Positions 1-64,000 of a stretch of 64,000 bases of DNA are shown piece by piece (position 1 is the stretch's first letter; every line of letters begins with the position of its first letter). Position numbers and translations under genes: made by a program. The stretch is from Melioribacteraceae bacterium (GTDB taxonomy: Bacteria; Bacteroidota; Ignavibacteria; Ignavibacteriales; Melioribacteraceae). Below the pieces are notes generated by a model that was not told the DNA's origin, ran no database searches, and worked only from the letters and a program-made list of their open reading frames with translations. The stretch lies in the NCBI GenBank assembly GCA_011525875.1, contig WYBN01000012.1:124001-188000 (forward strand), given 5' to 3'.

Positions 1-21
1 CAGATTTTAGTTGGTAAATAA

Positions 22-227
22 ATGAAAGGAATTATTTTTTTCAATCATGCGCTTGCTAAACTTAATTTACTTAAAAACACGGAATTGAACTGGATTTAGA
101 GCATATTAAAAGTAATAAAATTAAACTATCTCATGTTGAATTAGGCAATAAAAATATATCGATTGCTCAAAGACATTCAGGTGAACGGCGTGTACTTTTA
201 CCACTTAGAACACTAAGGAACGTTTAG
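22..227 (+). pseudogene. Frameshifted small ORF of unknown function
   Basis: An ATG at 22 opens a reading frame beginning MKGIIFFNHALAKLNLLKN that stops at 97-99. A second frame, one base back, reads on as ELDLEHIKSNKIKLSHVELG and ends ...LLPLRTLRNV with a stop at 225-227. The two halves join smoothly around positions 82-90, so the simplest reading is a protein of about 68 residues broken by a one-base deletion (or a sequencing error). I do not recognise the family. It lies just upstream of the wbpA-like gene and may belong to the preceding part of the polysaccharide locus. Confidence 0.35.
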
Positions 228-260
228 TGAATAAATTTTTTACTAATATTATTTCAACTT

Positions 261-1610
261 ATGACTCAAAAAGATCAATTACTTAAAAAGATTTCCGAAA
301 AATCAGTCACTATCGGAATAGTTGGTTTAGGCTATGTCGGTCTTCCGCTTGGTCTCGAATTCGCCGAAAAAAATATCAGAGTGATCGGGTTCGACATTGA
401 TGAAAAGAAAATTCCGGTACTTCTCTCCGGCGGAACGTACATCAAACATTTACCTGCCGAGAGAATCAATTCCGCTGTTAATTCGGGTTATTTCACGGCA
501 ACAACGGACTTCTCCCGTCTTCCGGAAGCCGATGCGATCCTTATCGCTGTTCCCACTCCGCTTAATGAACACCGCGAACCGGATATGAAATATATCATTT
601 CGACTGTGGATATGATTAAACAATATCTCCGGCTCGGTCAGTTGGTTACTCTCGAATCAACAACTTACCCGGGTACTACACGAGAGCTTATGCTGCCGCA
701 GCTCGAAAAGGCTCCTATTCATCAGAAAATTAGTAATAAGAAATTTAAAGTAGGAGAGGATTTCTTCCTCGCTTTCAGCCCGGAGCGTGAAGATCCGAAC
801 AACCCTAACTTTAAGACTTCAACTATTCCCAAAGTCGTAGGCGGTTTAACAAATAACTGTCTCGAAACTGCTTCGGCTATCTATGATCTCGTCATTGAAA
901 AGACCGTTCCCGTTTCTTCGCCAGAAGTAGCGGAAGCAACAAAACTGCTTGAAAATATTTACCGCTCTGTAAATATAGCTTTGGTGAACGAACTTAAAAT
1001 GGTATTCCACCGGATGAATATTGATGTATGGGAAGTAATAAAAGCTGCATCGACGAAACCTTTCGGCTTCCATCCATTTTACCCGGGACCTGGATTGGGA
1101 GGACATTGCATCCCAATCGATCCCTTTTACTTAACGTGGAAGGCACGCGAGTATGAGGTTAATACAAAATTTATTGAACTCGCCGGCGAAATTAACACAT
1201 TGCAGCCGTATTATGTTGTTACACGTACAATGGAGATTCTTAATTTGCAAGGTAAATCGCTTAACGGTTCAAAAGTTTTAATTCTCGGTGCGGCATATAA
1301 AAAGAATATAGATGATATGCGTGAATCGCCTTCGCTCAAATTAATTGAAATTCTCCGCTCTAAAGGGGCTGAAGTTGATTATAATGATCCTTATGTTCCA
1401 AAGCTTCCGCCTTCACGAAAATATAATTACGATATGAACTCTGTCGAATTATCTAAAGATAATCTTAGCAAATACGATTTAGTATTGTTGTCCACAGATC
1501 ACGACGATTACGATTACCAATTCTTGATCCAAAACTCGAAACTTGTGATCGATACACGAAACGCATTCATTAAACAAGGTATCCATTCCGAAAAACTCTT
1601 TGATGCTTAA
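261..1610 (+). CDS. wbpA: UDP-N-acetyl-D-glucosamine 6-dehydrogenase (WbpA-like)
   Basis: This 449-residue nucleotide-sugar dehydrogenase should oxidise C6 of UDP-GlcNAc to the uronic acid with two NAD+. The N-terminal Rossmann motif GLGYVG is at residues 22-27. The catalytic cysteine is Cys283 in GLGGHCIPIDPFY, the form typical of the WbpA/WecC branch, and a UDP-binding C-terminal domain follows from about residue 330. The length is normal for the family. The wbpB-like and wbpD-like genes downstream make the same pathway (UDP-GlcNAc to UDP-GlcNAc3NAcA) likely; WbpA is favoured over UDP-glucose dehydrogenase on motif and context. There is no strong Shine-Dalgarno before the ATG. A four-helix-bundle insertion element separates it from wbpB. 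Confidence 0.9.
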   Translation: MTQKDQLLKKISEKSVTIGIVGLGYVGLPLGLEFAEKNIRVIGFDIDEKKIPVLLSGGTYIKHLPAERINSAVNSGYFTATTDFSRLPEADAILIAVPTPLNEHREPDMKYIISTVDMIKQYLRLGQLVTLESTTYPGTTRELMLPQLEKAPIHQKISNKKFKVGEDFFLAFSPEREDPNNPNFKTSTIPKVVGGLTNNCLETASAIYDLVIEKTVPVSSPEVAEATKLLENIYRSVNIALVNELKMVFHRMNIDVWEVIKAASTKPFGFHPFYPGPGLGGHCIPIDPFYLTWKAREYEVNTKFIELAGEINTLQPYYVVTRTMEILNLQGKSLNGSKVLILGAAYKKNIDDMRESPSLKLIEILRSKGAEVDYNDPYVPKLPPSRKYNYDMNSVELSKDNLSKYDLVLLSTDHDDYDYQFLIQNSKLVIDTRNAFIKQGIHSEKLFDA

Positions 1611-1656
1611 TTGCCATATAACTCTGTGCTAAATTATTATATAACCACCTAACTTT

Positions 1657-2063
1657 TGAATTAAGAAGTAAGAATTTAGGAGCAAGGATGAATGATAAAG
1701 CAAAAGATTTCACAGAATTAATAGTATGGCAAAAAGCACATGAGTTCGTTTTGAATATATATAAGATATCTAGCTTATTCCCAAAAGTAGAAATCTATGG
1801 TTTAACATCACAATTTCGACGTGCAGCAATTTCAATTCCCGCAAATATTGCGGAAGGATTTGTAAAAAATGGAGTTGCTGATAAACTGAGGTATTATAAC
1901 ATAGCTGAAGGTTCAATTCACGAATGTAAATATTACTTAATTTTGGCTAGAGATTTAGGATATGTTGAAAATGCTGATTTGTTTGATCTCATAGATGAGG
2001 TTTCTAAGTTATTGGGCTCATATAGTAGTAAAATAAAAAAATCACTTAATAATTCTTAATTCA
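1657..2063 (+). repeat. IVS-like element A: inverted repeat flanking a four-helix gene
   Basis: An 11-base perfect inverted repeat (TGAATTAAGAA at 1657-1667, its complement at 2053-2063) brackets the four-helix-bundle gene. The right arm overlaps that gene's stop codon. Both arms lie in quasi-repetitive AAG/AATT-rich sequence. The wbpB-like gene begins 12 bases beyond the right arm. The arms could pair in the transcript, as the ends of 23S rRNA intervening sequences do. Confidence 0.55.
1688..2059 (+). CDS. Four-helix bundle protein (S23/IVP family), copy A
   Basis: This 123-residue protein belongs to the family first described as ORFs inside 23S rRNA intervening sequences and also related to the Avd accessory protein of diversity-generating retroelements. 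Family landmarks are visible: FTELIVWQKAHEF near the start, a central FRRAAISIPANIAEG, and a C-terminal helix with LAEARDLGY-like spacing (LARDLGYVENADL). Its molecular role is not established; family members form pentameric helical bundles. It is the only one of the four local copies with both an ATG and an intact frame; an AGGAGC stretch at 1678-1683 is a good ribosome site. It sits between wbpA-like and wbpB-like genes and is not needed for their chemistry. Confidence 0.85.
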   Translation: MNDKAKDFTELIVWQKAHEFVLNIYKISSLFPKVEIYGLTSQFRRAAISIPANIAEGFVKNGVADKLRYYNIAEGSIHECKYYLILARDLGYVENADLFDLIDEVSKLLGSYSSKIKKSLNNS

Positions 2064-2075
2064 TACTACTTTGCT

Positions 2076-3020
2076 ATGAAGAACTTCGCGCTCACAGGTA
2101 TTGCCGGATACATCGCACCGCGCCATCTCAAAGCAATTAAAGAAACCGGCAACAACTTAATCGCTGCTATGGATCCGCATGATTCGGTTGGGATACTTGA
2201 CCAGTATTTCCCTGAGACGAGCTTCTTCACCGAGTTTGAACGCTTTGACCGGCATTTAGATAAATTACGCAGGGAATCACCCGATAATAAATTGGATTAT
2301 CTTTCTATTTGTGCGCCGAACCATCTTCACGATGCACATATTAGATTGGGATTAAGACTTGGCGCAGATGTTATTTGTGAAAAGCCGTTAGTGCTGAATC
2401 CATGGAACCTGGATTTTCTCGAAAGCCTCCAGGATGAATTCAAACATAAAATTTATACTGTTCTGCAATTGCGTGTGCATCCAGCTCTAATCGAATTAAA
2501 AAATAAAATTGATGCCGATAAAAGCGATAGGAAAAAAGAAGTTGTTCTGACTTACATAACTTCACGAGGAAATTGGTACAACTTTTCGTGGAAAGGTGAT
2601 ATTAGAAAATCTGGCGGAGTTGCGACTAACATCGGTATTCACTTCTTTGATCTACTAATGTGGTTCTTCGGTAAACCTGTTCATTCAGAGGTTCATATAA
2701 ATAAAGAGGATAAAATGGCAGGATTCATCGAACTGCCGGATGCAAATGTTAAATGGTTTCTTTCTATTGATGGAAATGATTTACCAAAATCAGCCGTCGA
2801 TACAAATCAAAGAACTTATCGTTCTATTCTAATCAATGAACAAGAAGTGGAATTTACACAAGGCTTCACAGATTTACATACAATAATTTATCAAAATGTT
2901 TTAAACGGCAGCGGCTTCGGAATAGAACACGCCCGCCCATCAATAGAACTAGTGCATGATATTCGTAACTCAAAAGTTGTTGAAACAAATGATATAGACA
3001 AAAAACATCCGCTAATTTGA
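2076..3020 (+). CDS. wbpB: UDP-GlcNAc-uronate 3-dehydrogenase (WbpB-like, Gfo/Idh/MocA)
   Basis: A 314-residue Gfo/Idh/MocA oxidoreductase closely resembling Pseudomonas WbpB, which oxidises C3 of UDP-GlcNAcA to the 3-keto sugar using tightly bound NAD. The N-terminus (MKNFALTGIAGYIAPRHLKA) has the WbpB form of the dinucleotide-binding loop, and the EKP motif has its lysine at residue 103. A histidine-rich segment GVATNIGIHFFDLL marks the catalytic C-terminal domain. The pathway needs a following aminotransferase (WbpE), which is not in this window; no DegT/DnrJ-type gene was seen anywhere in the 64 kb. The start ATG lies directly after the right arm of element A. Confidence 0.87.
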   Translation: MKNFALTGIAGYIAPRHLKAIKETGNNLIAAMDPHDSVGILDQYFPETSFFTEFERFDRHLDKLRRESPDNKLDYLSICAPNHLHDAHIRLGLRLGADVICEKPLVLNPWNLDFLESLQDEFKHKIYTVLQLRVHPALIELKNKIDADKSDRKKEVVLTYITSRGNWYNFSWKGDIRKSGGVATNIGIHFFDLLMWFFGKPVHSEVHINKEDKMAGFIELPDANVKWFLSIDGNDLPKSAVDTNQRTYRSILINEQEVEFTQGFTDLHTIIYQNVLNGSGFGIEHARPSIELVHDIRNSKVVETNDIDKKHPLI

Positions 3021-3024
3021 AGTA

Positions 3025-3474
3025 GAATTGACGAATTTAACGCATTAGCGAATTTTTCGAAATAATCAGAATGAATTATAAGAACTTTGAAGAATTACCG
3101 ATATGGCAGCATGCAAGAGAGATTGTAAATTTTATATATAAAATAATTGATGGCAATGAAGCACTTAAAAGGAACCAGAGATTAACAAATCAGTTAAAAG
3201 GTGCAGGGATATCAGTTATGAATAATATTCCGGAAGGATTTGATTCAGATAATAATGTAGAGTTCATCAGATTTTTGAAATACTCATAACGATCTTGTTC
3301 AGAAGTAATGTCGATGAGTTACATATTAAATGATATTTATGATATTAAAAAAGATTCAAAAATATTGTATAGTAAAGCATTAGAAGAAAGAAAACAGATT
3401 AAAGGATTTATAAAATACCTTAAATCAGTCAAGAAATAATCCGATAATTCGCAAATCCGTAAATTCACTAATTC
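3025..3474 (+). repeat. IVS-like element B: long imperfect inverted repeat
   Basis: The left arm (about 3025-3058) and the reverse complement of the right arm (3441-3474) align over about 30 bases with roughly 24 matches, including blocks GAATTTA, ATT and GCGAATT. Each arm is itself made of degenerate CGAATT-type units. The arms enclose the stop-interrupted four-helix gene, starting 46 bases before its ATG and two bases after its stop. This is the clearest of the four arm pairs. Confidence 0.6.
3071..3439 (+). pseudogene. Four-helix bundle gene, copy B, broken by one in-frame stop
   Basis: The frame opens with MNYKNFEELPIWQHAREIV and carries the family's LTNQLKGAGISVMNNIPEG centre. It meets TAA at 3287-3289, then continues in the same frame as RSCSEVMSMSYILNDIYDI and so on to a stop at 3437-3439. 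Read through, it is 122 residues plus one stop, the same length as copy A. The family has a hydrophobic residue where the stop lies, so a single TTA-to-TAA change explains it. It could be a real nonsense mutation or a base-call error. If only the first part is made it would be a 72-residue protein missing the last two helices. Confidence 0.8.
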
Positions 3475-3510
3475 CAAAATCAAGTTCATCCTCTCATAAA
3501 ATAATTGCGC

Positions 3511-3562
3511 GTGTCATCTCGAATCAGACATTTTCCAACCGGGGGCGAAATCTAAGAGATTG
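3511..3562. repeat. Possible dispersed intergenic repeat (REP-like)
   Basis: The string GTGTCATCTCGAATC near 3511 followed by CGAAATCTAAGAGATT near 3546 has the look of the dispersed TGTCAT...GAAATCT elements common between genes in Bacteroidota-type genomes. Only one copy is seen here, so this rests on recognition of the pattern alone. It lies between elements B and C. Confidence 0.3.
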
Positions 3563-3567
3563 AAATA

Positions 3568-4070
3568 ATGGTTGTATGAATGTATGAAAGGATTTTAAGT
3601 TGGATGACAATTTACTAAATAAGAACAAAAACATTAATCGTGGTTTTAGAAGTCTTGATGTTTGGAAAGAATCGGTTGAGTTATTTGCAGTTGTCAAAAC
3701 AAAAATCGATGAGTTAAAAACGATTTCATTTAAAGTAAAAGCGCAAATTGAAGACTCAGCATATTCAGTTTCTAGTAATATTGCGGAAGGTTATTGTCGA
3801 AGACATTTAAAGGAAAATATTCAGTTTCTTAATATTGCTTTAGCATCATTAGGAGAAAATTATTCACAATTATTTACATTAACAAATAGTGGGATTGTTG
3901 AATCAACGTGGTTCGAAGAATTTGATAAAATTCATTATCAATTAGAAAACAAATTGATCAAAATGAATAAAAGTTATGTTGAGAAATTAAAAAATAAAGA
4001 AAATTGGAATGGTGATTATGTTGTACGAGAATTAATTGAAAATTATGATTCTAAATAAACATACAACCAT
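3568..4070 (+). repeat. IVS-like element C: inverted repeat flanking a four-helix gene
   Basis: A perfect 11-base inverted repeat, ATGGTTGTATG at 3568-3578 and its complement at 4060-4070, brackets the four-helix gene and begins one base after that gene's stop codon. The right arm runs on into quasi-tandem CCATCCATACACCCATACACCC sequence to about 4094, and the left arm into GAATGTATGAAAGG, so both arms are built of similar degenerate units. Confidence 0.6.
3600..4058 (+). CDS. Four-helix bundle protein (S23/IVP family), copy C
   Basis: A 152-residue member of the four-helix-bundle family, longer than copy A at both ends. The N-terminal FRSLDVWKESVELF and the central SAYSVSSNIAEGYCRR are diagnostic. 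The start is a TTG at 3600: no in-frame ATG precedes the conserved region, an in-frame TGA lies at 3585-3587, and AAAGGA at 3588-3592 gives a well-placed ribosome site. The gene lies between the wbpB-like and wbpD-like genes. Function is unknown. Confidence 0.82.
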   Translation: MDDNLLNKNKNINRGFRSLDVWKESVELFAVVKTKIDELKTISFKVKAQIEDSAYSVSSNIAEGYCRRHLKENIQFLNIALASLGENYSQLFTLTNSGIVESTWFEEFDKIHYQLENKLIKMNKSYVEKLKNKENWNGDYVVRELIENYDSK

Positions 4071-4096
4071 CCATCCATACACCCATACACCCATTC
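4070..4096. repeat. Short quasi-tandem CCAT/ACACCCAT repeat
   Basis: Repeating CCATCCATACACCCATACACCC units lie immediately right of element C and directly before the ribosome-binding region of the wbpD-like gene. They extend the right arm of the element. Low-complexity arms of this sort accompany all four four-helix genes here. Confidence 0.6.
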
Positions 4097-4117
4097 TTCG
4101 ATCAGCAAAGGTAATTT

Positions 4118-4705
4118 ATGAGTTTGCATAACTTTTACATTGACCCCCACGCCGTAGTTGACGACAATGTCATAATTGGCGAGGGAACCAAAATCTGGCA
4201 TTTCAGCCATGTTCAATCTGGCACCACGATTGGTAAAAAATGTGTACTCGGACAAAATGTGAATGTCGGTAATAACGTCTCAATTGGTAATTACTGCAAA
4301 ATTCAAAATAATGTTTCTATTTATGAAGGCGTTACTCTCGAAGATTATGTCTTCTGCGGTCCTTCCATGGTTTTTACAAATATCCTTGACCCCAAATGCA
4401 TGTACCCGCAAGTCGGTGCCCAGTACTACGTTAAAACTTTAGTTAAAAAAGGAGCGTCCATAGGTGCGAATGCAACAATTGTTTGTGGTAATACACTTGG
4501 TAAACATTGTATGATAGGAGCGGGGAGTGTTGTGACCAAAGATGTCCCCGATTATGCGTTAATGGTGGGAGTCCCGGCAAAACAAATCGGCTGGGTTTCA
4601 GAAGCGGGAAAAAGATTACAATTCGATAAAGATGGCATCGCTCATTGCGAAAAATCCAACAAAACTTACAAGCTTGAGAACAATCTATTAACTGAACTGG
4701 AATGA
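4118..4705 (+). CDS. wbpD: UDP-GlcNAc(3NH2)A N-acetyltransferase (WbpD-like)
   Basis: A 195-residue left-handed beta-helix acyltransferase. Hexapeptide repeats run from about residue 10 to 165 (IGEGTKIWHFSHV, VGNNVSIGNYCKI, LGKHCMIGAGSVV). The segment KIQNNVSIYEGVTLEDYVFCGPSMVF followed by GVPAKQIGWVSE matches WbpD, which acetylates the 3-amino group of UDP-GlcNAc(3NH2)A using acetyl-CoA. With the wbpA-like and wbpB-like genes it defines a 2,3-diacetamido-uronic acid pathway. The residues quoted are contiguous with the family pattern and the length is normal. The gene starts with ATG after GGTAATTT and is preceded by element C. Confidence 0.88.
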   Translation: MSLHNFYIDPHAVVDDNVIIGEGTKIWHFSHVQSGTTIGKKCVLGQNVNVGNNVSIGNYCKIQNNVSIYEGVTLEDYVFCGPSMVFTNILDPKCMYPQVGAQYYVKTLVKKGASIGANATIVCGNTLGKHCMIGAGSVVTKDVPDYALMVGVPAKQIGWVSEAGKRLQFDKDGIAHCEKSNKTYKLENNLLTELE

Positions 4706-4926
4706 TTGTTAATTACCGAATTTAGAGAAGTGTAGCCTCCAGCAATCAGCTTCCAGAGGTCAGTTCAGAAAACGACATACAAGGTTGCGAAAGATATCAG
4801 ACTGAATAATTTCGAACTTAATACTTTCAAAACTTGGAATAAGCTCTCCGATACAAATAATTTTAGCAAATTCTAAGAAGTTATTGCATGACATGCTTAT
4901 AATTTTTAATTGATTATTTTAGGAAT

Positions 4927-5973
4927 ATGAAAATACTAATTACCGGAACTGCCGGCTTCATTGGCTTCCACCTCGTAAATAAACTTATTAAAGAAACCGA
5001 CTGGCAAGTCGTCGGTTTAGATAACATTAACGATTACTATGATGTAAATCTCAAATATTCTCGTCTTCAAGAAACCGGAATTGAGAGAGAAAAAATTACT
5101 TATAATCAGCCGGTGACAAGCACAAAATTTGCTAGGTACCGATTTATAAAGCTTAATCTTGAAGACATACATAATATACTTGCGTTATTTAAAAATGAAA
5201 AGTTCGATTACGTGGTTAACCTTGCTGCACAGGCAGGTGTCCGTTATTCTCTTGAAAATCCACATGCGTATATAAATAGTAATATTGTTGGATTTTTGAA
5301 TCTGCTGGAAGCCTGTCGTAAGTTTACGCCCAAACATATCCTATATGCATCTTCCAGTTCGGTTTACGGAGCAAATAAAAAAACACCTTTCGCTGTATCT
5401 GATAATGTGGATCATCCAATTAGTTTATATGCTGCAACAAAAAAATCGAACGAATTAATGGCTCACACTTATTCGGCACTTTTTAACCTCCCTCTGACAG
5501 GACTCCGTTTTTTTACCGTGTATGGACCATGGGGGCGGCCGGATATGGCTCTTTTTATTTTTACCAAGAAAATCTTAAATGGGGAGCCTATTGATGTTTA
5601 TAATAATGGTGATATGAAAAGAGATTTTACCTACATTGATGATATAATTGAATCTGTTTTCAGGCTTATCCCGTCTATACCGTTGCCAGAAAATAATTAT
5701 CATGGTAATCCGTCTGTCAGTTTTGCCCCATTCAGAATTTATAATATCGGTAATAATTCGCCTGTCCGGCTGCTTGATTTTATAAGTGCACTCGAAAAGA
5801 CTCTTGGCAAAAAGGCTGCGATAAACTTCCTTCCGATTCAACCAGGCGATGTTGCAAATACTAATTCAGATATTAAAGAATTATATAAACTAATTAATTA
5901 TAAACCTAGAGTAAAGTTTGAAGAAGGAATAAGTCATTTCATAAAATGGTATTTAAAACATTATAAAACATAA
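4927..5973 (+). CDS. UDP-glucuronate 4-epimerase (CapI/LpsL-like SDR)
   Basis: A 348-residue extended short-chain dehydrogenase/reductase. The NAD-binding TGTAGFIG is at residues 6-13 and the catalytic Tyr168-x3-Lys172 lies in LYAATKKSNEL. The LDNINDYYDVNLKYSRL segment and RFFTVYGPWGRPDMA are typical of UDP-glucuronate 4-epimerases, which supply UDP-galacturonic acid. An insert around residues 52-70 makes the protein slightly longer than the usual 335-340. The 221-base gap upstream contains no recognisable gene. It could alternatively act on the UDP-uronic acid made by the upstream wbp genes. Confidence 0.85.
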   Translation: MKILITGTAGFIGFHLVNKLIKETDWQVVGLDNINDYYDVNLKYSRLQETGIEREKITYNQPVTSTKFARYRFIKLNLEDIHNILALFKNEKFDYVVNLAAQAGVRYSLENPHAYINSNIVGFLNLLEACRKFTPKHILYASSSSVYGANKKTPFAVSDNVDHPISLYAATKKSNELMAHTYSALFNLPLTGLRFFTVYGPWGRPDMALFIFTKKILNGEPIDVYNNGDMKRDFTYIDDIIESVFRLIPSIPLPENNYHGNPSVSFAPFRIYNIGNNSPVRLLDFISALEKTLGKKAAINFLPIQPGDVANTNSDIKELYKLINYKPRVKFEEGISHFIKWYLKHYKT

Positions 5974-6030
5974 AGTTATGTCTAGAGCTAACTTTTACTC
6001 GCTAAGAACTACTAAAAAATACTTTTTAAA

Positions 6031-7038
6031 ATGATTAAAATTATAGCTGAAATAGGATTAATTCATGAAGGAAGCATTGGTAATGCGAAAAAGCTGGTTG
6101 AGCTAGCGAAACATTGCGGAGCTACTATTGTTAAGTTTCAAACACACCTCCCGAAACATGAAACTTTACCAAATGCTCCAGAACCCCCTTATTTCAAGGA
6201 TGAAAAAAGGTTTGAGTATTTTACAAGAACTTCTTTTGATCTGCCGCAATGGCAAATTATAAAAAATCATTGTCATAGTAATGATATTCAATTCATGTCT
6301 TCTCCCTTTTCAAATGCTGCAGTAGAACTGCTGGAAAAATTAAACGTAACTTCGTATAAAATTCCCTCAGGAGAAATAACTAATATACCTATGTTGAAGT
6401 TGATTGCAGAGACAGGTAAACCGACAATAATTTCTTCAGGTATGAGTACGTGGGAAGAATTGGATGAGGCAGTGAATGTATTTTTAAAAAAACACTCTAA
6501 TCTGACAGTCATGCAGTGTACTTCTGAGTATCCTTGTCATTATGAAAATATTGGTTTGAATATTCTGAATCAAATTAAAGAAAGATATAAACTACCTTTT
6601 GGATTATCCGATCACTCGCTTACACCTTATGCATCCTTTGCTGCAGTTACTTTGGGGGCCACGGTCATAGAAAAACACCTGACTTTCCATAGGGGAATGT
6701 ATGGAAGCGATCCAAAACATTCTATGGAACCATATGAATTCAAGGTATTATGTGAAGGTATCAATGCAATTACAGCTATGTTGAACTCCAATGTTGATAA
6801 AATGGAGCAGGCTCGAAAACTCCAGATTATGAAAGATATATTTGAGAAAAGTATTGTTTCTATTGCCGATATTCCTAAAGGAACAATTCTTTCATCAGAA
6901 AATATTGGTGTCAAAAAACCGGGTATTGGGATCAAAGCTAAATTTTTTGATGATTTTATAGGCAAGAGAACTAATAAAAATATTGCAAATAACTCATTCT
7001 TAACTTATAAAGATATAGAACATGAAAATAATTTATAG
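6031..7038 (+). CDS. neuB: N-acetylneuraminate/nonulosonate synthase (NeuB family)
   Basis: A 335-residue protein of the NeuB family, which condenses phosphoenolpyruvate with an N-acyl-mannosamine-type sugar to make a nine-carbon nonulosonic acid. A TIM barrel occupies residues 1-260 (IAEIGLIHEGS, VKFQTHLPKHET, LSDHSLTPYASFAAVTLGA, IEKHLTFHRGMYGSDPKHSM), and a C-terminal SAF/antifreeze-like domain lies at about 275-333. The specific product (sialic, legionaminic or other) cannot be read from this sequence. No dehydratase or aminotransferase for a di-amino sugar lies nearby, which favours an N-acetylneuraminate-type product. The next gene overlaps by 17 bases. Confidence 0.88.
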   Translation: MIKIIAEIGLIHEGSIGNAKKLVELAKHCGATIVKFQTHLPKHETLPNAPEPPYFKDEKRFEYFTRTSFDLPQWQIIKNHCHSNDIQFMSSPFSNAAVELLEKLNVTSYKIPSGEITNIPMLKLIAETGKPTIISSGMSTWEELDEAVNVFLKKHSNLTVMQCTSEYPCHYENIGLNILNQIKERYKLPFGLSDHSLTPYASFAAVTLGATVIEKHLTFHRGMYGSDPKHSMEPYEFKVLCEGINAITAMLNSNVDKMEQARKLQIMKDIFEKSIVSIADIPKGTILSSENIGVKKPGIGIKAKFFDDFIGKRTNKNIANNSFLTYKDIEHENNL

Positions 7039-8026
7039 AAAGCATGATGAATTCAATCCTATAGATATTGAAAAACTAAGACCTAACAGATCATATGATT
7101 ATTTGATAGGAAACAGAACTCATACGATAACAGGACTTATTGAAAAATTTAATAAAATACCTGATGAATTACTTAAGATAAGGGAGTGCCCAGTCTGTCG
7201 CTCTCAAAAATACCAGCCCGTAATGGAAAAGGACTACCTTAAGATTGTTAAATGTGACGGCTGCGCCCTGGTCTACGTGAATCCGATATTTAATGAAGAA
7301 CATTACAAGGATGCTTATTCCTCGACCGACTATCAGAATATTGTACGGAATATAGGGGAACAAAGCCACGAATATAGATTGGAACGTTTCGGGCGAGAAA
7401 GAGTAGGGATACTTAGTGAACATATTCAGAAAAGTGATTCCCAAATAAACTTCCTTGATATAGGCTGTAGTACTGGTTTTGTTGTTGAAGCAGCAAAAGA
7501 GCATAAATGGAGGGCCATTGGTATTGATTTGAATCCCTCGGCTATAGAGTTTGGGAAATCCAGAGGATTGGATCTATATAACTGTGCTTTGGAAGACTTT
7601 GATCCTAAAGGTGTTAAATTCGACGCAATAGCTTTGTTTGATGTACTTGAGCATCTGGCAAATCCCTCTGAAATATTAAAACAGGTAATTACTCTGCTTA
7701 AAGATGATGGATTAGTATTTATCTATGTCCCTAATTGGGATTCTGCGTCCAGGATGTTTATGGGTAAAGATGCTCACTTTATCTGGCCAACACATCATTT
7801 AAATTATTTTACTCCTCAGACTCTTGTTGAATTTATCACTTCCTTCAATCTTGAAACGGAGTATCTTGTTACAGAAGGATTAGATTTGGTAGATTATATA
7901 TGGTACCGGGAAAAGAATGGTTTAGATGCTGAATTATTGAAAGAGCTGGGCGATAAATTACAGTTCTTTATTAATGCCGGAGGGTATGGAAAAAATTTAC
8001 GATTAATTGGTAAAAAAAGGAGTTAA
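7022..8026 (+). CDS. Zinc-ribbon class I SAM methyltransferase
   Basis: A 334-residue protein with an N-terminal four-cysteine zinc ribbon (CPVC at about residue 58 and CDGC at about 79) followed by a class I SAM-dependent methyltransferase domain; LDIGCSTGFVVEAA is the SAM-binding glycine loop and ALFDVLEHL the post-strand-4 motif. This layout is shared with sugar C- and O-methyltransferases. It lies between neuB and neuC, overlapping neuB by 17 bases, so it is probably co-translated and may methylate the nonulosonate or a neighbouring residue. The substrate is unknown. A second protein of the same architecture lies at 13058-14026. Confidence 0.8.
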   Translation: MKIIYRKHDEFNPIDIEKLRPNRSYDYLIGNRTHTITGLIEKFNKIPDELLKIRECPVCRSQKYQPVMEKDYLKIVKCDGCALVYVNPIFNEEHYKDAYSSTDYQNIVRNIGEQSHEYRLERFGRERVGILSEHIQKSDSQINFLDIGCSTGFVVEAAKEHKWRAIGIDLNPSAIEFGKSRGLDLYNCALEDFDPKGVKFDAIALFDVLEHLANPSEILKQVITLLKDDGLVFIYVPNWDSASRMFMGKDAHFIWPTHHLNYFTPQTLVEFITSFNLETEYLVTEGLDLVDYIWYREKNGLDAELLKELGDKLQFFINAGGYGKNLRLIGKKRS

Positions 8027-8027
8027 T

Positions 8028-9185
8028 TTGAGAAAAATTTGTGTGTTTATTGGTAGTAGAGCCAATTATAGTAGTCTGAAGTCTGTTATACACTCAGTTC
8101 ATCAAAATCCCAACCTGCTACTACAGCTAGTTGTTGGTGCTTCCGCAGTTTTGGATCGATACGGTAAAGTAATTGACTTGATTCAAAGGGATGGGTTTTC
8201 TGTGGATTATTCTTTTTATAATATGGTTGAAGGGGAAAATCCTACCACCATGGCTAAATCTACCGGTCTTGGAATAATCGAACTTTCGATGATATTCGAT
8301 AACTTAAAACCTGATTTCGTCGTTATTGTTGGAGACAGATTCGAAATGATGTCCGTTACTCTTGCGGCTGCATATATGAATATCAGAATTGCTCATACGA
8401 TGGGTGGCGAAGTCTCCGGTACTATTGATGAGAGTATAAGGCATGCAATAACTAAATTTGCTCATGTACATTTCCCCTCGAACTCTGATGCAGCAGATCG
8501 TATAATAAAAATGGGTGAAGATGAAGAATTTGTTTTTAATGTAGGGTGCCCTAGAATTGATTTGGTTAAAGAAACTTTGGAGAATAATGATTCAGATTAC
8601 TGGAATTCACAATTTGAAAATGTGAAAGGTGTTGGAAACAAACCTGATTTTAATAAAGATTTTCTTTTGGTGTCTCAACATCCTGTAACGACTGAATTTG
8701 GGAGTGGAAGAAAGCAGATCGAAGAGACATTGAAAGCTCTCCAACAGTTAAAAATTCCTTCATTGATATTGTGGCCTAATATTGATGCCGGTAGTGATGA
8801 TATTTCTAAGGGTATAAGAACATTCAGAGAAAAGTATAATCCTGAATGGATGTTTGCGGTTAGAAATCTTCCTACTGAACTCTATATTCACCTGATGAGT
8901 AAAACAAGGTGTCTTATTGGAAACAGCAGCTCCGGAATCAGGGAAGGAGCTTTTATCGGGACTCCTGTCGTTAATATCGGGACAAGACAATCAGGAAGGA
9001 ACAGTGGAAATAATATAATAAATGTTGATTATAGTACGGATTCTGTTAAAAGTGGTATCTTGAAGCAGTTAAGCAATGGAAGGTATGAGCAAAATCAAAT
9101 TTACGGTGCGGGAGATGCGGGTAATCAAATAAGCAAAATTCTTGAGTATATTGATCCGCCAGTTCAAAAGAAAATTACTTACTAA
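8028..9185 (+). CDS. neuC: Hydrolysing UDP-GlcNAc 2-epimerase (NeuC family)
   Basis: About 385 residues, GT-B fold. Hydrolysing epimerases of this type convert UDP-GlcNAc to ManNAc and UDP, the first step toward sialic acids. GDRFEMM and HTMGGEVSGTIDESIRHAITK are NeuC signatures, and the C-terminal GNSSSGIREGAFIGTP binds the UDP phosphates. I place the start at the TTG at 8028 because AAAGGAG lies five bases upstream; an in-frame TTG at 8007 would add seven residues inside the preceding gene. The next gene's ATG follows the stop codon with no gap. Confidence 0.88.
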   Translation: MRKICVFIGSRANYSSLKSVIHSVHQNPNLLLQLVVGASAVLDRYGKVIDLIQRDGFSVDYSFYNMVEGENPTTMAKSTGLGIIELSMIFDNLKPDFVVIVGDRFEMMSVTLAAAYMNIRIAHTMGGEVSGTIDESIRHAITKFAHVHFPSNSDAADRIIKMGEDEEFVFNVGCPRIDLVKETLENNDSDYWNSQFENVKGVGNKPDFNKDFLLVSQHPVTTEFGSGRKQIEETLKALQQLKIPSLILWPNIDAGSDDISKGIRTFREKYNPEWMFAVRNLPTELYIHLMSKTRCLIGNSSSGIREGAFIGTPVVNIGTRQSGRNSGNNIINVDYSTDSVKSGILKQLSNGRYEQNQIYGAGDAGNQISKILEYIDPPVQKKITY

Positions 9186-9869
9186 ATGAGTAAAATTGGT
9201 ATCATACCAGCAAGAGGTGGCTCGAAGGGTATTAAGGATAAAAACATTATCGAGCTTTGCGGGAAACCCTTAATTCAATATACCATCGAAGCTGCGTTGT
9301 TGTCTGAAATAGATAGAGTTATTGTTTCAACTGATTCGAATAAAATAGTAGATCTTAGTAAACACCTGGGATCTGAAGTTGTAATTCGTCCACCTGAATT
9401 GGCAGAAGACAATACGCCTACTTTACCTGTTATACACCATGTCTTATCGCAGATCAATTCAGATTACGATATGGTTGTACTGCTTCAACCTACATCTCCT
9501 CTAAGAAATTATAATCATATTAACAGGGCGATAGAACTATTTAATAATTCCCCAGATGCTGATTCATTGGTAAGTGTCGTGAAAGTTCCTCATAATATGA
9601 TTCCAGAAGCAGTGATGACTGAGTCTGAAGGCTATTTGAAAAGTTATATCTCCAATTCTTTGGTAAATCGCCGCCAGGATAAACCTGTCTATTTTGCAAG
9701 GAATGGTGCTGCCATTTATATAACAAGGAAAGATTCAATTGATAAATTCATTTATGGCGGTAAAATCTTACCTTATCATATGAAGCAATTCGAGAGTGTT
9801 GATATTGACACTATAGAAGATCTTAAACTAGCTGAATTATTAATTAAATATAAGCTTCATGAAGTATAG
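9186..9869 (+). CDS. neuA: CMP-nonulosonate cytidylyltransferase (NeuA family)
   Basis: A 227-residue cytidylyltransferase that activates a nonulosonic acid with CTP. The N-terminal PARGGSKGIKDKNI is the nucleotide-binding signature of CMP-sialate synthetases; LLQPTSPLR and the FARNGAAIYITR segment are also typical, and DIDTIEDL near the end is the metal-site aspartate region. The length is normal for single-domain NeuA/LegF proteins. The gene starts directly at the stop of neuC and overlaps the next gene by 11 bases, so neuB-methyltransferase-neuC-neuA-glycosyltransferase is one tight unit. Confidence 0.88.
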   Translation: MSKIGIIPARGGSKGIKDKNIIELCGKPLIQYTIEAALLSEIDRVIVSTDSNKIVDLSKHLGSEVVIRPPELAEDNTPTLPVIHHVLSQINSDYDMVVLLQPTSPLRNYNHINRAIELFNNSPDADSLVSVVKVPHNMIPEAVMTESEGYLKSYISNSLVNRRQDKPVYFARNGAAIYITRKDSIDKFIYGGKILPYHMKQFESVDIDTIEDLKLAELLIKYKLHEV

Positions 9870-11169
9870 CATATTACTCCCTGTCGAGACTAGTAGCAGG
9901 GAACTGATATATAAATTATTTCTCGCGAAAAAATTCGCTCTGCATAACTTTGATGTTTTTATCGGATCAAAAAAAAACATATGGGAAATGTTCGATGAAA
10001 TTCAGCCCTTCATATATTTTGATAAGGGTTACCATGAAAATATATCTGAAAACTCAATTTACAAAAAAGTCAAAGACCGCGGTTTTTTGATTAACCTCGA
10101 TGAAGAAGGGGGAGTCGATTTTAGCGACTTTCACACACTTAACAGGAGATTCCCTAAATTATTATTTGATTATTCCAATATTATTTTTTTGTGGGGAAAG
10201 CAACAATATAATTTTCTAAAGAAAAACAGGAATAATTTTGACGAGAATAAAGTGTTTGTTTCTGGGCATCCCCGTTTCGAACTTCTTAAAGATAAATATT
10301 GCTACCTTTATCAGAATGAAGTAAAAACTATAAAAAATAAATTCAGAAAATTCATCCTTATTAATTCCAATACGAAGTATGCGAACCATATTAACGGTGA
10401 AGAGTTCCTGTATTTAAATTACGGACACCGTGTTAAGTCATTGAAGTCCAGAATTGATTATGACATTATGAAATTCAATGTGATGAATTCATTAATTAAA
10501 ACTCTGGCGAGTGAGCTGGATTATAATATTGTCATAAGACCCCATCCTGAAGAAAAAATTCAAACTTATATGGGATTATTCTCGGATTATAAAAACGTTC
10601 ATACTCTTTATGAATATAATGCGATCCCCTGGATACTAGCATGCGAGGCTTTAATACACTACGATTGTACAACAGCGGTCGAAGCATTCTTTCTTGGTAA
10701 AACAGCTATCGCTTATGCACCTAACATAAATATGGATCTCTCCCCGGTTCAACCCCTAGACATAAGTGTTAAGGTCGGCAGCGAAAGCGATGTGTTAAAA
10801 TTAATTAAACAAAATGATTTGTTTAATCCTACCAGTATTCAAAAGCAGGTGGCAGAAGAATTCTTTTCCTGGGAACTGCATTCAAATGATATAATCGTTG
10901 AGGAGGTTGTGAAGATGGTTAAATCGAGTAATCAACAATTTAAAGAAAAAGAATATAGGTACTCCTTCCTTCTAAATACTTTGATGGATGCACTCCGTGT
11001 ATTGAAACAGTCCGTTCTCGGAGGAAATGAACTAGGTAAAAACAAAATCGGATTGCTTGCTGATAAAAAATATGTTTTAGATCTGTTTGAAAAAATAAAT
11101 GATAATGGTAATGAGTCATATCCGAAGATAAAGAAAATTAAAAATGAACTTTATCTTATATCTAACTAA
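9859..11169 (+). CDS. Surface-carbohydrate biosynthesis glycosyltransferase, candidate nonulosonate transferase
   Basis: A 436-residue soluble protein resembling the surface-carbohydrate biosynthesis family found beside nonulosonate genes in Bacteroidota. A GT-B-like fold is suggested by the N-terminal ILLPVETSSRELIYK, the central FVSGHPRFELLK, IVIRPHPEE near residue 225, and ALIHYDCTTAVEAFFLGKTAIAY near residue 270, which resembles the CMP- or CDP-binding region of capsule transferases. It overlaps neuA by 11 bases, so transfer of the CMP-activated nonulosonate is the most economical guess. The last 90 residues are helical and lysine-rich without a recognised domain. The acceptor is unknown. 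Confidence 0.62.
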   Translation: MKYSILLPVETSSRELIYKLFLAKKFALHNFDVFIGSKKNIWEMFDEIQPFIYFDKGYHENISENSIYKKVKDRGFLINLDEEGGVDFSDFHTLNRRFPKLLFDYSNIIFLWGKQQYNFLKKNRNNFDENKVFVSGHPRFELLKDKYCYLYQNEVKTIKNKFRKFILINSNTKYANHINGEEFLYLNYGHRVKSLKSRIDYDIMKFNVMNSLIKTLASELDYNIVIRPHPEEKIQTYMGLFSDYKNVHTLYEYNAIPWILACEALIHYDCTTAVEAFFLGKTAIAYAPNINMDLSPVQPLDISVKVGSESDVLKLIKQNDLFNPTSIQKQVAEEFFSWELHSNDIIVEEVVKMVKSSNQQFKEKEYRYSFLLNTLMDALRVLKQSVLGGNELGKNKIGLLADKKYVLDLFEKINDNGNESYPKIKKIKNELYLISN

Positions 11170-11183
11170 TTAAAGATAGTGTA

Positions 11184-11885
11184 ATGTCTGTAATGATAAA
11201 ACTAGTGATCTTTAATCTGAGAGTTCTGAAAGTTATTATTTTAAGAACCAGAAGATTTATCTCATTCGATAATATGAAAAAATTAATGGAACTTATTGAT
11301 GATTTCGACAAGGTTGTTCTTCAGGTAATTAAAGTTAGGGAAGGTGGTGAAAATCCAAAACATGATATTGAAGGATTCGACCAATTCATTATTGATAATA
11401 TTACTGAGAAGGATCGTGTGCTGGATGTTGGGAGTGGATATGGTAAACTAGCATTTAAGATATCTGAAAAATCAGAGTTCGTATTAGGAATCGATATCAG
11501 AGAAGAACCAATTATATATTCAAGGAAAAAGTATAAAAGGAGTAATCTTTCATTTGAAGTGAAAGATTTTTTTAAATTTACTGCAAAAGATAACTTTGAT
11601 GTAGTCGTTTTCTCAAATGTACTGGAACATATTGATGACAGAAAGAAGTTTATTGTTAAAGCTCTGGAAATAGCTCCCAGACTGATAATCAGAGTTCCAG
11701 CATTTAACCGGAATTGGATGGTAGGTTATAAAAAGAAATTGAATCTAAACTGGAAATTGCACAAGGATCATTTCAAAGAATATACTGAAGAAACACTGCA
11801 GGAAGAAATTATTGATTCTAAAAATCTAGTCAAAAAACTCCATACATCCTGGGGAAATATACACTGTGTGGCAGCAAGAAAATAA
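11184..11885 (+). CDS. Class I SAM-dependent methyltransferase
   Basis: A 233-residue protein with a complete class I methyltransferase core: VLDVGSGYGKLAFKI (SAM loop) at about residue 75, GIDIRE after strand 2, and VVFSNVLEHI at about 135. The N-terminal 60 residues are basic and hydrophobic, with no clear domain. HKDHFKEYTEETL near the C-terminus resembles small O-methyltransferases of glycan loci. The next gene begins inside its 3' end (20-base overlap). The substrate is unknown; one of the locus's sugars is likely. Confidence 0.75.
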   Translation: MSVMIKLVIFNLRVLKVIILRTRRFISFDNMKKLMELIDDFDKVVLQVIKVREGGENPKHDIEGFDQFIIDNITEKDRVLDVGSGYGKLAFKISEKSEFVLGIDIREEPIIYSRKKYKRSNLSFEVKDFFKFTAKDNFDVVVFSNVLEHIDDRKKFIVKALEIAPRLIIRVPAFNRNWMVGYKKKLNLNWKLHKDHFKEYTEETLQEEIIDSKNLVKKLHTSWGNIHCVAARK

Positions 11886-13065
11886 TATTGATTATCTGAA
11901 GGGAAATATTTTAGCCTTTCTTGAATCGTTAAAAATAGATGAATTTAATTACAGGATGAGCAGAAATACTGATTCAACTATTTACTCATCCATATTCGCA
12001 TTGTTTTTGTACGATCTAATTGGCGCGGTTGGTAACTGGGAAAAGCCTGTAAAAGAAAACTGGATAAATTTCATTAACAGCTTTCAGGATGTGAGAAGCG
12101 GTTTATTTATACCGAATCATCTCACCTTGAGAGGGATCGAAAATAAACCCGTATATCAACTAACAGCTTTTTCTTTACAGGCTTTGCATATTTTGGAGGG
12201 TGTGCCAAAATATGAACTTTCGTTTCTGAATAATTGGCAGACAAAAGAGTCCATCCGGAATTACCTTGATAAGCAAGGATGTCTGCATGGGAAATTAGGT
12301 TCAGGAAATATGTCCATGTTTTTAGGAATATTTCTAACATATTCCTATGAAGAATTAAAAAATAATAAAGCAAAGGTATTATTAGATGAATGGTTTTTTT
12401 TGCACGACAAATATCAAAACCCCAAAACCGGTTTTTGGGGTAGCAAAATAAAAAATTTTTATTATTGGGGATTCCAAAATTCGTTACATCAATTTGAAAT
12501 TTATAATTATTGGAATAGAGAAATAAATTATTCAGAAATAATTATTGATAAAATCTTAAGTTTACAAAACACTGATGGTCACTTCGCTTTGACACCTGGC
12601 GGCGGAGGATGCTGGGACTATGATGCAGCACATTTATTATCAGTTTTATCGCAAGATAACGAGTATCGTAGAATGGATATATTGAAGTCATTCGAAATAT
12701 TGTATACTAAACTAATTAATAAAATAAATCCCGATTTTGGGATACCTGAATCGATATCAAGACCGGAGTCTTTCGGAGAACTCATCAAATTAGGAAAATT
12801 CATTTTCTCACCCCGTTCGCCATATATTTGGTATCTCAAACTTGTTGCAACATTGAAAAGTTATAAGGATAAAAATATAATAAGAACTCATTGGTGCAAT
12901 AAGAGTTATTCATGCAGCCAAAGTGATTTATGGAATACCTGGTTATACATGATATTGATACTGGAATTGGAAATGAACTTAAATAAAGGATCAAAAAATC
13001 ATAAAAATCGTAATATTAAAAAACAGGATTTTATCGGTCTTGGATACTTGAGAAAATATGAGTAA
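11866..13065 (+). CDS. Alpha/alpha-toroid (terpenoid-cyclase-like) protein of unknown function
   Basis: A 399-residue protein with no signal peptide or membrane helix. Repeated helical units carry QNTDGHF and FQDVRSGLFIP motifs, the turn signature of alpha/alpha-toroid proteins (prenyltransferase beta, squalene-cyclase, lanthionine-cyclase and some polysaccharide lyases). A glycine-rich stretch TPGGGGCWDYDAAHLL near residues 242-257 could form an active-site loop. It starts at a GTG inside the preceding methyltransferase (20-base overlap) and overlaps the next methyltransferase by eight bases, so it is translationally linked to two modifying enzymes. Role is unknown; a glycan-modifying or glycan-binding enzyme is one possibility. 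Confidence 0.55.
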   Translation: MWQQENNIDYLKGNILAFLESLKIDEFNYRMSRNTDSTIYSSIFALFLYDLIGAVGNWEKPVKENWINFINSFQDVRSGLFIPNHLTLRGIENKPVYQLTAFSLQALHILEGVPKYELSFLNNWQTKESIRNYLDKQGCLHGKLGSGNMSMFLGIFLTYSYEELKNNKAKVLLDEWFFLHDKYQNPKTGFWGSKIKNFYYWGFQNSLHQFEIYNYWNREINYSEIIIDKILSLQNTDGHFALTPGGGGCWDYDAAHLLSVLSQDNEYRRMDILKSFEILYTKLINKINPDFGIPESISRPESFGELIKLGKFIFSPRSPYIWYLKLVATLKSYKDKNIIRTHWCNKSYSCSQSDLWNTWLYMILILELEMNLNKGSKNHKNRNIKKQDFIGLGYLRKYE

Positions 13066-14026
13066 AATAGAATTAAAAAGAAGAAAATGCCCTAATTGCG
13101 GTTCTATGACTATAAAGGCTGAAATGAAATTCAGGCTGGAGCAGATATATAATTTAAATGAATCCTATAATCTTGATTTGTTTAAAAAAACATTCACAGA
13201 ATATGAGGATAATATCATTTATAATATCTGCAATGAATGCTCACTTGTTTATTCGAAATTTATCTGGCCCGATTCTTTGCTGAATGAGGTTTACTCCAAC
13301 ATAATTAATCATGATCGAAGCCGGCAGAAAATATATGACATCAATAAAACACTCGAATTAGTAAGAGAGTGGAATAGCATTTTAAGGGTTCTTAAGTTTT
13401 TAGGAAAAAAAAGAACTGATGAATTAAGAATATTAGACTTCGGCTGCGGATGGGGAGATTTTATTCATGTAATCGATTGCAGGGGAGTGCAGATATACGG
13501 ATTTGATGAAGATAAAATTAAAATTGATGAAGCAAAAAAAAACGGCTGCAAAATATTCAGCAGTATTGACGATCTGAAAAATAATAAACCCTTCGATGTA
13601 ATTATCCTCAACTCAGTTCTAGAACATATTCAGGATGTGAATGGGGTGCTCCAATTATTGTATGAACTGCTTAATACGAACGGGCTGCTTATTACACTGG
13701 TAATGGATTACAGACCAAGGTTTATAAAGTTAAATTACGAATCTATTAAAAAAGGGGAATTACCTCTAACTAAGAATCTAAATCCTATTGAACATGTGAA
13801 CATTTATTCTTATAAAACACTGAAAGAAAATCTAAAAGCAAATAACTTTGAATTGCTAACGACGGGTGTATCCTTGTCCGCAACCAATATACCTTTTGTT
13901 AGAAATAGCTGGGGAATTTTAAAATTGATTACGCAGATGGAAAAATTGACTTCGAAAATTGTTGCCGGAAGAAATATGGATATAACTGTTTATTCGATTA
14001 AGAGAAATATGACTGTTAATAAATGA
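13058..14026 (+). CDS. Zinc-ribbon class I SAM methyltransferase
   Basis: A 322-residue protein with an N-terminal zinc ribbon (CPNC at about residue 9 and CNEC at about 62) and a methyltransferase core: ILDFGCGWGDFIHVI at about 125, ILNSVLEHI at about 186. It shares the architecture of the 7022-8026 protein but the two are diverged. It overlaps both neighbours by a few bases (an ATGA junction to the polymerase). The zinc-ribbon type includes C-methyltransferases of deoxysugars, but no deoxysugar pathway is evident here, so the substrate stays open. Confidence 0.78.
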   Translation: MSKIELKRRKCPNCGSMTIKAEMKFRLEQIYNLNESYNLDLFKKTFTEYEDNIIYNICNECSLVYSKFIWPDSLLNEVYSNIINHDRSRQKIYDINKTLELVREWNSILRVLKFLGKKRTDELRILDFGCGWGDFIHVIDCRGVQIYGFDEDKIKIDEAKKNGCKIFSSIDDLKNNKPFDVIILNSVLEHIQDVNGVLQLLYELLNTNGLLITLVMDYRPRFIKLNYESIKKGELPLTKNLNPIEHVNIYSYKTLKENLKANNFELLTTGVSLSATNIPFVRNSWGILKLITQMEKLTSKIVAGRNMDITVYSIKRNMTVNK

Positions 14027-15246
14027 GAATACTAATTCCATTAATCGTTATCGGTTCTTTTATACTTGAATGGCTAAGTATTACCTTACAAATACTACCT
14101 TATTCAGTTACATGGATGTTAGACTTCTTAATAATTTTTATGTTTATTTTTACTATCCTTAAAAGGGACCATACACATGACAATAATTTATTCCTATTCA
14201 AAATAGCATTATTTCTACTTTTATTATTGGTAGTTTTTTCAGCATTTATTGAAGACCAGTCAGTGTTTAAAATACTCCTCGGGATTAGAGCGTTTATAAG
14301 ATATATTCTCCTTTTCTTTTTTATTCAACATACTCATCTTTCTGAGAAAAGCATTAAATTTAACATATTATTAGTTATTTCACTTGCCTTACTTCAAATT
14401 CCTGTTTCTATAATTCAGTTTTATTTATATGGTGTAAGCGGAGATTTGATTTTTGGTACAGTCAGAGATACTGGGGCAATGGTAATTATATTACTATTTG
14501 TTGATGCCATTTTATTGTCATATTATTTTTTTTATAAAAAGAAATTAATTTATATTTTACTAATAATATTAACTATTATTCCCTCAATCATCGGTGAAGG
14601 AAAATTCTTCTTTTTATTATTTCCAATTGTTCCTCTAATCGTGCTACGAAAATTTATTCTAAAAAATACTTTAAGATCAGTATTTGTAATTGTATTACTA
14701 TTGGGTAGTTATTCAATAGGAGCAAATTATTTTGGTGAGGTCGGTGGGAATATTGATATTGGGGACTTTAATATATTTAGTTTTATTGTTGACAATAAAT
14801 CAAAAGATCAATGGGCAGTACAAGCGAGTTCAAAATTCCGTATTTTAGAAATTGAATCTGCTTTAATAACTTCTGCAAGCACTCCAAAGTATTTTTTTAT
14901 GGGAATGGGTATTGGAAGTCAATCTTTAACTAAAGAAGAATTCCATAACTTTGTTGAATTAAGAAATACAACTTCCTTATCACTAAGAATAAAGGAGTTT
15001 GGAATCATAGGATTTATACTTTTCGTAATTTTAATTTTGGCAATTTATTTTAATGTGAAAAGTTCAATAACTTTTCATCAAGATAAATTCTGGATAGCTT
15101 TAGTAAAAGCATACGATGCGATAGTTTTGATATATTTGATTTCAATTCCGTATACTAATATTGATTTGAGGCCTATATCCTGTATGTTTTGGTTTATTAC
15201 AGCAAGCCTAATAAAAATGCAATTTGCTAGAAAAAATGAGGAATAA
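14023..15246 (+). CDS. Wzy-like polysaccharide polymerase (multi-pass membrane protein)
   Basis: A 407-residue, strongly hydrophobic protein with about ten predicted membrane segments and one larger loop at about residues 230-290, which faces the periplasm in O-antigen/capsule polymerases. A short LRIKEFGIIGFILFVILIL stretch follows the loop, as is common in the Wzy/O-antigen-ligase superfamily. Sequence identity in this family is low, so the call rests on topology and on being the only such protein in a Wzx-type locus. Base composition is noticeably AT-rich. It overlaps the preceding gene by four bases, and the next ATG follows its stop codon directly. Confidence 0.68.
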   Translation: MRILIPLIVIGSFILEWLSITLQILPYSVTWMLDFLIIFMFIFTILKRDHTHDNNLFLFKIALFLLLLLVVFSAFIEDQSVFKILLGIRAFIRYILLFFFIQHTHLSEKSIKFNILLVISLALLQIPVSIIQFYLYGVSGDLIFGTVRDTGAMVIILLFVDAILLSYYFFYKKKLIYILLIILTIIPSIIGEGKFFFLLFPIVPLIVLRKFILKNTLRSVFVIVLLLGSYSIGANYFGEVGGNIDIGDFNIFSFIVDNKSKDQWAVQASSKFRILEIESALITSASTPKYFFMGMGIGSQSLTKEEFHNFVELRNTTSLSLRIKEFGIIGFILFVILILAIYFNVKSSITFHQDKFWIALVKAYDAIVLIYLISIPYTNIDLRPISCMFWFITASLIKMQFARKNEE

Positions 15247-16041
15247 ATGGCTTATAAAAAAATGAGTTTTAGAAATTTGGACTCACAAAATGAGGATTTG
15301 TGGGATAGTATAGAATTAAATAATGTTTTAAGTATGATCGAGAAAAGAACTATAACACCCTATTTCTTGAGAAATATTAAAAAAAACGATAGAGTTTTGG
15401 AAGCCGGTTGCGGAATTGGAGCCTGGGTCAAATATCTGAATGATAAAGGTTATACGGATGTAATTGGTCTGGACAATAATCCCAATATCCTTGAAAGAGG
15501 CAATAAGTATAATCTTAAACTTGAATACGGTGATATTCTGAATACAGATTATGAGGACAAATCAATTGATAAATATATTTCTCTTGGGGTGATTGAACAT
15601 AACGAGGAAGGTCCTCAACAGGCTTTGAATGAAGCTTATAGAATTCTGAAATGCGGTGGAATGGCTTTTATTTCTACTCCATGCAACAACCTTTTAAGGC
15701 TTCTTATTAATCACCCGATTAGAGATTTTATTAACTTTTTGAAAAAATTATCCGGGAAAAAACTTCACTTTTCAGAGTACAGGTTTTGGAAATCTGAACT
15801 CGTAGGGCATATTAAGAATGCCGGTTTCGAAATTATTGAAGTTATTCCTAATGATGTGAGTCTTGATCAATCGGATTACACATTTGGTTTTTACACTGAT
15901 TGGCCGACCTTTAGACACAGGACGGATAAGTACAGGCTCAATCTTATCGGAAAGACAATATTTAGTATTCTTAAATTAATATCTACTTCACTGGTTGTTT
16001 CGGGTTATTTAGTGATGGCCAAAAAACCTGATGACTGCTAA
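15247..16041 (+). CDS. Class I SAM-dependent methyltransferase
   Basis: A 264-residue methyltransferase with VLEAGCGIGAWVKYL (SAM loop) at about residue 49 and the post-strand-4 SLGVIEHNEEGP at about 115. FISTPCNNLLRLL precedes a helical lid and a hydrophobic C-terminal stretch (residues 235-258) that could associate with the membrane. It is one of four methyltransferases in this locus. It starts at the base after the preceding stop and overlaps the following glycosyltransferase by 11 bases. The substrate is unknown. Confidence 0.75.
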   Translation: MAYKKMSFRNLDSQNEDLWDSIELNNVLSMIEKRTITPYFLRNIKKNDRVLEAGCGIGAWVKYLNDKGYTDVIGLDNNPNILERGNKYNLKLEYGDILNTDYEDKSIDKYISLGVIEHNEEGPQQALNEAYRILKCGGMAFISTPCNNLLRLLINHPIRDFINFLKKLSGKKLHFSEYRFWKSELVGHIKNAGFEIIEVIPNDVSLDQSDYTFGFYTDWPTFRHRTDKYRLNLIGKTIFSILKLISTSLVVSGYLVMAKKPDDC

Positions 16042-17209
16042 AAATATACTTCTTGTAAATTATATTTTTTTGGATGAGCATCTTTGTAAAACCTCCAGAT
16101 TCAACTTTCTGGAAAGCCTTTCAAAGCTCGGCTATAATACTCATTTTTTAGCTGCATTTCTAACTCAGAAAAATGACAGCTCGGGTAATGTTGTGGTTGA
16201 ACAGATTCATTTGCCAAGAATGAATTATGTAAAACTGATCTATTTTAACTTTATGTTGAACTTAATTCTTGTCCGAATAATCAGAAGAAAAAATATTCAT
16301 GTGGTGCTGATTGATCCTTATTCTCTGGTAGGGACACTCTCTTCTCTTGTTTACAAATTGTTCTCTAAAAATAAATTCAAACTTATTTTGGATTTTCGCT
16401 CCGGAATATTTCACAAAAAAAATAACTCTCTGAAAAATTTCGTTAAAAAACTTTATATATCAGTTGTTCTTTTTTTGTCAAAATATCTTGTTGATGCCTA
16501 TACTTTTATTACAAATGAATTGTTCGAATATATTTCACAAACATATAATTTGAAAGGGATAAAATATACAATATGGTCATCAGCTGTTAATGAAAATTTT
16601 GTTAATGAAAATTTTTCATCCTCATCATATGGTGATCAGATAAATTTGATATATCATGGTACGTTAGAACCCGACAGAGGACTGGAAGAATTAATTGAAG
16701 CAATGGCTTTGGTTCAAATAGGGAAAAAGAATATACATCTCGATATTGTCGGCGATGGGCCATTGATGGGGAAATTAACCGATATGTCCACAAAACTTAA
16801 AGTAAAAAATGTCAGTTTCACCGGTAAAGTATCCCATCACCAAGTAATCGATTACATCGGGAAAGCAGACATAGGACTGATATTACTTAAAAATACTTTA
16901 CCTATGAGGACCAGCAGCCCTTTGAAATTACTTGAATACCTCGCTCTGAATAAACCTGTTATTTCAACTGATCTGAAAAATATCAGAAGTATTGCAGAAC
17001 AAATTAAAGACAGGGCGATTTACATGATTGAAAATAGCTCCGTTGAATGTCTCATGGAAACCTTTAAGGACTTAATGGATGAAAAGATCAAATTTGAGCC
17101 TGTGAATACTAAGGATTTTATTAAACAGAATTATCTGTGGGACTTCCAGGCTAAGAAAGTTGATGATTTTTTTGTCCATGAATTATTTAAAATAAATGAA
17201 AACAAATAA
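16031..17209 (+). CDS. Glycosyltransferase, GT4-like
   Basis: A 392-residue GT-B glycosyltransferase. The C-terminal half has the family 4 layout: IYHGTLEPDRGLEELIEAM at about residue 212, LDIVGDGPLMGKL at about 240, VSFTGKVSHHQVIDYI, and the sugar-nucleotide-binding TSSPLKLLEYLALNKPVIST with the E-x7-type motif. The N-terminal acceptor domain contains a hydrophobic stretch (residues 75-90) that could touch the membrane. It presumably adds one sugar to the lipid-linked repeat unit. It ends 15 bases before the cyclitol-like module. Confidence 0.8.
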   Translation: MTAKNILLVNYIFLDEHLCKTSRFNFLESLSKLGYNTHFLAAFLTQKNDSSGNVVVEQIHLPRMNYVKLIYFNFMLNLILVRIIRRKNIHVVLIDPYSLVGTLSSLVYKLFSKNKFKLILDFRSGIFHKKNNSLKNFVKKLYISVVLFLSKYLVDAYTFITNELFEYISQTYNLKGIKYTIWSSAVNENFVNENFSSSSYGDQINLIYHGTLEPDRGLEELIEAMALVQIGKKNIHLDIVGDGPLMGKLTDMSTKLKVKNVSFTGKVSHHQVIDYIGKADIGLILLKNTLPMRTSSPLKLLEYLALNKPVISTDLKNIRSIAEQIKDRAIYMIENSSVECLMETFKDLMDEKIKFEPVNTKDFIKQNYLWDFQAKKVDDFFVHELFKINENK

Positions 17210-17224
17210 TATTCGGGGATCTAA

Positions 17225-18223
17225 ATGCTGAAAGTTGGAATAATTGGTTTCGGGAAAATGGGGAAAATCAGATATGATGCTATTAATGCTTCAGGCAAAG
17301 CCCAAGTCGTTAGCATTTACGATACAAATATAAATATGATCGGGGATAATCTTCGCGTTTCCGGATCAATCGATGAATTGATAAATAATGATAATATTGA
17401 TACTGTTTTCGTGTGCACTCCCAATTTTTTGAATAAAGATGTTACAATAAAATCTTTACTCCGGGGGAAACACGTTTTTTGTGAGAAACCACCTGCATTT
17501 AATTATAATGAAATGTGTGAAATAAAAGAGGCTGAAACAAAAAGCGGCAGAAAACTGATGTACGGGTTTAATCACAGACATCACGATAGTATTAAAATGA
17601 TTAAGGAAATGATTGACTCAAAAACATATGGGAAAGTGCTTTGGATGAGAGGAAGGTACGGAAAGAGCGTTGATCATAATTTTTACAATACCTGGAGAGC
17701 CGATAAAAAGAAAGCGGGGGGTGGTATACTAATCGACCAGGGCATACACATGCTCGATCTCTTTTTGTACTTAGGAGGCACTTTTGATCAGGTCTGTTCA
17801 TTTGTTTCAAAGCTATATTGGAGTCTTGATATTGAAGATAATGTTTTCGCTATTTATAAAAATAACCAGACCGGTTTGGTTGCATCACTTCATTCTACCA
17901 TGACTCAATGGAGACATTTGTTCTCACTGGAAATATTTCTTGAAAAAGGTTATTTCGTCTTGAACGGACTGAAAACCCCTTCAGGCACATACGGTGAGGA
18001 AAAATTGACTATAGCCAGAAACAGAAGTTCTGCACCGGCTGCTGATTGGAAAGATGAGGAACACATTACTTTTGATGTTGATAATTCATGGCAATCCGAA
18101 GTAAATTATTTTTTAAATTGTATCATTGAAAATAATCCGGTGCTTATTGGAAACTCTACAGACGCAATTGAACTTATGAAAACTATTGATAAGACTTATG
18201 AGGAGAATAAATATGAAGGATAA
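17225..18223 (+). CDS. Gfo/Idh/MocA-family oxidoreductase (cyclitol-like module)
   Basis: A 332-residue NAD(P)-dependent oxidoreductase: Rossmann GIIGFGKMG at residues 5-13, FCEKPPAFN with the family lysine at about 94, and IDQGIHMLDLFLYL carrying the catalytic histidine region. Family members include inositol and sugar dehydrogenases. It is a clear paralogue of the protein at 34392-35390: both have GFNHR(H/F)H, W(R)A-K and DQG(I/V)H segments in register. It begins the seven-gene run that includes the sugar phosphate cyclase, so a keto-cyclitol or keto-heptose substrate is plausible. It overlaps the next gene by 11 bases. Confidence 0.82.
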   Translation: MLKVGIIGFGKMGKIRYDAINASGKAQVVSIYDTNINMIGDNLRVSGSIDELINNDNIDTVFVCTPNFLNKDVTIKSLLRGKHVFCEKPPAFNYNEMCEIKEAETKSGRKLMYGFNHRHHDSIKMIKEMIDSKTYGKVLWMRGRYGKSVDHNFYNTWRADKKKAGGGILIDQGIHMLDLFLYLGGTFDQVCSFVSKLYWSLDIEDNVFAIYKNNQTGLVASLHSTMTQWRHLFSLEIFLEKGYFVLNGLKTPSGTYGEEKLTIARNRSSAPAADWKDEEHITFDVDNSWQSEVNYFLNCIIENNPVLIGNSTDAIELMKTIDKTYEENKYEG

Positions 18224-18773
18224 CTGGTTTCAAGAATATTTGGAATTGTACAGAACAAGTCTTTTTGACGAAAAGGTCATAAATTTGTTGAGTAGTTTGA
18301 AAGGTATGATTCTTGAAGCTCATTCCCGCGGGAATAAAATAATAATTCTAGGAAACGGCGGCAGTGCCGCAATTGCCAGTCACACCGCTACTGATTTTTC
18401 TAAAAATGCTAGAATTGAAATGGTAACTTATAATGATGCAAGCCTTATAACATGCCTTGCCAACGATTATGGATATGAAAACTGGATGTCCTCCTGTATA
18501 GAATTCTATGGGAAAGAAGGTGATGTCGTCATACTTATTAGTTCCAGCGGTAAATCTAGAAATGTTATTAATGCCGCGGAGAAATCAAAAGAATTAAATA
18601 TTCCGATTATTACCTTTACAGGATTTGATGAAAATAATCCACTAAAACAACTGGGTGATTTAAATATCTGGGTCGATAGTAAAGCGTATAATATAGTCGA
18701 AATGACACATCAGATATGGCTGCTGGCTGTTTGTGATGCAATAATTGGGAAAGCCGAATATCCGGCGAACTAA
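18213..18773 (+). CDS. SIS-domain sugar isomerase (GmhA-like)
   Basis: About 186 residues. Single SIS domain: ILGNGGSAAIASHTATDF binds the sugar phosphate, LISSSGKSRNVINA is the second phosphate loop, and VEMTHQIWLL carries the histidine used by GmhA. GmhA isomerises sedoheptulose 7-phosphate to heptose 7-phosphate. The usual GmhA glutamate position appears as Asp in ATDF. I start at the ATG at 18213 because GAGGAG lies seven bases upstream; an in-frame TTG at 18186 lies before it. A second SIS protein (35909-36493) serves the heptose module, so this copy may have a different ketose phosphate. Confidence 0.78.
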   Translation: MKDNWFQEYLELYRTSLFDEKVINLLSSLKGMILEAHSRGNKIIILGNGGSAAIASHTATDFSKNARIEMVTYNDASLITCLANDYGYENWMSSCIEFYGKEGDVVILISSSGKSRNVINAAEKSKELNIPIITFTGFDENNPLKQLGDLNIWVDSKAYNIVEMTHQIWLLAVCDAIIGKAEYPAN

Positions 18774-18791
18774 ATAAATGAAGAGAATAAA

Positions 18792-19712
18792 ATGAGTTTA
18801 ACAGTTGCAATTTCACCCTCGTCTTTTGCGGATATTGATGATACTCCTATTCGGATTCTGACTGATGCCGGTATTAATATTATCCCGAACAGTTATAAAA
18901 GAAGGTTAACAGAAGCAGAAATCATAGACCATCTTAAAGGAGTGAATGGTTTAATAGCTGGTCTTGAACCTTTGAATCAGAAAGTCCTTGACTCCACTAC
19001 TGATCTCAAAGCTATTGCCAGGGTTGGTATCGGGATGGATAATATAGATCTTGAGTATGCAAAAAAGAAAAATATTAGGGTATCAAATACTCCTGATCAG
19101 CCGACAAAGGCGGTAGCTGAAACAACTGTATCGGCAATGCTTTGCTTATGCCATAATTTGCATGAAATGAATGCCGATCTTCACGAGAAAAAATGGAATA
19201 AAAAAATTGGGATCAGTCTCGACGGTGCTAAGGTTTTGATTATCGGCTATGGTAGAATCGGCAGGGAAGTCAGGAGACTACTTGACCAGCTAGGAGCAAA
19301 AGTTTCAGTGTTTGATCCATATTTAACTGATAAAGGAATTACTTGTGCTGTTGATGATCTTGCTCAGGGATTAAAAAATGCCGATATAGTTTCTCTTCAT
19401 GCTTCAGGAAATGATAAAATTTTGGGAGTTGAAGAATTCGAAATGATGAAAAATGGAACTATTCTTTTAAATTGTGCAAGAGGGGGTTTGATCGATCATG
19501 ATTCCCTGGTTGAAAATCTTCAGAATGGTAAAATTGCCTCTGTTTGGATCGACACATTTGATGTTGAACCCTATAATGGTATACTGACCGAATTCAGGAA
19601 TGTACTGCTTACTCCTCATATCAGCACCTATACAAAAAATTGTCGTTTGGAAATGGAAAAGCAAGCAGTTATAAATTTACTCAAAGACCTAAACATTGAT
19701 TATCGAGGATAA
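18792..19712 (+). CDS. D-isomer-specific 2-hydroxyacid dehydrogenase
   Basis: A 306-residue PGDH-like dehydrogenase. NAD-binding VLIIGYGRIGREVRRLL at about residue 146; the catalytic triad is visible as Arg in NCARGGLIDHDSL, Glu in DVEPYNG and His in TPHISTYT. Family members reduce 2-keto acids to D-2-hydroxyacids, for example D-lactate, glycerate or erythronate phosphate. Its place within a sugar locus is unusual: a 2-hydroxyacid substrate fits a carboxylated sugar or cyclitol, or a small acyl group added to one. It lies 18 bases after the SIS gene and three bases before the SDR gene. Confidence 0.82.
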   Translation: MSLTVAISPSSFADIDDTPIRILTDAGINIIPNSYKRRLTEAEIIDHLKGVNGLIAGLEPLNQKVLDSTTDLKAIARVGIGMDNIDLEYAKKKNIRVSNTPDQPTKAVAETTVSAMLCLCHNLHEMNADLHEKKWNKKIGISLDGAKVLIIGYGRIGREVRRLLDQLGAKVSVFDPYLTDKGITCAVDDLAQGLKNADIVSLHASGNDKILGVEEFEMMKNGTILLNCARGGLIDHDSLVENLQNGKIASVWIDTFDVEPYNGILTEFRNVLLTPHISTYTKNCRLEMEKQAVINLLKDLNIDYRG

Positions 19713-19715
19713 CTA

Positions 19716-20417
19716 ATGAGATTCAATTTGGACTTCACTGATAAAACTGTACTTGTTACCGGTTCCACAAGAGGAATTGGTAAACAGATTTATAATGACT
19801 TCAAAGATTTGGGTGCCAAAGTGATCGGCGTCGGCTCGAAAGATTACAACTTGGCTGACGAAAAATCTTTAGCGGCTTTTTTAGAGGTGCTCGAACAGTA
19901 TGATAAAATAGATGTATGTATTAATAATGCAGGAATTATCTACTCGGAACCTATCGTGAATTTTTCTGTTGATAGGTATAAAAAATTGATGGATATAAAT
20001 TTAAAAGCTCCGTTTTTAATTACATCACTTGTAAGCAGAAAAATGATAGCTAATTCATGGGGCAGGATTGTAAATATCTCTTCTATCGCAGCTAATAGGG
20101 TGAGAGCCGGCAGATCAGCTTATTCGGCTGCCAAGCATGGACTTAATGGTTTTACCAAGACTATTGCTGCTGAACTGGCTCCTTTTAATATTCTCGTTAA
20201 TACTGTTTCCCCCGGGTTCACCATGACGGAGATGACAGAATCAATGCTTCCCATAGAGGAAATTGAACTCCTGAAAAAACAGGTGCCTGTGGGAAGATTT
20301 GCTACAACCGAGGATATTTCAAATGCCGTTGTCTTTTTGGCTAGTCCCTTAAATACTTTTATTACAGGACATGATCTTATTGTTGATGGAGGATTTATTA
20401 ATGTTGTCTCGGTATAA
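19716..20417 (+). CDS. Short-chain dehydrogenase/reductase (FabG-like)
   Basis: A 233-residue classical SDR. TGSTRGIGKQI at about residue 14 binds the cofactor, NNAGII is at about 70, and the catalytic set is Ser in NISSIAANR with Tyr/Lys in YSAAKHGL. The C-terminal SPGFTMTEM and ASPLNTFITGHDLIVDGG are standard. In this module it probably oxidises or reduces a ring or chain carbonyl of the sugar-derived intermediate. A fatty-acid role is unlikely given the context. The next gene starts 17 bases before its stop. Confidence 0.82.
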   Translation: MRFNLDFTDKTVLVTGSTRGIGKQIYNDFKDLGAKVIGVGSKDYNLADEKSLAAFLEVLEQYDKIDVCINNAGIIYSEPIVNFSVDRYKKLMDINLKAPFLITSLVSRKMIANSWGRIVNISSIAANRVRAGRSAYSAAKHGLNGFTKTIAAELAPFNILVNTVSPGFTMTEMTESMLPIEEIELLKKQVPVGRFATTEDISNAVVFLASPLNTFITGHDLIVDGGFINVVSV

Positions 20418-21465
20418 TATGACTATTAAATCAGTATCCAAAAATTATTCAGTGAATTTCGTCGATTCTTTTATCCCGGAATTAAAAAACGAACTTAAAG
20501 ATGGTGATGTTTTAATAATTGATATCAAATTGAAAGAGTATTTTGATTTTAACCAGTTCGAAAATAAGCAAATATTTATTGAAGCTACTGAACTTCAGAA
20601 AAGTTATACGGGAATTATTCCTGTTATCAGACAGCTGATAGATATTAAGTTCAAGAAGGATAATAAACTAATTGCAATTGGCGGCGGGATTACTCAGGAT
20701 GTAGCTGCTTTTATCAGTTCTATTATTTACCGCGGTACCGATTGGGTATTTATACCTACAACGCTGCTTGCACAGGGTGATAGCTGTATCGGTGGTAAGA
20801 CTTCGATAAACTTTGAAAATTATAAAAACCAGCTTGGGAATTTTAATCCGCCTAATAAGATTTTTATTGATATTTCATTTTTGAAATCGCTTTCAGAAAA
20901 GGAATACAGATCGGGTATCGGTGAAATGTGTCATTTCTTTCTGGTATCTGGTAATGAGGATTTTGATATTTTTAAATCAAATTTCGCCTTTGCAATAGAA
21001 AGGGATTCTACCTCCGTTCAAGTGCTTATATCAAATTGCCTACGTATTAAAAAATCCTTCGTCGAATTGGATGAATTTGACAAAAAAGAAAGGAAATTGC
21101 TGAATTACGGACATTCATTTGGACACGCTATCGAATCAGTTACCGATTTTGGTGTGCCTCATGGTATAGCCGTAACTTATGGTATGGATATAGCGAATTT
21201 CGTTTCATGGAAACTTAATTTTATTTCTGAAATTGAATATCATGACATCCGTAAAGTATTAAAATCTATCTGGGGAAATAACTTACCGCAGATTAATGTG
21301 GATGAATTGATTGAAGCTCTTAAAAAAGATAAAAAGAATTCGAAAAATAATATCAGAGTGATCCTGACGGAAGGTATCGGTAGGATGTTTATCCATCAGA
21401 TCGATGATATCAAATCGTTTAAGGATCTATTAGAAGATTATTTCTTAGATTTTAAGGAACTGTAA
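20401..21465 (+). CDS. Sugar phosphate cyclase, 3-dehydroquinate-synthase-like
   Basis: About 354 residues. NAD-binding GGGITQDVAAF, PTTLLAQGDSCIGGKTS, RSGIGEMCHF (metal Glu), LLNYGHSFGHAIE (metal His) and the VPHGIAV histidine place it in the DHQ synthase superfamily, which also holds C7-cyclitol synthases acting on sedoheptulose 7-phosphate. Compared with AroB, the active-site lysine of AEVIK is histidine here, while the YRG arginine, GGKT lysine, YKN pair, the R of ERKLLN and the KKDKK lysine remain. No other shikimate genes are near. I start at the ATG at 20401, with GGAGGA seven bases upstream; an ATG at 20371 is also in frame. True AroB activity is not excluded. Confidence 0.78.
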   Translation: MLSRYNMTIKSVSKNYSVNFVDSFIPELKNELKDGDVLIIDIKLKEYFDFNQFENKQIFIEATELQKSYTGIIPVIRQLIDIKFKKDNKLIAIGGGITQDVAAFISSIIYRGTDWVFIPTTLLAQGDSCIGGKTSINFENYKNQLGNFNPPNKIFIDISFLKSLSEKEYRSGIGEMCHFFLVSGNEDFDIFKSNFAFAIERDSTSVQVLISNCLRIKKSFVELDEFDKKERKLLNYGHSFGHAIESVTDFGVPHGIAVTYGMDIANFVSWKLNFISEIEYHDIRKVLKSIWGNNLPQINVDELIEALKKDKKNSKNNIRVILTEGIGRMFIHQIDDIKSFKDLLEDYFLDFKEL

Positions 21466-21467
21466 TA

Positions 21468-22613
21468 ATGAAAATTATCTGTATGATACCCGCCCGGATT
21501 GGAAGTAAAAGAGTTCCTAAAAAGAATCTGCGTCTTCTTAATGGCAAACCGCTAATATCGTACTCAATAGAAGCTGCAATCAAATCAGATGTTTTTAGCG
21601 AAATATATATAAACAGTGATGACAATATATTCGCAGAGTTTGCTGAAAAGTATAATATAAAATTCTACAGGCGGCCCGATCATCTGGGATCCGATAGTAC
21701 AAACAATGATGAATTTGCTCATGATTTTATAGAAAATGTTCAGGGTGATGTTCTTGTACAACTCCTTCCTACGTCACCTCTCATCAGTCCAGAGGAAATT
21801 AAAAACTTTGTGGAGGAAATGATTCAGAATAAGTACGATTCATTGGTTTCCGTCGAAGATAAACAAATAGCATGCTTGTACAATAATGCCCCAGTGAATT
21901 TTAAACTGCTTGAATCTCATAAATCTTCACAGACAATGATACCTGTAAAAGCGTATGCAACTGTGCTTATGGGATGGACATATGAAAGCTTCAGGGAGAA
22001 TATGCAGAAATACGGTTTCGCTTATCATGGAGCCGATGGGAAAATAGGTTATTTCACTGTAAAAGGATTTTCAACTATTGATATTGATAACGAGGAAGAT
22101 TTTTATTTGGCTGAAATAGCCTTAAGATACATTAATAGTAACGAACGTTTTGAAACTGTATATTATGGTGATAAAACCGCAACCGAAGAAAGAATTGAAA
22201 CTAAGGTTATCGATATCCTGAACAGGGACGGTGTGAAAGTAAACGATTTTGATTCTGAAAATCAAAGAGTTGTAAACTTGCCGAATTTGCTCAAGTCACA
22301 GAACAGCAATACTTCATGGAGTAAGAGACTCATAAATTCTGAAAATAATAGTGCTACACTTATCTCGCAATTACCTGGTGAAGGAAACCGTTTGCATTAC
22401 CACCCTAACTGGAACGAATGGTGGTTTATTGTCGATGGAGAGTGGAAGTGGGAAATTGAGGGTGAAGAATTTATTATTAAAAAAGGCGATATAGTTTATA
22501 TCGAGAAAAATAACTGGCACAGAATAACCGCTATCGGTGAGAAACCTGCTATAAGATTAGCCGTTAGTAAAGAGGGCGTTCCTCATATTTATAAGGAAGA
22601 TGTACAGGAATGA
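21468..22613 (+). CDS. Cytidylyltransferase-cupin fusion protein
   Basis: A 381-residue protein of two domains. Residues 1-225 are a CMP-sugar cytidylyltransferase (PARIGSKRVPKKNLRLL, LLPTSPLIS, and FSTIDIDNEEDF near the end of the domain). After a linker of about 50 residues comes a cupin with metal ligands HYHPNWNE (His310, His312, Glu316) and a later NNWHRI histidine. NeuA/KdsB-type enzymes normally lack a cupin; metal-binding cupins often epimerise, isomerise or hydrolyse sugar derivatives. The fusion suggests the domain acts on the same substrate just before or after CMP activation. Two bases separate it from the cyclase gene, and it overlaps the next by four. Confidence 0.8.
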   Translation: MKIICMIPARIGSKRVPKKNLRLLNGKPLISYSIEAAIKSDVFSEIYINSDDNIFAEFAEKYNIKFYRRPDHLGSDSTNNDEFAHDFIENVQGDVLVQLLPTSPLISPEEIKNFVEEMIQNKYDSLVSVEDKQIACLYNNAPVNFKLLESHKSSQTMIPVKAYATVLMGWTYESFRENMQKYGFAYHGADGKIGYFTVKGFSTIDIDNEEDFYLAEIALRYINSNERFETVYYGDKTATEERIETKVIDILNRDGVKVNDFDSENQRVVNLPNLLKSQNSNTSWSKRLINSENNSATLISQLPGEGNRLHYHPNWNEWWFIVDGEWKWEIEGEEFIIKKGDIVYIEKNNWHRITAIGEKPAIRLAVSKEGVPHIYKEDVQE

Positions 22614-23605
22614 AATTCATTGTAGGCGCTTATGCTACTTCTCCTTGCTTGTACTCCTGGAATAAAGAACTGGAAACTGAATACTACCGCAAACTGTTTG
22701 CCGCTTTGGAATTTCAACTGGTGGAACATCCTTACTGGGGTGACCTTCATACGGATGATATTAAATGGTTTTACGACGAAGTTCTCAGCCGTCGTGATGT
22801 TGTAATTACTTGTGTGCCGGGTACCATGAAACATCTTAAAGACGATGTGAATTTTGGATTGGCGTCGGGGAATGAGGATTCCAGACTTAATGCCGTTAAT
22901 TTTATTAAAAAAGTAAACGGTGATGTCCGCCAAATAAATTCAAGATTCGGTTATAATAAAGTATTTGGTGTTGAACTTCATTCTGCTCCTAATAGATTTA
23001 ATGCCACAGTTGATTCCTCCGCTGAACAGTTCTACAGATCGATTAGGGAAATTGTATGCTGGAACTGGTCAGGATCTCAAATTTTAATTGAACATTGCGA
23101 TGAATATAAAATAGGTACTGTGCCTGAAAAAGGATTTTTAGGCATAGATGATGAAATTGAAGTAATTACAAGAATTAATACTGAACTGAATTCTAATGTT
23201 GGCATGGTCATTAACTGGGGAAGATCTGCAATTGAAGGGAAAAGTACCGATACTCCGATTGAACATATTAATAAAACCGATCAGGCTCATATTTTAAAAG
23301 GTATAGTTTTTTCTGGGTGCACCGATAAAGAAGGACCTTACGGGATTTGGAAAGATACTCATATGCCTCCGCCGCAAGAACTGGGAAACATTTATTATGC
23401 TGATAATTCACTTATGACTTTAGAACGAATAAGAAATTCTATCTATAGTGCGAAAAACAGTAAACTGTTGTTCATCGGATTCAAAATTTTAGAAATGTCT
23501 GCAGAAGCTGCAATCGATCGTAGAGTCGGGCTTAATAATGACTCATTCGGTATAATTAATTATGCACTTAATAACCCTCCCGCCTCAATTCCCGCATACG
23601 ATTGA
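22610..23605 (+). CDS. TIM-barrel sugar-isomerase-like protein (DUF4862-like)
   Basis: A 331-residue protein beginning MKFIVGAYATSPCLYSW. Acidic and histidine residues at strand ends (VELHSAPNRF, ILIEHCDEYK, GMVINWGRSAIEG, VFSGCTDKEGPYG) look like a metal-dependent TIM barrel of the xylose-isomerase/IolE-like fold. I associate it with the DUF4862 family, from memory and without a search. It overlaps the cytidylyltransferase-cupin gene by four bases and ends the tight seven-gene run. A role in making or remodelling the activated sugar is likely, and an isomerase or epimerase step is the best guess. Confidence 0.6.
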   Translation: MKFIVGAYATSPCLYSWNKELETEYYRKLFAALEFQLVEHPYWGDLHTDDIKWFYDEVLSRRDVVITCVPGTMKHLKDDVNFGLASGNEDSRLNAVNFIKKVNGDVRQINSRFGYNKVFGVELHSAPNRFNATVDSSAEQFYRSIREIVCWNWSGSQILIEHCDEYKIGTVPEKGFLGIDDEIEVITRINTELNSNVGMVINWGRSAIEGKSTDTPIEHINKTDQAHILKGIVFSGCTDKEGPYGIWKDTHMPPPQELGNIYYADNSLMTLERIRNSIYSAKNSKLLFIGFKILEMSAEAAIDRRVGLNNDSFGIINYALNNPPASIPAYD

Positions 23606-23671
23606 AAAATAAATGGGAAATAGCGTCACTTAAATTATAATACACTTATTATAAATTGTTCCGATATTATT

Positions 23672-24928
23672 ATGAATAAAAAAATTTATTTTTTTCTTAG
23701 AGCTTACAACGATATCGACCATTTAACACCGGTCATTCTTAAATTCAGCCGGCGGTTTCCGGATTTGGAACTGGAAGTTTTTATGTATGATCTCGATGAA
23801 AATCATTCCAATGATTATCGTGTAAAATATCTTGCGGATTGCAAAATAAATATGATAAGTATTAGCTCAATTCTGTTTAATTATTCCGGCTTATGGAATC
23901 GGTATTTAAGAATTAAGAAATATGTGAATGAACATCAGAAAAATAATCTTATTAGATTGCTATTCAAGTCGTTCGATATTGTCTTCAGGAAATTTGTTAG
24001 TAGGCATATTGCTAAACTGAATATTAATACTAAATTTGATAATCATTTAAAACCGACGGATGATAAGAAAGTTATCTTTGTTTTCGATCAGTCGCATATG
24101 AATTTTTATAAAACAGTCTGTGATTACGCTAAGTCTAGAAGTATTACTACAATAGCACTTCCTCATGGTCATAATACTTTTGATAATGAACTCATATGGG
24201 ATCATAGTATGAGAATCTCGGACGAGGAATTGAGCGATTACCCTTTCTTCTATGATTATGTGGTATTCGAGAATAGTATTATATCGGACAGATATTTGAA
24301 GCAGGGTAAAATTACAGAAACTCAGGGCGTGGTTCTGGGTTCATCGAGATTTTGTGAGGAATGGATCGATGAACTTGAACCAATTTTGCCTAAAATTCAA
24401 TTGCCCGAATTTGATAAATCGGTATTGAAAATTGTTTTTATGCTCTCGAAACCTAAATATAATGGACATCCCGAAGAGGTTGAAAGAACTATCGTTTTTT
24501 TATCTAGGTATCCCGATGTCTTCATCATTTTAAAACCTCATACCAGGGGAATGAAATTCAAAACGAAGTTTTCAAAGAATGTAATGGTTGTTGATAATGA
24601 CTTCCACTCCTCGTTGTTGATAAACTGGTCCGATGTCGTTCTGTTTACTATGACAAGCGTTATTTTTCACTGTCTTAAGAAGTATAAGCCCGCTATTTAT
24701 CTGAAAAATACACATTCAAACAGATTGTTATCCGAAAGATTCTTTCATTCATGGGAGGTTCATTGCCGCGACGATCTTAGGGATATGATCTGGAAATTGA
24801 AGAAAGAAGAGGGATATAATACTTACTCCAGGGAGGATTCTGATAATTATTGTAAAAATGTTATAGAACCGTGCGGTAGCGATGTTCTTACTTATTATAC
24901 AGATTTCCTTTACAAATTGTTGAATTGA
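23672..24928 (+). CDS. Capsule-type glycosyl/phosphotransferase of GT-B fold, function uncertain
   Basis: A 418-residue soluble protein. VIFVFDQSHMNFYKTV at about residue 130, TIALPHGHNTFDNEL at about 165, and IILKPHTRGMKF at about 288 resemble the GT-B family containing CDP-glycerol glycerophosphotransferases and capsule transferases that use CMP-linked donors. VVLFTMTSVIFHCLKKYKPAIYLK is the nucleotide-binding region. Placed directly after the cyclitol-like module and before the flippase, it is a natural candidate to transfer that module's CMP-linked product. No catalytic residue could be assigned with certainty. Confidence 0.55.
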   Translation: MNKKIYFFLRAYNDIDHLTPVILKFSRRFPDLELEVFMYDLDENHSNDYRVKYLADCKINMISISSILFNYSGLWNRYLRIKKYVNEHQKNNLIRLLFKSFDIVFRKFVSRHIAKLNINTKFDNHLKPTDDKKVIFVFDQSHMNFYKTVCDYAKSRSITTIALPHGHNTFDNELIWDHSMRISDEELSDYPFFYDYVVFENSIISDRYLKQGKITETQGVVLGSSRFCEEWIDELEPILPKIQLPEFDKSVLKIVFMLSKPKYNGHPEEVERTIVFLSRYPDVFIILKPHTRGMKFKTKFSKNVMVVDNDFHSSLLINWSDVVLFTMTSVIFHCLKKYKPAIYLKNTHSNRLLSERFFHSWEVHCRDDLRDMIWKLKKEEGYNTYSREDSDNYCKNVIEPCGSDVLTYYTDFLYKLLN

Positions 24929-24941
24929 TCCCGGTTCCATT

Positions 24942-26396
24942 TTGGAAAAAAGCGATATTAAAAATTTCGTTATTTATAATCTTCCAACAGCTCTCCCCTT
25001 TTTATTGGGTTTCGTGGCCTTTTCTATCTATACGAACTATCTAATTCCGGAAGAGTTCGGTATTAGGGCGATTATTATTATTTCTATTCTTGTTTTCGAA
25101 ATTATTACTAATTTTGGTGTCAATTGGATTATCAGAGCCAGGTTTTACGATAAACAGTCAGTCGATGATTTTAAATCACAGTTTACTACAATTCTGTTTG
25201 TTGTAATTTCTGCCAGGTTGTTTTTTTTCTTTGTGCTCTCCAGTATCCCGGTAAATAAATTATTTCAGATATTCTTCCCGAGTTGGAACGAGTATTACAC
25301 TTCCTTGTTCAGTATTCAGTTGTTTGTGTACCTTGCTAACAGCCCAAATAATCTTATTGCTTCAATGCTTGTAATGGCTAAGAGCTCTTCAAAATATTCT
25401 GTTGTTCAGCTCCTTTTGTTCTTTGTCTCAACTATTTCTTCTATTGTATTGTTGATTATTTTTAATCAGGGATTAAAATCCTTGTTCTGGGGCGAGTTCC
25501 TTGGTGAGTTTCTCTCAACTATACTCGGACTGTTTCTGTTGAAAGAATATTTCAGATTTAAATTTTCATCTCAGGCCGTAAAAGATTTACTGACTATCGG
25601 ACTACCGGCACTTCCGAAAAATATATTCAGTCAGTTCCAGCAGAATATTAATAAATACCTCGTACAGATATTTCTGCCGGTCGCTGACTTAGGAATCTTC
25701 TATAAAAGTGAATTCTTGCGTACAGGATTTAAAAGTGCCGAAAAAGCTTATACTAATGCGTTTGCACCTGAAAATATTAAAAGACTTCAGAAATTAGGGC
25801 ATGATCGGAGTATCTTTAAAATTCAGAACATTTGGATGAATTTACTTGCGGTTGGAATTGCTTTGACCACTATTTTTATGGTCGATATTTTTGATTTGTT
25901 CCATATAAATCCCGCTTTTATCCTCTGTGCTAAAATCGCACCTATCTTTGGCAGTACGGTTTTACTCAGCAGCTATGAAATGGTGCTTGCAAATAATATT
26001 CTTGTAGCAAAAAAAACATATATCTTTACTCTCAGAGCAATTATCACAGGTACAAGCAATATACTCCTTAATATCGTTCTTATAAATTTAATTGGATTGC
26101 TTGGAGCTGTTATTGCAAGTGTATTTACTGCGCTCTTTAGTTTGCTGATTGGAATTTATTTTAATAATAAATACGTAAGGATTCTTGATGACATTAACCT
26201 GATTACATACTTCCTGGTTTTTATTTCTCTTCTTCCTCTGTTCTATGTTTTTTATACCGATTTAATAACTTCATTTGTTCTAAAGATTATTATCTTCTTT
26301 GTATATCTGTCAATACTTGCATTAATTGATATCTTTTCGAATAATAGTTTCTTTGTTTCAAACTTGAGGAATCTCAAAAAGTTTAGCGTTTCATGA
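24942..26396 (+). CDS. Wzx-type polysaccharide flippase
   Basis: A 484-residue integral membrane protein with 12-14 predicted helices spread through its length, of the MATE/MVF exporter superfamily (polysaccharide biosynthesis protein). The segment AKNSNRIFSQFQQNI-like PKNIFSQFQQNINKYLV at about residue 222 is typical of O-antigen flippases. It moves the undecaprenyl-linked repeat unit across the inner membrane. Initiation is from TTG at 24942; no ATG lies near. It overlaps the next glycosyltransferase by four bases (ATGA). Confidence 0.83.
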   Translation: MEKSDIKNFVIYNLPTALPFLLGFVAFSIYTNYLIPEEFGIRAIIIISILVFEIITNFGVNWIIRARFYDKQSVDDFKSQFTTILFVVISARLFFFFVLSSIPVNKLFQIFFPSWNEYYTSLFSIQLFVYLANSPNNLIASMLVMAKSSSKYSVVQLLLFFVSTISSIVLLIIFNQGLKSLFWGEFLGEFLSTILGLFLLKEYFRFKFSSQAVKDLLTIGLPALPKNIFSQFQQNINKYLVQIFLPVADLGIFYKSEFLRTGFKSAEKAYTNAFAPENIKRLQKLGHDRSIFKIQNIWMNLLAVGIALTTIFMVDIFDLFHINPAFILCAKIAPIFGSTVLLSSYEMVLANNILVAKKTYIFTLRAIITGTSNILLNIVLINLIGLLGAVIASVFTALFSLLIGIYFNNKYVRILDDINLITYFLVFISLLPLFYVFYTDLITSFVLKIIIFFVYLSILALIDIFSNNSFFVSNLRNLKKFSVS

Positions 26397-27520
26397 TAAA
26401 TATTTTGCTTCTTACTGTATCAATAGAAAATATCGGGCCCTCTAAAGCACTCTATGAAATTGCCGCAGGATTGGATAAATCTGAATTTAATGTTAGCATT
26501 TGTTTCTGCAGTAAACCTCCTTATAATCAATTGAAACAGAAAATTATGGATGCCGGTATCAATATCTTCGATCTTGATATGCACGGATTATATTCAGTTA
26601 AAGGCCTATTTAGACTGTGTAGGATTGTTAAGAAGAATAACATTGATATTATTCATTCGAGATTGATACGCGCGAATTTTTATGGGGGGATCGCGTCTCA
26701 CTTTATGCGTGTTTGCCATATTGTTAATATCGTCGATGATTATAATCGACACTTCACTGATTTTCATGAAAGCTTAGCCGGAAAAATATTTAAAAGAATT
26801 ACAGACACTGTAATTAATAAAGCCGATAGAATTGTTACTAATTCAAAGAATATAGCTATGGGACTGTTGAAGGAAAATGCGGCATGGTCCCATAAAATAT
26901 CAACTATTTACAACGGAGTAGAAATTCCCCAGTTGGATTTACACTCCCATCACCGCAATGCTGTAAGCAGTAATCAGACTATCAAAGTTGGAAGTGTTGG
27001 AAGATTGGCGAAAAAAAAAGATTTTATCAGCTTTATTGAAGCTGCAGCATTAGTATTAAAGAAAAGAAATAATGTGATATTTTCTATTGCTGGGGACGGT
27101 GATCAGAAGGAAATTCTGAATGAACGGATAAAATCTTTGGGTATCGAAAAGAACTTTACTCTGGTGGGTCATTCTGAAAATACTTTCAGCTATCTGTCTG
27201 ACCTTGATATATTTGTTTTTACCTCACATTTTGAGGGTATGCCAAATTCAATACTCGAAGCAATGGTTTCTTCTCTCCCGATTCTCACATTTGATTTTTC
27301 CGGCGCTGACGAAATCATTTCGAATGGAGCTGAAGGGTTTCTTATTGTGAACCGGGATATTAATGAACTTGCGGACCGAATTAGTATGCTGATAGATGAT
27401 AAGAATTTAAGTATGAAATTAGGTAATCAGGGAAGAGAAAAAGCTCAAAAACATAATTCTTTAAAAATTATGGTTGATAAATTTCGAAATGAATATTTTA
27501 GTCTAATATCAACTAAATAA
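26393..27520 (+). CDS. Glycosyltransferase, GT4-like
   Basis: A 375-residue GT-B transferase. The N-terminal half contains IENIGPSKALYEIAAGL (glycine-loop region); the C-terminal half has GSVGRLAKKKDFISFIEAA at about 202, FSIAGDGDQKEIL at about 229, and HFEGMPNSILEAM at about 281 with the E-x7-E donor-binding motif. This is a typical GT4 retaining transferase, probably cytoplasmic on the inner membrane face. The sugar cannot be told. It is translationally coupled to the flippase. Confidence 0.83.
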   Translation: MINILLLTVSIENIGPSKALYEIAAGLDKSEFNVSICFCSKPPYNQLKQKIMDAGINIFDLDMHGLYSVKGLFRLCRIVKKNNIDIIHSRLIRANFYGGIASHFMRVCHIVNIVDDYNRHFTDFHESLAGKIFKRITDTVINKADRIVTNSKNIAMGLLKENAAWSHKISTIYNGVEIPQLDLHSHHRNAVSSNQTIKVGSVGRLAKKKDFISFIEAAALVLKKRNNVIFSIAGDGDQKEILNERIKSLGIEKNFTLVGHSENTFSYLSDLDIFVFTSHFEGMPNSILEAMVSSLPILTFDFSGADEIISNGAEGFLIVNRDINELADRISMLIDDKNLSMKLGNQGREKAQKHNSLKIMVDKFRNEYFSLISTK

Positions 27521-27534
27521 AAGTAAGTTGCTAC

Positions 27535-28332
27535 ATGGAGAAATTGTCTATATGTATTGTGTCTATGAATCACTCGGCTCTTCTGAAGAATTGCCTCGAC
27601 TCAATTTATAAATATAGACCGGTTAAATATTCGTTCGAGATTATTGTCGTCGACAATTGTTCTTCAGATGATACCCGGGACTGGCTCAATGAGTATGCAT
27701 CGGACAAACAAGAATTGATTCCAATTTGGAATTCAGAAATTTTTAATTTCTCGAAGAACAATAATATTGCTATTGAACGCTCTTCTGGGAGTGTTTTGCT
27801 TATTTTGAATCCCGATACCTTGATTCATAAGGATACTTTGGATAATATGATTGAATTTCTTCTCGGCAGTGAAGATAATGGCGCTGCAACCTGCAAGTTA
27901 GTTTATCAAGATGGCAGTTTTCAATATTCTGCAAGAAAATTCCTCAAAATAAAGTATATTTTGGCTAGCAGGTTGAATACTTTGGGTTATAAGGTTTTAA
28001 CAAATACATACAATGAGTATAATATGTCAAAACAGACTGACATAAATCCGAAAGAAGTGGATTATATTCTTGGCGCTTGTATGTTTATTAAAAAGGATGT
28101 TCTAGATGAAGTAGGTCTCTTCGACGAAAGATTCGTGCTTTATGGTGAAGATACTGATTTGTGCTTTAGAATAAAAAAATCGGGGAAAAAAATTTATTAC
28201 AATCCATGTCATTCAATAACTCATATTTATGCTAGGACAAGTGCTAAAGGTATATGTAGAAAAGAATTCTATTTACAACTATATACTACATTTTTGTTTT
28301 ATTTAAAAAACTATCTAGGCTTGATTAAATGA
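27535..28332 (+). CDS. Glycosyltransferase family 2
   Basis: A 265-residue GT-A transferase. The nucleotide-binding IVVDNCSSDDTRDWL is at about residue 39; LILNPDTLIHKDTL holds the DxD-like metal motif at about 91; the GACMFIKKDVLDEVGLFDERF and GEDTDLCFRIKKSGKKIYY segments are typical of rhamnosyltransferase-like GT2 proteins. It overlaps the initiating sugar transferase by four bases. It probably adds a later sugar to the repeat unit. Confidence 0.85.
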   Translation: MEKLSICIVSMNHSALLKNCLDSIYKYRPVKYSFEIIVVDNCSSDDTRDWLNEYASDKQELIPIWNSEIFNFSKNNNIAIERSSGSVLLILNPDTLIHKDTLDNMIEFLLGSEDNGAATCKLVYQDGSFQYSARKFLKIKYILASRLNTLGYKVLTNTYNEYNMSKQTDINPKEVDYILGACMFIKKDVLDEVGLFDERFVLYGEDTDLCFRIKKSGKKIYYNPCHSITHIYARTSAKGICRKEFYLQLYTTFLFYLKNYLGLIK

Positions 28333-29759
28333 TCTGGCGTCCATCATCACATAAAAGAATTGTTCAAGTTGCTGATTTTATTTCGATACTATTCGGTTTC
28401 GTAATAAGCTATGTAATTTGGAACCAATTCATAGTAAATATAAAAACGACTAGATATTCTCCTCTAGTTTTGAATGAAAATCATATTCTTATTCTTTTTC
28501 TTTTGAGTTATTTGTTTGTCTTCATTTTACAAGAAAACGGAGCTTACTCTTACCAAAGATTCACTTCAATACTGAAAGAAATATCCATAATTCTTAAATC
28601 CTCAGTTTATGCGGTAATGATCGCGGTTTTCTTATCATATATGCTCGGCGAAAAATCGATTGCGAGAAGTTATTTTACTATTTCATTTATCCTTATTGTC
28701 TTCATTTTAATTATTGAGAAGATTGTTTTGTTTAAGATTGCGAATTTTGTTAGGAACAGCGGCAGAAATAGAAAAAGGATAATTATAATTGGTACTGGTT
28801 CTCGCGCCAGGAAGTTTATAGAAACTGTTCAGTCTAATAAAAGTTGGGGTTTGGATATAATTGGCATATTGACTGGTGAAATTGACAATGTGGGTCAAGA
28901 GATAAATGGTATACAAGTTATAGATCATTATAGTAATTTTCAATCTATACTTAAAACGATAAACCCTGAGGAAATAATCATCACTATTTCTACCAAACGA
29001 TTTGATCAAATTAGAGATGTATTGGAGATATGTGAAAGAGAGGGTGTTACTGTAAGATTGAATTCCGATTTTTTTGGACGAATAACAAAAAATGTAACCG
29101 TTGACAAAGTTTATGGATTGAATATAATAAGTTTTAATATGGTAAAACAATCTGAAATTGATTTATTTCTTAAACGTTTTATTGATATCGTCGGCTCAAT
29201 AGTTGCAATAGTTATTTTCTTTCCCTTTATGATCGTAGCTGCAGTTGGAATTTGGATTACCGATGGTAAGCCGGTGCTCTATAACTGGAAAGTCATTGGA
29301 ATTAATAAAAAACCGTTCAAAAGCTGGAAATTTAGAACAATGGTCAAAAACGCTGATGAGCTCAAACACCGCTTAGAGGGGAAAAACGAGATGGACGGAC
29401 CGGTATTTAAGATTAAAGATGATCCTAGGATAATTCCATTTGGCCGATGGTTAAGAAAGTGGAGTATTGATGAAACGCCTCAATTGTTTAGCGTACTCAA
29501 AGGCGATATGAGTCTTGTAGGTCCAAGACCCGCAGGACCAAATGAATTAGTTAGATATGACAGTTGGCATCGGCGAAAGTTGAGCATTAAGCCAGGTATA
29601 ACTTGTCTCTGGCAAATTAATGGGAGAAATGAAATTTCAAACTTCGATGAGTGGGTAAAACTAGACCTGGAATACATCGATAATTGGTCTTTGCTGCTCG
29701 ACATTAAAATTCTATTGAAAACAATCCCTTCCGTGATTTTGGGTAGAGGGGCTCGTTAA
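28329..29759 (+). CDS. Undecaprenyl-phosphate sugar phosphotransferase (initiating enzyme)
   Basis: A 476-residue polyisoprenyl-phosphate hexose-1-phosphate transferase of the WbaP/WcaJ type. Four N-terminal membrane helices (residues 10-135) precede a Rossmann-like domain (IIIIGTGSRARKF at about 151), then a fifth re-entrant helix (DIVGSIVAIVIFFPFMIVA) and the bacterial sugar transferase domain with SWKFRTMVKNADE, DETPQLFSVLKGDMSLVGPRP and WQINGRNE. It transfers a sugar 1-phosphate to undecaprenyl phosphate and starts each repeat unit. The ATG overlaps the upstream stop by four bases. The first sugar cannot be told. Confidence 0.9.
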   Translation: MIWRPSSHKRIVQVADFISILFGFVISYVIWNQFIVNIKTTRYSPLVLNENHILILFLLSYLFVFILQENGAYSYQRFTSILKEISIILKSSVYAVMIAVFLSYMLGEKSIARSYFTISFILIVFILIIEKIVLFKIANFVRNSGRNRKRIIIIGTGSRARKFIETVQSNKSWGLDIIGILTGEIDNVGQEINGIQVIDHYSNFQSILKTINPEEIIITISTKRFDQIRDVLEICEREGVTVRLNSDFFGRITKNVTVDKVYGLNIISFNMVKQSEIDLFLKRFIDIVGSIVAIVIFFPFMIVAAVGIWITDGKPVLYNWKVIGINKKPFKSWKFRTMVKNADELKHRLEGKNEMDGPVFKIKDDPRIIPFGRWLRKWSIDETPQLFSVLKGDMSLVGPRPAGPNELVRYDSWHRRKLSIKPGITCLWQINGRNEISNFDEWVKLDLEYIDNWSLLLDIKILLKTIPSVILGRGAR

Positions 29760-29784
29760 ATTAATTAAATAGAAGGGTAAGATT

Positions 29785-30780
29785 ATGATAGTTGTTAGAG
29801 CACCATTTAGACTGCCTTTAGGAGGTGGGGGAACAGATTTACCTTCTTATTATCAAAAGTATGAGGGCTTTCTCATTACTGCTGCTATTAATAAGTATAT
29901 GTACATTAACATTAATGAGCCGGCAATCATTAATAAAATAAAAATTAATTACAGCAAGGTTGAAGTAGTAGAAATAAATCAAATAAAAGAAATAAAACAT
30001 GAAATTGTTAAAGAAGCATTAAATTATCTTAAAATTAAGCGTCCTCTTGAAATATCTTCAATGGCTGATTTATCAGCCGGCACAGGGATGGGTTCTTCAA
30101 GCTCATATACTGTTGGATTGTTAAAGGGTCTAAACCAAATGTTAAGGAGATACATCTCCATTCAAGAACTGGCAGAAGAAGCATGTAAGGTTGAAATTGA
30201 TTTAATAGGAAAGCCAATCGGGAAGCAGGATCAATACGCTTCAGCATTTGGGGGTATCCTACAGCTTGAAATTGATACCCTTGGGAAAGTAACAGTAACG
30301 CCTCTTAAATTAGAACAAGAGACCATATATGAACTTGAAAATAGATTGATGATGTTTTATACAAATATTGAACGCGACGCTAATGTTATATTAAGCGAAC
30401 AAAGTTCAAAAGCCAAGTCTGATGATAACGCTGTGATTGAATCAATGCACAAAATTAAAGAAATTGGAATCGAAGTGAAGAAGAAATTATTGGAAGGAGA
30501 TGTATGTGCTTTCGGTGAATTATTAAATGAACACTGGCTTACAAAAAAAAATGTCTCAAAAAAAATGAGTAATTCTAAAATTGATGATTGGTACGATCTT
30601 GCAATGAAAAACGGTGCGTTGGGAGGTAAAGTTATGGGAGCCGGCGGGGGAGGTTTTATGCTTTTTTGTGTTCGTAACGGTAAAAGAAAGCATTTAAGAA
30701 AAACGCTTGAAGATGCCGGACTAAGATATATGAATTTTAAATTTGACTGGGAAGGCGTGAAGACGTTGGTTAATATTTAG
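29785..30780 (+). CDS. hddA: GHMP kinase, D-glycero-D-manno-heptose 7-phosphate 1-kinase (HddA-like)
   Basis: A 331-residue GHMP-family kinase. PLGGGGTDLPSYY at residues 9-21 is motif 1, GTGMGSSSSYTVGLL at about 104 the ATP loop, and MGAGGGGFMLF at about 286 motif 3. The sequence form matches HddA, which phosphorylates D,D-heptose 7-phosphate at C1 in the GDP-heptose pathway. The gene starts a second sugar module with hddC-, gmhB- and gmhA-like genes downstream. AGAAGGGTAAG before the ATG gives an adequate ribosome site. Element D separates it from the next sugar gene. Confidence 0.8.
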   Translation: MIVVRAPFRLPLGGGGTDLPSYYQKYEGFLITAAINKYMYININEPAIINKIKINYSKVEVVEINQIKEIKHEIVKEALNYLKIKRPLEISSMADLSAGTGMGSSSSYTVGLLKGLNQMLRRYISIQELAEEACKVEIDLIGKPIGKQDQYASAFGGILQLEIDTLGKVTVTPLKLEQETIYELENRLMMFYTNIERDANVILSEQSSKAKSDDNAVIESMHKIKEIGIEVKKKLLEGDVCAFGELLNEHWLTKKNVSKKMSNSKIDDWYDLAMKNGALGGKVMGAGGGGFMLFCVRNGKRKHLRKTLEDAGLRYMNFKFDWEGVKTLVNI

Positions 30781-30801
30781 GAAGCAGTATGATAGTAGGT
30801 T

Positions 30802-31260
30802 GTAAGTAGTAAATAGAAAAAGAAACAAAAATATTGGGAAATTGGTAAAGCAAATTGCAAAGGTTTTAGAGATTTAATAGTTTATCAGTTAGCATATCAA
30901 CTTGCTATTGAAATTTATGAAGTAACAAAAACATTTCCGAAAGAAGAAAAGTATTCATTGGTCGACCAAATCCGTCGTTCTTCAAGATCAGCAACAACAA
31001 ATATTTCAGGGTCATGGAGTAGACGAAAATATCCCAAATCATTTGTAAGTAAATTAATTGATGCAATTGGTGAAGCTGATGAAACAACAGTGTGGTTGGA
31101 TTTCTCAAAAGATTTTGGTTACCTTGAAACAACTAAGTATAATTCTCTTTTTCAAAGATATGTGGATGTTTGTAAAATGTTAAACAGCATGATTAACCAG
31201 CCTGAAAAGTTTTGTTATTGATTAAATCGTTCTACATACTTCTTACTATATACTACTTAC
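30802..31260 (+). repeat. IVS-like element D: inverted repeat flanking a four-helix gene
   Basis: GTAAGTAGTAAATAG at 30802-30816 matches the reverse complement of 31246-31260 at 14 of 15 positions. The arms surround the fourth four-helix gene and sit 21 bases after the hddA stop and 15 bases before the epimerase start. The flanking DNA continues with TAGTA/TACTT-type units on both sides. Confidence 0.58.
30817..31221 (+). pseudogene. Four-helix bundle gene, copy D, without a usable start codon
   Basis: The frame is open from 30817 to the TAA at 31219-31221. It contains the family's N-terminal FRDLIVYQLAYQLAIEIYEV, then FPKEEKYSLVDQIRRSSRSA and NISGSWSRRKYP, followed by the later helices. No in-frame ATG or GTG exists between the upstream TAG (30814-30816) and the conserved region; the first TTG (30958) lies well inside it and would make an 87-residue fragment. 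An ATT start at 30841 is conceivable. The likeliest reading is a decayed gene that has lost its start. Confidence 0.65.
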
Positions 31261-31275
31261 AGTAAATTATTTGAC

Positions 31276-32214
31276 ATGAAAAAAAAAGTACTCATCACCG
31301 GTGTTGCCGGATTTATAGGTTCAAACCTGGCTAACAGATTGTTAGCTGAAGGCGGATATAGAGTAATTGGAATTGACAATCTTTCTTACGGTGTAAGAGA
31401 ACAAATACCTGTAGAGGTCGAATTTTATGAGTTAGATATTAGAGACACAGCGATTTATAATCTCTTTACAAATACAGACTTTGTATTTCATTTCGCTGCA
31501 AAGAATTGTATCAGCGATTGTCAGCTTGATCCTGTCGAAACAGCCGATATAAATGTAAGAGGTACGGTAAATGTTTTGGAAGCCGCAAAAAGAGCCAATG
31601 TAAAGAAAGTTATTTATGCAGAATCATCAGCTCTTTATGAAGGTAGTAATCGGTTGCCTACTCCAGAGTCTGAAATAAATCCCCAGTCATTTTATTCAAT
31701 TAGTAAATTATCTACAATGTATTTTGCGGATGCATATACAAAATTTTATAATCTTAAAACAACGGCACTTAGATACTTTTGTGTTTATGGCCCAAGACAG
31801 GATTATAGAAGAACAATCCCTCCTTTATTTTCTGCTTTTATCATAAAACTACTGAAGGGAGAAAACCCAATTATATACGGCACCGGCGAAAAGCGAAGAG
31901 ATTTTATTCATGTTGATGATATAAATGATTTTCATATTCAATGTATGAAAGATGATCGGACAACCGGTAACGTTTATAACCTTGGCAGCGGTTATAATTA
32001 TTCGGTTAATGATATTTATAATACGATTTCATCGTTACTGCATTCTGATATTAAACCAATCTATAAACCTGATTTACCCGGTGAAGCTTTTGAAAACCTT
32101 GCCGATATTTCAAAAGCAAAAACGATTGGCTGGAATCCCAAAATCGATTTGGAACAAGGACTGAAGACATCAATAGACTTTATTAAAAATGAAATTTCAA
32201 AAGGAAATATCTGA
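31276..32214 (+). CDS. NAD-dependent sugar epimerase/dehydratase (extended SDR)
   Basis: A 312-residue extended SDR. TGVAGFIGSNL at residues 7-17, IDNLSYG at about 36, and the catalytic Tyr-x3-Lys in YSISK with Ser in AESSALYEG. It resembles UDP-glucose 4-epimerase and GDP-heptose-modifying enzymes. RDFIHVDDI and PDLPGEAFENLADISKAK are typical of the superfamily's C-terminal domain. Context in the GDP-heptose module suggests it acts on GDP-heptose or supplies a related nucleotide sugar. The exact reaction is not predictable from sequence alone. Confidence 0.78.
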   Translation: MKKKVLITGVAGFIGSNLANRLLAEGGYRVIGIDNLSYGVREQIPVEVEFYELDIRDTAIYNLFTNTDFVFHFAAKNCISDCQLDPVETADINVRGTVNVLEAAKRANVKKVIYAESSALYEGSNRLPTPESEINPQSFYSISKLSTMYFADAYTKFYNLKTTALRYFCVYGPRQDYRRTIPPLFSAFIIKLLKGENPIIYGTGEKRRDFIHVDDINDFHIQCMKDDRTTGNVYNLGSGYNYSVNDIYNTISSLLHSDIKPIYKPDLPGEAFENLADISKAKTIGWNPKIDLEQGLKTSIDFIKNEISKGNI

Positions 32215-32254
32215 TTTCAATTCTCTTTATTTTGTAAGAATTTTGTAGTATAAT

Positions 32255-32482
32255 ATGTATAGAATAAAATTTGACAGGCATGCTAAACGTAGAATGAAGT
32301 GGCGAAGAATTTCAGAGGAAGAAGTTGAAATGACAATAATGCAGCCTGATTATACAGAAGATACAGTAAAGAATCGAAAAAATTCTTATAAAAAAATCAA
32401 TGAAAGACTTATAAAAGTAACATATATTCAGATAGAGGAAGAAATAGTCGTTATTACTGTAATTGATAAATCAGAATCATAG
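32255..32482 (+). CDS. DUF4258 domain protein (possible toxin of a TA-like pair)
   Basis: A 75-residue basic protein: FDRHAKRRMKWRRISEEEVE is the DUF4258 signature (a His-Ala-x2-R-M start and an E-x2-V helix), followed by beta strands ending VVITVIDKSES. DUF4258 genes frequently lie next to DUF2283 genes, as here, and the pairs behave like toxin-antitoxin modules by layout, but biochemical function is not established. It is unrelated to the heptose genes around it and looks like an accessory insertion. Confidence 0.78.
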   Translation: MYRIKFDRHAKRRMKWRRISEEEVEMTIMQPDYTEDTVKNRKNSYKKINERLIKVTYIQIEEEIVVITVIDKSES

Positions 32483-32494
32483 AAAAGGATAATT

Positions 32495-32710
32495 ATGAAA
32501 ATTGAATATAGCAAAAGTGCAGATGCTTTATATGTTTATTTTAAAGAAGCTTTTGTAAGCTTTACAAAAGAAATTCAGGAAGGTATTAATTTAGATTTTG
32601 ATGAAAATAACCAAATTATCGGCATTGAAATACTAGATGCCAGTGAAAGATTTAGTAAAACCGATATAGCAAATATAAATATAGAAAACCTGTCAGAGGT
32701 TTTAGATTAA
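32495..32710 (+). CDS. DUF2283 domain protein (partner of DUF4258 gene)
   Basis: A 71-residue acidic protein with the complete DUF2283 pattern: KIEYSKSADALYVYF, then GINLDFDENNQIIGIEILDA. It starts 12 bases after the DUF4258 stop, with AAAGGATAAT as a ribosome site. By analogy with other small pairs the acidic member could bind the basic one. The 144 bases that follow hold short direct repeats (TGACAATCAATGACAATTGAC at 32827-32847) and no gene. Confidence 0.8.
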   Translation: MKIEYSKSADALYVYFKEAFVSFTKEIQEGINLDFDENNQIIGIEILDASERFSKTDIANINIENLSEVLD

Positions 32711-32854
32711 TATTTTACAAAATTATTATAAAACAACCACCAAATCTTCGGATTAATTCAAACCTGACTGAAACCAGTGATTGACAATTTCTCACACAGT
32801 CATTTTTGGGAATAAACAAGCTACTAATGACAATCAATGACAATTGACTAATAA

Positions 32855-33553
32855 ATGAAAGCCATCATTCTCGCTGCCGGTAAAGGAGAAAGAATTAAAG
32901 AAATATCAAAATTTACTCCTAAACCAATGTTTCTTTATAAGGGCAAACCTATAATTCAATATAATATTGAATTGTGTAAGAAATATGGTATAACTGATAT
33001 TTACGTAAATACACATCACCATTCAAATCAGATACAAGAATATTTAGGAAAGGGTGAAAAGCTTGACGTTAAAATTACTTATTCCTTTGAAGAAGACCTT
33101 TTAGGTACATCTGGAGCTTTATTAAACTTCAAAAACTTTCTTCAAGATGCCCCTTTTTTTGTTATTTATAGCGATCAAATATGTGATTTCGATTTGAATG
33201 AATTAATAAAGAAGTATAACGACAATAATGGTATTGGTGTTATTGCATTTCATTATAGGGAAGATATTATTCATAGTGGTGTAGCTGAGTTTGATAGTAA
33301 TATGAAGATTATAAGGTTTATTGAAAAACCTAAACCGGATGAGACAGATAGTCACTGGGTAAACGCAGGTATTTATTATCTGAATCCAGCCATTTTTGAT
33401 TTTGTTCCTGCCGGCACTTCGGATTTTGGGAAAGATATTTTCCCGGAGCTTTTAAAGAAACAGCAAAACTTATTTGGCGTTTGTAAGAATAAAGAAGTAA
33501 AAGTATTTGATACATTAGAAATGTATAATAAAACAATTTCCTTAGAATCGTAA
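32855..33553 (+). CDS. hddC: Heptose-1-phosphate nucleotidyltransferase (HddC-like)
   Basis: A 232-residue sugar nucleotidyltransferase. LAAGKGERIKEISKFTPKPM at residues 6-25 carries the GXGXR-type nucleotide loop and PKP; YSDQICDFDL at about 104 holds the metal aspartate region; FIEKPKPDE is also typical. HddC transfers GMP from GTP to D,D-heptose 1-phosphate; general nucleotidyltransferases are the alternative. Its stop codon overlaps the next ATG (TAATG). Confidence 0.75.
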   Translation: MKAIILAAGKGERIKEISKFTPKPMFLYKGKPIIQYNIELCKKYGITDIYVNTHHHSNQIQEYLGKGEKLDVKITYSFEEDLLGTSGALLNFKNFLQDAPFFVIYSDQICDFDLNELIKKYNDNNGIGVIAFHYREDIIHSGVAEFDSNMKIIRFIEKPKPDETDSHWVNAGIYYLNPAIFDFVPAGTSDFGKDIFPELLKKQQNLFGVCKNKEVKVFDTLEMYNKTISLES

Positions 33554-34395
33554 TGTTATCAAACAAGAATATTATTTTAACTGGTGGGGGAAGAGGCTTA
33601 GGGAGAATATTTGCTCATAAATTAGCTAACGAAGGTGCCAGATTAATCTTACTTTCAAGAACAGAAGAAGAGTTAAAAAGAACTTTAAATGAAATAAAGC
33701 CAAAATCTCCTGAATCATTTTATATTTCACTTGATATATCTGATATATCAGCAGTTAAAAATGCACGTTCGATTGTTCTTGATAAAGTTGATAAAATAGA
33801 TTGTTTGATTAATAATGCTGCCATCCAGCCCCCAATAGGTTTATTTCATCAAATTGAAATCTCTAAATGGATAAACAATATTAAAGTAAATTTGAATGGG
33901 ACGGCGCAATGTATTTATTTTTTTGTAGATAATATGATCAAAAATAGAAAAGGAAAGATTATCAATCTATCAGGTGGTGGATCAACTTCTCCACGTTCCA
34001 ACTTTTCTTCCTATGCTTTATCGAAGACTGCGATAGTGAGATTTACAGAAATATTAGCCAAAGAATTAAATCATTTTAATATTGATGTGAATGCTTTGTC
34101 GCCAGGGGCAATAAACACAAAAATGCTTGATGAGGTTTTAGAAGCTGATAAGAATGCCGGAGAAGAAATTACTTCAGCCAAGAGACGATTAAAAGATGGA
34201 GGTGATGATCCCAAAATATCGGCTGAATTATTATATTATTTATGTTCTGATAGTTCTGATGGCATTACAGGTAAATTAATTTCGGCAATTTGGGATCCGT
34301 GGCAAGATGACGCATTCCTTACAAAACTAAAGAGTGACAAGGACTTTGCTACTTTACGACGTATTGATGATAAAACTTTCTTTAAGAAAATATGA
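33553..34395 (+). CDS. Short-chain dehydrogenase/reductase
   Basis: A 280-residue classical SDR: TGGGRGLGRIFAHKLA at about residue 10, NNAAIQPPIG at about 89, catalytic Ser in INLSGGGST and Tyr/Lys in YALSKTA. The C-terminal region is longer than usual by about 30 residues (residues 245-280). It is the counterpart, in this module, of the SDR at 19716-20417. An oxidoreduction on heptose or GDP-heptose is likely. It overlaps both neighbours. Confidence 0.8.
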   Translation: MLSNKNIILTGGGRGLGRIFAHKLANEGARLILLSRTEEELKRTLNEIKPKSPESFYISLDISDISAVKNARSIVLDKVDKIDCLINNAAIQPPIGLFHQIEISKWINNIKVNLNGTAQCIYFFVDNMIKNRKGKIINLSGGGSTSPRSNFSSYALSKTAIVRFTEILAKELNHFNIDVNALSPGAINTKMLDEVLEADKNAGEEITSAKRRLKDGGDDPKISAELLYYLCSDSSDGITGKLISAIWDPWQDDAFLTKLKSDKDFATLRRIDDKTFFKKI

Positions 34396-35390
34396 ATATA
34401 GTAATAATCGGTTGCGGATTAATTGGCAGAAAAAGAGCAGCCGCTCTTTCCGATGATGATATACTTGTTGCTTGTTGCGATACAGATCAGAACGTTCTGA
34501 AAAAATTTGCAGATGATTTTAATTGCAAACCCTTCTCAAACTATTCTGACATGATAAAAGAGATCTCGTTTGATATTGCAATAGTATCTGTGGTTAATAA
34601 GTTTGCAAAAGAAATTATAATTAAATTATTAGAATCTCACCATCATGTATTAGCTGAAAAACCTTTGGGAAGAAATTATGATGAAGCGAAAGATATTTAT
34701 GACTGCGCAGTAAAAAAGGGAATGAAAATTAAAACTGGTTTTAACCATAGATTTCACCCAGGTATTTGGAAAGCAAAAGAAATATTAGACAATAATGAGA
34801 TAGGAAAAGTGATCAACATCCGTTCAAGATATGGTCATGGTGGAAGACCAGGGATGGAAAAAGAATGGAGAGCTTCAAAAGATTTGTGTGGCGGGGGTGA
34901 ACTGTTAGACCAGGGTGTACACATCATTGATTTAATTAGATGGTTTGGGGGAGATATAACTGAAGTTTTTGGAACTACGGAAACTAAATTTTGGAACATG
35001 GATGTTGAAGATAATGCTTTCGCAATTCTAAAAACAACAGAAGATGTTACTGCTTCATTCCATGTTAGCTGGACGAATTGGAAAAATATTTTTTCATTCG
35101 AGATTTTTGGTACTGAAGGTTACATTCGTATTGAAGGACTCGGCGGGAGCTATGGAATTGAAATCCTTGAAATTGGTAAAAGGAAAAAAGAAGGCGGTGT
35201 GCCGGACATTGAAAATTATGAATTTCCTACAAACGACGTAAGCTGGGTTAATGAATGGAACGAGTTCAAATTATCAATTGAAGAAAATAGAGACTCTATT
35301 GGCAGCGGTTATGACGGCTTAAAAGCTAATGAAGTGATTGCAGCAATTTATGATTCTCATAAACTTAAAAAAGTAGTAATAATTGATTAA
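34392..35390 (+). CDS. Gfo/Idh/MocA-family oxidoreductase (heptose module)
   Basis: A 332-residue oxidoreductase: VIIGCGLIGRKRAAAL at residues 4-19, EKPLGRNY with the family lysine at about 95, GFNHRFHPG, and LLDQGVHIIDLIRWFGG with the catalytic histidine. It parallels the protein at 17225-18223 closely in length and in conserved segments, so both probably act on similar polyol carbons. It overlaps the SDR gene by four bases and the HAD gene by eight. Confidence 0.82.
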   Translation: MNIVIIGCGLIGRKRAAALSDDDILVACCDTDQNVLKKFADDFNCKPFSNYSDMIKEISFDIAIVSVVNKFAKEIIIKLLESHHHVLAEKPLGRNYDEAKDIYDCAVKKGMKIKTGFNHRFHPGIWKAKEILDNNEIGKVINIRSRYGHGGRPGMEKEWRASKDLCGGGELLDQGVHIIDLIRWFGGDITEVFGTTETKFWNMDVEDNAFAILKTTEDVTASFHVSWTNWKNIFSFEIFGTEGYIRIEGLGGSYGIEILEIGKRKKEGGVPDIENYEFPTNDVSWVNEWNEFKLSIEENRDSIGSGYDGLKANEVIAAIYDSHKLKKVVIID

Positions 35391-35907
35391 AAACATTTTC
35401 TTTGACAGAGACGGTGTAATTAATAATGTTGTTATCAGAGATTCCAGAGTAGAATCTCCACGCAGTATAAAAGAATTCAGTGTTAAAGAAGACTTTCTCA
35501 AGTTTTATGATCAGGTACAACAAAAAGATATTAAACTTTTTGTTGTATCTAACCAACCTGATATATCAAGAAATTTGATGAATAATCATGAATTGGAATT
35601 AATGAACGATGTTCTAAATTCGAGATTTAATTTTGCGGAAATTCTTTATTGTAAACATGATGATAAAGATAATTGTACTTGCAGGAAGCCCAAACCAGGT
35701 ATGCTTAATCACCTTATTCAGAAATATAAGCTAAAAAAACATGAATCTATTTTTATTGGCGATAGTTGGAAAGATATGGAAGCTGGAAAAAGCGCAGGTA
35801 TTAAAACCGTTTTTTTGTCACAACCTTATAATTCTGAATTGGGATTAAAAACTGATTATGTAGTATCTAATTTATTTGAAATTATTCATTTAATAACTGG
35901 AGTATAA
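35383..35907 (+). CDS. gmhB: Heptose bisphosphate phosphatase (GmhB-like, HAD family)
   Basis: A 174-residue HAD phosphatase. FFDRDGVINN at residues 6-15 is the DxD nucleophile motif; the zinc loop CKHDDKDNCTCRKPKPGM (about residues 89-106) is the GmhB hallmark; FIGDSWKDMEAGKSAG is motif 4. GmhB removes the 7-phosphate from heptose 1,7-bisphosphate. Initiation appears to be TTG at 35383, overlapping the previous gene by eight bases; no ATG precedes the nucleophile. The next gene begins after one intervening base. Confidence 0.85.
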   Translation: MIKNIFFDRDGVINNVVIRDSRVESPRSIKEFSVKEDFLKFYDQVQQKDIKLFVVSNQPDISRNLMNNHELELMNDVLNSRFNFAEILYCKHDDKDNCTCRKPKPGMLNHLIQKYKLKKHESIFIGDSWKDMEAGKSAGIKTVFLSQPYNSELGLKTDYVVSNLFEIIHLITGV

Positions 35908-35908
35908 T

Positions 35909-36493
35909 ATGAATTTTTCCGAACAATTCTTGGAAGAAAGCCTAAGGATTATTAAAGATATAAACACGGATGAAATTGAAAAAATAGCTCAAATCCTATC
36001 TGAAGTGCGTTCAAAAAATGGACGGTTATTTTTTATTGGTTCCGGAGGCGGGGCAGGTCATTCTTCCCATGCTGTCTGCGATTTTAGAAAATTGTGTAAT
36101 ATCGACGCTTACGCCCCATATGATAACATTTCTGAGCTGACCGCAAGGGTGAACGACGAAGGATGGGACGTAACAATTATTAACTGGCTGAAGGTAAGCC
36201 GGTTCAATAGCAGTGATTGTGTTTTTGTATTTTCAGTTGGCGGCGGCAATGAAGAAAAAAATATTAGCATGAATTTAGTGAATGTGATTAAGTATGCAGA
36301 TGAAATTGAAGCTAAGATAGTTGGAGTTGTTGGAAAGGACGGCGGATTTACAAAAAAGTTGGGGCATGGTGTAGTTGTCATTCCAACTGTTGATGAAAAG
36401 AGAGTTACACCACACACAGAAGGTATGCAAGCAGTAATTTGGCACCTGCTGGTCTCACACCCTGAATTACAAATTAATCCCACTAAATGGTAA
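35909..36493 (+). CDS. gmhA: Sedoheptulose-7-phosphate isomerase (GmhA-like, SIS domain)
   Basis: A 194-residue SIS-domain protein: LFFIGSGGGAGHSSHAVCDF at about residue 34, VFSVGGGNEEKNISMNLV at about 110, and TPHTEGMQAVIWHLLVSHP carrying the C-terminal catalytic histidine region. With GmhB-, HddA- and HddC-like genes beside it, isomerisation of sedoheptulose 7-phosphate to heptose 7-phosphate is well supported. The glycine-rich first loop (GSGGGAG) differs from the more usual GNGGSA of the other SIS protein at 18213. Confidence 0.82.
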   Translation: MNFSEQFLEESLRIIKDINTDEIEKIAQILSEVRSKNGRLFFIGSGGGAGHSSHAVCDFRKLCNIDAYAPYDNISELTARVNDEGWDVTIINWLKVSRFNSSDCVFVFSVGGGNEEKNISMNLVNVIKYADEIEAKIVGVVGKDGGFTKKLGHGVVVIPTVDEKRVTPHTEGMQAVIWHLLVSHPELQINPTKW

Positions 36494-36517
36494 ACAACCA
36501 AATAACAAGGAGGTATC

Positions 36518-37237
36518 ATGATAAGATCTGTAAATGATTTGTCCGTAAAACTATTTGCAGATGGTGCAGATATCAAAGGTATGTTGGAAATGTATGCGAT
36601 ATCATATATATCAGGATTTACTACTAACCCGACATTAATGAAAAAGGCCGGTATTATAAATTATTCCGAATTTGCTAAAGAAATTTTAACAGTTATAAAT
36701 GATAAACCTATATCATTCGAAGTGTTCTCGGATGATTTTAGAGAAATGGAAAAACAAGCAATGGAAATTGCTTCTTGGGGGGAGAATGTGAATGTAAAAA
36801 TTCCTATTACTAATACTAAAGGAGAAAGTAGTTCAGAGTTGATTTCAAAGCTTAGTAGTAAAGGAGTTAAGCTAAATGTAACGGCAATGTTTACAATAGA
36901 GCAGGTAAAGTCGGTTGCTGCTGATTTATCAAAAGGACCTGGCGGCTATGTTTCAGTTTTCGCCGGACGCATTGCTGATGCAGGAATTGATCCTTTGCCA
37001 ATAATGAAAAATATTGTCGATTTTCTTTTACCGTATGACAATGTTGAATTAATTTGGGCAAGTCCTAGAGAGTTGTTTAATGTCGTTCAAGCAAATGAGA
37101 TTGGGTGCCATATTATTACAGCTACAAACGATATATTAAAGAAACTACATTTGCTTGGAAAAGAATTAACTGAATATTCTTTGGAAACAGTAAAAATGTT
37201 TTATGATGACGCTTATAGTGCTGGATATAGAATATAG
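36518..37237 (+). CDS. Transaldolase family protein (TalC/Fsa-like)
   Basis: A 239-residue single-domain class I aldolase. VKLFADGADIKGM and SGFTTNPTLMKKAG open the barrel; the Schiff-base lysine lies in NVNVKIPITN at about residue 93; VSVFAGRIADAG and WASPRELFNV complete the pattern. Small transaldolases make sedoheptulose 7-phosphate or fructose 6-phosphate. Since sedoheptulose 7-phosphate is the precursor for GmhA and for C7 cyclases, a dedicated copy at the end of the locus makes sense. A strong AAGGAGGT ribosome site precedes the ATG. Confidence 0.85.
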   Translation: MIRSVNDLSVKLFADGADIKGMLEMYAISYISGFTTNPTLMKKAGIINYSEFAKEILTVINDKPISFEVFSDDFREMEKQAMEIASWGENVNVKIPITNTKGESSSELISKLSSKGVKLNVTAMFTIEQVKSVAADLSKGPGGYVSVFAGRIADAGIDPLPIMKNIVDFLLPYDNVELIWASPRELFNVVQANEIGCHIITATNDILKKLHLLGKELTEYSLETVKMFYDDAYSAGYRI

Positions 37238-37446
37238 CTTTTCTTGCAAATTGATATTTTTGATTTATTAAAGAAAAATAAATAATTCCGTGTAAATGGT
37301 TAAAGTAAGAGATTAGCTAATTACTGCGAAGTGTAACGAAGCTGCACTTAGCTAAGCGAAAATCCGATAAGGGTTTCCCCGAAGCATCAATACTGTTTTC
37401 CCCAGAACAGAAATCAAGCTTCGCATTTTCCATCTGATCAGAAAGG
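37238..37446. other. Gene-free spacer after the polysaccharide genes
   Basis: The 623-base gap at 37238-37860 holds no intact gene. This first part has stops in all frames and a short palindrome near 37349-37360 (CTTAGCTAAG); no clear terminator with a U tract was seen. It is followed by two transposase remnants and about 88 bases of very AT-rich DNA before the Wzi-like gene. Confidence 0.5.
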
Positions 37447-37591
37447 TTACAAAACAAAGAAGCATCTTTCCCAATGATGATGCACTGAAAAAAATGATTA
37501 CTTAGCTTACAGAGATATTTCTAAAAAATGGGCTGTTGCTTTATCCCACTTGGCAATTATTGTTGATGATAGATTAAAAAATATTCTTTAA
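37447..37591 (+). pseudogene. IS256-family transposase remnant (C-terminal end)
   Basis: Read with one frame change near 37500, the segment gives KQRSIFPNDDALKKMI then LAYRDISKKWAVALSHLAII and DDRLKNIL before a TAA at 37589-37591. This matches the C-terminal end of mutator-type (IS256 family) transposases, which carry FP-D-x-ALKK and W-x-x-A--QLAIIFE-DRL. Only the last 50 residues remain, with a small internal deletion and a frameshift, so it is inactive debris marking an old insertion. Confidence 0.65.
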
Positions 37592-37631
37592 CACTAATTC
37601 CCATTTACACAAATTATTTTACAGACTCACA

Positions 37632-37772
37632 TTTAATGATTTCTATAAAAAACATTACCCTCACTCAACGCTTGAATATTTATCGCCAGTGGAATTTGAG
37701 AAATTAAACAATCACAAAATATCGCCTAATTTTTTTAAACCTTGTGCCCTGATTCTTATCTTGCTTTTTTGA
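37632..37772 (+). pseudogene. IS3-family transposase remnant (C-terminal end of orfB)
   Basis: The open frame FNDFYKKHYPHSTLEYLSPV followed by EFEKLNN matches the end of IS3-family integrase-type transposases, where (N/K)RRHSTLGYLSPVEFE is characteristic. About 47 codons remain, ending with TGA at 37770-37772; nothing upstream continues it. A second, separate IS trace next to the IS256 remnant marks this gap as an insertion-prone edge of the locus. Confidence 0.65.
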
Positions 37773-37860
37773 GTGCATTATAAATAATAGATGATTTATT
37801 TATAATGAAATATTTAGACTAACTACAAAGTCTTAAAAATAAAAGCCACTAATAAAATTC

Positions 37861-39504
37861 ATGAAACATATTATTCTTTATTCAATTTTAATTCAAATTA
37901 TCATTTTAAGTGATATTCTTTCCCAGACTATATTCGAACCACTTAACCGTGATATCTATTCATATTTATCGCGAATTAGCCAACGGGGGATAATAGATTT
38001 AGATGATCAAATTAAACCTCTTTCTAGAAAATACATCAGCATGAAGCTATCTGCACTCAAAGATGATAATTCGCGGTTAACGCCTATTGAAAAAGATGAA
38101 CTTGAGTTTTATCTGCAAGAATACGGTTTTGAGTTGTCATTCGATAACACGGATTATAAACCTTCCGGCGATGCAAATTTCTTCAAGGACGATTACGGGC
38201 GGTATAACTTTTTTGCTTACGGAGACAGTCTTTTCAAAATAAATATTAACCCTATTTTAGGTTATAAAAAGGGGAGCAATGATTCGAAATCTCAAAGTCA
38301 TTTCTGGAACGGACTGCAGTTTCATGGTTATCTCACTGATAATTTAGGATTTAGTTTTGACTTCAGAGATAACTCAGAAAAAGGAGACAATGCGGATAGA
38401 ATAAAATTATTTTCAGATGCTACCGGGATTATTCGTTCAAGATCGGTTGACAATAGTTTTGAATACAGCGAAGTTAGAACCTCCATCTCTTATGATTGGA
38501 ATTGGGGTTTCATTTCAGCCGGCAAAGAATTTTATGAATGGGGTTATGGTAAATCCGGTAACATTGTTCATTCAACAAAATCCCCTTCATATCCTTATAT
38601 CAGATTAGATATTTATCCTGTAAGCTGGCTTCGGTTTAATTATATTCACGGCTGGCTTGCCTCCGGCGTAGTTGACTCTTCTATTTTGTACCAAACAAAC
38701 TGGCGGTCTAATGACCGAGAACAATACAGGAGTAAGTTTATTGCATCGCACACTCTAATATTGACTCCTATTAATGGACTGGATCTTTCATTTGGAGAAT
38801 CTATAGTTTACAGCGATAGACTGGAAATCTCTTATTTAATGCCTTTAATGTTCTTTAGACTGGCTGACCACTACCTCAGCCGAACTAATAATAATGCGGG
38901 CGCTAATTCCCAGTTCTTCTTTGGCGTAAGTTCAAGGAATCATATCCCTCGCACACACTTATACGGTTCATTATTAATCGACGAAATTGTGCTCTCAGAA
39001 TTATTCAACCCTAAAAGAGAAAGAAATCAAATCGCTTTCAGCTTTGGCGCTTCTGTTACCGATCTCCCGGTTAATAATTTAACGTTTACGGTCGAGTACA
39101 GTAAGACCTATCCATTTGTTTATACTCATTATATTCCAACTCAAACCTATGAGAGCAATAATTATACACTCGGTCATTGGATAGGACACAATGCTGATCT
39201 TGTTTACGGCTCTGTTCAATACAGAATTATTCGCGGATTAAAAACAGAAATCTGGTTGAGAGCTGTTAGAAAAGGAGGTGAAGGAAGTGTCGATGACCAA
39301 TATACAATTCCATCCAGACAATTTCTTTTTGGTCTCCGCAAAGATTACACTGATTTTGGTTTTAATATTAGTTATGAGATTTTCCACGATTTATTTGTTA
39401 AAGCAGAATATGCTTCCTATAAATCTAAATCCGAACAAAATGACGGGTCTTTCATTGAATTTCGCAGGAAAGAATTTTACTTTACATTCAATTTCGGTTT
39501 TTAA
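37861..39504 (+). CDS. Wzi-like capsule assembly outer-membrane protein
   Basis: A 547-residue protein with an N-terminal signal (MKHIILYSILIQIIILSDIL then SQ) and alternating beta strands to a terminal FTFNFGF, as in an outer-membrane barrel. An early FEPLNRDIYSYLSRISQRG and DRDNSEKGDN-type mid-regions, YSEVRTSISYDWNWGFISAGK and VSWLRFNYIHGWL fit the Wzi capsule-assembly family, which anchors capsule at the cell surface. It is the last plus-strand gene before the locus changes strand, and is separated from the biosynthesis genes by IS debris. I see no promoter or terminator I would defend. Confidence 0.78.
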   Translation: MKHIILYSILIQIIILSDILSQTIFEPLNRDIYSYLSRISQRGIIDLDDQIKPLSRKYISMKLSALKDDNSRLTPIEKDELEFYLQEYGFELSFDNTDYKPSGDANFFKDDYGRYNFFAYGDSLFKININPILGYKKGSNDSKSQSHFWNGLQFHGYLTDNLGFSFDFRDNSEKGDNADRIKLFSDATGIIRSRSVDNSFEYSEVRTSISYDWNWGFISAGKEFYEWGYGKSGNIVHSTKSPSYPYIRLDIYPVSWLRFNYIHGWLASGVVDSSILYQTNWRSNDREQYRSKFIASHTLILTPINGLDLSFGESIVYSDRLEISYLMPLMFFRLADHYLSRTNNNAGANSQFFFGVSSRNHIPRTHLYGSLLIDEIVLSELFNPKRERNQIAFSFGASVTDLPVNNLTFTVEYSKTYPFVYTHYIPTQTYESNNYTLGHWIGHNADLVYGSVQYRIIRGLKTEIWLRAVRKGGEGSVDDQYTIPSRQFLFGLRKDYTDFGFNISYEIFHDLFVKAEYASYKSKSEQNDGSFIEFRRKEFYFTFNFGF

Positions 39505-39586
39505 CGGATACAAAAAGACTCATTAAATTCATCCTCAATACCTCACAATTCCTCATTTATAATTTTTCATTCCTGCTAATTTCCTT

Positions 39587-41743
39587 TCAAAGTTTCTCCA
39601 AAAAATAATTAGTAATTTTCTCAAACAAATGTACGCCTTCGGTTCCGCCGACGTGATGCCCGTGCCCGTAGTAAGGGAAGTAATCCAGTGGCTTATTCAG
39701 CTTGGCTGCCTTATCGGCGAAAGCTAATGTATTCTGCCATACAACAACGGGATCCGAAGTTCCGTGCACAAGCAGAAGACTTCCGTTAAGCCTGTCGGCA
39801 TAATTCAATAAATTAGATTCTTCATATCCATCGGGATTCTGCTGAGGCGTGTCCATATATCTTTCAGTGTACATAACTTCGTACAACCTCCAGTCAATCA
39901 CAGCGCCGCCATTAACTCCTACTTTGAACATACCTCCGGTTCTAAGCATCATTGCGGTTGACATGAATCCGCCGTAACTCCATCCGAAAACTCCTAAACG
40001 GTTTGAATCAACGAAAGCCTGCGACTTTAAGTAATTTACGCCGGCAATCTGATCTTCGAGCTCAATTGTGCCGAGTCTTCTGAAAGTCGCCTGCTCGAAT
40101 TCCAATCCTCTGTTATCAGAGCCTCTATTATCTAAAGTGAAAATAACAAAACCCTCCGATGCCATCCGGTGAAACCATAAATTATATCTGCCGCGCGGGA
40201 ATTCGTTGCGAACCAATTGGGCATGGGGGCCGCCGTAAACATAAACAATTGCTGGATAGACTTTAGTGGAATCGAAATTAGAAGGATAAACAATCCGGCA
40301 GTATAATTCAGAGCCAATCTCGTTCTTAATTGAAAATATTTTATGCTTTCCCGTCTCGTATTTTTCATAAGGATTGCCCGATTTATGAATGAGGCTTATC
40401 TCATCGCCTTTGTAATCAATTATTCTTATTTCATTTGGGGTATCGAGGCTGCTTAATTCGTCAATAAAATAAAATCCGGATGAATGTACTTTAACGTTAT
40501 GAACTCCTTTATGCCTCGTCAATTTAGTCTTGAGACCTGTCTTAAGATTTATTTTATAGAAATGCCTTTCCAGCGGACTCTCTTCAGTAGTCGTGATAAA
40601 TATGTTTTCCCCGGCTTCATCAAATCCGTGAAAATCGGTTACAACATAGCTCCCGTTTGTTAATTGTTTAATTAAATTGCCTTCAATGCCGTATAAATAT
40701 AAATGCCGCCATTTGTTTCGTTCAGAGAACCATAAAAATTTACCATCGTCTTTAGGCAGAAAGAATAAATCGTGTTCGGGCTCAACGTATTTGTCATCTG
40801 TTTCTTCAAATAAAATTTTAACTGGTTCGCCTGTCATTGCATCAAACTTAATAACTTTTAGGTGATTCTGATCTCTGTTCAATATTCCGGCAAATATAAA
40901 ATTACCGGAAGGATGCCATGTTACGCTTGTAATATACTGTTCATCGTCGCCTTCAATGTTCAATTTGATAGTCTGCTTCGATTCTATGTTGAATATGTGC
41001 AGACTTACTTTAGAGCTTTTTTGTCCAGCCATTGGATATTTAATCATTTCCACAGTTGCGGGCTGTGTATCGATTTTGAGTAAAGGATAATCGGTTACTG
41101 AAGCTAAATCCTCTTTATAGAATGCGAGGAGCTTTCCGTTCTGCTGCCAGAAAATTCCTCCTGCAATACCGAATTCGTTTCTCGACACCGATTTTCCGTT
41201 AGTAATATTATGTCCTCCGTCGCTAGTTACCCTGAATTCATTTCCATCGGCGTATGAGATGAACAGGTCGTTGCCTTTAACGAATGCCACGGTTTTATTA
41301 TCGGGGGAAACGGATTTCTCTTCCGCTTCTTTAGTGAGTTTGTTAATTAAAAAAAGGTTCTTTTTCAACGCATCATATTCAAAAAGCGTTTCATCCTTCC
41401 AGAATTGAAATTGTGTGCCGCTTATCCATCTAATTCTCGGTATGGATGAACTTCCATCATAGCCGGCTTTCTTCAGCAGCATGTTTAAATATTCAGAAGT
41501 AACTATTGTTTCTTTTTTCCCGGATGCTGCATAACCCTTCAGCAGCGCCGATTCATCTACTGAGTCTTCTGCGAAACTGTAAGCCGCTTCTTCCGGAAGC
41601 CATTGAAGCTGTTTTAATGTGGTAGGCGCTAAAATGCTCATTGACCTCCGCGCTATGTCTTCGCTCGAAAACTTATTTAACTGCGCAGTAGTAAGGGGAT
41701 TTAAAACGAATATAAATAAAAGAATGAAACCGGACTTTCTCAT
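39587..41743 (-). CDS. S9-family prolyl peptidase (dipeptidyl peptidase IV-like)
   Basis: A 718-residue protein with a signal peptide (MRKSGFILLFIFVLNPLTTA). Residues 60-460 form a DPP-IV-type beta-propeller (ERNKWRHLYLY, DRDQNHLKVIKFDAMTGE), and the C-terminal alpha/beta-hydrolase has Ser589 in GWSYGG, Asp664 in GTSDPVV and His694 in YYGHGHHV. It should cleave dipeptides after proline or alanine from periplasmic or surface peptides. GAGGGC seven bases before the ATG gives a ribosome site. It is convergent with the Wzi gene and not part of the tig-clpP unit, which has its own terminator. Confidence 0.9.
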   Translation of the reverse strand: MRKSGFILLFIFVLNPLTTAQLNKFSSEDIARRSMSILAPTTLKQLQWLPEEAAYSFAEDSVDESALLKGYAASGKKETIVTSEYLNMLLKKAGYDGSSSIPRIRWISGTQFQFWKDETLFEYDALKKNLFLINKLTKEAEEKSVSPDNKTVAFVKGNDLFISYADGNEFRVTSDGGHNITNGKSVSRNEFGIAGGIFWQQNGKLLAFYKEDLASVTDYPLLKIDTQPATVEMIKYPMAGQKSSKVSLHIFNIESKQTIKLNIEGDDEQYITSVTWHPSGNFIFAGILNRDQNHLKVIKFDAMTGEPVKILFEETDDKYVEPEHDLFFLPKDDGKFLWFSERNKWRHLYLYGIEGNLIKQLTNGSYVVTDFHGFDEAGENIFITTTEESPLERHFYKINLKTGLKTKLTRHKGVHNVKVHSSGFYFIDELSSLDTPNEIRIIDYKGDEISLIHKSGNPYEKYETGKHKIFSIKNEIGSELYCRIVYPSNFDSTKVYPAIVYVYGGPHAQLVRNEFPRGRYNLWFHRMASEGFVIFTLDNRGSDNRGLEFEQATFRRLGTIELEDQIAGVNYLKSQAFVDSNRLGVFGWSYGGFMSTAMMLRTGGMFKVGVNGGAVIDWRLYEVMYTERYMDTPQQNPDGYEESNLLNYADRLNGSLLLVHGTSDPVVVWQNTLAFADKAAKLNKPLDYFPYYGHGHHVGGTEGVHLFEKITNYFLEKL

Positions 41744-41891
41744 ATTGCCCTCGATGATATTAATAATTATTATCCTCCTCTAAAAGATAATAAATTGTTG
41801 AATCCAATTCTTCACACTAGGGAATGGAAGGCAATACAGAAAAAATTATGATTTCATCACCGTTAGTTTCGCCGGCGGTTAATATACAGGA

Positions 41892-41918
41892 TAAAAAAAA
41901 GGGCTCATTCGAGCCCTG
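41892..41918 (-). terminator. Rho-independent terminator of tig-clpP
   Basis: On the minus strand, AGGGCTC-GAAT-GAGCCCT forms a seven-pair GC-rich stem with a four-base loop followed by eight T residues, three bases after the clpP stop codon. A textbook intrinsic terminator. Confidence 0.9.
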
Positions 41919-41921
41919 TGA

Positions 41922-42566
41922 TTATTTCTTCTTCTCTTCTTCTTTTTTTCTGTCGCTCGGAAGTATTCTCTTAGTAAGAACGTTATCGATGAGATTATAT
42001 TCCTTCGCTTCGTCTGAGGTCATATATTTATCGCGGTCGCAGTCAGCCATTATCTGTTCGAATGGCTTACCGGTATGCTCGGCGAGAATTTTATAAATAG
42101 TATCGCGCGTCTTGATCATCTCCTTGGCGTGTATCTCAATATCCGAAGTCTGACCCTGCAGCCCGCCAACCCAGGGCTGATGTATCATTATCTTGGAGTG
42201 GGGCAGCGCAGACCTCTTTTTTTCGGAGCCGCCGGTAAGCAGAACCGCTCCCATACTCGCTGCTAATCCGACGCAGATAGTAGATACGTCGGCTCGTATA
42301 TAACGCATAGTATCGTAAATTGCTAAACCTGCAGAGACGCTTCCGCCGGGTGAATTGATGTATAGAAAAATATCTTTGTTCGGATCTTCGGCTTCCAAAA
42401 ATAGAAGCTGAGCTATGGTTAGACTCGCAACATGATCGTCTATTGCAGTCCCTAAAAATATTATTCTCTCCCTGAGCAGCCGGGAAAATATATCCATGCC
42501 TCTTTCGCCTCTGCCTGTCTGCTCAATTACATAAGGCACAAGCTGATTGTAAATTTCTGTTTTCAT
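41922..42566 (-). CDS. clpP: ATP-dependent Clp protease proteolytic subunit
   Basis: A 214-residue ClpP. The catalytic triad is visible as Ser104 in GLAASMGA, His129 in MIHQPWVGG and Asp179 by alignment in [18 protein letters not shown] is the oxyanion region. The C-terminal tail is lysine/glutamate-rich (EEEKKK), longer than in E. coli, and may not affect the barrel. ClpP forms the tetradecameric chamber that degrades unfolded proteins with ClpX or ClpA. It overlaps the end of the trigger factor gene by four bases, an arrangement often seen as tig-clpP(-clpX); clpX is not adjacent here. A strong terminator follows. Confidence 0.95.
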
Positions 42567-43858
42567 TTTTTCTTTCCTTTAGATTCTTTCTTCTTTTTAT
42601 CGGGATGGTATTCAACCGCTTTGTTATTCTCAACAAGGAATTTAACAACCTTGTCCTCAAGCAGAGCTTCGTTCCTGTTTGTTGATTTATAATAATTTAA
42701 AAGCTTGTCAACCGATATTCCAGTTTTTTCAGATTCCGCTTTGGCAAGATTTTCTAATTCAGATTCTTCAACTTGTATTTTTTCCGTTTGAGCTAAAGTC
42801 TCCATGATTATCTGCCATTTAGCCGTCCATTCAGCTCTCGGTTTCAAATATTCTCTTGCCGCCTTTTCATCAACCTGTTGTTTCTGCCTCTTCGCATTCT
42901 CTTTTTCAGCTTCGACAAACCTTTCAAGTAATGAATCAACAAATCCCCTCGGAGGATCAAAGTTATTATTCTCAACAATCCTGTTTAATAAACTGTTAGT
43001 AAAAATATTTTCGGACTGCTCGCGTAAGTATTTTTCGTAGTTGGCTCTTATCATCGTTTTGAATTCATCTATTGTCTTAGCCCGTTTGCCTGAAATCTTC
43101 TCAACAAGCTCTTCGGTAATTTCTGGATAAATAATTTTTTCAATTTTCTTGATCTCGACCTCGTAATTCATTTCCTGGCGGTGTACTTCTTCACCGTGCT
43201 TGTGTTCGTCAATAAAATTAAAATTAAATCTGTCTCCTGTTTTCTTGCCAATAGAATTATCGGCAATCTCTTTGTTTACACGCTCGTCGGAAAGGTCAAT
43301 TGTCATATTCTCGCTTCTGTTGCCCTCAACCGGCTGCCCGCTGTCATCCAGTCTTTGCAGATCAACTACGATTTTGGATTTTTCTTCCACAATCTCTGCT
43401 TCTTCGTATGAGGCATGTGCTTTTAGGAGGTTATCCAAATCCTTCTCTATGTCTTCTTCCTTGACTTCAAATAAAGGCTTTTCTATCTCAAGCTCTTTGT
43501 AATCCTTCAATGTTAATTTAGGTTTTACCTCGTATCTGACCTTGAAGGATAAATATTCATTTGGCTTATAGTCCAGGTCTGTCATCTGAGGTGTGTTTAC
43601 TGGTTTTGAATCAGCCGAATCAACGGCTTCCCAGAATATTTTATTCGCTATTTTCTCGCTTGCCTGATACTCCACGGCTTCGCCGTATAATTTCTTGAAC
43701 ATCTGCATAGGGACTTTGCCTTTCCTGAAGCCCGGCAGAGATATTTTCTTATGCTCTTCTTTTAATGCTTTTTCAATATCCGGCAGGATTTCTTGATAAT
43801 CAATCTTAATCTCAATTTCATGCTCTATAGGCGATAACTCGTTTACTTTTTGTTCCAA
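42563..43858 (-). CDS. tig: Trigger factor
   Basis: A 431-residue ribosome-associated chaperone and prolyl isomerase. The ribosome-binding signature [11 protein letters not shown] is at about residues 43-53. The central PPIase/FKBP-like domain (around 150-240) is shorter than in E. coli and its [10 protein letters not shown] region suggests a reduced isomerase site. The helical C-terminal arm runs from about 265 and ends in [11 protein letters not shown]. It lies in the same orientation as clpP, overlapping it by four bases, and 35 bases downstream of a tRNA-Leu gene with which it may be co-transcribed. Confidence 0.92.
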
Positions 43859-43893
43859 TATAACCTCTTAATTGATAAATGGGATCGTACTTG

Positions 43894-43979
<86 letters not shown>

Positions 43980-44016
43980 TAAAATTATCCTAAATAATCA
44001 TTATTTAGAAAATAAA

Positions 44017-44046
44017 ATCATAATTTTAGGGTGTAAATTTATACAA
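44017..44046 (-). promoter_or_regulatory. Candidate sigma-70-type promoter for tRNA-Leu-tig-clpP
   Basis: On the minus strand TTGTAT (44046-44041) and TATGAT (44022-44017) are separated by 18 bases, and lie about 33 bases before the expected tRNA 5' end from the predicted start point. It is a fair match to a -35/-10 pair in AT-rich DNA where chance matches are common; the tRNA gene downstream strengthens it. Confidence 0.38.
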
Positions 44047-44135
44047 ATTAGAAGTGATTTCACAATGCAACCTGAAGTCTTGAATTATTTTGTTATATTT
44101 AATCAGTTAATCATTAAACAGAAATCCCTTAGGTA

Positions 44136-46037
44136 ATGGAAGAACTCATAGGCAAAAAAATAGAAAGTTATACTTTTCTCTCGATTCTGGGTAAAGGGGG
44201 AATGGGTACCGTCTATAAAGCCTATGACGAAAAACTCGACCGGCATGTTGCAATAAAAATCCTTGATGTAAAGGTTATTGATAAAACAAAATTTATTGAA
44301 AGGTTCAAAAGGGAAGCCCGCCATCAGGCTCAACTATCGCACCCTAATATCGTAACGGTTTATGGTTTCATCGATTCCGAAGGCACACTTGGGATTGTTA
44401 TGGAATACGTTGAGGGCGAAAGTCTTGAAAAAGTGATATTCCGTCAGAGAAGATTGCATATCTTTGATGTGGTTTACATTATGCGCCAGGCATTGCTCGC
44501 CATTGGATATGCGCATAAGAAGGGCTTTGTTCACAGAGATATTAAACCTTCAAATATTATACTCAATACCGAAGGCACAGTGAAGATAATGGACTTTGGT
44601 ATTTCAAAATCTCTCGAGGACAGAAGCATGACCAAAACAGGCGCGCAGCTTGGTACGGTTTTCTACATGAGTCCTGAACAAATTAAAGGCAATGACGTAA
44701 CGCATCTAACAGATATTTATTCAATCGGATGTACTCTCTATGAAATGATTGCCGGACAGCCCCCGTTCAACTATGAAAGCGAATATGATGTGATGGATGC
44801 CCATCTGAAAAAAGAACCTCCAAAGATGTCTCAAATTATACCCGGTACTCCTTCAGTTCTTGACCGGATCATATCAACCTGCCTGATGAAAAATACAGCT
44901 GGCAGATACCAAAATTGTGCGGAGATTATTGAAGAACTTCATGGGCTTGACGAATATCTCACTCAAGTCGAAGCCAAGTATTTTATCCGCACAAAAAAAG
45001 ATCCTTCAAAAACAAAGTACTATTCGATGCTGGCATTTTCGACTTTCATAATGGTAATGGCTGCTTTAACTTATTTTGTTTACGTGCAGGTCGGCGAGTT
45101 ACTCCGGAGCGGCGAAATTGATAGATATAAACTCTATAAAATTCAAGATCTCTTCGGCTCGGGCAGGGATTCATTGAATGTTACCGATGTTACGGTGCTT
45201 CGCACCGGCAACGGCGTCAGCCTTAATGCGATACAGTTTATAAGCGAGTCGTTCGGCATTGCCGTAGGCGATAGCGCAACTTTGCTTATGACGAATGATG
45301 CAGGTAATTCATGGTCTGATCAGCGGATTCCTATAAGTACGAATTTTCTGGATACATATTTTTTTGGGGACGGTACGTCGTTCATCGTGGGAGATAATTC
45401 AACTTTGCTGAGAAGCGATAATTTCTTTAAAAATTATTCCGAAGTTAATGTCCCTCCGGGTTATTCCTTGTTCAAGATAAAGTTTATTAACAGACTTGTA
45501 GGATTCATACTCGGCAGCAGCGGGTTAATATTAAAAACTAATGACGGAGGTAAAACATGGAAGAAAGTTGTAATCAATACCCAATATACTCTTTATGATA
45601 TTCATTTTATTGACGATAAAACGGGGATGATCGTCGGGTGGAACGGAGCTTATTTCAAAACCGAAGACGGCGGGATTACATGGTATGTGCAGAAATCTTT
45701 TACCGATAAATATCTGAAATCAATTAATTTTATAGATAACAGACTCGGGCTTGCCGTCGGAGGAGGGAATACAATTTTCAGAACTGTTGACGGAGGCAGA
45801 AACTGGGAAAAAACATTTTCCAATACGTTAAGTAATTATCAATCTGTAACATTTATTGATGAAAATGTCGCAGTACTGATCGGTCACAAGGGGATTATTC
45901 TCTATTCCGAAGATAAAGGAATCTCATGGCAGAGAATGGATTCCTATTCATACGCAAATCTTAATTCAATGACTTTGTCACCCGATAATAAAATTTTTGT
46001 CGTTAGTGTAAACGGCGAAATTCTTAGAATATTTTAA
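44136..46037 (+). CDS. Membrane Ser/Thr protein kinase with YCF48-like sensor propeller
   Basis: A 633-residue protein. The kinase domain (1-275) has the glycine loop GKGGMGTVY, Lys41 in VAIKIL, HRD at 133-135 in VHRDIKPSN and DFG at 153-155. A single membrane helix lies at about 296-318. The outer part (350-633) holds at least five repeats with the N-x-x-W core of YCF48/BNR propellers: GNSWSDQ, GGKTWKK, GGITWYV, GGRNWEK, KGISWQR. It probably senses an envelope state and phosphorylates cytoplasmic targets. It is followed after nine bases by murA, so peptidoglycan supply is a plausible target or cue. Confidence 0.87.
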   Translation: MEELIGKKIESYTFLSILGKGGMGTVYKAYDEKLDRHVAIKILDVKVIDKTKFIERFKREARHQAQLSHPNIVTVYGFIDSEGTLGIVMEYVEGESLEKVIFRQRRLHIFDVVYIMRQALLAIGYAHKKGFVHRDIKPSNIILNTEGTVKIMDFGISKSLEDRSMTKTGAQLGTVFYMSPEQIKGNDVTHLTDIYSIGCTLYEMIAGQPPFNYESEYDVMDAHLKKEPPKMSQIIPGTPSVLDRIISTCLMKNTAGRYQNCAEIIEELHGLDEYLTQVEAKYFIRTKKDPSKTKYYSMLAFSTFIMVMAALTYFVYVQVGELLRSGEIDRYKLYKIQDLFGSGRDSLNVTDVTVLRTGNGVSLNAIQFISESFGIAVGDSATLLMTNDAGNSWSDQRIPISTNFLDTYFFGDGTSFIVGDNSTLLRSDNFFKNYSEVNVPPGYSLFKIKFINRLVGFILGSSGLILKTNDGGKTWKKVVINTQYTLYDIHFIDDKTGMIVGWNGAYFKTEDGGITWYVQKSFTDKYLKSINFIDNRLGLAVGGGNTIFRTVDGGRNWEKTFSNTLSNYQSVTFIDENVAVLIGHKGIILYSEDKGISWQRMDSYSYANLNSMTLSPDNKIFVVSVNGEILRIF

Positions 46038-46046
46038 GGCTCTAAA

Positions 46047-47312
46047 TTGGAAAAGTTTATAATTTATGGCGGAAAACAGTTGAGCGGTACTGTGAAAGTC
46101 AGCGGGGCAAAAAATGCCGCTCTTGCAATTATGCCGGCATGCCTTCTGAATTCGGGGAAGAATATTCTTCGATATGTACCCGAAGTTAATGATATTTATA
46201 CCATGATAAAACTGCTCAACCATCTCGGTGTCGAGTCAATGTTCACAAATAACGAACTCGAACTCGATTCTACTAAAATTATCAGCCAGGATGCTCCATA
46301 CGAACATGTAAAGAAAATGAGGGCTTCGGTTTACGTGCTTGGTCCATTGCTGGCAAAATACGGTTACGCCAAAGTTTCACTGCCAGGCGGTTGCGCTTGG
46401 GGACCGCGTCCTATTAATTTACATCTCGAAGCAATGAAGAAGCTTGGTGCCGGTATTGAGCTCGATCAGGGCTACATTATAGCAAAGTGTAATAAATTAA
46501 AAGGGGCAAAAATACATTTCGATATCTCAAGCGTCGGTGCAACAGGCAACACTCTTATGGCGGCTGTTCTTGCAAAAGGCAGCACAGTAATCTCTAATGC
46601 TGCCATTGAACCGGAGATAACTGCTCTTGCTGATTTTCTTGTCGGAATGGGAGCAAGAATCAATGGCATCGGGACAAACCTCTTGGAAGTGGAAGGTGTT
46701 GATGAACTTAAACCCGGCGTAATGAATATTATTAATGACCGGATTGAAGCGGGTACTCTACTCATTGCAGGAGCTATTACAAAAAGCAAAATATCCATAG
46801 AATACGATTATCCGGATAACATGATTGCTGTTTTATCAAAACTTTCAGACAGCGGAGTTAAGTTGTTAATCAAAAATGGTTTAATTACTTTAGATGCAGC
46901 CGATTGTGATGTTAAAAGTGTTGATGTTACTACAGCTATTTTTCCTGGATTCCCGACTGATATGCAGGCGCAGTGGATTGCATATATGTCAATCGCCGGT
47001 TCAACTGCAAGAGTTACCGATAATATCTACTTCGACCGGTTCAGTCATGTGCCGGAGTTAAATCGCCTTGGAGCAGATATAGCAGTTAACGATAATACCG
47101 CTGTTGTCAGGGGCGTGAAGAAATTAACGGGAGCAAAAGTTATGTCCACCGACCTTCGTGCTAGCGCTTCTCTTGTACTTGCAGCCCTCGCAGCCGAAGG
47201 TTCGACTGAAGTATTGAGGATTTATCATCTTGACCGGGGATATGAAAAAATAGAAAAGAAGCTTGAATCCCTCGGTGCGTCTATTGAACGCATCCAAACA
47301 TCAGAATTCTGA
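46047..47312 (+). CDS. murA: UDP-N-acetylglucosamine 1-carboxyvinyltransferase
   Basis: A 421-residue MurA, catalysing the first committed step of peptidoglycan synthesis by adding enolpyruvate to UDP-GlcNAc. The fosfomycin-reactive cysteine is Cys116 in PGGCAWGPRP, and the KNAALAIMPACLL and RIEAGTLLIAGA segments are standard. The start codon is TTG at 46047; the first in-frame ATG would remove the start of the domain. It lies nine bases after the Ser/Thr kinase gene and 11 before the membrane metallopeptidase-like gene. Because Cys is present, fosfomycin sensitivity is expected from this residue. Confidence 0.95.
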   Translation: MEKFIIYGGKQLSGTVKVSGAKNAALAIMPACLLNSGKNILRYVPEVNDIYTMIKLLNHLGVESMFTNNELELDSTKIISQDAPYEHVKKMRASVYVLGPLLAKYGYAKVSLPGGCAWGPRPINLHLEAMKKLGAGIELDQGYIIAKCNKLKGAKIHFDISSVGATGNTLMAAVLAKGSTVISNAAIEPEITALADFLVGMGARINGIGTNLLEVEGVDELKPGVMNIINDRIEAGTLLIAGAITKSKISIEYDYPDNMIAVLSKLSDSGVKLLIKNGLITLDAADCDVKSVDVTTAIFPGFPTDMQAQWIAYMSIAGSTARVTDNIYFDRFSHVPELNRLGADIAVNDNTAVVRGVKKLTGAKVMSTDLRASASLVLAALAAEGSTEVLRIYHLDRGYEKIEKKLESLGASIERIQTSEF

Positions 47313-47323
47313 TCCGGTGTGAA

Positions 47324-49540
47324 ATGTTCTTTAGAATAGACAGAGTTTTTTTACTCTCTATAATTATTTTGATTTCAGTATTTCTTCAATTTTTACCTCT
47401 CGTAAATGTAATTGGATATGAATTCTCTGCAGCATCCGGCATAATACTTTATTTTTTGCTGGGTTTGTATACCGCAAGAAATGCAGCATTGTCGATGCGG
47501 AACTCAAATCGGATTTTCTTGAGTAAATTTGATTTGATTTTTTATGTGGTTTCAGTGCTTGTGCCGCTGGTAGTGTCAATTGTCAATACGGTAATTTTTC
47601 AAATTTGTCCGATGTCCGGCGGAGTGTTATTTTATTTTGTTCAGGCAGTCCCATGCTCTGTAATGGGAATTGCAGTTGGTGTTCTCTCCACCTGGCTGTC
47701 AATCAAATTGCGCTATTTATTCTTCATCTTTTTCTTTCTGTTTTTGATGGCAGTCCCCCTGACAGAAATTTATTTTTATCCGCAGATTTATTTCTTTTCC
47801 TCGCTGCTTGGATTTTTCCCGGGGACAATATATGATGAGGATATTCCGATAACAGCTGCTTTGATCGTATACCGGCTCGTTAATTTATTTTATTTTTCCT
47901 TGCTTTTTGTGCTCCTACTGGATTTCTTTATGCAACGAAAAGCGCGATTTAAGATGTTAGCTTTTATTGCATGGGCCTTTGCCGGCTTTCTGTTTATTTC
48001 GCTGAAGACTGAATTAGGTTATGCTACCGATGAGAAAAGATTAAGAAATATTTTATCAGAAGAAGCTGTAACTGATTATTATACAATAATATACGATAAT
48101 TCGCTTGATAAAAGAATTTTGAAAGATATTCTTCTAAATCATTCGTACTATGTCGATGAATTCAATGCTGTTGAAGCCAATATGGATTGGTTGAATTTCA
48201 AAACTTTTCTATTTAGTAACCGGGAGCAGAAAAGGAATCTATTCGGTTCAGGAGCAGCCGATGTATCCAAACCCTGGCAGAAGAAAATATTTACTGATGT
48301 ATACAGTTATGAAAATACACTAAAACACGAGATATCTCATCTCACCGCCGGGGGTTATTCAAATAATATTCTTCGGTTAGCCGGGGGATTAAACCCGGCA
48401 ATGATCGAAGGCTATGCTGTGGCTGTTGAAAATAATTACTCTGGATACAACATTCATTATCTTGCTGCTCTTGCGGTGCATAATAACTACAATCCATCCG
48501 TAAAGGAACTTTTCGGAAGCTTTAATTTTTTCAATTATCCGTCATCTCTGGCTTATATTTTTTCTGGATCCTTTATAAAATATTTAATGGATTTTTATGG
48601 GATTGATAAAGTGAATGCTCTTTACGGCGATATAAATTTCTCAAAACATTTTGATAAAAATTTAATTGAACTTGAATCGGAGTATTATGAATTTATTGAC
48701 AGCCTAAAGATTGAAAATAATAAGCATACGGCACAATTATTTTTTGGACGCAGACCTATATTCAAAAAAATATGTGCGCGCTATACCGCCAATCAATTGA
48801 AAAATGCGCAGAAAAATTTTCGCGACGGCAATTATTTTAAAGCTGCAAAAATCTTTGAAGAAATTTATAATTACTCCGAATCTTATCAAGCACTAACCGG
48901 GTTTATCCGATCACTTGTTTTGATGAATCAAGCAAATCGTGCCGATTCCATCCTCTCAGCGGAGATTAACAAATACTATGAATCTTCTTACTTCTATAAT
49001 CTGGAATTGCAACTGGCCGATATCAAAGCTATCGCCGGCGATTCGGTATCTGCAGCCGAGTATTATGACAGTTTGACTTTTCAACAACCTTCTCTTGAAT
49101 ATTATTCTGCCGCATACGTCAGAAAAAATTTTCTTAATCAAGGAATTGATTCATTAAGAGCTTATCTTACGATGGTACAAAAAGAAAAATTTTCTGCATT
49201 ATCAAAAATGCTTTCGGACAGAAACGATTATCTCGCTATCCCGGTCCTTCTCGGATTAGCAGAATTGAATGACAGTGATTTCATTGAAAAACTTATGGCC
49301 AATTTTGTCGCGTCTGATTTACTTTCTGCCTATGCCTCTTACGAATCTTCAGTTTATTTTACTCGAGCCGGTAAATATGACCTTGCTAAAAAACATGCGG
49401 TCGAATCATTAAAATTCGATGATGAAAGATTCCGGGAAGTTTGGCGGGAAAATTTAAAGAAAATTATTTGGTTTTCGAACTTTAGCGGAGAAGTATTGTC
49501 TAAGGTTAAGTATTCATCGTATTTAGGAAATTATGACTGA
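47324..49540 (+). CDS. Membrane protein with gluzincin-like HExxH domain and TPR-like tail
   Basis: A 738-residue protein of three parts. Residues 1-230 hold seven or so membrane helices; residues 230-430 form an extracytoplasmic domain with HEISH at 335-339 and a downstream Glu in NPAMIEGYAVAVE that could be the third zinc ligand; residues 495-700 are TPR-like helices (ARRAKIFEEIY-type NYFKAAKIFEEIYNYSE). The layout resembles metallopeptidase M48/M1-like membrane proteins but I do not recognise a named family. It lies between murA and the CCA enzyme and overlaps the latter by eight bases. Confidence 0.6.
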   Translation: MFFRIDRVFLLSIIILISVFLQFLPLVNVIGYEFSAASGIILYFLLGLYTARNAALSMRNSNRIFLSKFDLIFYVVSVLVPLVVSIVNTVIFQICPMSGGVLFYFVQAVPCSVMGIAVGVLSTWLSIKLRYLFFIFFFLFLMAVPLTEIYFYPQIYFFSSLLGFFPGTIYDEDIPITAALIVYRLVNLFYFSLLFVLLLDFFMQRKARFKMLAFIAWAFAGFLFISLKTELGYATDEKRLRNILSEEAVTDYYTIIYDNSLDKRILKDILLNHSYYVDEFNAVEANMDWLNFKTFLFSNREQKRNLFGSGAADVSKPWQKKIFTDVYSYENTLKHEISHLTAGGYSNNILRLAGGLNPAMIEGYAVAVENNYSGYNIHYLAALAVHNNYNPSVKELFGSFNFFNYPSSLAYIFSGSFIKYLMDFYGIDKVNALYGDINFSKHFDKNLIELESEYYEFIDSLKIENNKHTAQLFFGRRPIFKKICARYTANQLKNAQKNFRDGNYFKAAKIFEEIYNYSESYQALTGFIRSLVLMNQANRADSILSAEINKYYESSYFYNLELQLADIKAIAGDSVSAAEYYDSLTFQQPSLEYYSAAYVRKNFLNQGIDSLRAYLTMVQKEKFSALSKMLSDRNDYLAIPVLLGLAELNDSDFIEKLMANFVASDLLSAYASYESSVYFTRAGKYDLAKKHAVESLKFDDERFREVWRENLKKIIWFSNFSGEVLSKVKYSSYLGNYD

Positions 49541-50936
49541 CTTTATTAATCACATAAAAAGTAATTATACCCTAAGTGTTTGTTCGGAATTGGCGGATAG
49601 GCTCGGGTTAAATGTCTTCATCGTTGGAGGATATGTGAGGGATTCTTTATTAAACCGTTCCCGGTCAGAGATCGATTTCCTTATTGAAGGCGACGGAACT
49701 GCTTTTGCTGAAGAGTTCGCCCGTGCGCTGAATGTTAAGGACATTGTTGTTTACAAAAATTTTGGTACCGCTCATTTTATTTATGACAAAACAAGTCTTG
49801 AATTCGTCGGAGCGCGCAAAGAATCGTATACTAAATCAAGCAGAAATCCCGAGATCTCCAGCGGTTCGTTCGAAGAAGATATTAGAAGGCGCGACTTTAC
49901 TATTAATACTCTTGCTATATCTCTGAACAAGAATTCACTCGGCAAGTTGATCGATTTATTCGATGGTCTGAAGGATATCGAGAATAAAATTATCCGGACA
50001 CCCATTGATTCGATGATAACATTTAATGATGATCCCCTCAGAATTCTTAGAGCGTTTCGCTTTGCCTCACAGCTTGAATTCTCTGTAGCAGATGAATTGC
50101 TCGATGCGGCTAATAAACTGACTGATAGACTGAAGATTATTTCACAGGAAAGGATAACGGACGAATTTTTGAAAATTCTTTCTTCGCCCCGACCTTCTAT
50201 CGGGTTAAAACTGTTATATGACAGTGAAGTAATGAATGTAATATTTCCAGAAATAAGCCGGCTCGGCGGAGTAGAGCAAAGGCAGGATTTCCATCACAAA
50301 GACGTATTTCTTCATACCTGTCAAGTTGTTGATAATGTTGCAGAAGTTAGCGGCAATATTTGGCTCAGGTTCAGCGCACTCGTTCATGATATCGCAAAAC
50401 CATTGACTAAAAAATTTATTGAAGGAACAGGCTGGACATTCCACGGTCATGATGAAATAGGCGCCCGTATGATGAAAAATATTTTTAGGAAAATGAAACT
50501 CCCAATGACCAGACTGCATTATGTAGAGAAATTGATCCGCCTTCACTTAAGACCAATTGCGTTAGTTGACGAAAGCGTTACGGACTCGGCAATAAGAAGG
50601 CTTGTTGTAGCTGCTGGCGATGACCTTGATGATTTGTTAACTTTGTGCCGTGCCGATATAACTTCAAAAAACCAGAATAAGGTTTTTAGATACCTGTCTA
50701 ATTATGACATGGTAATGAAACGCGTAAAAGAAGTGGAAGAAAAGGATAAGCTTAGAGCGTTTCAATCTCCCGTTAGAGGCGACGAAATTATGAGTATCTG
50801 CGGTTTGAAGCCCTCGAAGAAAGTCGGCGAAATAAAATCTGCTATCGAAGAAGCGATACTCGAAGGCGAGATTGGAAACAACTATGACGAAGCCCTCGAA
50901 TATCTCTATAAAATAAAAGATAAAATTTTGAATTAA
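49533..50936 (+). CDS. cca: CCA-adding tRNA nucleotidyltransferase with HD domain
   Basis: A 467-residue class II nucleotidyltransferase. VGGYVRDSLLNR at residues 31-42 is the nucleotide-binding signature; EIDFLIEGDG carries the two metal aspartate/glutamate positions; RRDFTINTLA and DPLRILRAFRFASQLEF follow. A C-terminal HD domain (SALVHDIAKP at about 282) is typical of the CCA-adding enzymes that repair tRNA ends; poly(A) polymerase I is the main alternative. Since the tRNA gene in this window lacks an encoded CCA, such an enzyme is expected. It overlaps the preceding gene by eight bases. Confidence 0.9.
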   Translation: MTDFINHIKSNYTLSVCSELADRLGLNVFIVGGYVRDSLLNRSRSEIDFLIEGDGTAFAEEFARALNVKDIVVYKNFGTAHFIYDKTSLEFVGARKESYTKSSRNPEISSGSFEEDIRRRDFTINTLAISLNKNSLGKLIDLFDGLKDIENKIIRTPIDSMITFNDDPLRILRAFRFASQLEFSVADELLDAANKLTDRLKIISQERITDEFLKILSSPRPSIGLKLLYDSEVMNVIFPEISRLGGVEQRQDFHHKDVFLHTCQVVDNVAEVSGNIWLRFSALVHDIAKPLTKKFIEGTGWTFHGHDEIGARMMKNIFRKMKLPMTRLHYVEKLIRLHLRPIALVDESVTDSAIRRLVVAAGDDLDDLLTLCRADITSKNQNKVFRYLSNYDMVMKRVKEVEEKDKLRAFQSPVRGDEIMSICGLKPSKKVGEIKSAIEEAILEGEIGNNYDEALEYLYKIKDKILN

Positions 50937-50943
50937 ATTTCGG

Positions 50944-50979
50944 GAAAGTTGTTATTTAAACTAACTTTCAGAATTTTTA
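50944..50979 (+). terminator. Possible intrinsic terminator after cca
   Basis: GAAAGTT at 50944-50950 and AACTTTC at 50963-50969 form a seven-pair stem with a 12-base loop, followed by AGAATTTTT. The stem is AT-rich and the U tract short, so it may be weak, but it sits just after the end of the murA operon and before the export operon. Confidence 0.45.
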
Positions 50980-51037
50980 GGCGTCATAATTAAATGGTGG
51001 AATCAAAAATAAGTTTTCAGTATATCAGGAGAGTAGA

Positions 51038-52384
51038 ATGGGAAAACACCTTGCATTGATCTTAATATTTTTTCTGACGGTTTCTTTAACCGCTCAAAAA
51101 AAATTAAGCCTTGAAGAATCTATACAGATTGCACTTCAGAGCAACACAAACCTTCTTAAATCAAAAAATAATTTGGAAATAAGTAAATCGAATCTTAAAA
51201 GCGCATACGGCGATCTGCTGCCGACACTCGGCGTCAGCGGTTCATGGGCATGGTCGCGTATTAGCGATGACGGCGGAATACAGACGGACTTTTTCGGCAA
51301 ACCACAGCAGATACCTGAATCGCAGACAGATTCTCGGAGCTGGTCTGTTGGCGCCGGAGGAAGTGTAGTGCTTTTTAATGGCTTGGCGAATTATGCTAAC
51401 ATAGCTAAAAGCAGCGGCGATCTTAAAGCTGCCGAACTTAATCTCGAGAAACAGAAACAAAACATCGTTTATCAGACAACGGATTATTATTACAATGTTC
51501 TAAACTCATATTCTCTGATGAAGGTTCGCGAGGATAATCTTAAGTATAATCAGAAACTTCTCGAGACGATTCAGGAAAGGAACAAACTTGGGTTGATTCC
51601 TATCGCCGATCTTTACGCACAGCAGGTTCAATACGGCAATGCCGAACTTCAATTCATTCAGGCGCAGAATCTTTATGAACAGGCAAAAACTAATCTGCTT
51701 TACTATCTCTCACTTGATGTATTGGAAGACTACGAATTTATTGATGCATACGAAGGTTTGGACCAGACTGGAACAGAAAACTACTTAAAAGATTTTGGAG
51801 AAATCAGCTCAATGGTGGCTGAAGCGCTTGATATGAGGCTTGATTATAAGAGTAATTTACTTAGCCTCGAAAGTGCGGCAAGCAGCATTACAATTGCGCG
51901 CAGCGGGTTGATTCCCCGGCTTACAGGCGATTATTCCTTTGGTACCGGCGCTGTAAAGTATGACGACTTGTTTAATAGGAGGACTTATAAAGTTGGACTT
52001 ACATTGAGCTTCCCGATCTTTTCAAATTGGAACACCGAAAATCAGATCGAGTATGCGCTCATTCAAAAGAAAAACATCAATGAAGATTTATTGGCGTTAA
52101 AAAGACAAATTAAAATTGAAGTTAAGCAAGGCTACCTTGATTTGCTTGCAGGCAAAAAGAGTTTCGATGTGTCACAAAAAAATGTTATTGCCGCCGAAGA
52201 AAGCAGAAGAATAAACTATGAAAGATACAGTCTTGGTTCTGGAACTATACTCGACGTGCTGCAATCTGACAAAGACTATACGCAAGCAGTCAGCAGCAAA
52301 ATAGACGCTAAATACGAGTTCCTCAGATTGCGGGATAACCTGCTTAATGTGCTCGGCAAATTAGATTATAAAAAATATGAATAA
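51038..52384 (+). CDS. TolC-family outer-membrane efflux channel
   Basis: A 448-residue TolC-like protein with a signal peptide (MGKHLALILIFFLTVSLTA then Q). The two repeated outer-membrane-factor domains, made of long helices and short barrel strands, are visible through ISLSEAI-like KLSLEESIQIALQSNTNLL and the second-half GTILDVLQSDKDYTQA. It should form the outer conduit for the adaptor and ABC transporter encoded directly after it. ATATCAGGAGAG gives a strong ribosome site at the ATG. The gene follows a possible terminator and heads a five-gene operon. Confidence 0.88.
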   Translation: MGKHLALILIFFLTVSLTAQKKLSLEESIQIALQSNTNLLKSKNNLEISKSNLKSAYGDLLPTLGVSGSWAWSRISDDGGIQTDFFGKPQQIPESQTDSRSWSVGAGGSVVLFNGLANYANIAKSSGDLKAAELNLEKQKQNIVYQTTDYYYNVLNSYSLMKVREDNLKYNQKLLETIQERNKLGLIPIADLYAQQVQYGNAELQFIQAQNLYEQAKTNLLYYLSLDVLEDYEFIDAYEGLDQTGTENYLKDFGEISSMVAEALDMRLDYKSNLLSLESAASSITIARSGLIPRLTGDYSFGTGAVKYDDLFNRRTYKVGLTLSFPIFSNWNTENQIEYALIQKKNINEDLLALKRQIKIEVKQGYLDLLAGKKSFDVSQKNVIAAEESRRINYERYSLGSGTILDVLQSDKDYTQAVSSKIDAKYEFLRLRDNLLNVLGKLDYKKYE

Positions 52385-52403
52385 AAGTTAGGAGAAATTC
52401 ACA

Positions 52404-53684
52404 ATGGCAAAATCCGGGAAAAAATCGAAAAAGAAACTTTTTATATTTGGAGGTATTGGAGCGCTTCTGATTATTATTATTGTGCTGCTTGCAACAAGCG
52501 GGGATAAGGAAGAAATAATTCCCGTTCAGACTGAAAAGGCAGCTAAAAGAACAATCACTCAGGTTGTTTCTGCTACCGGTAAAATCTATCCCGTTTATCA
52601 GGTAGAACTGAGACCTGAAGTTAACGGCGAAATTGTTGATCTTCCGGTTGAAGAAGGTGATTTTGTTAAAAAGGGTCAATTATTAATTCGTATCAAACCT
52701 GAGCAGTATATTGCACAAAGAAACCAGGCTAAAGCTCAGCTCGAGAGCGCCGAAGCCATGCTCAAAGTTAGAGAAGCTGCGTTAATTAAAGTTGAACTTG
52801 ATTATAAAAGAATAAAGGGACTAAACGAAAAAGGACTGTCAAGCGAGCAGGAATTGGAAACTGCCCATGCAAATTTTATTCAAAACCAAGGACAGTATGA
52901 TTCTCAAAAAGCAACGGTCGCGCAATTCAAAGAAAATCTTGCCGATGCGGAACTTCAGTTAGCAAAGACTACTATTTATTCGCCCATCGACGGACGAGTT
53001 ACACAGCTCCTTGTCGAGAAAAGCGAAAGAGTTTTAGGAAGTTCTTTTAGTGTCGGCACTCATTTAATGACCGTTGCAGATCTCGATAAAATGGAAGCTA
53101 GAGTTGAAGTTGATGAGAATGACGTTGTTCTTGTATCAGTAGGCGATACGGCTAATGTAGAAATCGACGCATTCACCGCGGAGAAGTTTATAGGTATAGT
53201 TTCGCAGACAGGCAACAGCGCAAAAACTTCGGGCATGGGTACGCAGGACGAGGTTGTTAATTTTGAAGTGAGAATTAGAATTGTTAATAAGGATTTTGAA
53301 CTCAGACCCGGAATGAGCTGCGATGCTGATATTGAAACCGAAACAAAGATTGATGTTATTTCAATACCAATACAAAGTGTTACTGCACGAATGCTTAATC
53401 CGGCAGAAGGCAGTGATGACTCTGAAGCAGTCTCCCCTAATGGAAAATCTAACGGCAATAGAAAGAAACCTGCCGAAGTTGTTTTTGTTGTCGAAGAAAG
53501 TAAAGTTAAACAGGTGGAAGTGGAGACTGGTATCAGTAATGATACATATATCGAAGTGAAAAAAGGACTTGACACCGACGCCGAAATTGTGTCCGGACCA
53601 TACAGCGCAATTTCAAAAGACCTTGACGATGGAAAGACAGTTACAATCCAATCGAAAGGTACTAAAGGCGGAGAGAAAAAATAA
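52404..53684 (+). CDS. Periplasmic adaptor of an ABC efflux pump (MacA/HlyD-like)
   Basis: A 426-residue membrane-fusion protein with an N-terminal anchor helix (about residues 12-32). VELRPEVNGEIVDLPVEEGDFVKKGQLL is the first lipoyl half-motif, followed by a helical hairpin (80-170) and IYSPIDGRVTQLLVEKSE, the second half. RPGMSCDADIE is in the beta-barrel domain. A linker of low-complexity sequence lies near 340-360 (SDDSEAVSPNGKSNGNRKK). It bridges the inner-membrane transporter and the TolC-like channel. Confidence 0.88.
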   Translation: MAKSGKKSKKKLFIFGGIGALLIIIIVLLATSGDKEEIIPVQTEKAAKRTITQVVSATGKIYPVYQVELRPEVNGEIVDLPVEEGDFVKKGQLLIRIKPEQYIAQRNQAKAQLESAEAMLKVREAALIKVELDYKRIKGLNEKGLSSEQELETAHANFIQNQGQYDSQKATVAQFKENLADAELQLAKTTIYSPIDGRVTQLLVEKSERVLGSSFSVGTHLMTVADLDKMEARVEVDENDVVLVSVGDTANVEIDAFTAEKFIGIVSQTGNSAKTSGMGTQDEVVNFEVRIRIVNKDFELRPGMSCDADIETETKIDVISIPIQSVTARMLNPAEGSDDSEAVSPNGKSNGNRKKPAEVVFVVEESKVKQVEVETGISNDTYIEVKKGLDTDAEIVSGPYSAISKDLDDGKTVTIQSKGTKGGEKK

Positions 53685-53736
53685 TCAGCCCAGTTATTTT
53701 GTAAGTATTTTATAATGAAAGTATGACGGGTATAAA

Positions 53737-54456
53737 ATGAATATAATAACAATTGAACATATAGCTAAAATATACCAGGTTGGCTCCGAGCAGGTTTTTG
53801 CGCTAAGAGATGTCTCTTTAACAATTGACAAAAATGAGTATGTAGCAATCATGGGCCCATCGGGCTCAGGTAAATCTACTCTGATGAATATGCTTGGCTG
53901 TCTTGATACTCCTACCAGCGGGCTATACAAATTTAAGGATCAAAACGTTGGATTGATGGATGACAACGATCTCGCGGCAATAAGGAACAGAGAGATTGGG
54001 TTTGTGTTTCAAACTTTTAATCTTCTCCCTCGCTCTGATGCTCTTCATAATGTTGAACTTCCGTTGATTTATGCCGGCGTTTCATCCAAAGAAAGGAAGG
54101 AAAGGGCTGCCTCCGCACTCGATAGTGTGGGTTTAGCAGACAGAATGCATCATAAACCAAACGAATTATCCGGCGGGCAGAGGCAGAGAGTTGCTATTGC
54201 AAGAGCGCTGGTAACAAACCCCTCAATTATTTTGGCAGACGAACCAACCGGGAATCTGGATTCTAAGACGGGCGAAGATATAATGTCTCTTTTCAATCAA
54301 ATACATGAGCACGGCAACACTATAATTCTTGTAACTCACGAAGAGTATATCGCCGAACATGCAGCAAGAATCATTAGATTGAAAGATGGTCTTATAGAGA
54401 AAGACGAATTTGTAGAAAACAGATATATTCCGAATAATAAAAGTGTTATCCAATAA
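53737..54456 (+). CDS. ABC transporter ATP-binding protein (MacB/LolD-like)
   Basis: A 239-residue ATPase: Walker [10 protein letters not shown] at about residue 41, [15 protein letters not shown] signature at about 144, Walker [13 protein letters not shown] at about 166 and the switch HEEYIAEH histidine. It belongs to the MacB/LolD/FtsE branch that works with FtsX-type permeases. Here the ATPase is a separate protein, not fused to the permease as in E. coli MacB. It lies between the adaptor and two permease genes. Confidence 0.93.
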
Positions 54457-54471
54457 GATTTAGGATTATAT

Positions 54472-55713
54472 ATGAGACATTTTCTATTCGAGCTAAAAGA
54501 AGGATTAATGATTTCGCTGAGGGCTATAAGAGCAAATAAGATAAGATCGGTTCTTACTACTCTCGGAATTATAATCGGCGTAGCTTCAGTTGTCTTAATG
54601 TCTACGGCAATAAAAGGAATAAATCAAGCCTTTCAGTCCGGTGTTTCATCTCTGGGAAGTGATAATCTTTACATTGATAAATGGTCGTGGTTCAATAACG
54701 ATACACCGTGGTGGGAGTTGAGGAATCGGGAAAATATTACAATTGAGCATTACGCCAAGTTTAAGGAACTTGCCCAGCTCCCGCTTGCGGTAGCCCCTTC
54801 AATTTTTACTAATCAATCTATCAAACAGGGTGATAAAACTGTTCAGTTTATACTTGTTGTCGGGACAAACCAAGATTACATAAAAACAACCAATCTTACT
54901 TTTGCTTCGGGCAGATTTTTCAGCGAACTGGAAAATAATAGTTCGCGGAATGTAATTGTGTTGGGAAGTGAAATAGCAAAACAACTTTTTCCCACCGGCG
55001 GCGGATTAAATGAAACAATTAAAATAAAAGGGATTAAATTCAAGGTTGTCGGAATTCTCGAAGAACAGGGAAGCTGGGTTATGGGGAATTTCAATCCTGA
55101 TAATCAAGCATTCATTCCTATAGATAATATTTTTAAGTACTTTATGAGCGAAGCCTGGGGGAGCGTTACTATAAATGTAAGAGCTCCTAACAGCCTAATG
55201 GTTAACGAAGTTAAGGAAGAAGCGGAAGGAATAATGAGACGAATTCGATCTCTTAAATTTGACGAAAAAAATGATTTCTCGATAAATCAGCAGGAAGGGC
55301 TGTTGAACGAGATTAATAAAACAATTGGCGTTATTCAAATGGCGGGGCTGGTTATTACTGGACTTGCTCTATTTGTGGGTGCAATCGGAATTATGAATAT
55401 AATGTTTGTTTCCGTAAAAGAAAGAACCAAAGAAATCGGTATCCGTAAAGCTATTGGTGCAAGGAACAGAACTATTTTAGGGCAATTTATTTCCGAGTCC
55501 GCTATTATTTGTTTGATCGGAGGGGCAATAGGACTTGGTTTGGCTATAGTTGGAAGTATGATCATTGCCCAATTTGATTTTCCAACAACTATTTCGGCTG
55601 ATGCAGTAGTTTTAGCGATAGTCATTTCTTTATTAACCGGTATTTTTTCCGGTTTTGCCCCCGCTTATACTGCATCGAAAATGGATCCGGTAGATTCGTT
55701 AAGATATGAGTAA
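54472..55713 (+). CDS. ABC transporter permease (MacB/FtsX type), first copy
   Basis: A 413-residue permease: one N-terminal helix (residues 25-50, SVLTTLGIIIGVASVVLMS), a large periplasmic MacB-like domain, and three C-terminal helices (280-400) with VKERTKEIGIRKAIGARNR, the family's coupling signature. It ends DPVDSLRYE, almost the same as its neighbour (DPIEALRYE). It may form a heterodimer with the 55745-56974 permease. Confidence 0.9.
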   Translation: MRHFLFELKEGLMISLRAIRANKIRSVLTTLGIIIGVASVVLMSTAIKGINQAFQSGVSSLGSDNLYIDKWSWFNNDTPWWELRNRENITIEHYAKFKELAQLPLAVAPSIFTNQSIKQGDKTVQFILVVGTNQDYIKTTNLTFASGRFFSELENNSSRNVIVLGSEIAKQLFPTGGGLNETIKIKGIKFKVVGILEEQGSWVMGNFNPDNQAFIPIDNIFKYFMSEAWGSVTINVRAPNSLMVNEVKEEAEGIMRRIRSLKFDEKNDFSINQQEGLLNEINKTIGVIQMAGLVITGLALFVGAIGIMNIMFVSVKERTKEIGIRKAIGARNRTILGQFISESAIICLIGGAIGLGLAIVGSMIIAQFDFPTTISADAVVLAIVISLLTGIFSGFAPAYTASKMDPVDSLRYE

Positions 55714-55744
55714 ACCAACAGCTTATTAAAATTTTGGAACGAAT

Positions 55745-56974
55745 ATGAAAATAATTGAAGTGTTAAAAGTATCGTTTACATCTTTGCGTACGAATAAACT
55801 TCGTTCAATTCTTACGATACTCGGAATTATTGTCGGAATATTTTCAATTATCGCGGTAAGCACTGTCATTTCTATGCTGCAGAAAAGCATTGAAGAAGGA
55901 GTTTCCTCCTTAGGTAAGAACGCATTTGAAGTGCGTAAATGGCCTGCCGTTAGAACAGGCGGTACAGATTGGGCAAAATACAGAAACCGGAAAGACTTAA
56001 CCGTCTCCGATTTTCTCAAACTCCAAGAAAATTTAAACGATGCAAAAGCAGTCGCAGCTATTGCTAATAGATGGGGAAGAGTGATAAAATATAGAAATGA
56101 AAAAACTAATCCCAACGTGAATGTGCTTGGCATTACGCCGGAAGCGTTTATCACGAGGGATTTGAATGTAAGCAGCGGAAGGTCAATTAATTCTCTCGAT
56201 TTTGAAAAAGGAAATAGAGTTATTGTTTTAGGAGCTGATGTCGTTAACGTTATATTCAAAAATATTGACCCCATTGGGCAGGATGTTACCGTTGACGGTA
56301 AAAAATTGAGAGTGATTGGAGTCTTAGAAAGAAAAGGTCAGATATTCGGGAACAGCCAGGATAATTATGCGCTTATTCCGCTTTCTACTTTCGGTTCTTT
56401 CTTCGGAGAAAGGAGGCGCAGTTTGGACATATCAGTTATGGCACATTCGAAAGACGAGTACCAAGACTTGATGTTGAAAACGGAAGGTTTCATGCGCACA
56501 ATCAGGAAAGTTCCCCCCGGTGAAGAAAACGATTTTGAGATTATTTCAAATGAATCTGTTATGGCACAGATTAATGATATTACCAGCGGTGTAAGGATCG
56601 GAGCGGTTGTTATTGCAGCTATTGCGTTACTTGCAGCGGGAGTTGGCATAATGAATATAATGCTCGTTTCGGTTACGGAACGCACCAGAGAAATCGGCGT
56701 ACGCAAATCAGTAGGTGCAAAAAAGAAGAATATTCTGGTTCAATTCATCATTGAAGCCATAGCTCTCTGCCTGCTCGGTGGTTTTATCGGCATATTTATC
56801 GGCATTCTCGCCGGAAATCTTGCCGGTTCTTTCCTCGAAGCTCAGGCAGTTATTCCTATCGATTGGGTAATAATCGGTATTACCCTTTGTGTTTTAATCG
56901 GCGTTGTATTTGGTACTTATCCTGCTTATAAAGCGGCAAACCTTGACCCGATTGAAGCTCTTCGATATGAATAG
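55745..56974 (+). CDS. ABC transporter permease (MacB/FtsX type), second copy
   Basis: A 409-residue paralogue of the preceding protein with the same topology: LRSILTILGIIVGIFSIIAVS near the start, VTERTREIGVRKSVGAKKKN at about 313, and three final helices. Two permeases plus one ATPase fit a heterodimeric exporter. The substrate is unknown; a lipid-, peptide- or siderophore-like molecule is possible. The operon appears to end here; the next gene, 101 bases on, encodes a large surface protein. Confidence 0.9.
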   Translation: MKIIEVLKVSFTSLRTNKLRSILTILGIIVGIFSIIAVSTVISMLQKSIEEGVSSLGKNAFEVRKWPAVRTGGTDWAKYRNRKDLTVSDFLKLQENLNDAKAVAAIANRWGRVIKYRNEKTNPNVNVLGITPEAFITRDLNVSSGRSINSLDFEKGNRVIVLGADVVNVIFKNIDPIGQDVTVDGKKLRVIGVLERKGQIFGNSQDNYALIPLSTFGSFFGERRRSLDISVMAHSKDEYQDLMLKTEGFMRTIRKVPPGEENDFEIISNESVMAQINDITSGVRIGAVVIAAIALLAAGVGIMNIMLVSVTERTREIGVRKSVGAKKKNILVQFIIEAIALCLLGGFIGIFIGILAGNLAGSFLEAQAVIPIDWVIIGITLCVLIGVVFGTYPAYKAANLDPIEALRYE

Positions 56975-57075
56975 CCTCGGCAGCCGATATCCTTAGTTGC
57001 CTTTTATTTGAATAGACAAACCGAAATAAAATTATAAATTTGTCCTTCAAATAATTCCATAAAATTATCTTTCTT

Positions 57076-60000
57076 TTGAAGAAGACTGTTTCGATATTAT
57101 TTTTTCTCTGCCTTACGCATTTAATAAATTATGCGCAGGATAATTACGCTTCAATAACAGTTTCCGACACACTGTTCATAAATTTTGAAAACAAATACGC
57201 CCTGAATTCTTTATCAATCGTTCCTTTAAGTGAGAAAATTTATTTAAATAAGAAATTACTCGCAGCAAAAGATTATCGGATTGACTACAGGAAATTAACT
57301 TTTAGCCTTTCCGATTCCCTCCGTTTTTCCCTTTCCGATACTCTATTCGTTTTTTATGAAACGGTTCTCTTAAGTCTAAATAAGGAATATAAAAGGAGAA
57401 GTCTTGTCTATAAATTTGACGAGCATAGCCGTGATACGATACGCCTTCTCATATCGGAAATTTCTCCGTTTACTTCGGAATCTATATTCGGCACCGATAT
57501 AAAGAGAAGCGGTTCCATTGTACGCGGGTTTTCGGTTGGAACCAATAAGGATTTTGCGGTTAACAGCGGTCTAAGACTGCAAATGTCCGGAAAGCTTTCC
57601 GAAAATATTGAGATCGTTGCAGCGTTAACAGACGAAAATACACCAATACAGCCCGAAGGCAATACTGAAAGATTAGAGGAATTGGATAAAGTATTCATTG
57701 AGATACGCCACCCCAATGCTGCCGGCACTTTCGGAGATTATGACCTTACGGAAAATTCGGGTGAATTCGGGAGGATTAACAGAAAACTTCAAGGACTTAA
57801 AGTAGATGCCAGCCACAACGATTCAAGGCTTGTTTTTGCCCTTGCCTCATCAAGAGGGAAGTTCAACACAAATAATTTCAACGGAACCGAGGGAAATCAA
57901 GGACCCTATAGGCTTGCAGGTATAAATAATGAAAGGGATATAGTAGTTATTGCAGGAAGTGAGAAAGTTTACATTGACGGAGAACAGGTTAAGCGGGGCG
58001 AAAACAATGATTATATAATCGAATATTCGAACGCAGAAATATATTTCACAGCAAGTAAAATGATTACTTCGGCGACCAGAATTTCGGTGGATTTCGAATA
58101 TACGGACAGACTTTATCAGCGAAACTTTTTAGGCGGCGGATTCTCGGATAAATACTTGAACAGCAAAATCCAAGTAGGTTTAAGTTTTTACAGGGAATCA
58201 GATAACAAAGACAGCCCGATCGATATTTCTTTAAACGAAGACGAGAAAAGGATATTGAGAAATGCTGGCGACAATAGATATAAAGCAGCGGTTAACGGTG
58301 CAATTCTTGTAAAACCAGACTCGAACGGAATTCGTAAAGGGACTTATGCAAGCATTGACACATCGATCTCAAATGTTAATTACACTTATTACAAATATTT
58401 ACCCGGCGATGAAACTGCAATTTATAATGTTACTTTCAGTTATGTCGGCGAAGGCAGGGGCGATTATAAAAAAATAAGCATCGGAAATTATGAGTTTACA
58501 GGTATTGGCCGCGGCGGTTATATGCCAGTAAAATTTCTGCCGCTGCCAGAATCGAAACAGCTGGGGCAGGTATTGTTAAAAATTGAACCGATAAAGAAAA
58601 TTTCGCTTAGCTTTGAGCTTGCCGGCAGCCTTGATGACAGAAATACTTTCTCTGATTTTAATGACGGGGATAATTTCGGATATGCGGCAAATTTTAGAAT
58701 TGCTCTTCAGCCCTCACGAATAAATTTGTTTAATAGCGAGTTTGGAGAAATTGGTTTGAGCTACCGCGAAAGATTTATTCAAAAAAAGTTTTCTGGCTTG
58801 GAACGCTTTAATAATATTGAATTCGAAAGAGATTATAACCTTTCATCAGCCTCTAACCAAGATGAAAACCTGCGGGAAGCAAATTTTTTCTTTTCTCCTG
58901 TTGAAGTTCTTAAAGTAAATTCAAATTACGGATATTTGAAAAGAGGTCATGAATTCTCATCCAATCGATTTTTAAATAAAATCGATTTAGCCAGTCCGCA
59001 GAGTTACTCTCTGAATTATGTTTTTGATTTGGTTGATTCTAAAAACAGCCTTATGAATAGCGGCTGGCTTAAACAGTCTGCTGCAGGCGAATATATCTAC
59101 GGTCATATCAAACCCGGTTTTGAATTTTTTCATGAAAAAAAAGAGGACAGAAATTCAAATTCCGATTCTTTGTTAAATGGCAGCTTCTTGTTTCTAGAAG
59201 CCGGGCCCAAATTCGATTTGATTCAACTTTTCGGATTTGATTTTGCGGCGAAGTATTTATTAAGAGAAGAATCATTTCCATTAAACGGCGTATTAGCAAA
59301 GCAGTCTTCTGCTCTTACTCAAAATTATTCAATCAGTTATAAAGGCATTAAAGAAGTTGCCTCTACTTTATCTCTTATATTACGGAAGAAAGAATTCACA
59401 AAGCAATTTACGGAACAAGGATTTTCCGATAACGAAACTGTTTTAATAAGGTCGCAATCAAGATTTAATTTTATCAACCGGGCTATTGACGGTGATTTAT
59501 TTTATGAAGTATCCACCCAAAAATCTGCTAGACAGGAGAGGGTTTTTTTTAGGGTTGAACGGGGCAGGGGCAATTATATTTACCTCGGCGATCTAAACAA
59601 TAACGGCATATCTGATGAGGAGGAATTCGAACATTCAATTTATGACGGCGATTATATTTTGATAACTCAACCAACTGATGAACTTTTCCCGGTTATCGAT
59701 CTCAAACTTAATACGCGGTGGCGTTTAGAATTTAATAGATTCTTGAAAGGCAGCGGGCTTATTGACAAAATACTTGGGCCTGTCTCAACAGAAACATCTT
59801 ACCGAATTGAAGAGAACAGTAAAGAAAGCGACATCAAGCATATTTATTTATTGAATTTATCTAAATTTTTGAATGATACTTCAACTATAAAAGGGGCACA
59901 GCTTATTCAACAGGACATTCACATTTTCAAGAACGCGGATGATTTTTCTCTCCGATTGCGCTTTATCGAAAGAAGAAATCTGAATCAATTCAGCGGAGGA

Positions 60001-60537
60001 ACAGAACGGGGCTACTTTAAGGAAAGAAGTCTTAGAGTAAGGCTTAGATTAGTCGAAGAAATAAACAATCAGACAGAAATAACAAGCCAAACTGATAATT
60101 TATCGGCTGCAGCCAACAGCAGTAGAGCAAGATTGGTGCAGTACAATAATATTTCCACCGATTTTTCATATAGACCCATCAAGAATATTGAACTCGGTTT
60201 TAAATTCGATGTAGGAAGAAGCCAAGATAATCTTCCTGAAAAACCCACAATAATTGACGTTAACTCGCAGCTTATCCGGTTAACTTATTCTCTGGCTTCC
60301 AAAGGCAGAATACGCATAGAAGGGGAACGGAATGAACTGCAGGCGAATAACTCGAATAATAGAATTCCCTTCGAAATAACACGTGGAAATTCGATAGGTA
60401 AAAACTATTTTTGGAGAGTAAATTTTGATTATAGGATTGCCGCTAATCTTCAAACGACTGTTGCTTACAACGGAAGAATACAGGGCGTCAATCCAGCAAT
60501 TCATTCGCTCACGGCTGAAGCGCGTGCATACTTTTAA
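57076..60537 (+). CDS. Large outer-membrane beta-rich protein of unknown function
   Basis: A 1153-residue protein with a signal peptide (KKTVSILFFLCLTHLINYA) and long runs of alternating polar/hydrophobic residues to a C-terminal aromatic strand (ARAYF), as in outer-membrane barrels. The GSIVRGFSVGTNKDFAVNSG region, followed by LSGKLSENIEIVAALTDEN-type strands and a DLTENSGEFGRINRKLQGLK plug-like segment, recurs in large Bacteroidota-type surface proteins whose role I cannot name. A Ca-binding-like DLNNNGISDEEEFE lies at about residues 838-851. TTG at 57076 is the likely start. It follows the exporter operon. Confidence 0.6.
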   Translation: MKKTVSILFFLCLTHLINYAQDNYASITVSDTLFINFENKYALNSLSIVPLSEKIYLNKKLLAAKDYRIDYRKLTFSLSDSLRFSLSDTLFVFYETVLLSLNKEYKRRSLVYKFDEHSRDTIRLLISEISPFTSESIFGTDIKRSGSIVRGFSVGTNKDFAVNSGLRLQMSGKLSENIEIVAALTDENTPIQPEGNTERLEELDKVFIEIRHPNAAGTFGDYDLTENSGEFGRINRKLQGLKVDASHNDSRLVFALASSRGKFNTNNFNGTEGNQGPYRLAGINNERDIVVIAGSEKVYIDGEQVKRGENNDYIIEYSNAEIYFTASKMITSATRISVDFEYTDRLYQRNFLGGGFSDKYLNSKIQVGLSFYRESDNKDSPIDISLNEDEKRILRNAGDNRYKAAVNGAILVKPDSNGIRKGTYASIDTSISNVNYTYYKYLPGDETAIYNVTFSYVGEGRGDYKKISIGNYEFTGIGRGGYMPVKFLPLPESKQLGQVLLKIEPIKKISLSFELAGSLDDRNTFSDFNDGDNFGYAANFRIALQPSRINLFNSEFGEIGLSYRERFIQKKFSGLERFNNIEFERDYNLSSASNQDENLREANFFFSPVEVLKVNSNYGYLKRGHEFSSNRFLNKIDLASPQSYSLNYVFDLVDSKNSLMNSGWLKQSAAGEYIYGHIKPGFEFFHEKKEDRNSNSDSLLNGSFLFLEAGPKFDLIQLFGFDFAAKYLLREESFPLNGVLAKQSSALTQNYSISYKGIKEVASTLSLILRKKEFTKQFTEQGFSDNETVLIRSQSRFNFINRAIDGDLFYEVSTQKSARQERVFFRVERGRGNYIYLGDLNNNGISDEEEFEHSIYDGDYILITQPTDELFPVIDLKLNTRWRLEFNRFLKGSGLIDKILGPVSTETSYRIEENSKESDIKHIYLLNLSKFLNDTSTIKGAQLIQQDIHIFKNADDFSLRLRFIERRNLNQFSGGTERGYFKERSLRVRLRLVEEINNQTEITSQTDNLSAAANSSRARLVQYNNISTDFSYRPIKNIELGFKFDVGRSQDNLPEKPTIIDVNSQLIRLTYSLASKGRIRIEGERNELQANNSNNRIPFEITRGNSIGKNYFWRVNFDYRIAANLQTTVAYNGRIQGVNPAIHSLTAEARAYF

Positions 60538-60546
60538 CGGAGAATT

Positions 60547-61008
60547 ATGATCGAGGTTAAATCCAATATAGTCGAAGTTCATATCTTCAAATATGTGAAC
60601 GGTGAATTAGAATTTCTTTTATTGAAACGCTCTGATAAAGAAATATATCCCGGAGTCTGGCAGATGGTAACCGGCTCTATTAATAAACATGAGAAAGCTT
60701 ACGATACTGCACTAAGAGAACTAAAAGAAGAAACTGCAATCACACCGCAGAAACTTTGGGTTGTCCCGCAGGTTAATTCTTTCTATTCGCATCATTCAAA
60801 TCAAATCATAATGGTACCTGTATTCGCTGCGTTAGCTGATGCGGATGCACCCGTAAAGTTATCCGAAGAGCATGTAGAATATCGCTGGGTGAAACGTGAC
60901 GAAGCAGTTAAACTTTTGGCTTGGCAGGGGCAGAGGCGCGCGGTGGAGACGATTTGTGATTATTTTCTGAACGAACTAAGCTTGTTGAATTTTGTCCGGA
61001 TTAAATAG
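60547..61008 (+). CDS. NUDIX hydrolase
   Basis: A 153-residue NUDIX protein. The box reads GSINKHEKAYDTALRELKEE then TAI at about residues 40-62, matching GX5EX7REUXEEXGU apart from Ala in place of the last Gly. The arrangement with an N-terminal VEVHIFKYVNGELEFLLLKR resembles dihydroneopterin-triphosphate or dNTP pyrophosphohydrolases. It lies nine bases after the large surface-protein gene, with GGAGAAT before its ATG. The substrate cannot be fixed. Confidence 0.85.
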   Translation: MIEVKSNIVEVHIFKYVNGELEFLLLKRSDKEIYPGVWQMVTGSINKHEKAYDTALRELKEETAITPQKLWVVPQVNSFYSHHSNQIIMVPVFAALADADAPVKLSEEHVEYRWVKRDEAVKLLAWQGQRRAVETICDYFLNELSLLNFVRIK

Positions 61009-61073
61009 TTTTGGAATTTCGTATAATAATTTTAGATTACCAATCATATCATAAAATTACTTAGGAGAACATT

Positions 61074-61994
61074 TTGGGATTACTCATTGTCGGTTCTGTC
61101 GGTCTTGATACTGTTGAAACACCTTTTGATAAAGTAGAAAATGCGCTTGGCGGCTCCGCCACTTATACTTCATTAGCAGCAAGTTATTTTACTGCTCCAA
61201 TTAATTTTGTTGGAATTGTCGGCGAAGATTTCGAACAGAAACACATCAATATACTCGAAGAGCATGATATTAATCTAGACGGATTAGAAATTGTCAACGG
61301 CGGCAAAACTTTCCGCTGGGGAGGGAAATATCACTATGATTTGAATGTGCGCGATACTTTGTTTACTGAATTAAATGTCTTCGAGCATTTTGATCCTAAG
61401 ATTCCAGAAAAGTGGACAAGGAATAAATTCCTTTTGCTTGGGAATATACAACCCTCTCTTCAGATGAGGGTTCTTAAACAAATGACTAATCCCGAATTTA
61501 TTGTCTGTGATACGATGAACCTCTGGATAAATACAACTCGGCACGAACTACTTGATGTTCTCAAGAACGTAAATGTTCTGATAATAAACGATTCGGAAGC
61601 AAGACTTTTGACTAAAGAACCTAACTTGATAAAAGCTGCTAGAATGATACAAGAATTGGGACCGGAATACTTGATCATTAAAAAAGGCGAACACGGAGCA
61701 ATACTATTCGGCGATAATATGGTATTCTCTGCGCCGGCTTATCCACTTGAAAATATTTATGACCCGACCGGAGCGGGCGATGCATTTGCCGGCGGTTTTA
61801 CGGGATATTTGCATAAATCACGCGATCTGAGTTTTGAGAATTTGAAACGCGCTGTGATTTACGGAAGTACAATGGCTTCATTCTGCGTTGAGCAGTTCAG
61901 TACAAAAGGATTGGAAGATTTAAGCAGACTCAAAATACATGATAGATTCCTTGAGTTTATGGAATTATCAAGGTTTGATGATGATAGAAATTAA
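61074..61994 (+). CDS. PfkB-family carbohydrate/nucleoside kinase
   Basis: A 306-residue ribokinase-like kinase. The N-terminal VGSVGLDTVETPF and ALGGSATYTSLAAS form the substrate lid region, and DPTGAGDAFAGGFTG at about residue 232 carries the catalytic aspartate and anion hole. Initiation is TTG at 61074 with GGAGA upstream. The next gene, methylthioribose-1-phosphate isomerase, overlaps its end, which suggests a sugar- or nucleoside-salvage role; it is not itself a methylthioribose kinase, which is of another fold. Confidence 0.82.
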   Translation: MGLLIVGSVGLDTVETPFDKVENALGGSATYTSLAASYFTAPINFVGIVGEDFEQKHINILEEHDINLDGLEIVNGGKTFRWGGKYHYDLNVRDTLFTELNVFEHFDPKIPEKWTRNKFLLLGNIQPSLQMRVLKQMTNPEFIVCDTMNLWINTTRHELLDVLKNVNVLIINDSEARLLTKEPNLIKAARMIQELGPEYLIIKKGEHGAILFGDNMVFSAPAYPLENIYDPTGAGDAFAGGFTGYLHKSRDLSFENLKRAVIYGSTMASFCVEQFSTKGLEDLSRLKIHDRFLEFMELSRFDDDRN

Positions 61995-62982
61995 AGGCGT
62001 AGATTTTGTAGACGGCAAACTCAAATTTATCGATCAAACCAAACTCCCCTTCGAAGAGAGATATGTAATCACCGACGATTACGAGCGAATTGCAGAAGCA
62101 ATTAAACACTTAGAAATCCGCGGCGCTCCGGCAATTGGAGTAGCAGCAGCATTCGCTCTATCTTTTTCATTAAAATATGCCGGACAAAATCCCGATCAGC
62201 AGATAAATAAAGCCTATGAAAGATTAGCTTCAACAAGACCTACAGCAGTAAACCTTTTCTGGGCTTTGAAAAAAATAATGAATATTTATCAAAACGATCC
62301 GGATAAAAAAAAATCTTACGATAAACTGATTCGGCACTCAATAAATATTTTGGAAGAAGACGCAGTCAAATGTCAGAAAATTGCTGCTAATGGGTTAGAA
62401 ATTTTTAAGAAGAAATCTAAAGTACTTACTCATTGCAATACCGGCGCGCTTGTAACTGCTGGAAGCGGTACGGCATTGAACATTATAAAAGAAGCGTACA
62501 ATAATGATTTGATTGAGCATGTTTATGCCGGGGAAACAAGACCTTTGCTGCAGGGTTCAAGATTAACGGCTTACGAATTATACAATGCGGATATTCCGTT
62601 TGAGATAATAACTGATTCTGCGGCAGCTTATTTAATGAAGAGAAATAAAATTGATCTCATAATTACTGGTGCGGACAGGATAGCAAGGAACGGCGACACA
62701 GCCAACAAGATTGGCACTTACAGTCTCGCCGTATTAGCTAAATTCCACAAAATCCCTTTATATATTGCAGCGCCGACCAGCACAATTGACTATGGCTTAG
62801 AAACAGGAATGAAAATCGAAATTGAAATCCGGGATAAAAAAGAAGTAACACAATTAAATGACATTCCAGTTACGCGGGGCGAATATCCGGTTTACTCTCC
62901 GGCGTTCGATATTACGCCAGCCGATCTTATTACTGCAATAATAACAGAACATAAAGTCCATAAACCACCTTTTAATTTTTAA
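61978..62982 (+). CDS. mtnA: S-methyl-5-thioribose-1-phosphate isomerase
   Basis: About 334 residues of the aIF-2B-like isomerase family, acting in methionine salvage. EIRGAPAIGVAAAFAL at about 50, the catalytic Cys in LTHCNTGALVTAG at about 145 and the Asp in ITGADRIARNGDTANKIGTY at about 225 are the hallmark motifs. The start is ATG at 61978 or the adjacent ATG at 61981; AAGG at 61970-61973 favours one of these over an in-frame ATG at 61939 that would add 13 residues inside pfkB. Confidence 0.92.
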   Translation: MMIEIKGVDFVDGKLKFIDQTKLPFEERYVITDDYERIAEAIKHLEIRGAPAIGVAAAFALSFSLKYAGQNPDQQINKAYERLASTRPTAVNLFWALKKIMNIYQNDPDKKKSYDKLIRHSINILEEDAVKCQKIAANGLEIFKKKSKVLTHCNTGALVTAGSGTALNIIKEAYNNDLIEHVYAGETRPLLQGSRLTAYELYNADIPFEIITDSAAAYLMKRNKIDLIITGADRIARNGDTANKIGTYSLAVLAKFHKIPLYIAAPTSTIDYGLETGMKIEIEIRDKKEVTQLNDIPVTRGEYPVYSPAFDITPADLITAIITEHKVHKPPFNF

Positions 62983-62983
62983 T

Positions 62984-63718
62984 ATGTCCGAAATAGTAAA
63001 AACAAAAGCCGTTGTTCTCCGTAAAATCAGTTACGGCGATACGAGCGAAATCTCGAGTTTGTTTTCAGAAGAACTGGGCAAAATTTCATGCATAGTTAAA
63101 GGAGCTAAATCGTCAAAGTCAACAATTGGAACGCAGATTGATTTGTTAAATCTCGTTGAAATAGTTTTATATAAAAAAGAATCGCGTGAGGTGCAGCTTA
63201 TAACTCAATCATCAATTCTGGAACCCTTCAACAAATTGAAAGAGGATTTGGAATGTTTGAAATATGCTTCTGGAATAATTGAACTTACAAACACATTAAC
63301 TGTGGAATCCGAAGCTAACCAAAGAATATTTGCCGGACTCGTAAAGATTTTAAGACTGTTAAATGATTGCGCTAATCAACCAAAAGTTTATTTTGTAAAA
63401 TACTTTTTGTTCATTCTTAAAGAAGTTGGATATGGTATCGATCTCGGAAGCTGTTCGCAGTGCAAAAAAAAGCTCCCCGATAAAAAACAGGTAATTTATA
63501 ATCTTGAATATGGATTGATTTGCAGCGATTGCAGCGAAGGAAATCTGTCATTCTATGAATTCCCTGCGGAACTTTTTGAAATTTTTTCTTGTCTAAGCGG
63601 CAAACAAAAATGCGATACGAGAGATGCCGATTTGGAAAAGATAATTTCTTTTTTGGAAAAGTTTCTTTCTTATCAAATGGATGAGTTTAAAGGACTAAAT
63701 TCACTGCGAATGTATTAG
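62984..63718 (+). CDS. recO: DNA repair protein RecO
   Basis: A 244-residue RecO. An N-terminal OB-fold (KAVVLRKISYGDTSEISSLF, then KISCIVKGAKSSKS) precedes a helical domain with a four-cysteine zinc site: CSQC at about residues 158-161 and CSDC at about 176-179. RecO loads RecA on SSB-coated DNA with RecR. The gene begins one base after the mtnA stop, and its stop is 18 bases before the following protease ATG. Confidence 0.88.
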   Translation: MSEIVKTKAVVLRKISYGDTSEISSLFSEELGKISCIVKGAKSSKSTIGTQIDLLNLVEIVLYKKESREVQLITQSSILEPFNKLKEDLECLKYASGIIELTNTLTVESEANQRIFAGLVKILRLLNDCANQPKVYFVKYFLFILKEVGYGIDLGSCSQCKKKLPDKKQVIYNLEYGLICSDCSEGNLSFYEFPAELFEIFSCLSGKQKCDTRDADLEKIISFLEKFLSYQMDEFKGLNSLRMY

Positions 63719-63736
63719 ATAAAAATGGAGTTTAAT

Positions 63737-64000
63737 ATGCATAAAAAGAAAAATATAATTGGAGCCTTGTCATTATTATTTGCCGGAGCGGTTTTCGGAG
63801 CTATTCTTGTTTCTGGGTTCGGGTATGTACGCCCTAGTTATGCCGATGTAAGGGTTGGCAGCGATGACCCTCCAATCGTTCAGGTAGACCCGGCTGCTTT
63901 AGCCTTGAATAATGCTTTTGTTGAAGTCGCCGAAAAAGTAACACCGTCAATTGTTCAGATCAGATCAATCAGCAGCGTGCCAAACCCGGCAAACAATGAT
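63737..64000 (+). CDS. Do/HtrA-family serine protease, N-terminal part (cut by window end)
   Basis: The first 88 codons, open to the last base. A short basic start (MHKKKNIIGALSLLFAGAVF) leads into a hydrophobic anchor or signal, then a linker (VRVGSDDPPIVQVDPAALAL) and ALNNAFVEVAEKVTPSIVQI, the beginning of the DegP/DegQ protease domain. The catalytic residues and PDZ domains lie beyond the window. GGAG at 63727-63730 gives a ribosome site. Confidence 0.75.
   Translation, partial: MHKKKNIIGALSLLFAGAVFGAILVSGFGYVRPSYADVRVGSDDPPIVQVDPAALALNNAFVEVAEKVTPSIVQIRSISSVPNPANND

Follow-up and report, generated by a model that had tools for sequence, protein, structure and literature searches.

An inserted four-helix-bundle gene between inverted heptamer arrays at an hddA-epimerase junction, probably an ageing copy of a recurrent intergenic element

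A junction between two heptose genes of a Melioribacteraceae bacterium carries an insertion that consists of an open frame for a four-helix-bundle (4HB) protein of the S23p type and two inverted arrays of a degenerate heptamer. The junction was ancestrally overlapping or near-seamless, and elements of other types occupy it in other genomes. We consider it reasonably probable that the insertion belongs to a widespread class of mobile elements, small and intergenic, in which a 4HB oligomer would recognise the arrays as the ends of the element and copies without an ORF would be moved in trans. The window analysed here is a 64 kb stretch of a 2.28-Mb assembly that is 81% complete (G000), and all positions below refer to it.

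The whole element spans about 30784-31262. Upstream of it lies an ORF for an hddA-like D-glycero-D-manno-heptose 7-phosphate kinase (29785-30780, + strand; NF049969, E = 3.5e-62, under the equivalog cut-off) that ends in the stop codon TAG at 30778-30780, and downstream lies a gene for an NAD-dependent sugar epimerase (31276-32214, + strand). The left arm (30784-30816, + strand) is the degenerate heptamer array GCAGTAT-GATAGTAG-GTTGTAAGTA-GTAAATAG, and the right arm (31230-31260, - strand) is an inverted heptamer array with the reverse complement GTAAGTA-GTATATA-GTAAGAA-GTATGTA-GAA. Between the arms, the frame at 30817-31221 (+ strand) belongs to the S23p/23S_rRNA_IVP family, with 108.6 bits for PF05635 (cut-off 33.8), 104 bits for TIGR02436 (cut-off 24) and the PDB relatives 2gsc and 2rld; its likely coding part runs from 30841 to the TGA at 31219-31221. 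The sequence-only reading had described a match of 14 out of 15 positions around a four-helix-bundle frame, and re-reading the sequence confirmed it: GTAAGTAGTAAATAG (30802-30816) and GTAAGTAGTATATAG, the reverse complement of 31246-31260, differ at a single position. The arms are longer than these 15 bases and have a period of 7, with a lag-7 self-match of 0.65 over both arms. Their local inverted score of 14.5 was equalled by 3 of 1000 dinucleotide shuffles, and these shuffles together with the class-wide arm statistics given below rule out a chance palindrome as the source of the terminal inverted repeats. The right-arm pattern AGTADRNAGTADRNAGTADR has a single match in the genome, as does its backward control.

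Four PF05635 copies are present in the whole assembly and all of them lie inside the window, which agrees with the earlier count of four. The other three (1715-2014, 3089-3403 and 3651-3956) are situated about 27 kb away, and each has inverted arms of its own, in the regions 1610-2090, 3021-3520 and 3520-4117, with units like GAATTAA, GAATTTGC and TGTATGGA. These arms were equalled in 3, 0 and 0 of 1000 dinucleotide shuffles, respectively, where the first copy passes only with the longer of the two flank windows tried. The copy at 3089-3403 is broken by an internal TAA.

To see the site in relatives, 391 genomes of the class were scanned with hddA. An uninterrupted hddA-epimerase junction, which the sequence-only reading had named as a check on insertion, was found in six genomes (L377, L378, L379, L380, L382 and L384), where the two genes overlap or lie a few bases apart (for example, AATATATGATTAACG). 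In five genomes, including that of the window, the same junction is filled with a 4HB gene and its arrays, so the proposal of an inserted and recurring element holds. G008 carries another 4HB clade with arms of the GTGAATT type, G222 another 4HB with arms of the GCATAGG/GAGCAGA type and G273 another 4HB with arms of the GGGGACT type, and these filled sites look independent, as both clade and arms differ. The 4HB of G053 belongs to the clade of the copy studied here (60% identical) and has AGTARGN arms; as G053 and G000 share 80-83% identity in the aligned parts of hddA, a single insertion that travelled with the module may account for both. A further junction (L383) contains an array without an ORF and nothing else, and that of G170 (L381) contains a 231-bp spacer with no recognised gene. 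Filled and empty orthologous sites, as expected of a mobile element, thus occur at the hddA-epimerase junction, and they recur at the G044 and G051 sites described below. No target-site duplication was seen by eye at the hddA-epimerase junctions, where the element ends are blurred by tandem units, and the element contains no known transposase domain. The junction between the epimerase gene and hddC is a second invaded junction of the same operon: it is near-seamless in L377, L378 and L380, and in the window (32255-32853) a DUF4258-DUF2283 gene pair occupies it along with a TGACAAT array, which is one-sided. The hddA gene itself has purine-rich array inserts of about 200 bp near residue 210, apparently in-frame, at about the same site in G273 and G053 (L388, reverse complement 2130-2300; L386, reverse complement 2140-2330).

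Across the class, a degenerate heptamer is repeated in each arm, and the two arrays are inverted relative to each other. In a set of 67 copies (63 from relatives and the 4 in the window), paired flanks scored 17.5 and mispaired flanks 9.5, with 53 copies exceeding the 95% control. The corresponding scores were 18.5 and 9.75 for 77 loci across phyla (40 exceeding the control) and 15.7 and 8.6 for 14 cyanobacterial plasmid copies (7 exceeding it); a significant inverted arm pair was absent in 14 of the 67 and 37 of the 77 copies. The arms match themselves at lags of 7, 14 and 21 at 0.60, 0.57 and 0.53, compared with 0.32 in shuffles, and 7 is the dominant period in 76 of 102. A scan for arrays with a strict threshold overlooks the short arms of this window. 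The cyanobacterial plasmid loci (L368, L366, L365 and L370) place a 4HB gene with heptamer arrays between cas6 and cas4 in Anabaena sp. 90 and Pseudanabaena galeata, between cmr2/cas10 and cmr3 in Picosynechococcus PCC 7003, and between both ribonucleotide reductase subunit genes in Nostoc edaphicum. The arrays of Pseudanabaena (L366) are direct instead of inverted.

The word repeated in the arms follows the clade of the protein. Because a 4-mer cosine is partly confounded by composition (the measure was weaker with composition controlled, 0.40 vs 0.32), it was replaced by phase-free heptamer profiles with a column-permuted null. For 78 copies, compared as non-independent pairs and without a tree, the excess of arm similarity over this null rose from 0.00 below 30% protein identity to 0.05 at 55-60%, 0.09 at 60-65%, 0.13 at 65-75% and 0.17 above, and none of 5000 permutations of the arm labels reached the observed mean. 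The copy studied here fits this pattern, with period-7 inverted arrays and a word that matches its clade: relatives with at least 55% protein identity rank first in arm similarity (p = 1.7e-8), in a cross-phylum set where its clade is over-represented because this protein served as the query for collecting the set. The arm units of these relatives are AGTAAGC, AGTAGGC or AGTATGG, and the AGTARGN word is shared with 55-70%-identical relatives in WOR-3, Deltaproteobacteria, Omnitrophota, Nitrospirae and Bacteroidota, among others. That this copy has another arm sequence, as the earlier reading noted, is therefore not arbitrary: it has the word of its clade. As the arm word follows the clade, protein and arms belong together class-wide, even if the protein of this particular copy fails.

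Arrays without an ORF are common. G044 and G051 belong to the same genus and have flanks that are about 92% identical. At site G051a, GGTATTA arrays with a 4HB gene in G051 correspond to an ORF-less hairpin of AAGGCTGAA units in G044; at site G044a, AGTCACGG arrays with a 4HB gene in G044 correspond to ACACGGAT arrays with a GxxExxY gene (PF13366, 137 bits) in G051. Arrays and their cargo, whether a 4HB gene, a GxxExxY gene or none, have thus been exchanged at the same sites, and the collinear stretch contains several further junctions with differing array families. The G051a arms match dozens of other places. AGTARGN arrays with no nearby 4HB gene, often one-sided, are found in G053 and G038. 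The suggestion that the structure may not need the protein gains support here, as ORF-less arrays occupy orthologous sites. Genes for GxxExxY (PD-(D/E)XK-like) proteins lie inside similar inverted arrays (L163:1661-2326, L312-L331), with units of the CACAGAG/CACGGAT type that are common to most copies and CACAGA as the commonest flank 6-mer, and together they form a parallel system. In the mispairing test, 3 of 20 GxxExxY arm pairs exceeded the 95% control, which is inflated because most copies share one motif. Gene-less inverted arrays with short loops also lie between co-directional genes of G048 (L118:3540-3610, L130:2230-2385).

The closest known relatives of the element are the intervening sequences (IVSs) of 23S rRNA, which encode S23p in, for example, Coxiella burnetii and Leptospira. 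Both have a PF05635 protein, a length of about 430 bp, terminal inverted repeats with an ORF in the loop between them, and a tendency of that ORF to decay. Unlike the 23S IVSs, the element lies between protein genes, has inverted heptamer arms with a clade-linked word and shows no sign of RNA-stem selection; its neighbours are hddA and the epimerase gene, and an Rfam scan of the window finds one tRNA and no rRNA. In Coxiella, tandem heptamers (GACAGAT) stand just before the S23p start in numbers that vary by strain, and the IVS is removed by RNase III via its terminal stem (PMC4990558). Heptameric intergenic repeats have been described in Xanthomonas (GGGAATC, about 70 inverted pairs per genome) and Nostoc (GGGGATT), and the prominent repeats are not common to different species (PMC4692102). 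Like the arms studied here, these are degenerate heptamer arrays in intergenic positions near the neighbouring 5' ORF; unlike them, they were described as possible G-quadruplex repeats, and the main text of that paper makes no mention of four-helix, 23S or XCC0516 and does not link the repeats to a protein clade (PMC4692102). The S23p of X. campestris (PDB 2gsc) is a homologue of the protein studied here, and it is on this homology and on that paper that a link to Xanthomonas would rest. The literature searched yielded no link between four-helix-bundle genes and inverted heptamer arrays. A related fold family is that of Avd from diversity-generating retroelements, where the protein scored 30.9 bits for Avd (NF033474, cut-off 80) and 34.9 bits for bAvd (PF22296, cut-off 40). 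These scores fall short of membership, and unlike Avd systems the element has no reverse transcriptase in G000 (no PF00078 match in this 81% complete assembly), G014, G048 or G049. Pairs of autonomous transposons and MITEs likewise combine gene-bearing and gene-less copies with common inverted repeated end motifs and filled or empty sites; they differ from the present elements, which have no known transposase, no visible target-site duplication and a strong orientation to the upstream gene.

The sequence-only reading had noted a frame with no ATG, GTG or early TTG, and this is indeed the case: the first in-frame candidates are ATT at 30841, ATA at 30877 and a late TTG at 30958. Starts were compared at 80 named loci, among which the close relatives of the protein come from Ignavibacteriales and other Bacteroidetes MAGs. 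Most close relatives have an ATG at query residue 9 (exactly so in L233, L234, L241, L243, L245, L246, L259, L264, L265 and others) or 1-2 residues away, and the alignment of N-termini puts the ATT (30841-30843, + strand) exactly at this residue. This alignment makes it probable that the normal start of the ORF is lost; a base missed in the assembly may also underlie the absent ATG. In addition, a Glu that is conserved at 99% is replaced by Gly (NISGSW vs NI(A/S)EAW). Among about 155 copies listed in relatives, 16 are interrupted by stops, which, with the broken copy at 3089-3403, indicates that decay is common in the class. In G053, the synteny partner, the start ATG seems to lie within an array unit, AGTATGG, and with its position at the edge of the array the 4HB start is a vulnerable part of the element. 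The start and the lost Glu support the earlier suggestion of an ageing insertion with a decaying ORF, although the frame is open throughout. The arms of this copy are still recognisable. With ATT in place of ATG and Gly in place of Glu in the NI(S/A)EA motif, this copy would produce little or no active protein, and it is probably ageing. A possible but less favoured reading is an intact copy with translation from the ATT; its start-less appearance would then reflect a limit of annotation, and the element would not be decaying. ATT is a rare but genuine bacterial start codon and is aligned with the ATG of the homologues, no stop interrupts the 126 codons counted from it, and the two deviations at 36 near-invariant columns are typical of a set with a mean of 1.7. 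With an uninterrupted frame and a single near-invariant residue gone, this copy may still yield protein by initiation at the ATT. However, ATT starts are inefficient and ORFs of the class decay frequently, and the loss of the 99%-conserved Glu besides the ATT favours an ageing copy.

A further sense of "IVS-like" would be that the arms act as RNA. The upstream gene is co-oriented with the element in ratios of 56:0 and 58:4 in two sets (114 vs 4 together) and the downstream gene in ratios of 56:5 and 58:6; opposite-strand neighbours are seen in Nostoc edaphicum and Calothrix. This strand bias, the complementarity of the arms and the RNase III removal of the Coxiella IVS through its terminal stem (PMC4990558) would fit a scheme in which paired arms in the operon mRNA are cut by RNase III, so that hddA and the epimerase gene end up on separate messages; it would then be the stem that is kept, and not the protein. 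We regard this as unlikely. Arm mismatches that are compatible with G-U pairs are no commoner than incompatible ones in either of two data sets (45:44 and 46:45), which does not support selection on an RNA stem, and we set such selection aside. One-sided arrays are common, one copy has direct arrays, some copies oppose the strand of both neighbours and the window has no rRNA. As there is no lean towards G-U, the strand bias more likely arises because insertions are tolerated behind a stop codon and the element is expressed from the operon; the element may still have some RNA role. Still less probable, in our view, is that slippage during replication and fold-back copying created the arrays in spacers free of constraint, and that the 4HB genes are simply small genes of an ordinary kind that came to lodge there by chance. 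Arrays do exist without any gene, their borders lie at stop codons and polymerase slippage has been proposed for bacterial heptamers (PMC4692102). Yet independent slippage does not predict an arm word that follows the protein clade across phyla, nor does it fit with seamless junctions that become filled with a gene and both arms together, or with the lag-7 period common to most copies.

We thus favour a mobile element. At this locus it entered the junction of hddA and the epimerase gene in the orientation of the operon and is therefore read together with the operon. Much as a transposase finds repeated end sites, the 4HB oligomer would recognise its own element by the heptamer arrays at either end, and it might guide copying or insertion together with a host nuclease or polymerase; ORF-less arrays would be derivatives moved in trans. 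We know of no catalytic domain in the 4HB family, and no transposition was observed. Avd homology had suggested a reverse transcriptase acting in trans. No RVT_1 match (PF00078) was found in G000 (81% complete), in G014 with its 31 4HB copies or in the single-contig genomes G048, G049 and G007 with 19, 7 and 4 copies; as element-rich genomes lack it, a reverse transcriptase is not required. A phage origin was also rejected, with no match in 50,697 phage records.

Members of the class occur in many phyla, no mechanism has been described for them, and the copy studied here is a modest and probably ageing example. We tentatively propose, at less confidence than for the element itself, that specificity in a large, undescribed class of bacterial mobile elements, with clade-specific heptamers in inverted arrays at their ends, is conferred by 4HB (S23p-like) proteins. 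The 23S rRNA IVSs, the Xanthomonas and cyanobacterial heptamer repeats and the present element would be members or derivatives of this class, with GxxExxY genes and CACRGA-type arrays as a parallel system. If this is true, the role of the S23p-type IVS protein and the abundance of heptamer repeats in bacterial spacers become one question, that of whether each 4HB clade recognises the heptamer of its own arms. Operons, CRISPR operons included, are split by the elements at stop-start junctions, and turnover is seen between species whose flanking sequences are about 90% identical; the elements would then be a major overlooked source of change in bacterial spacers.
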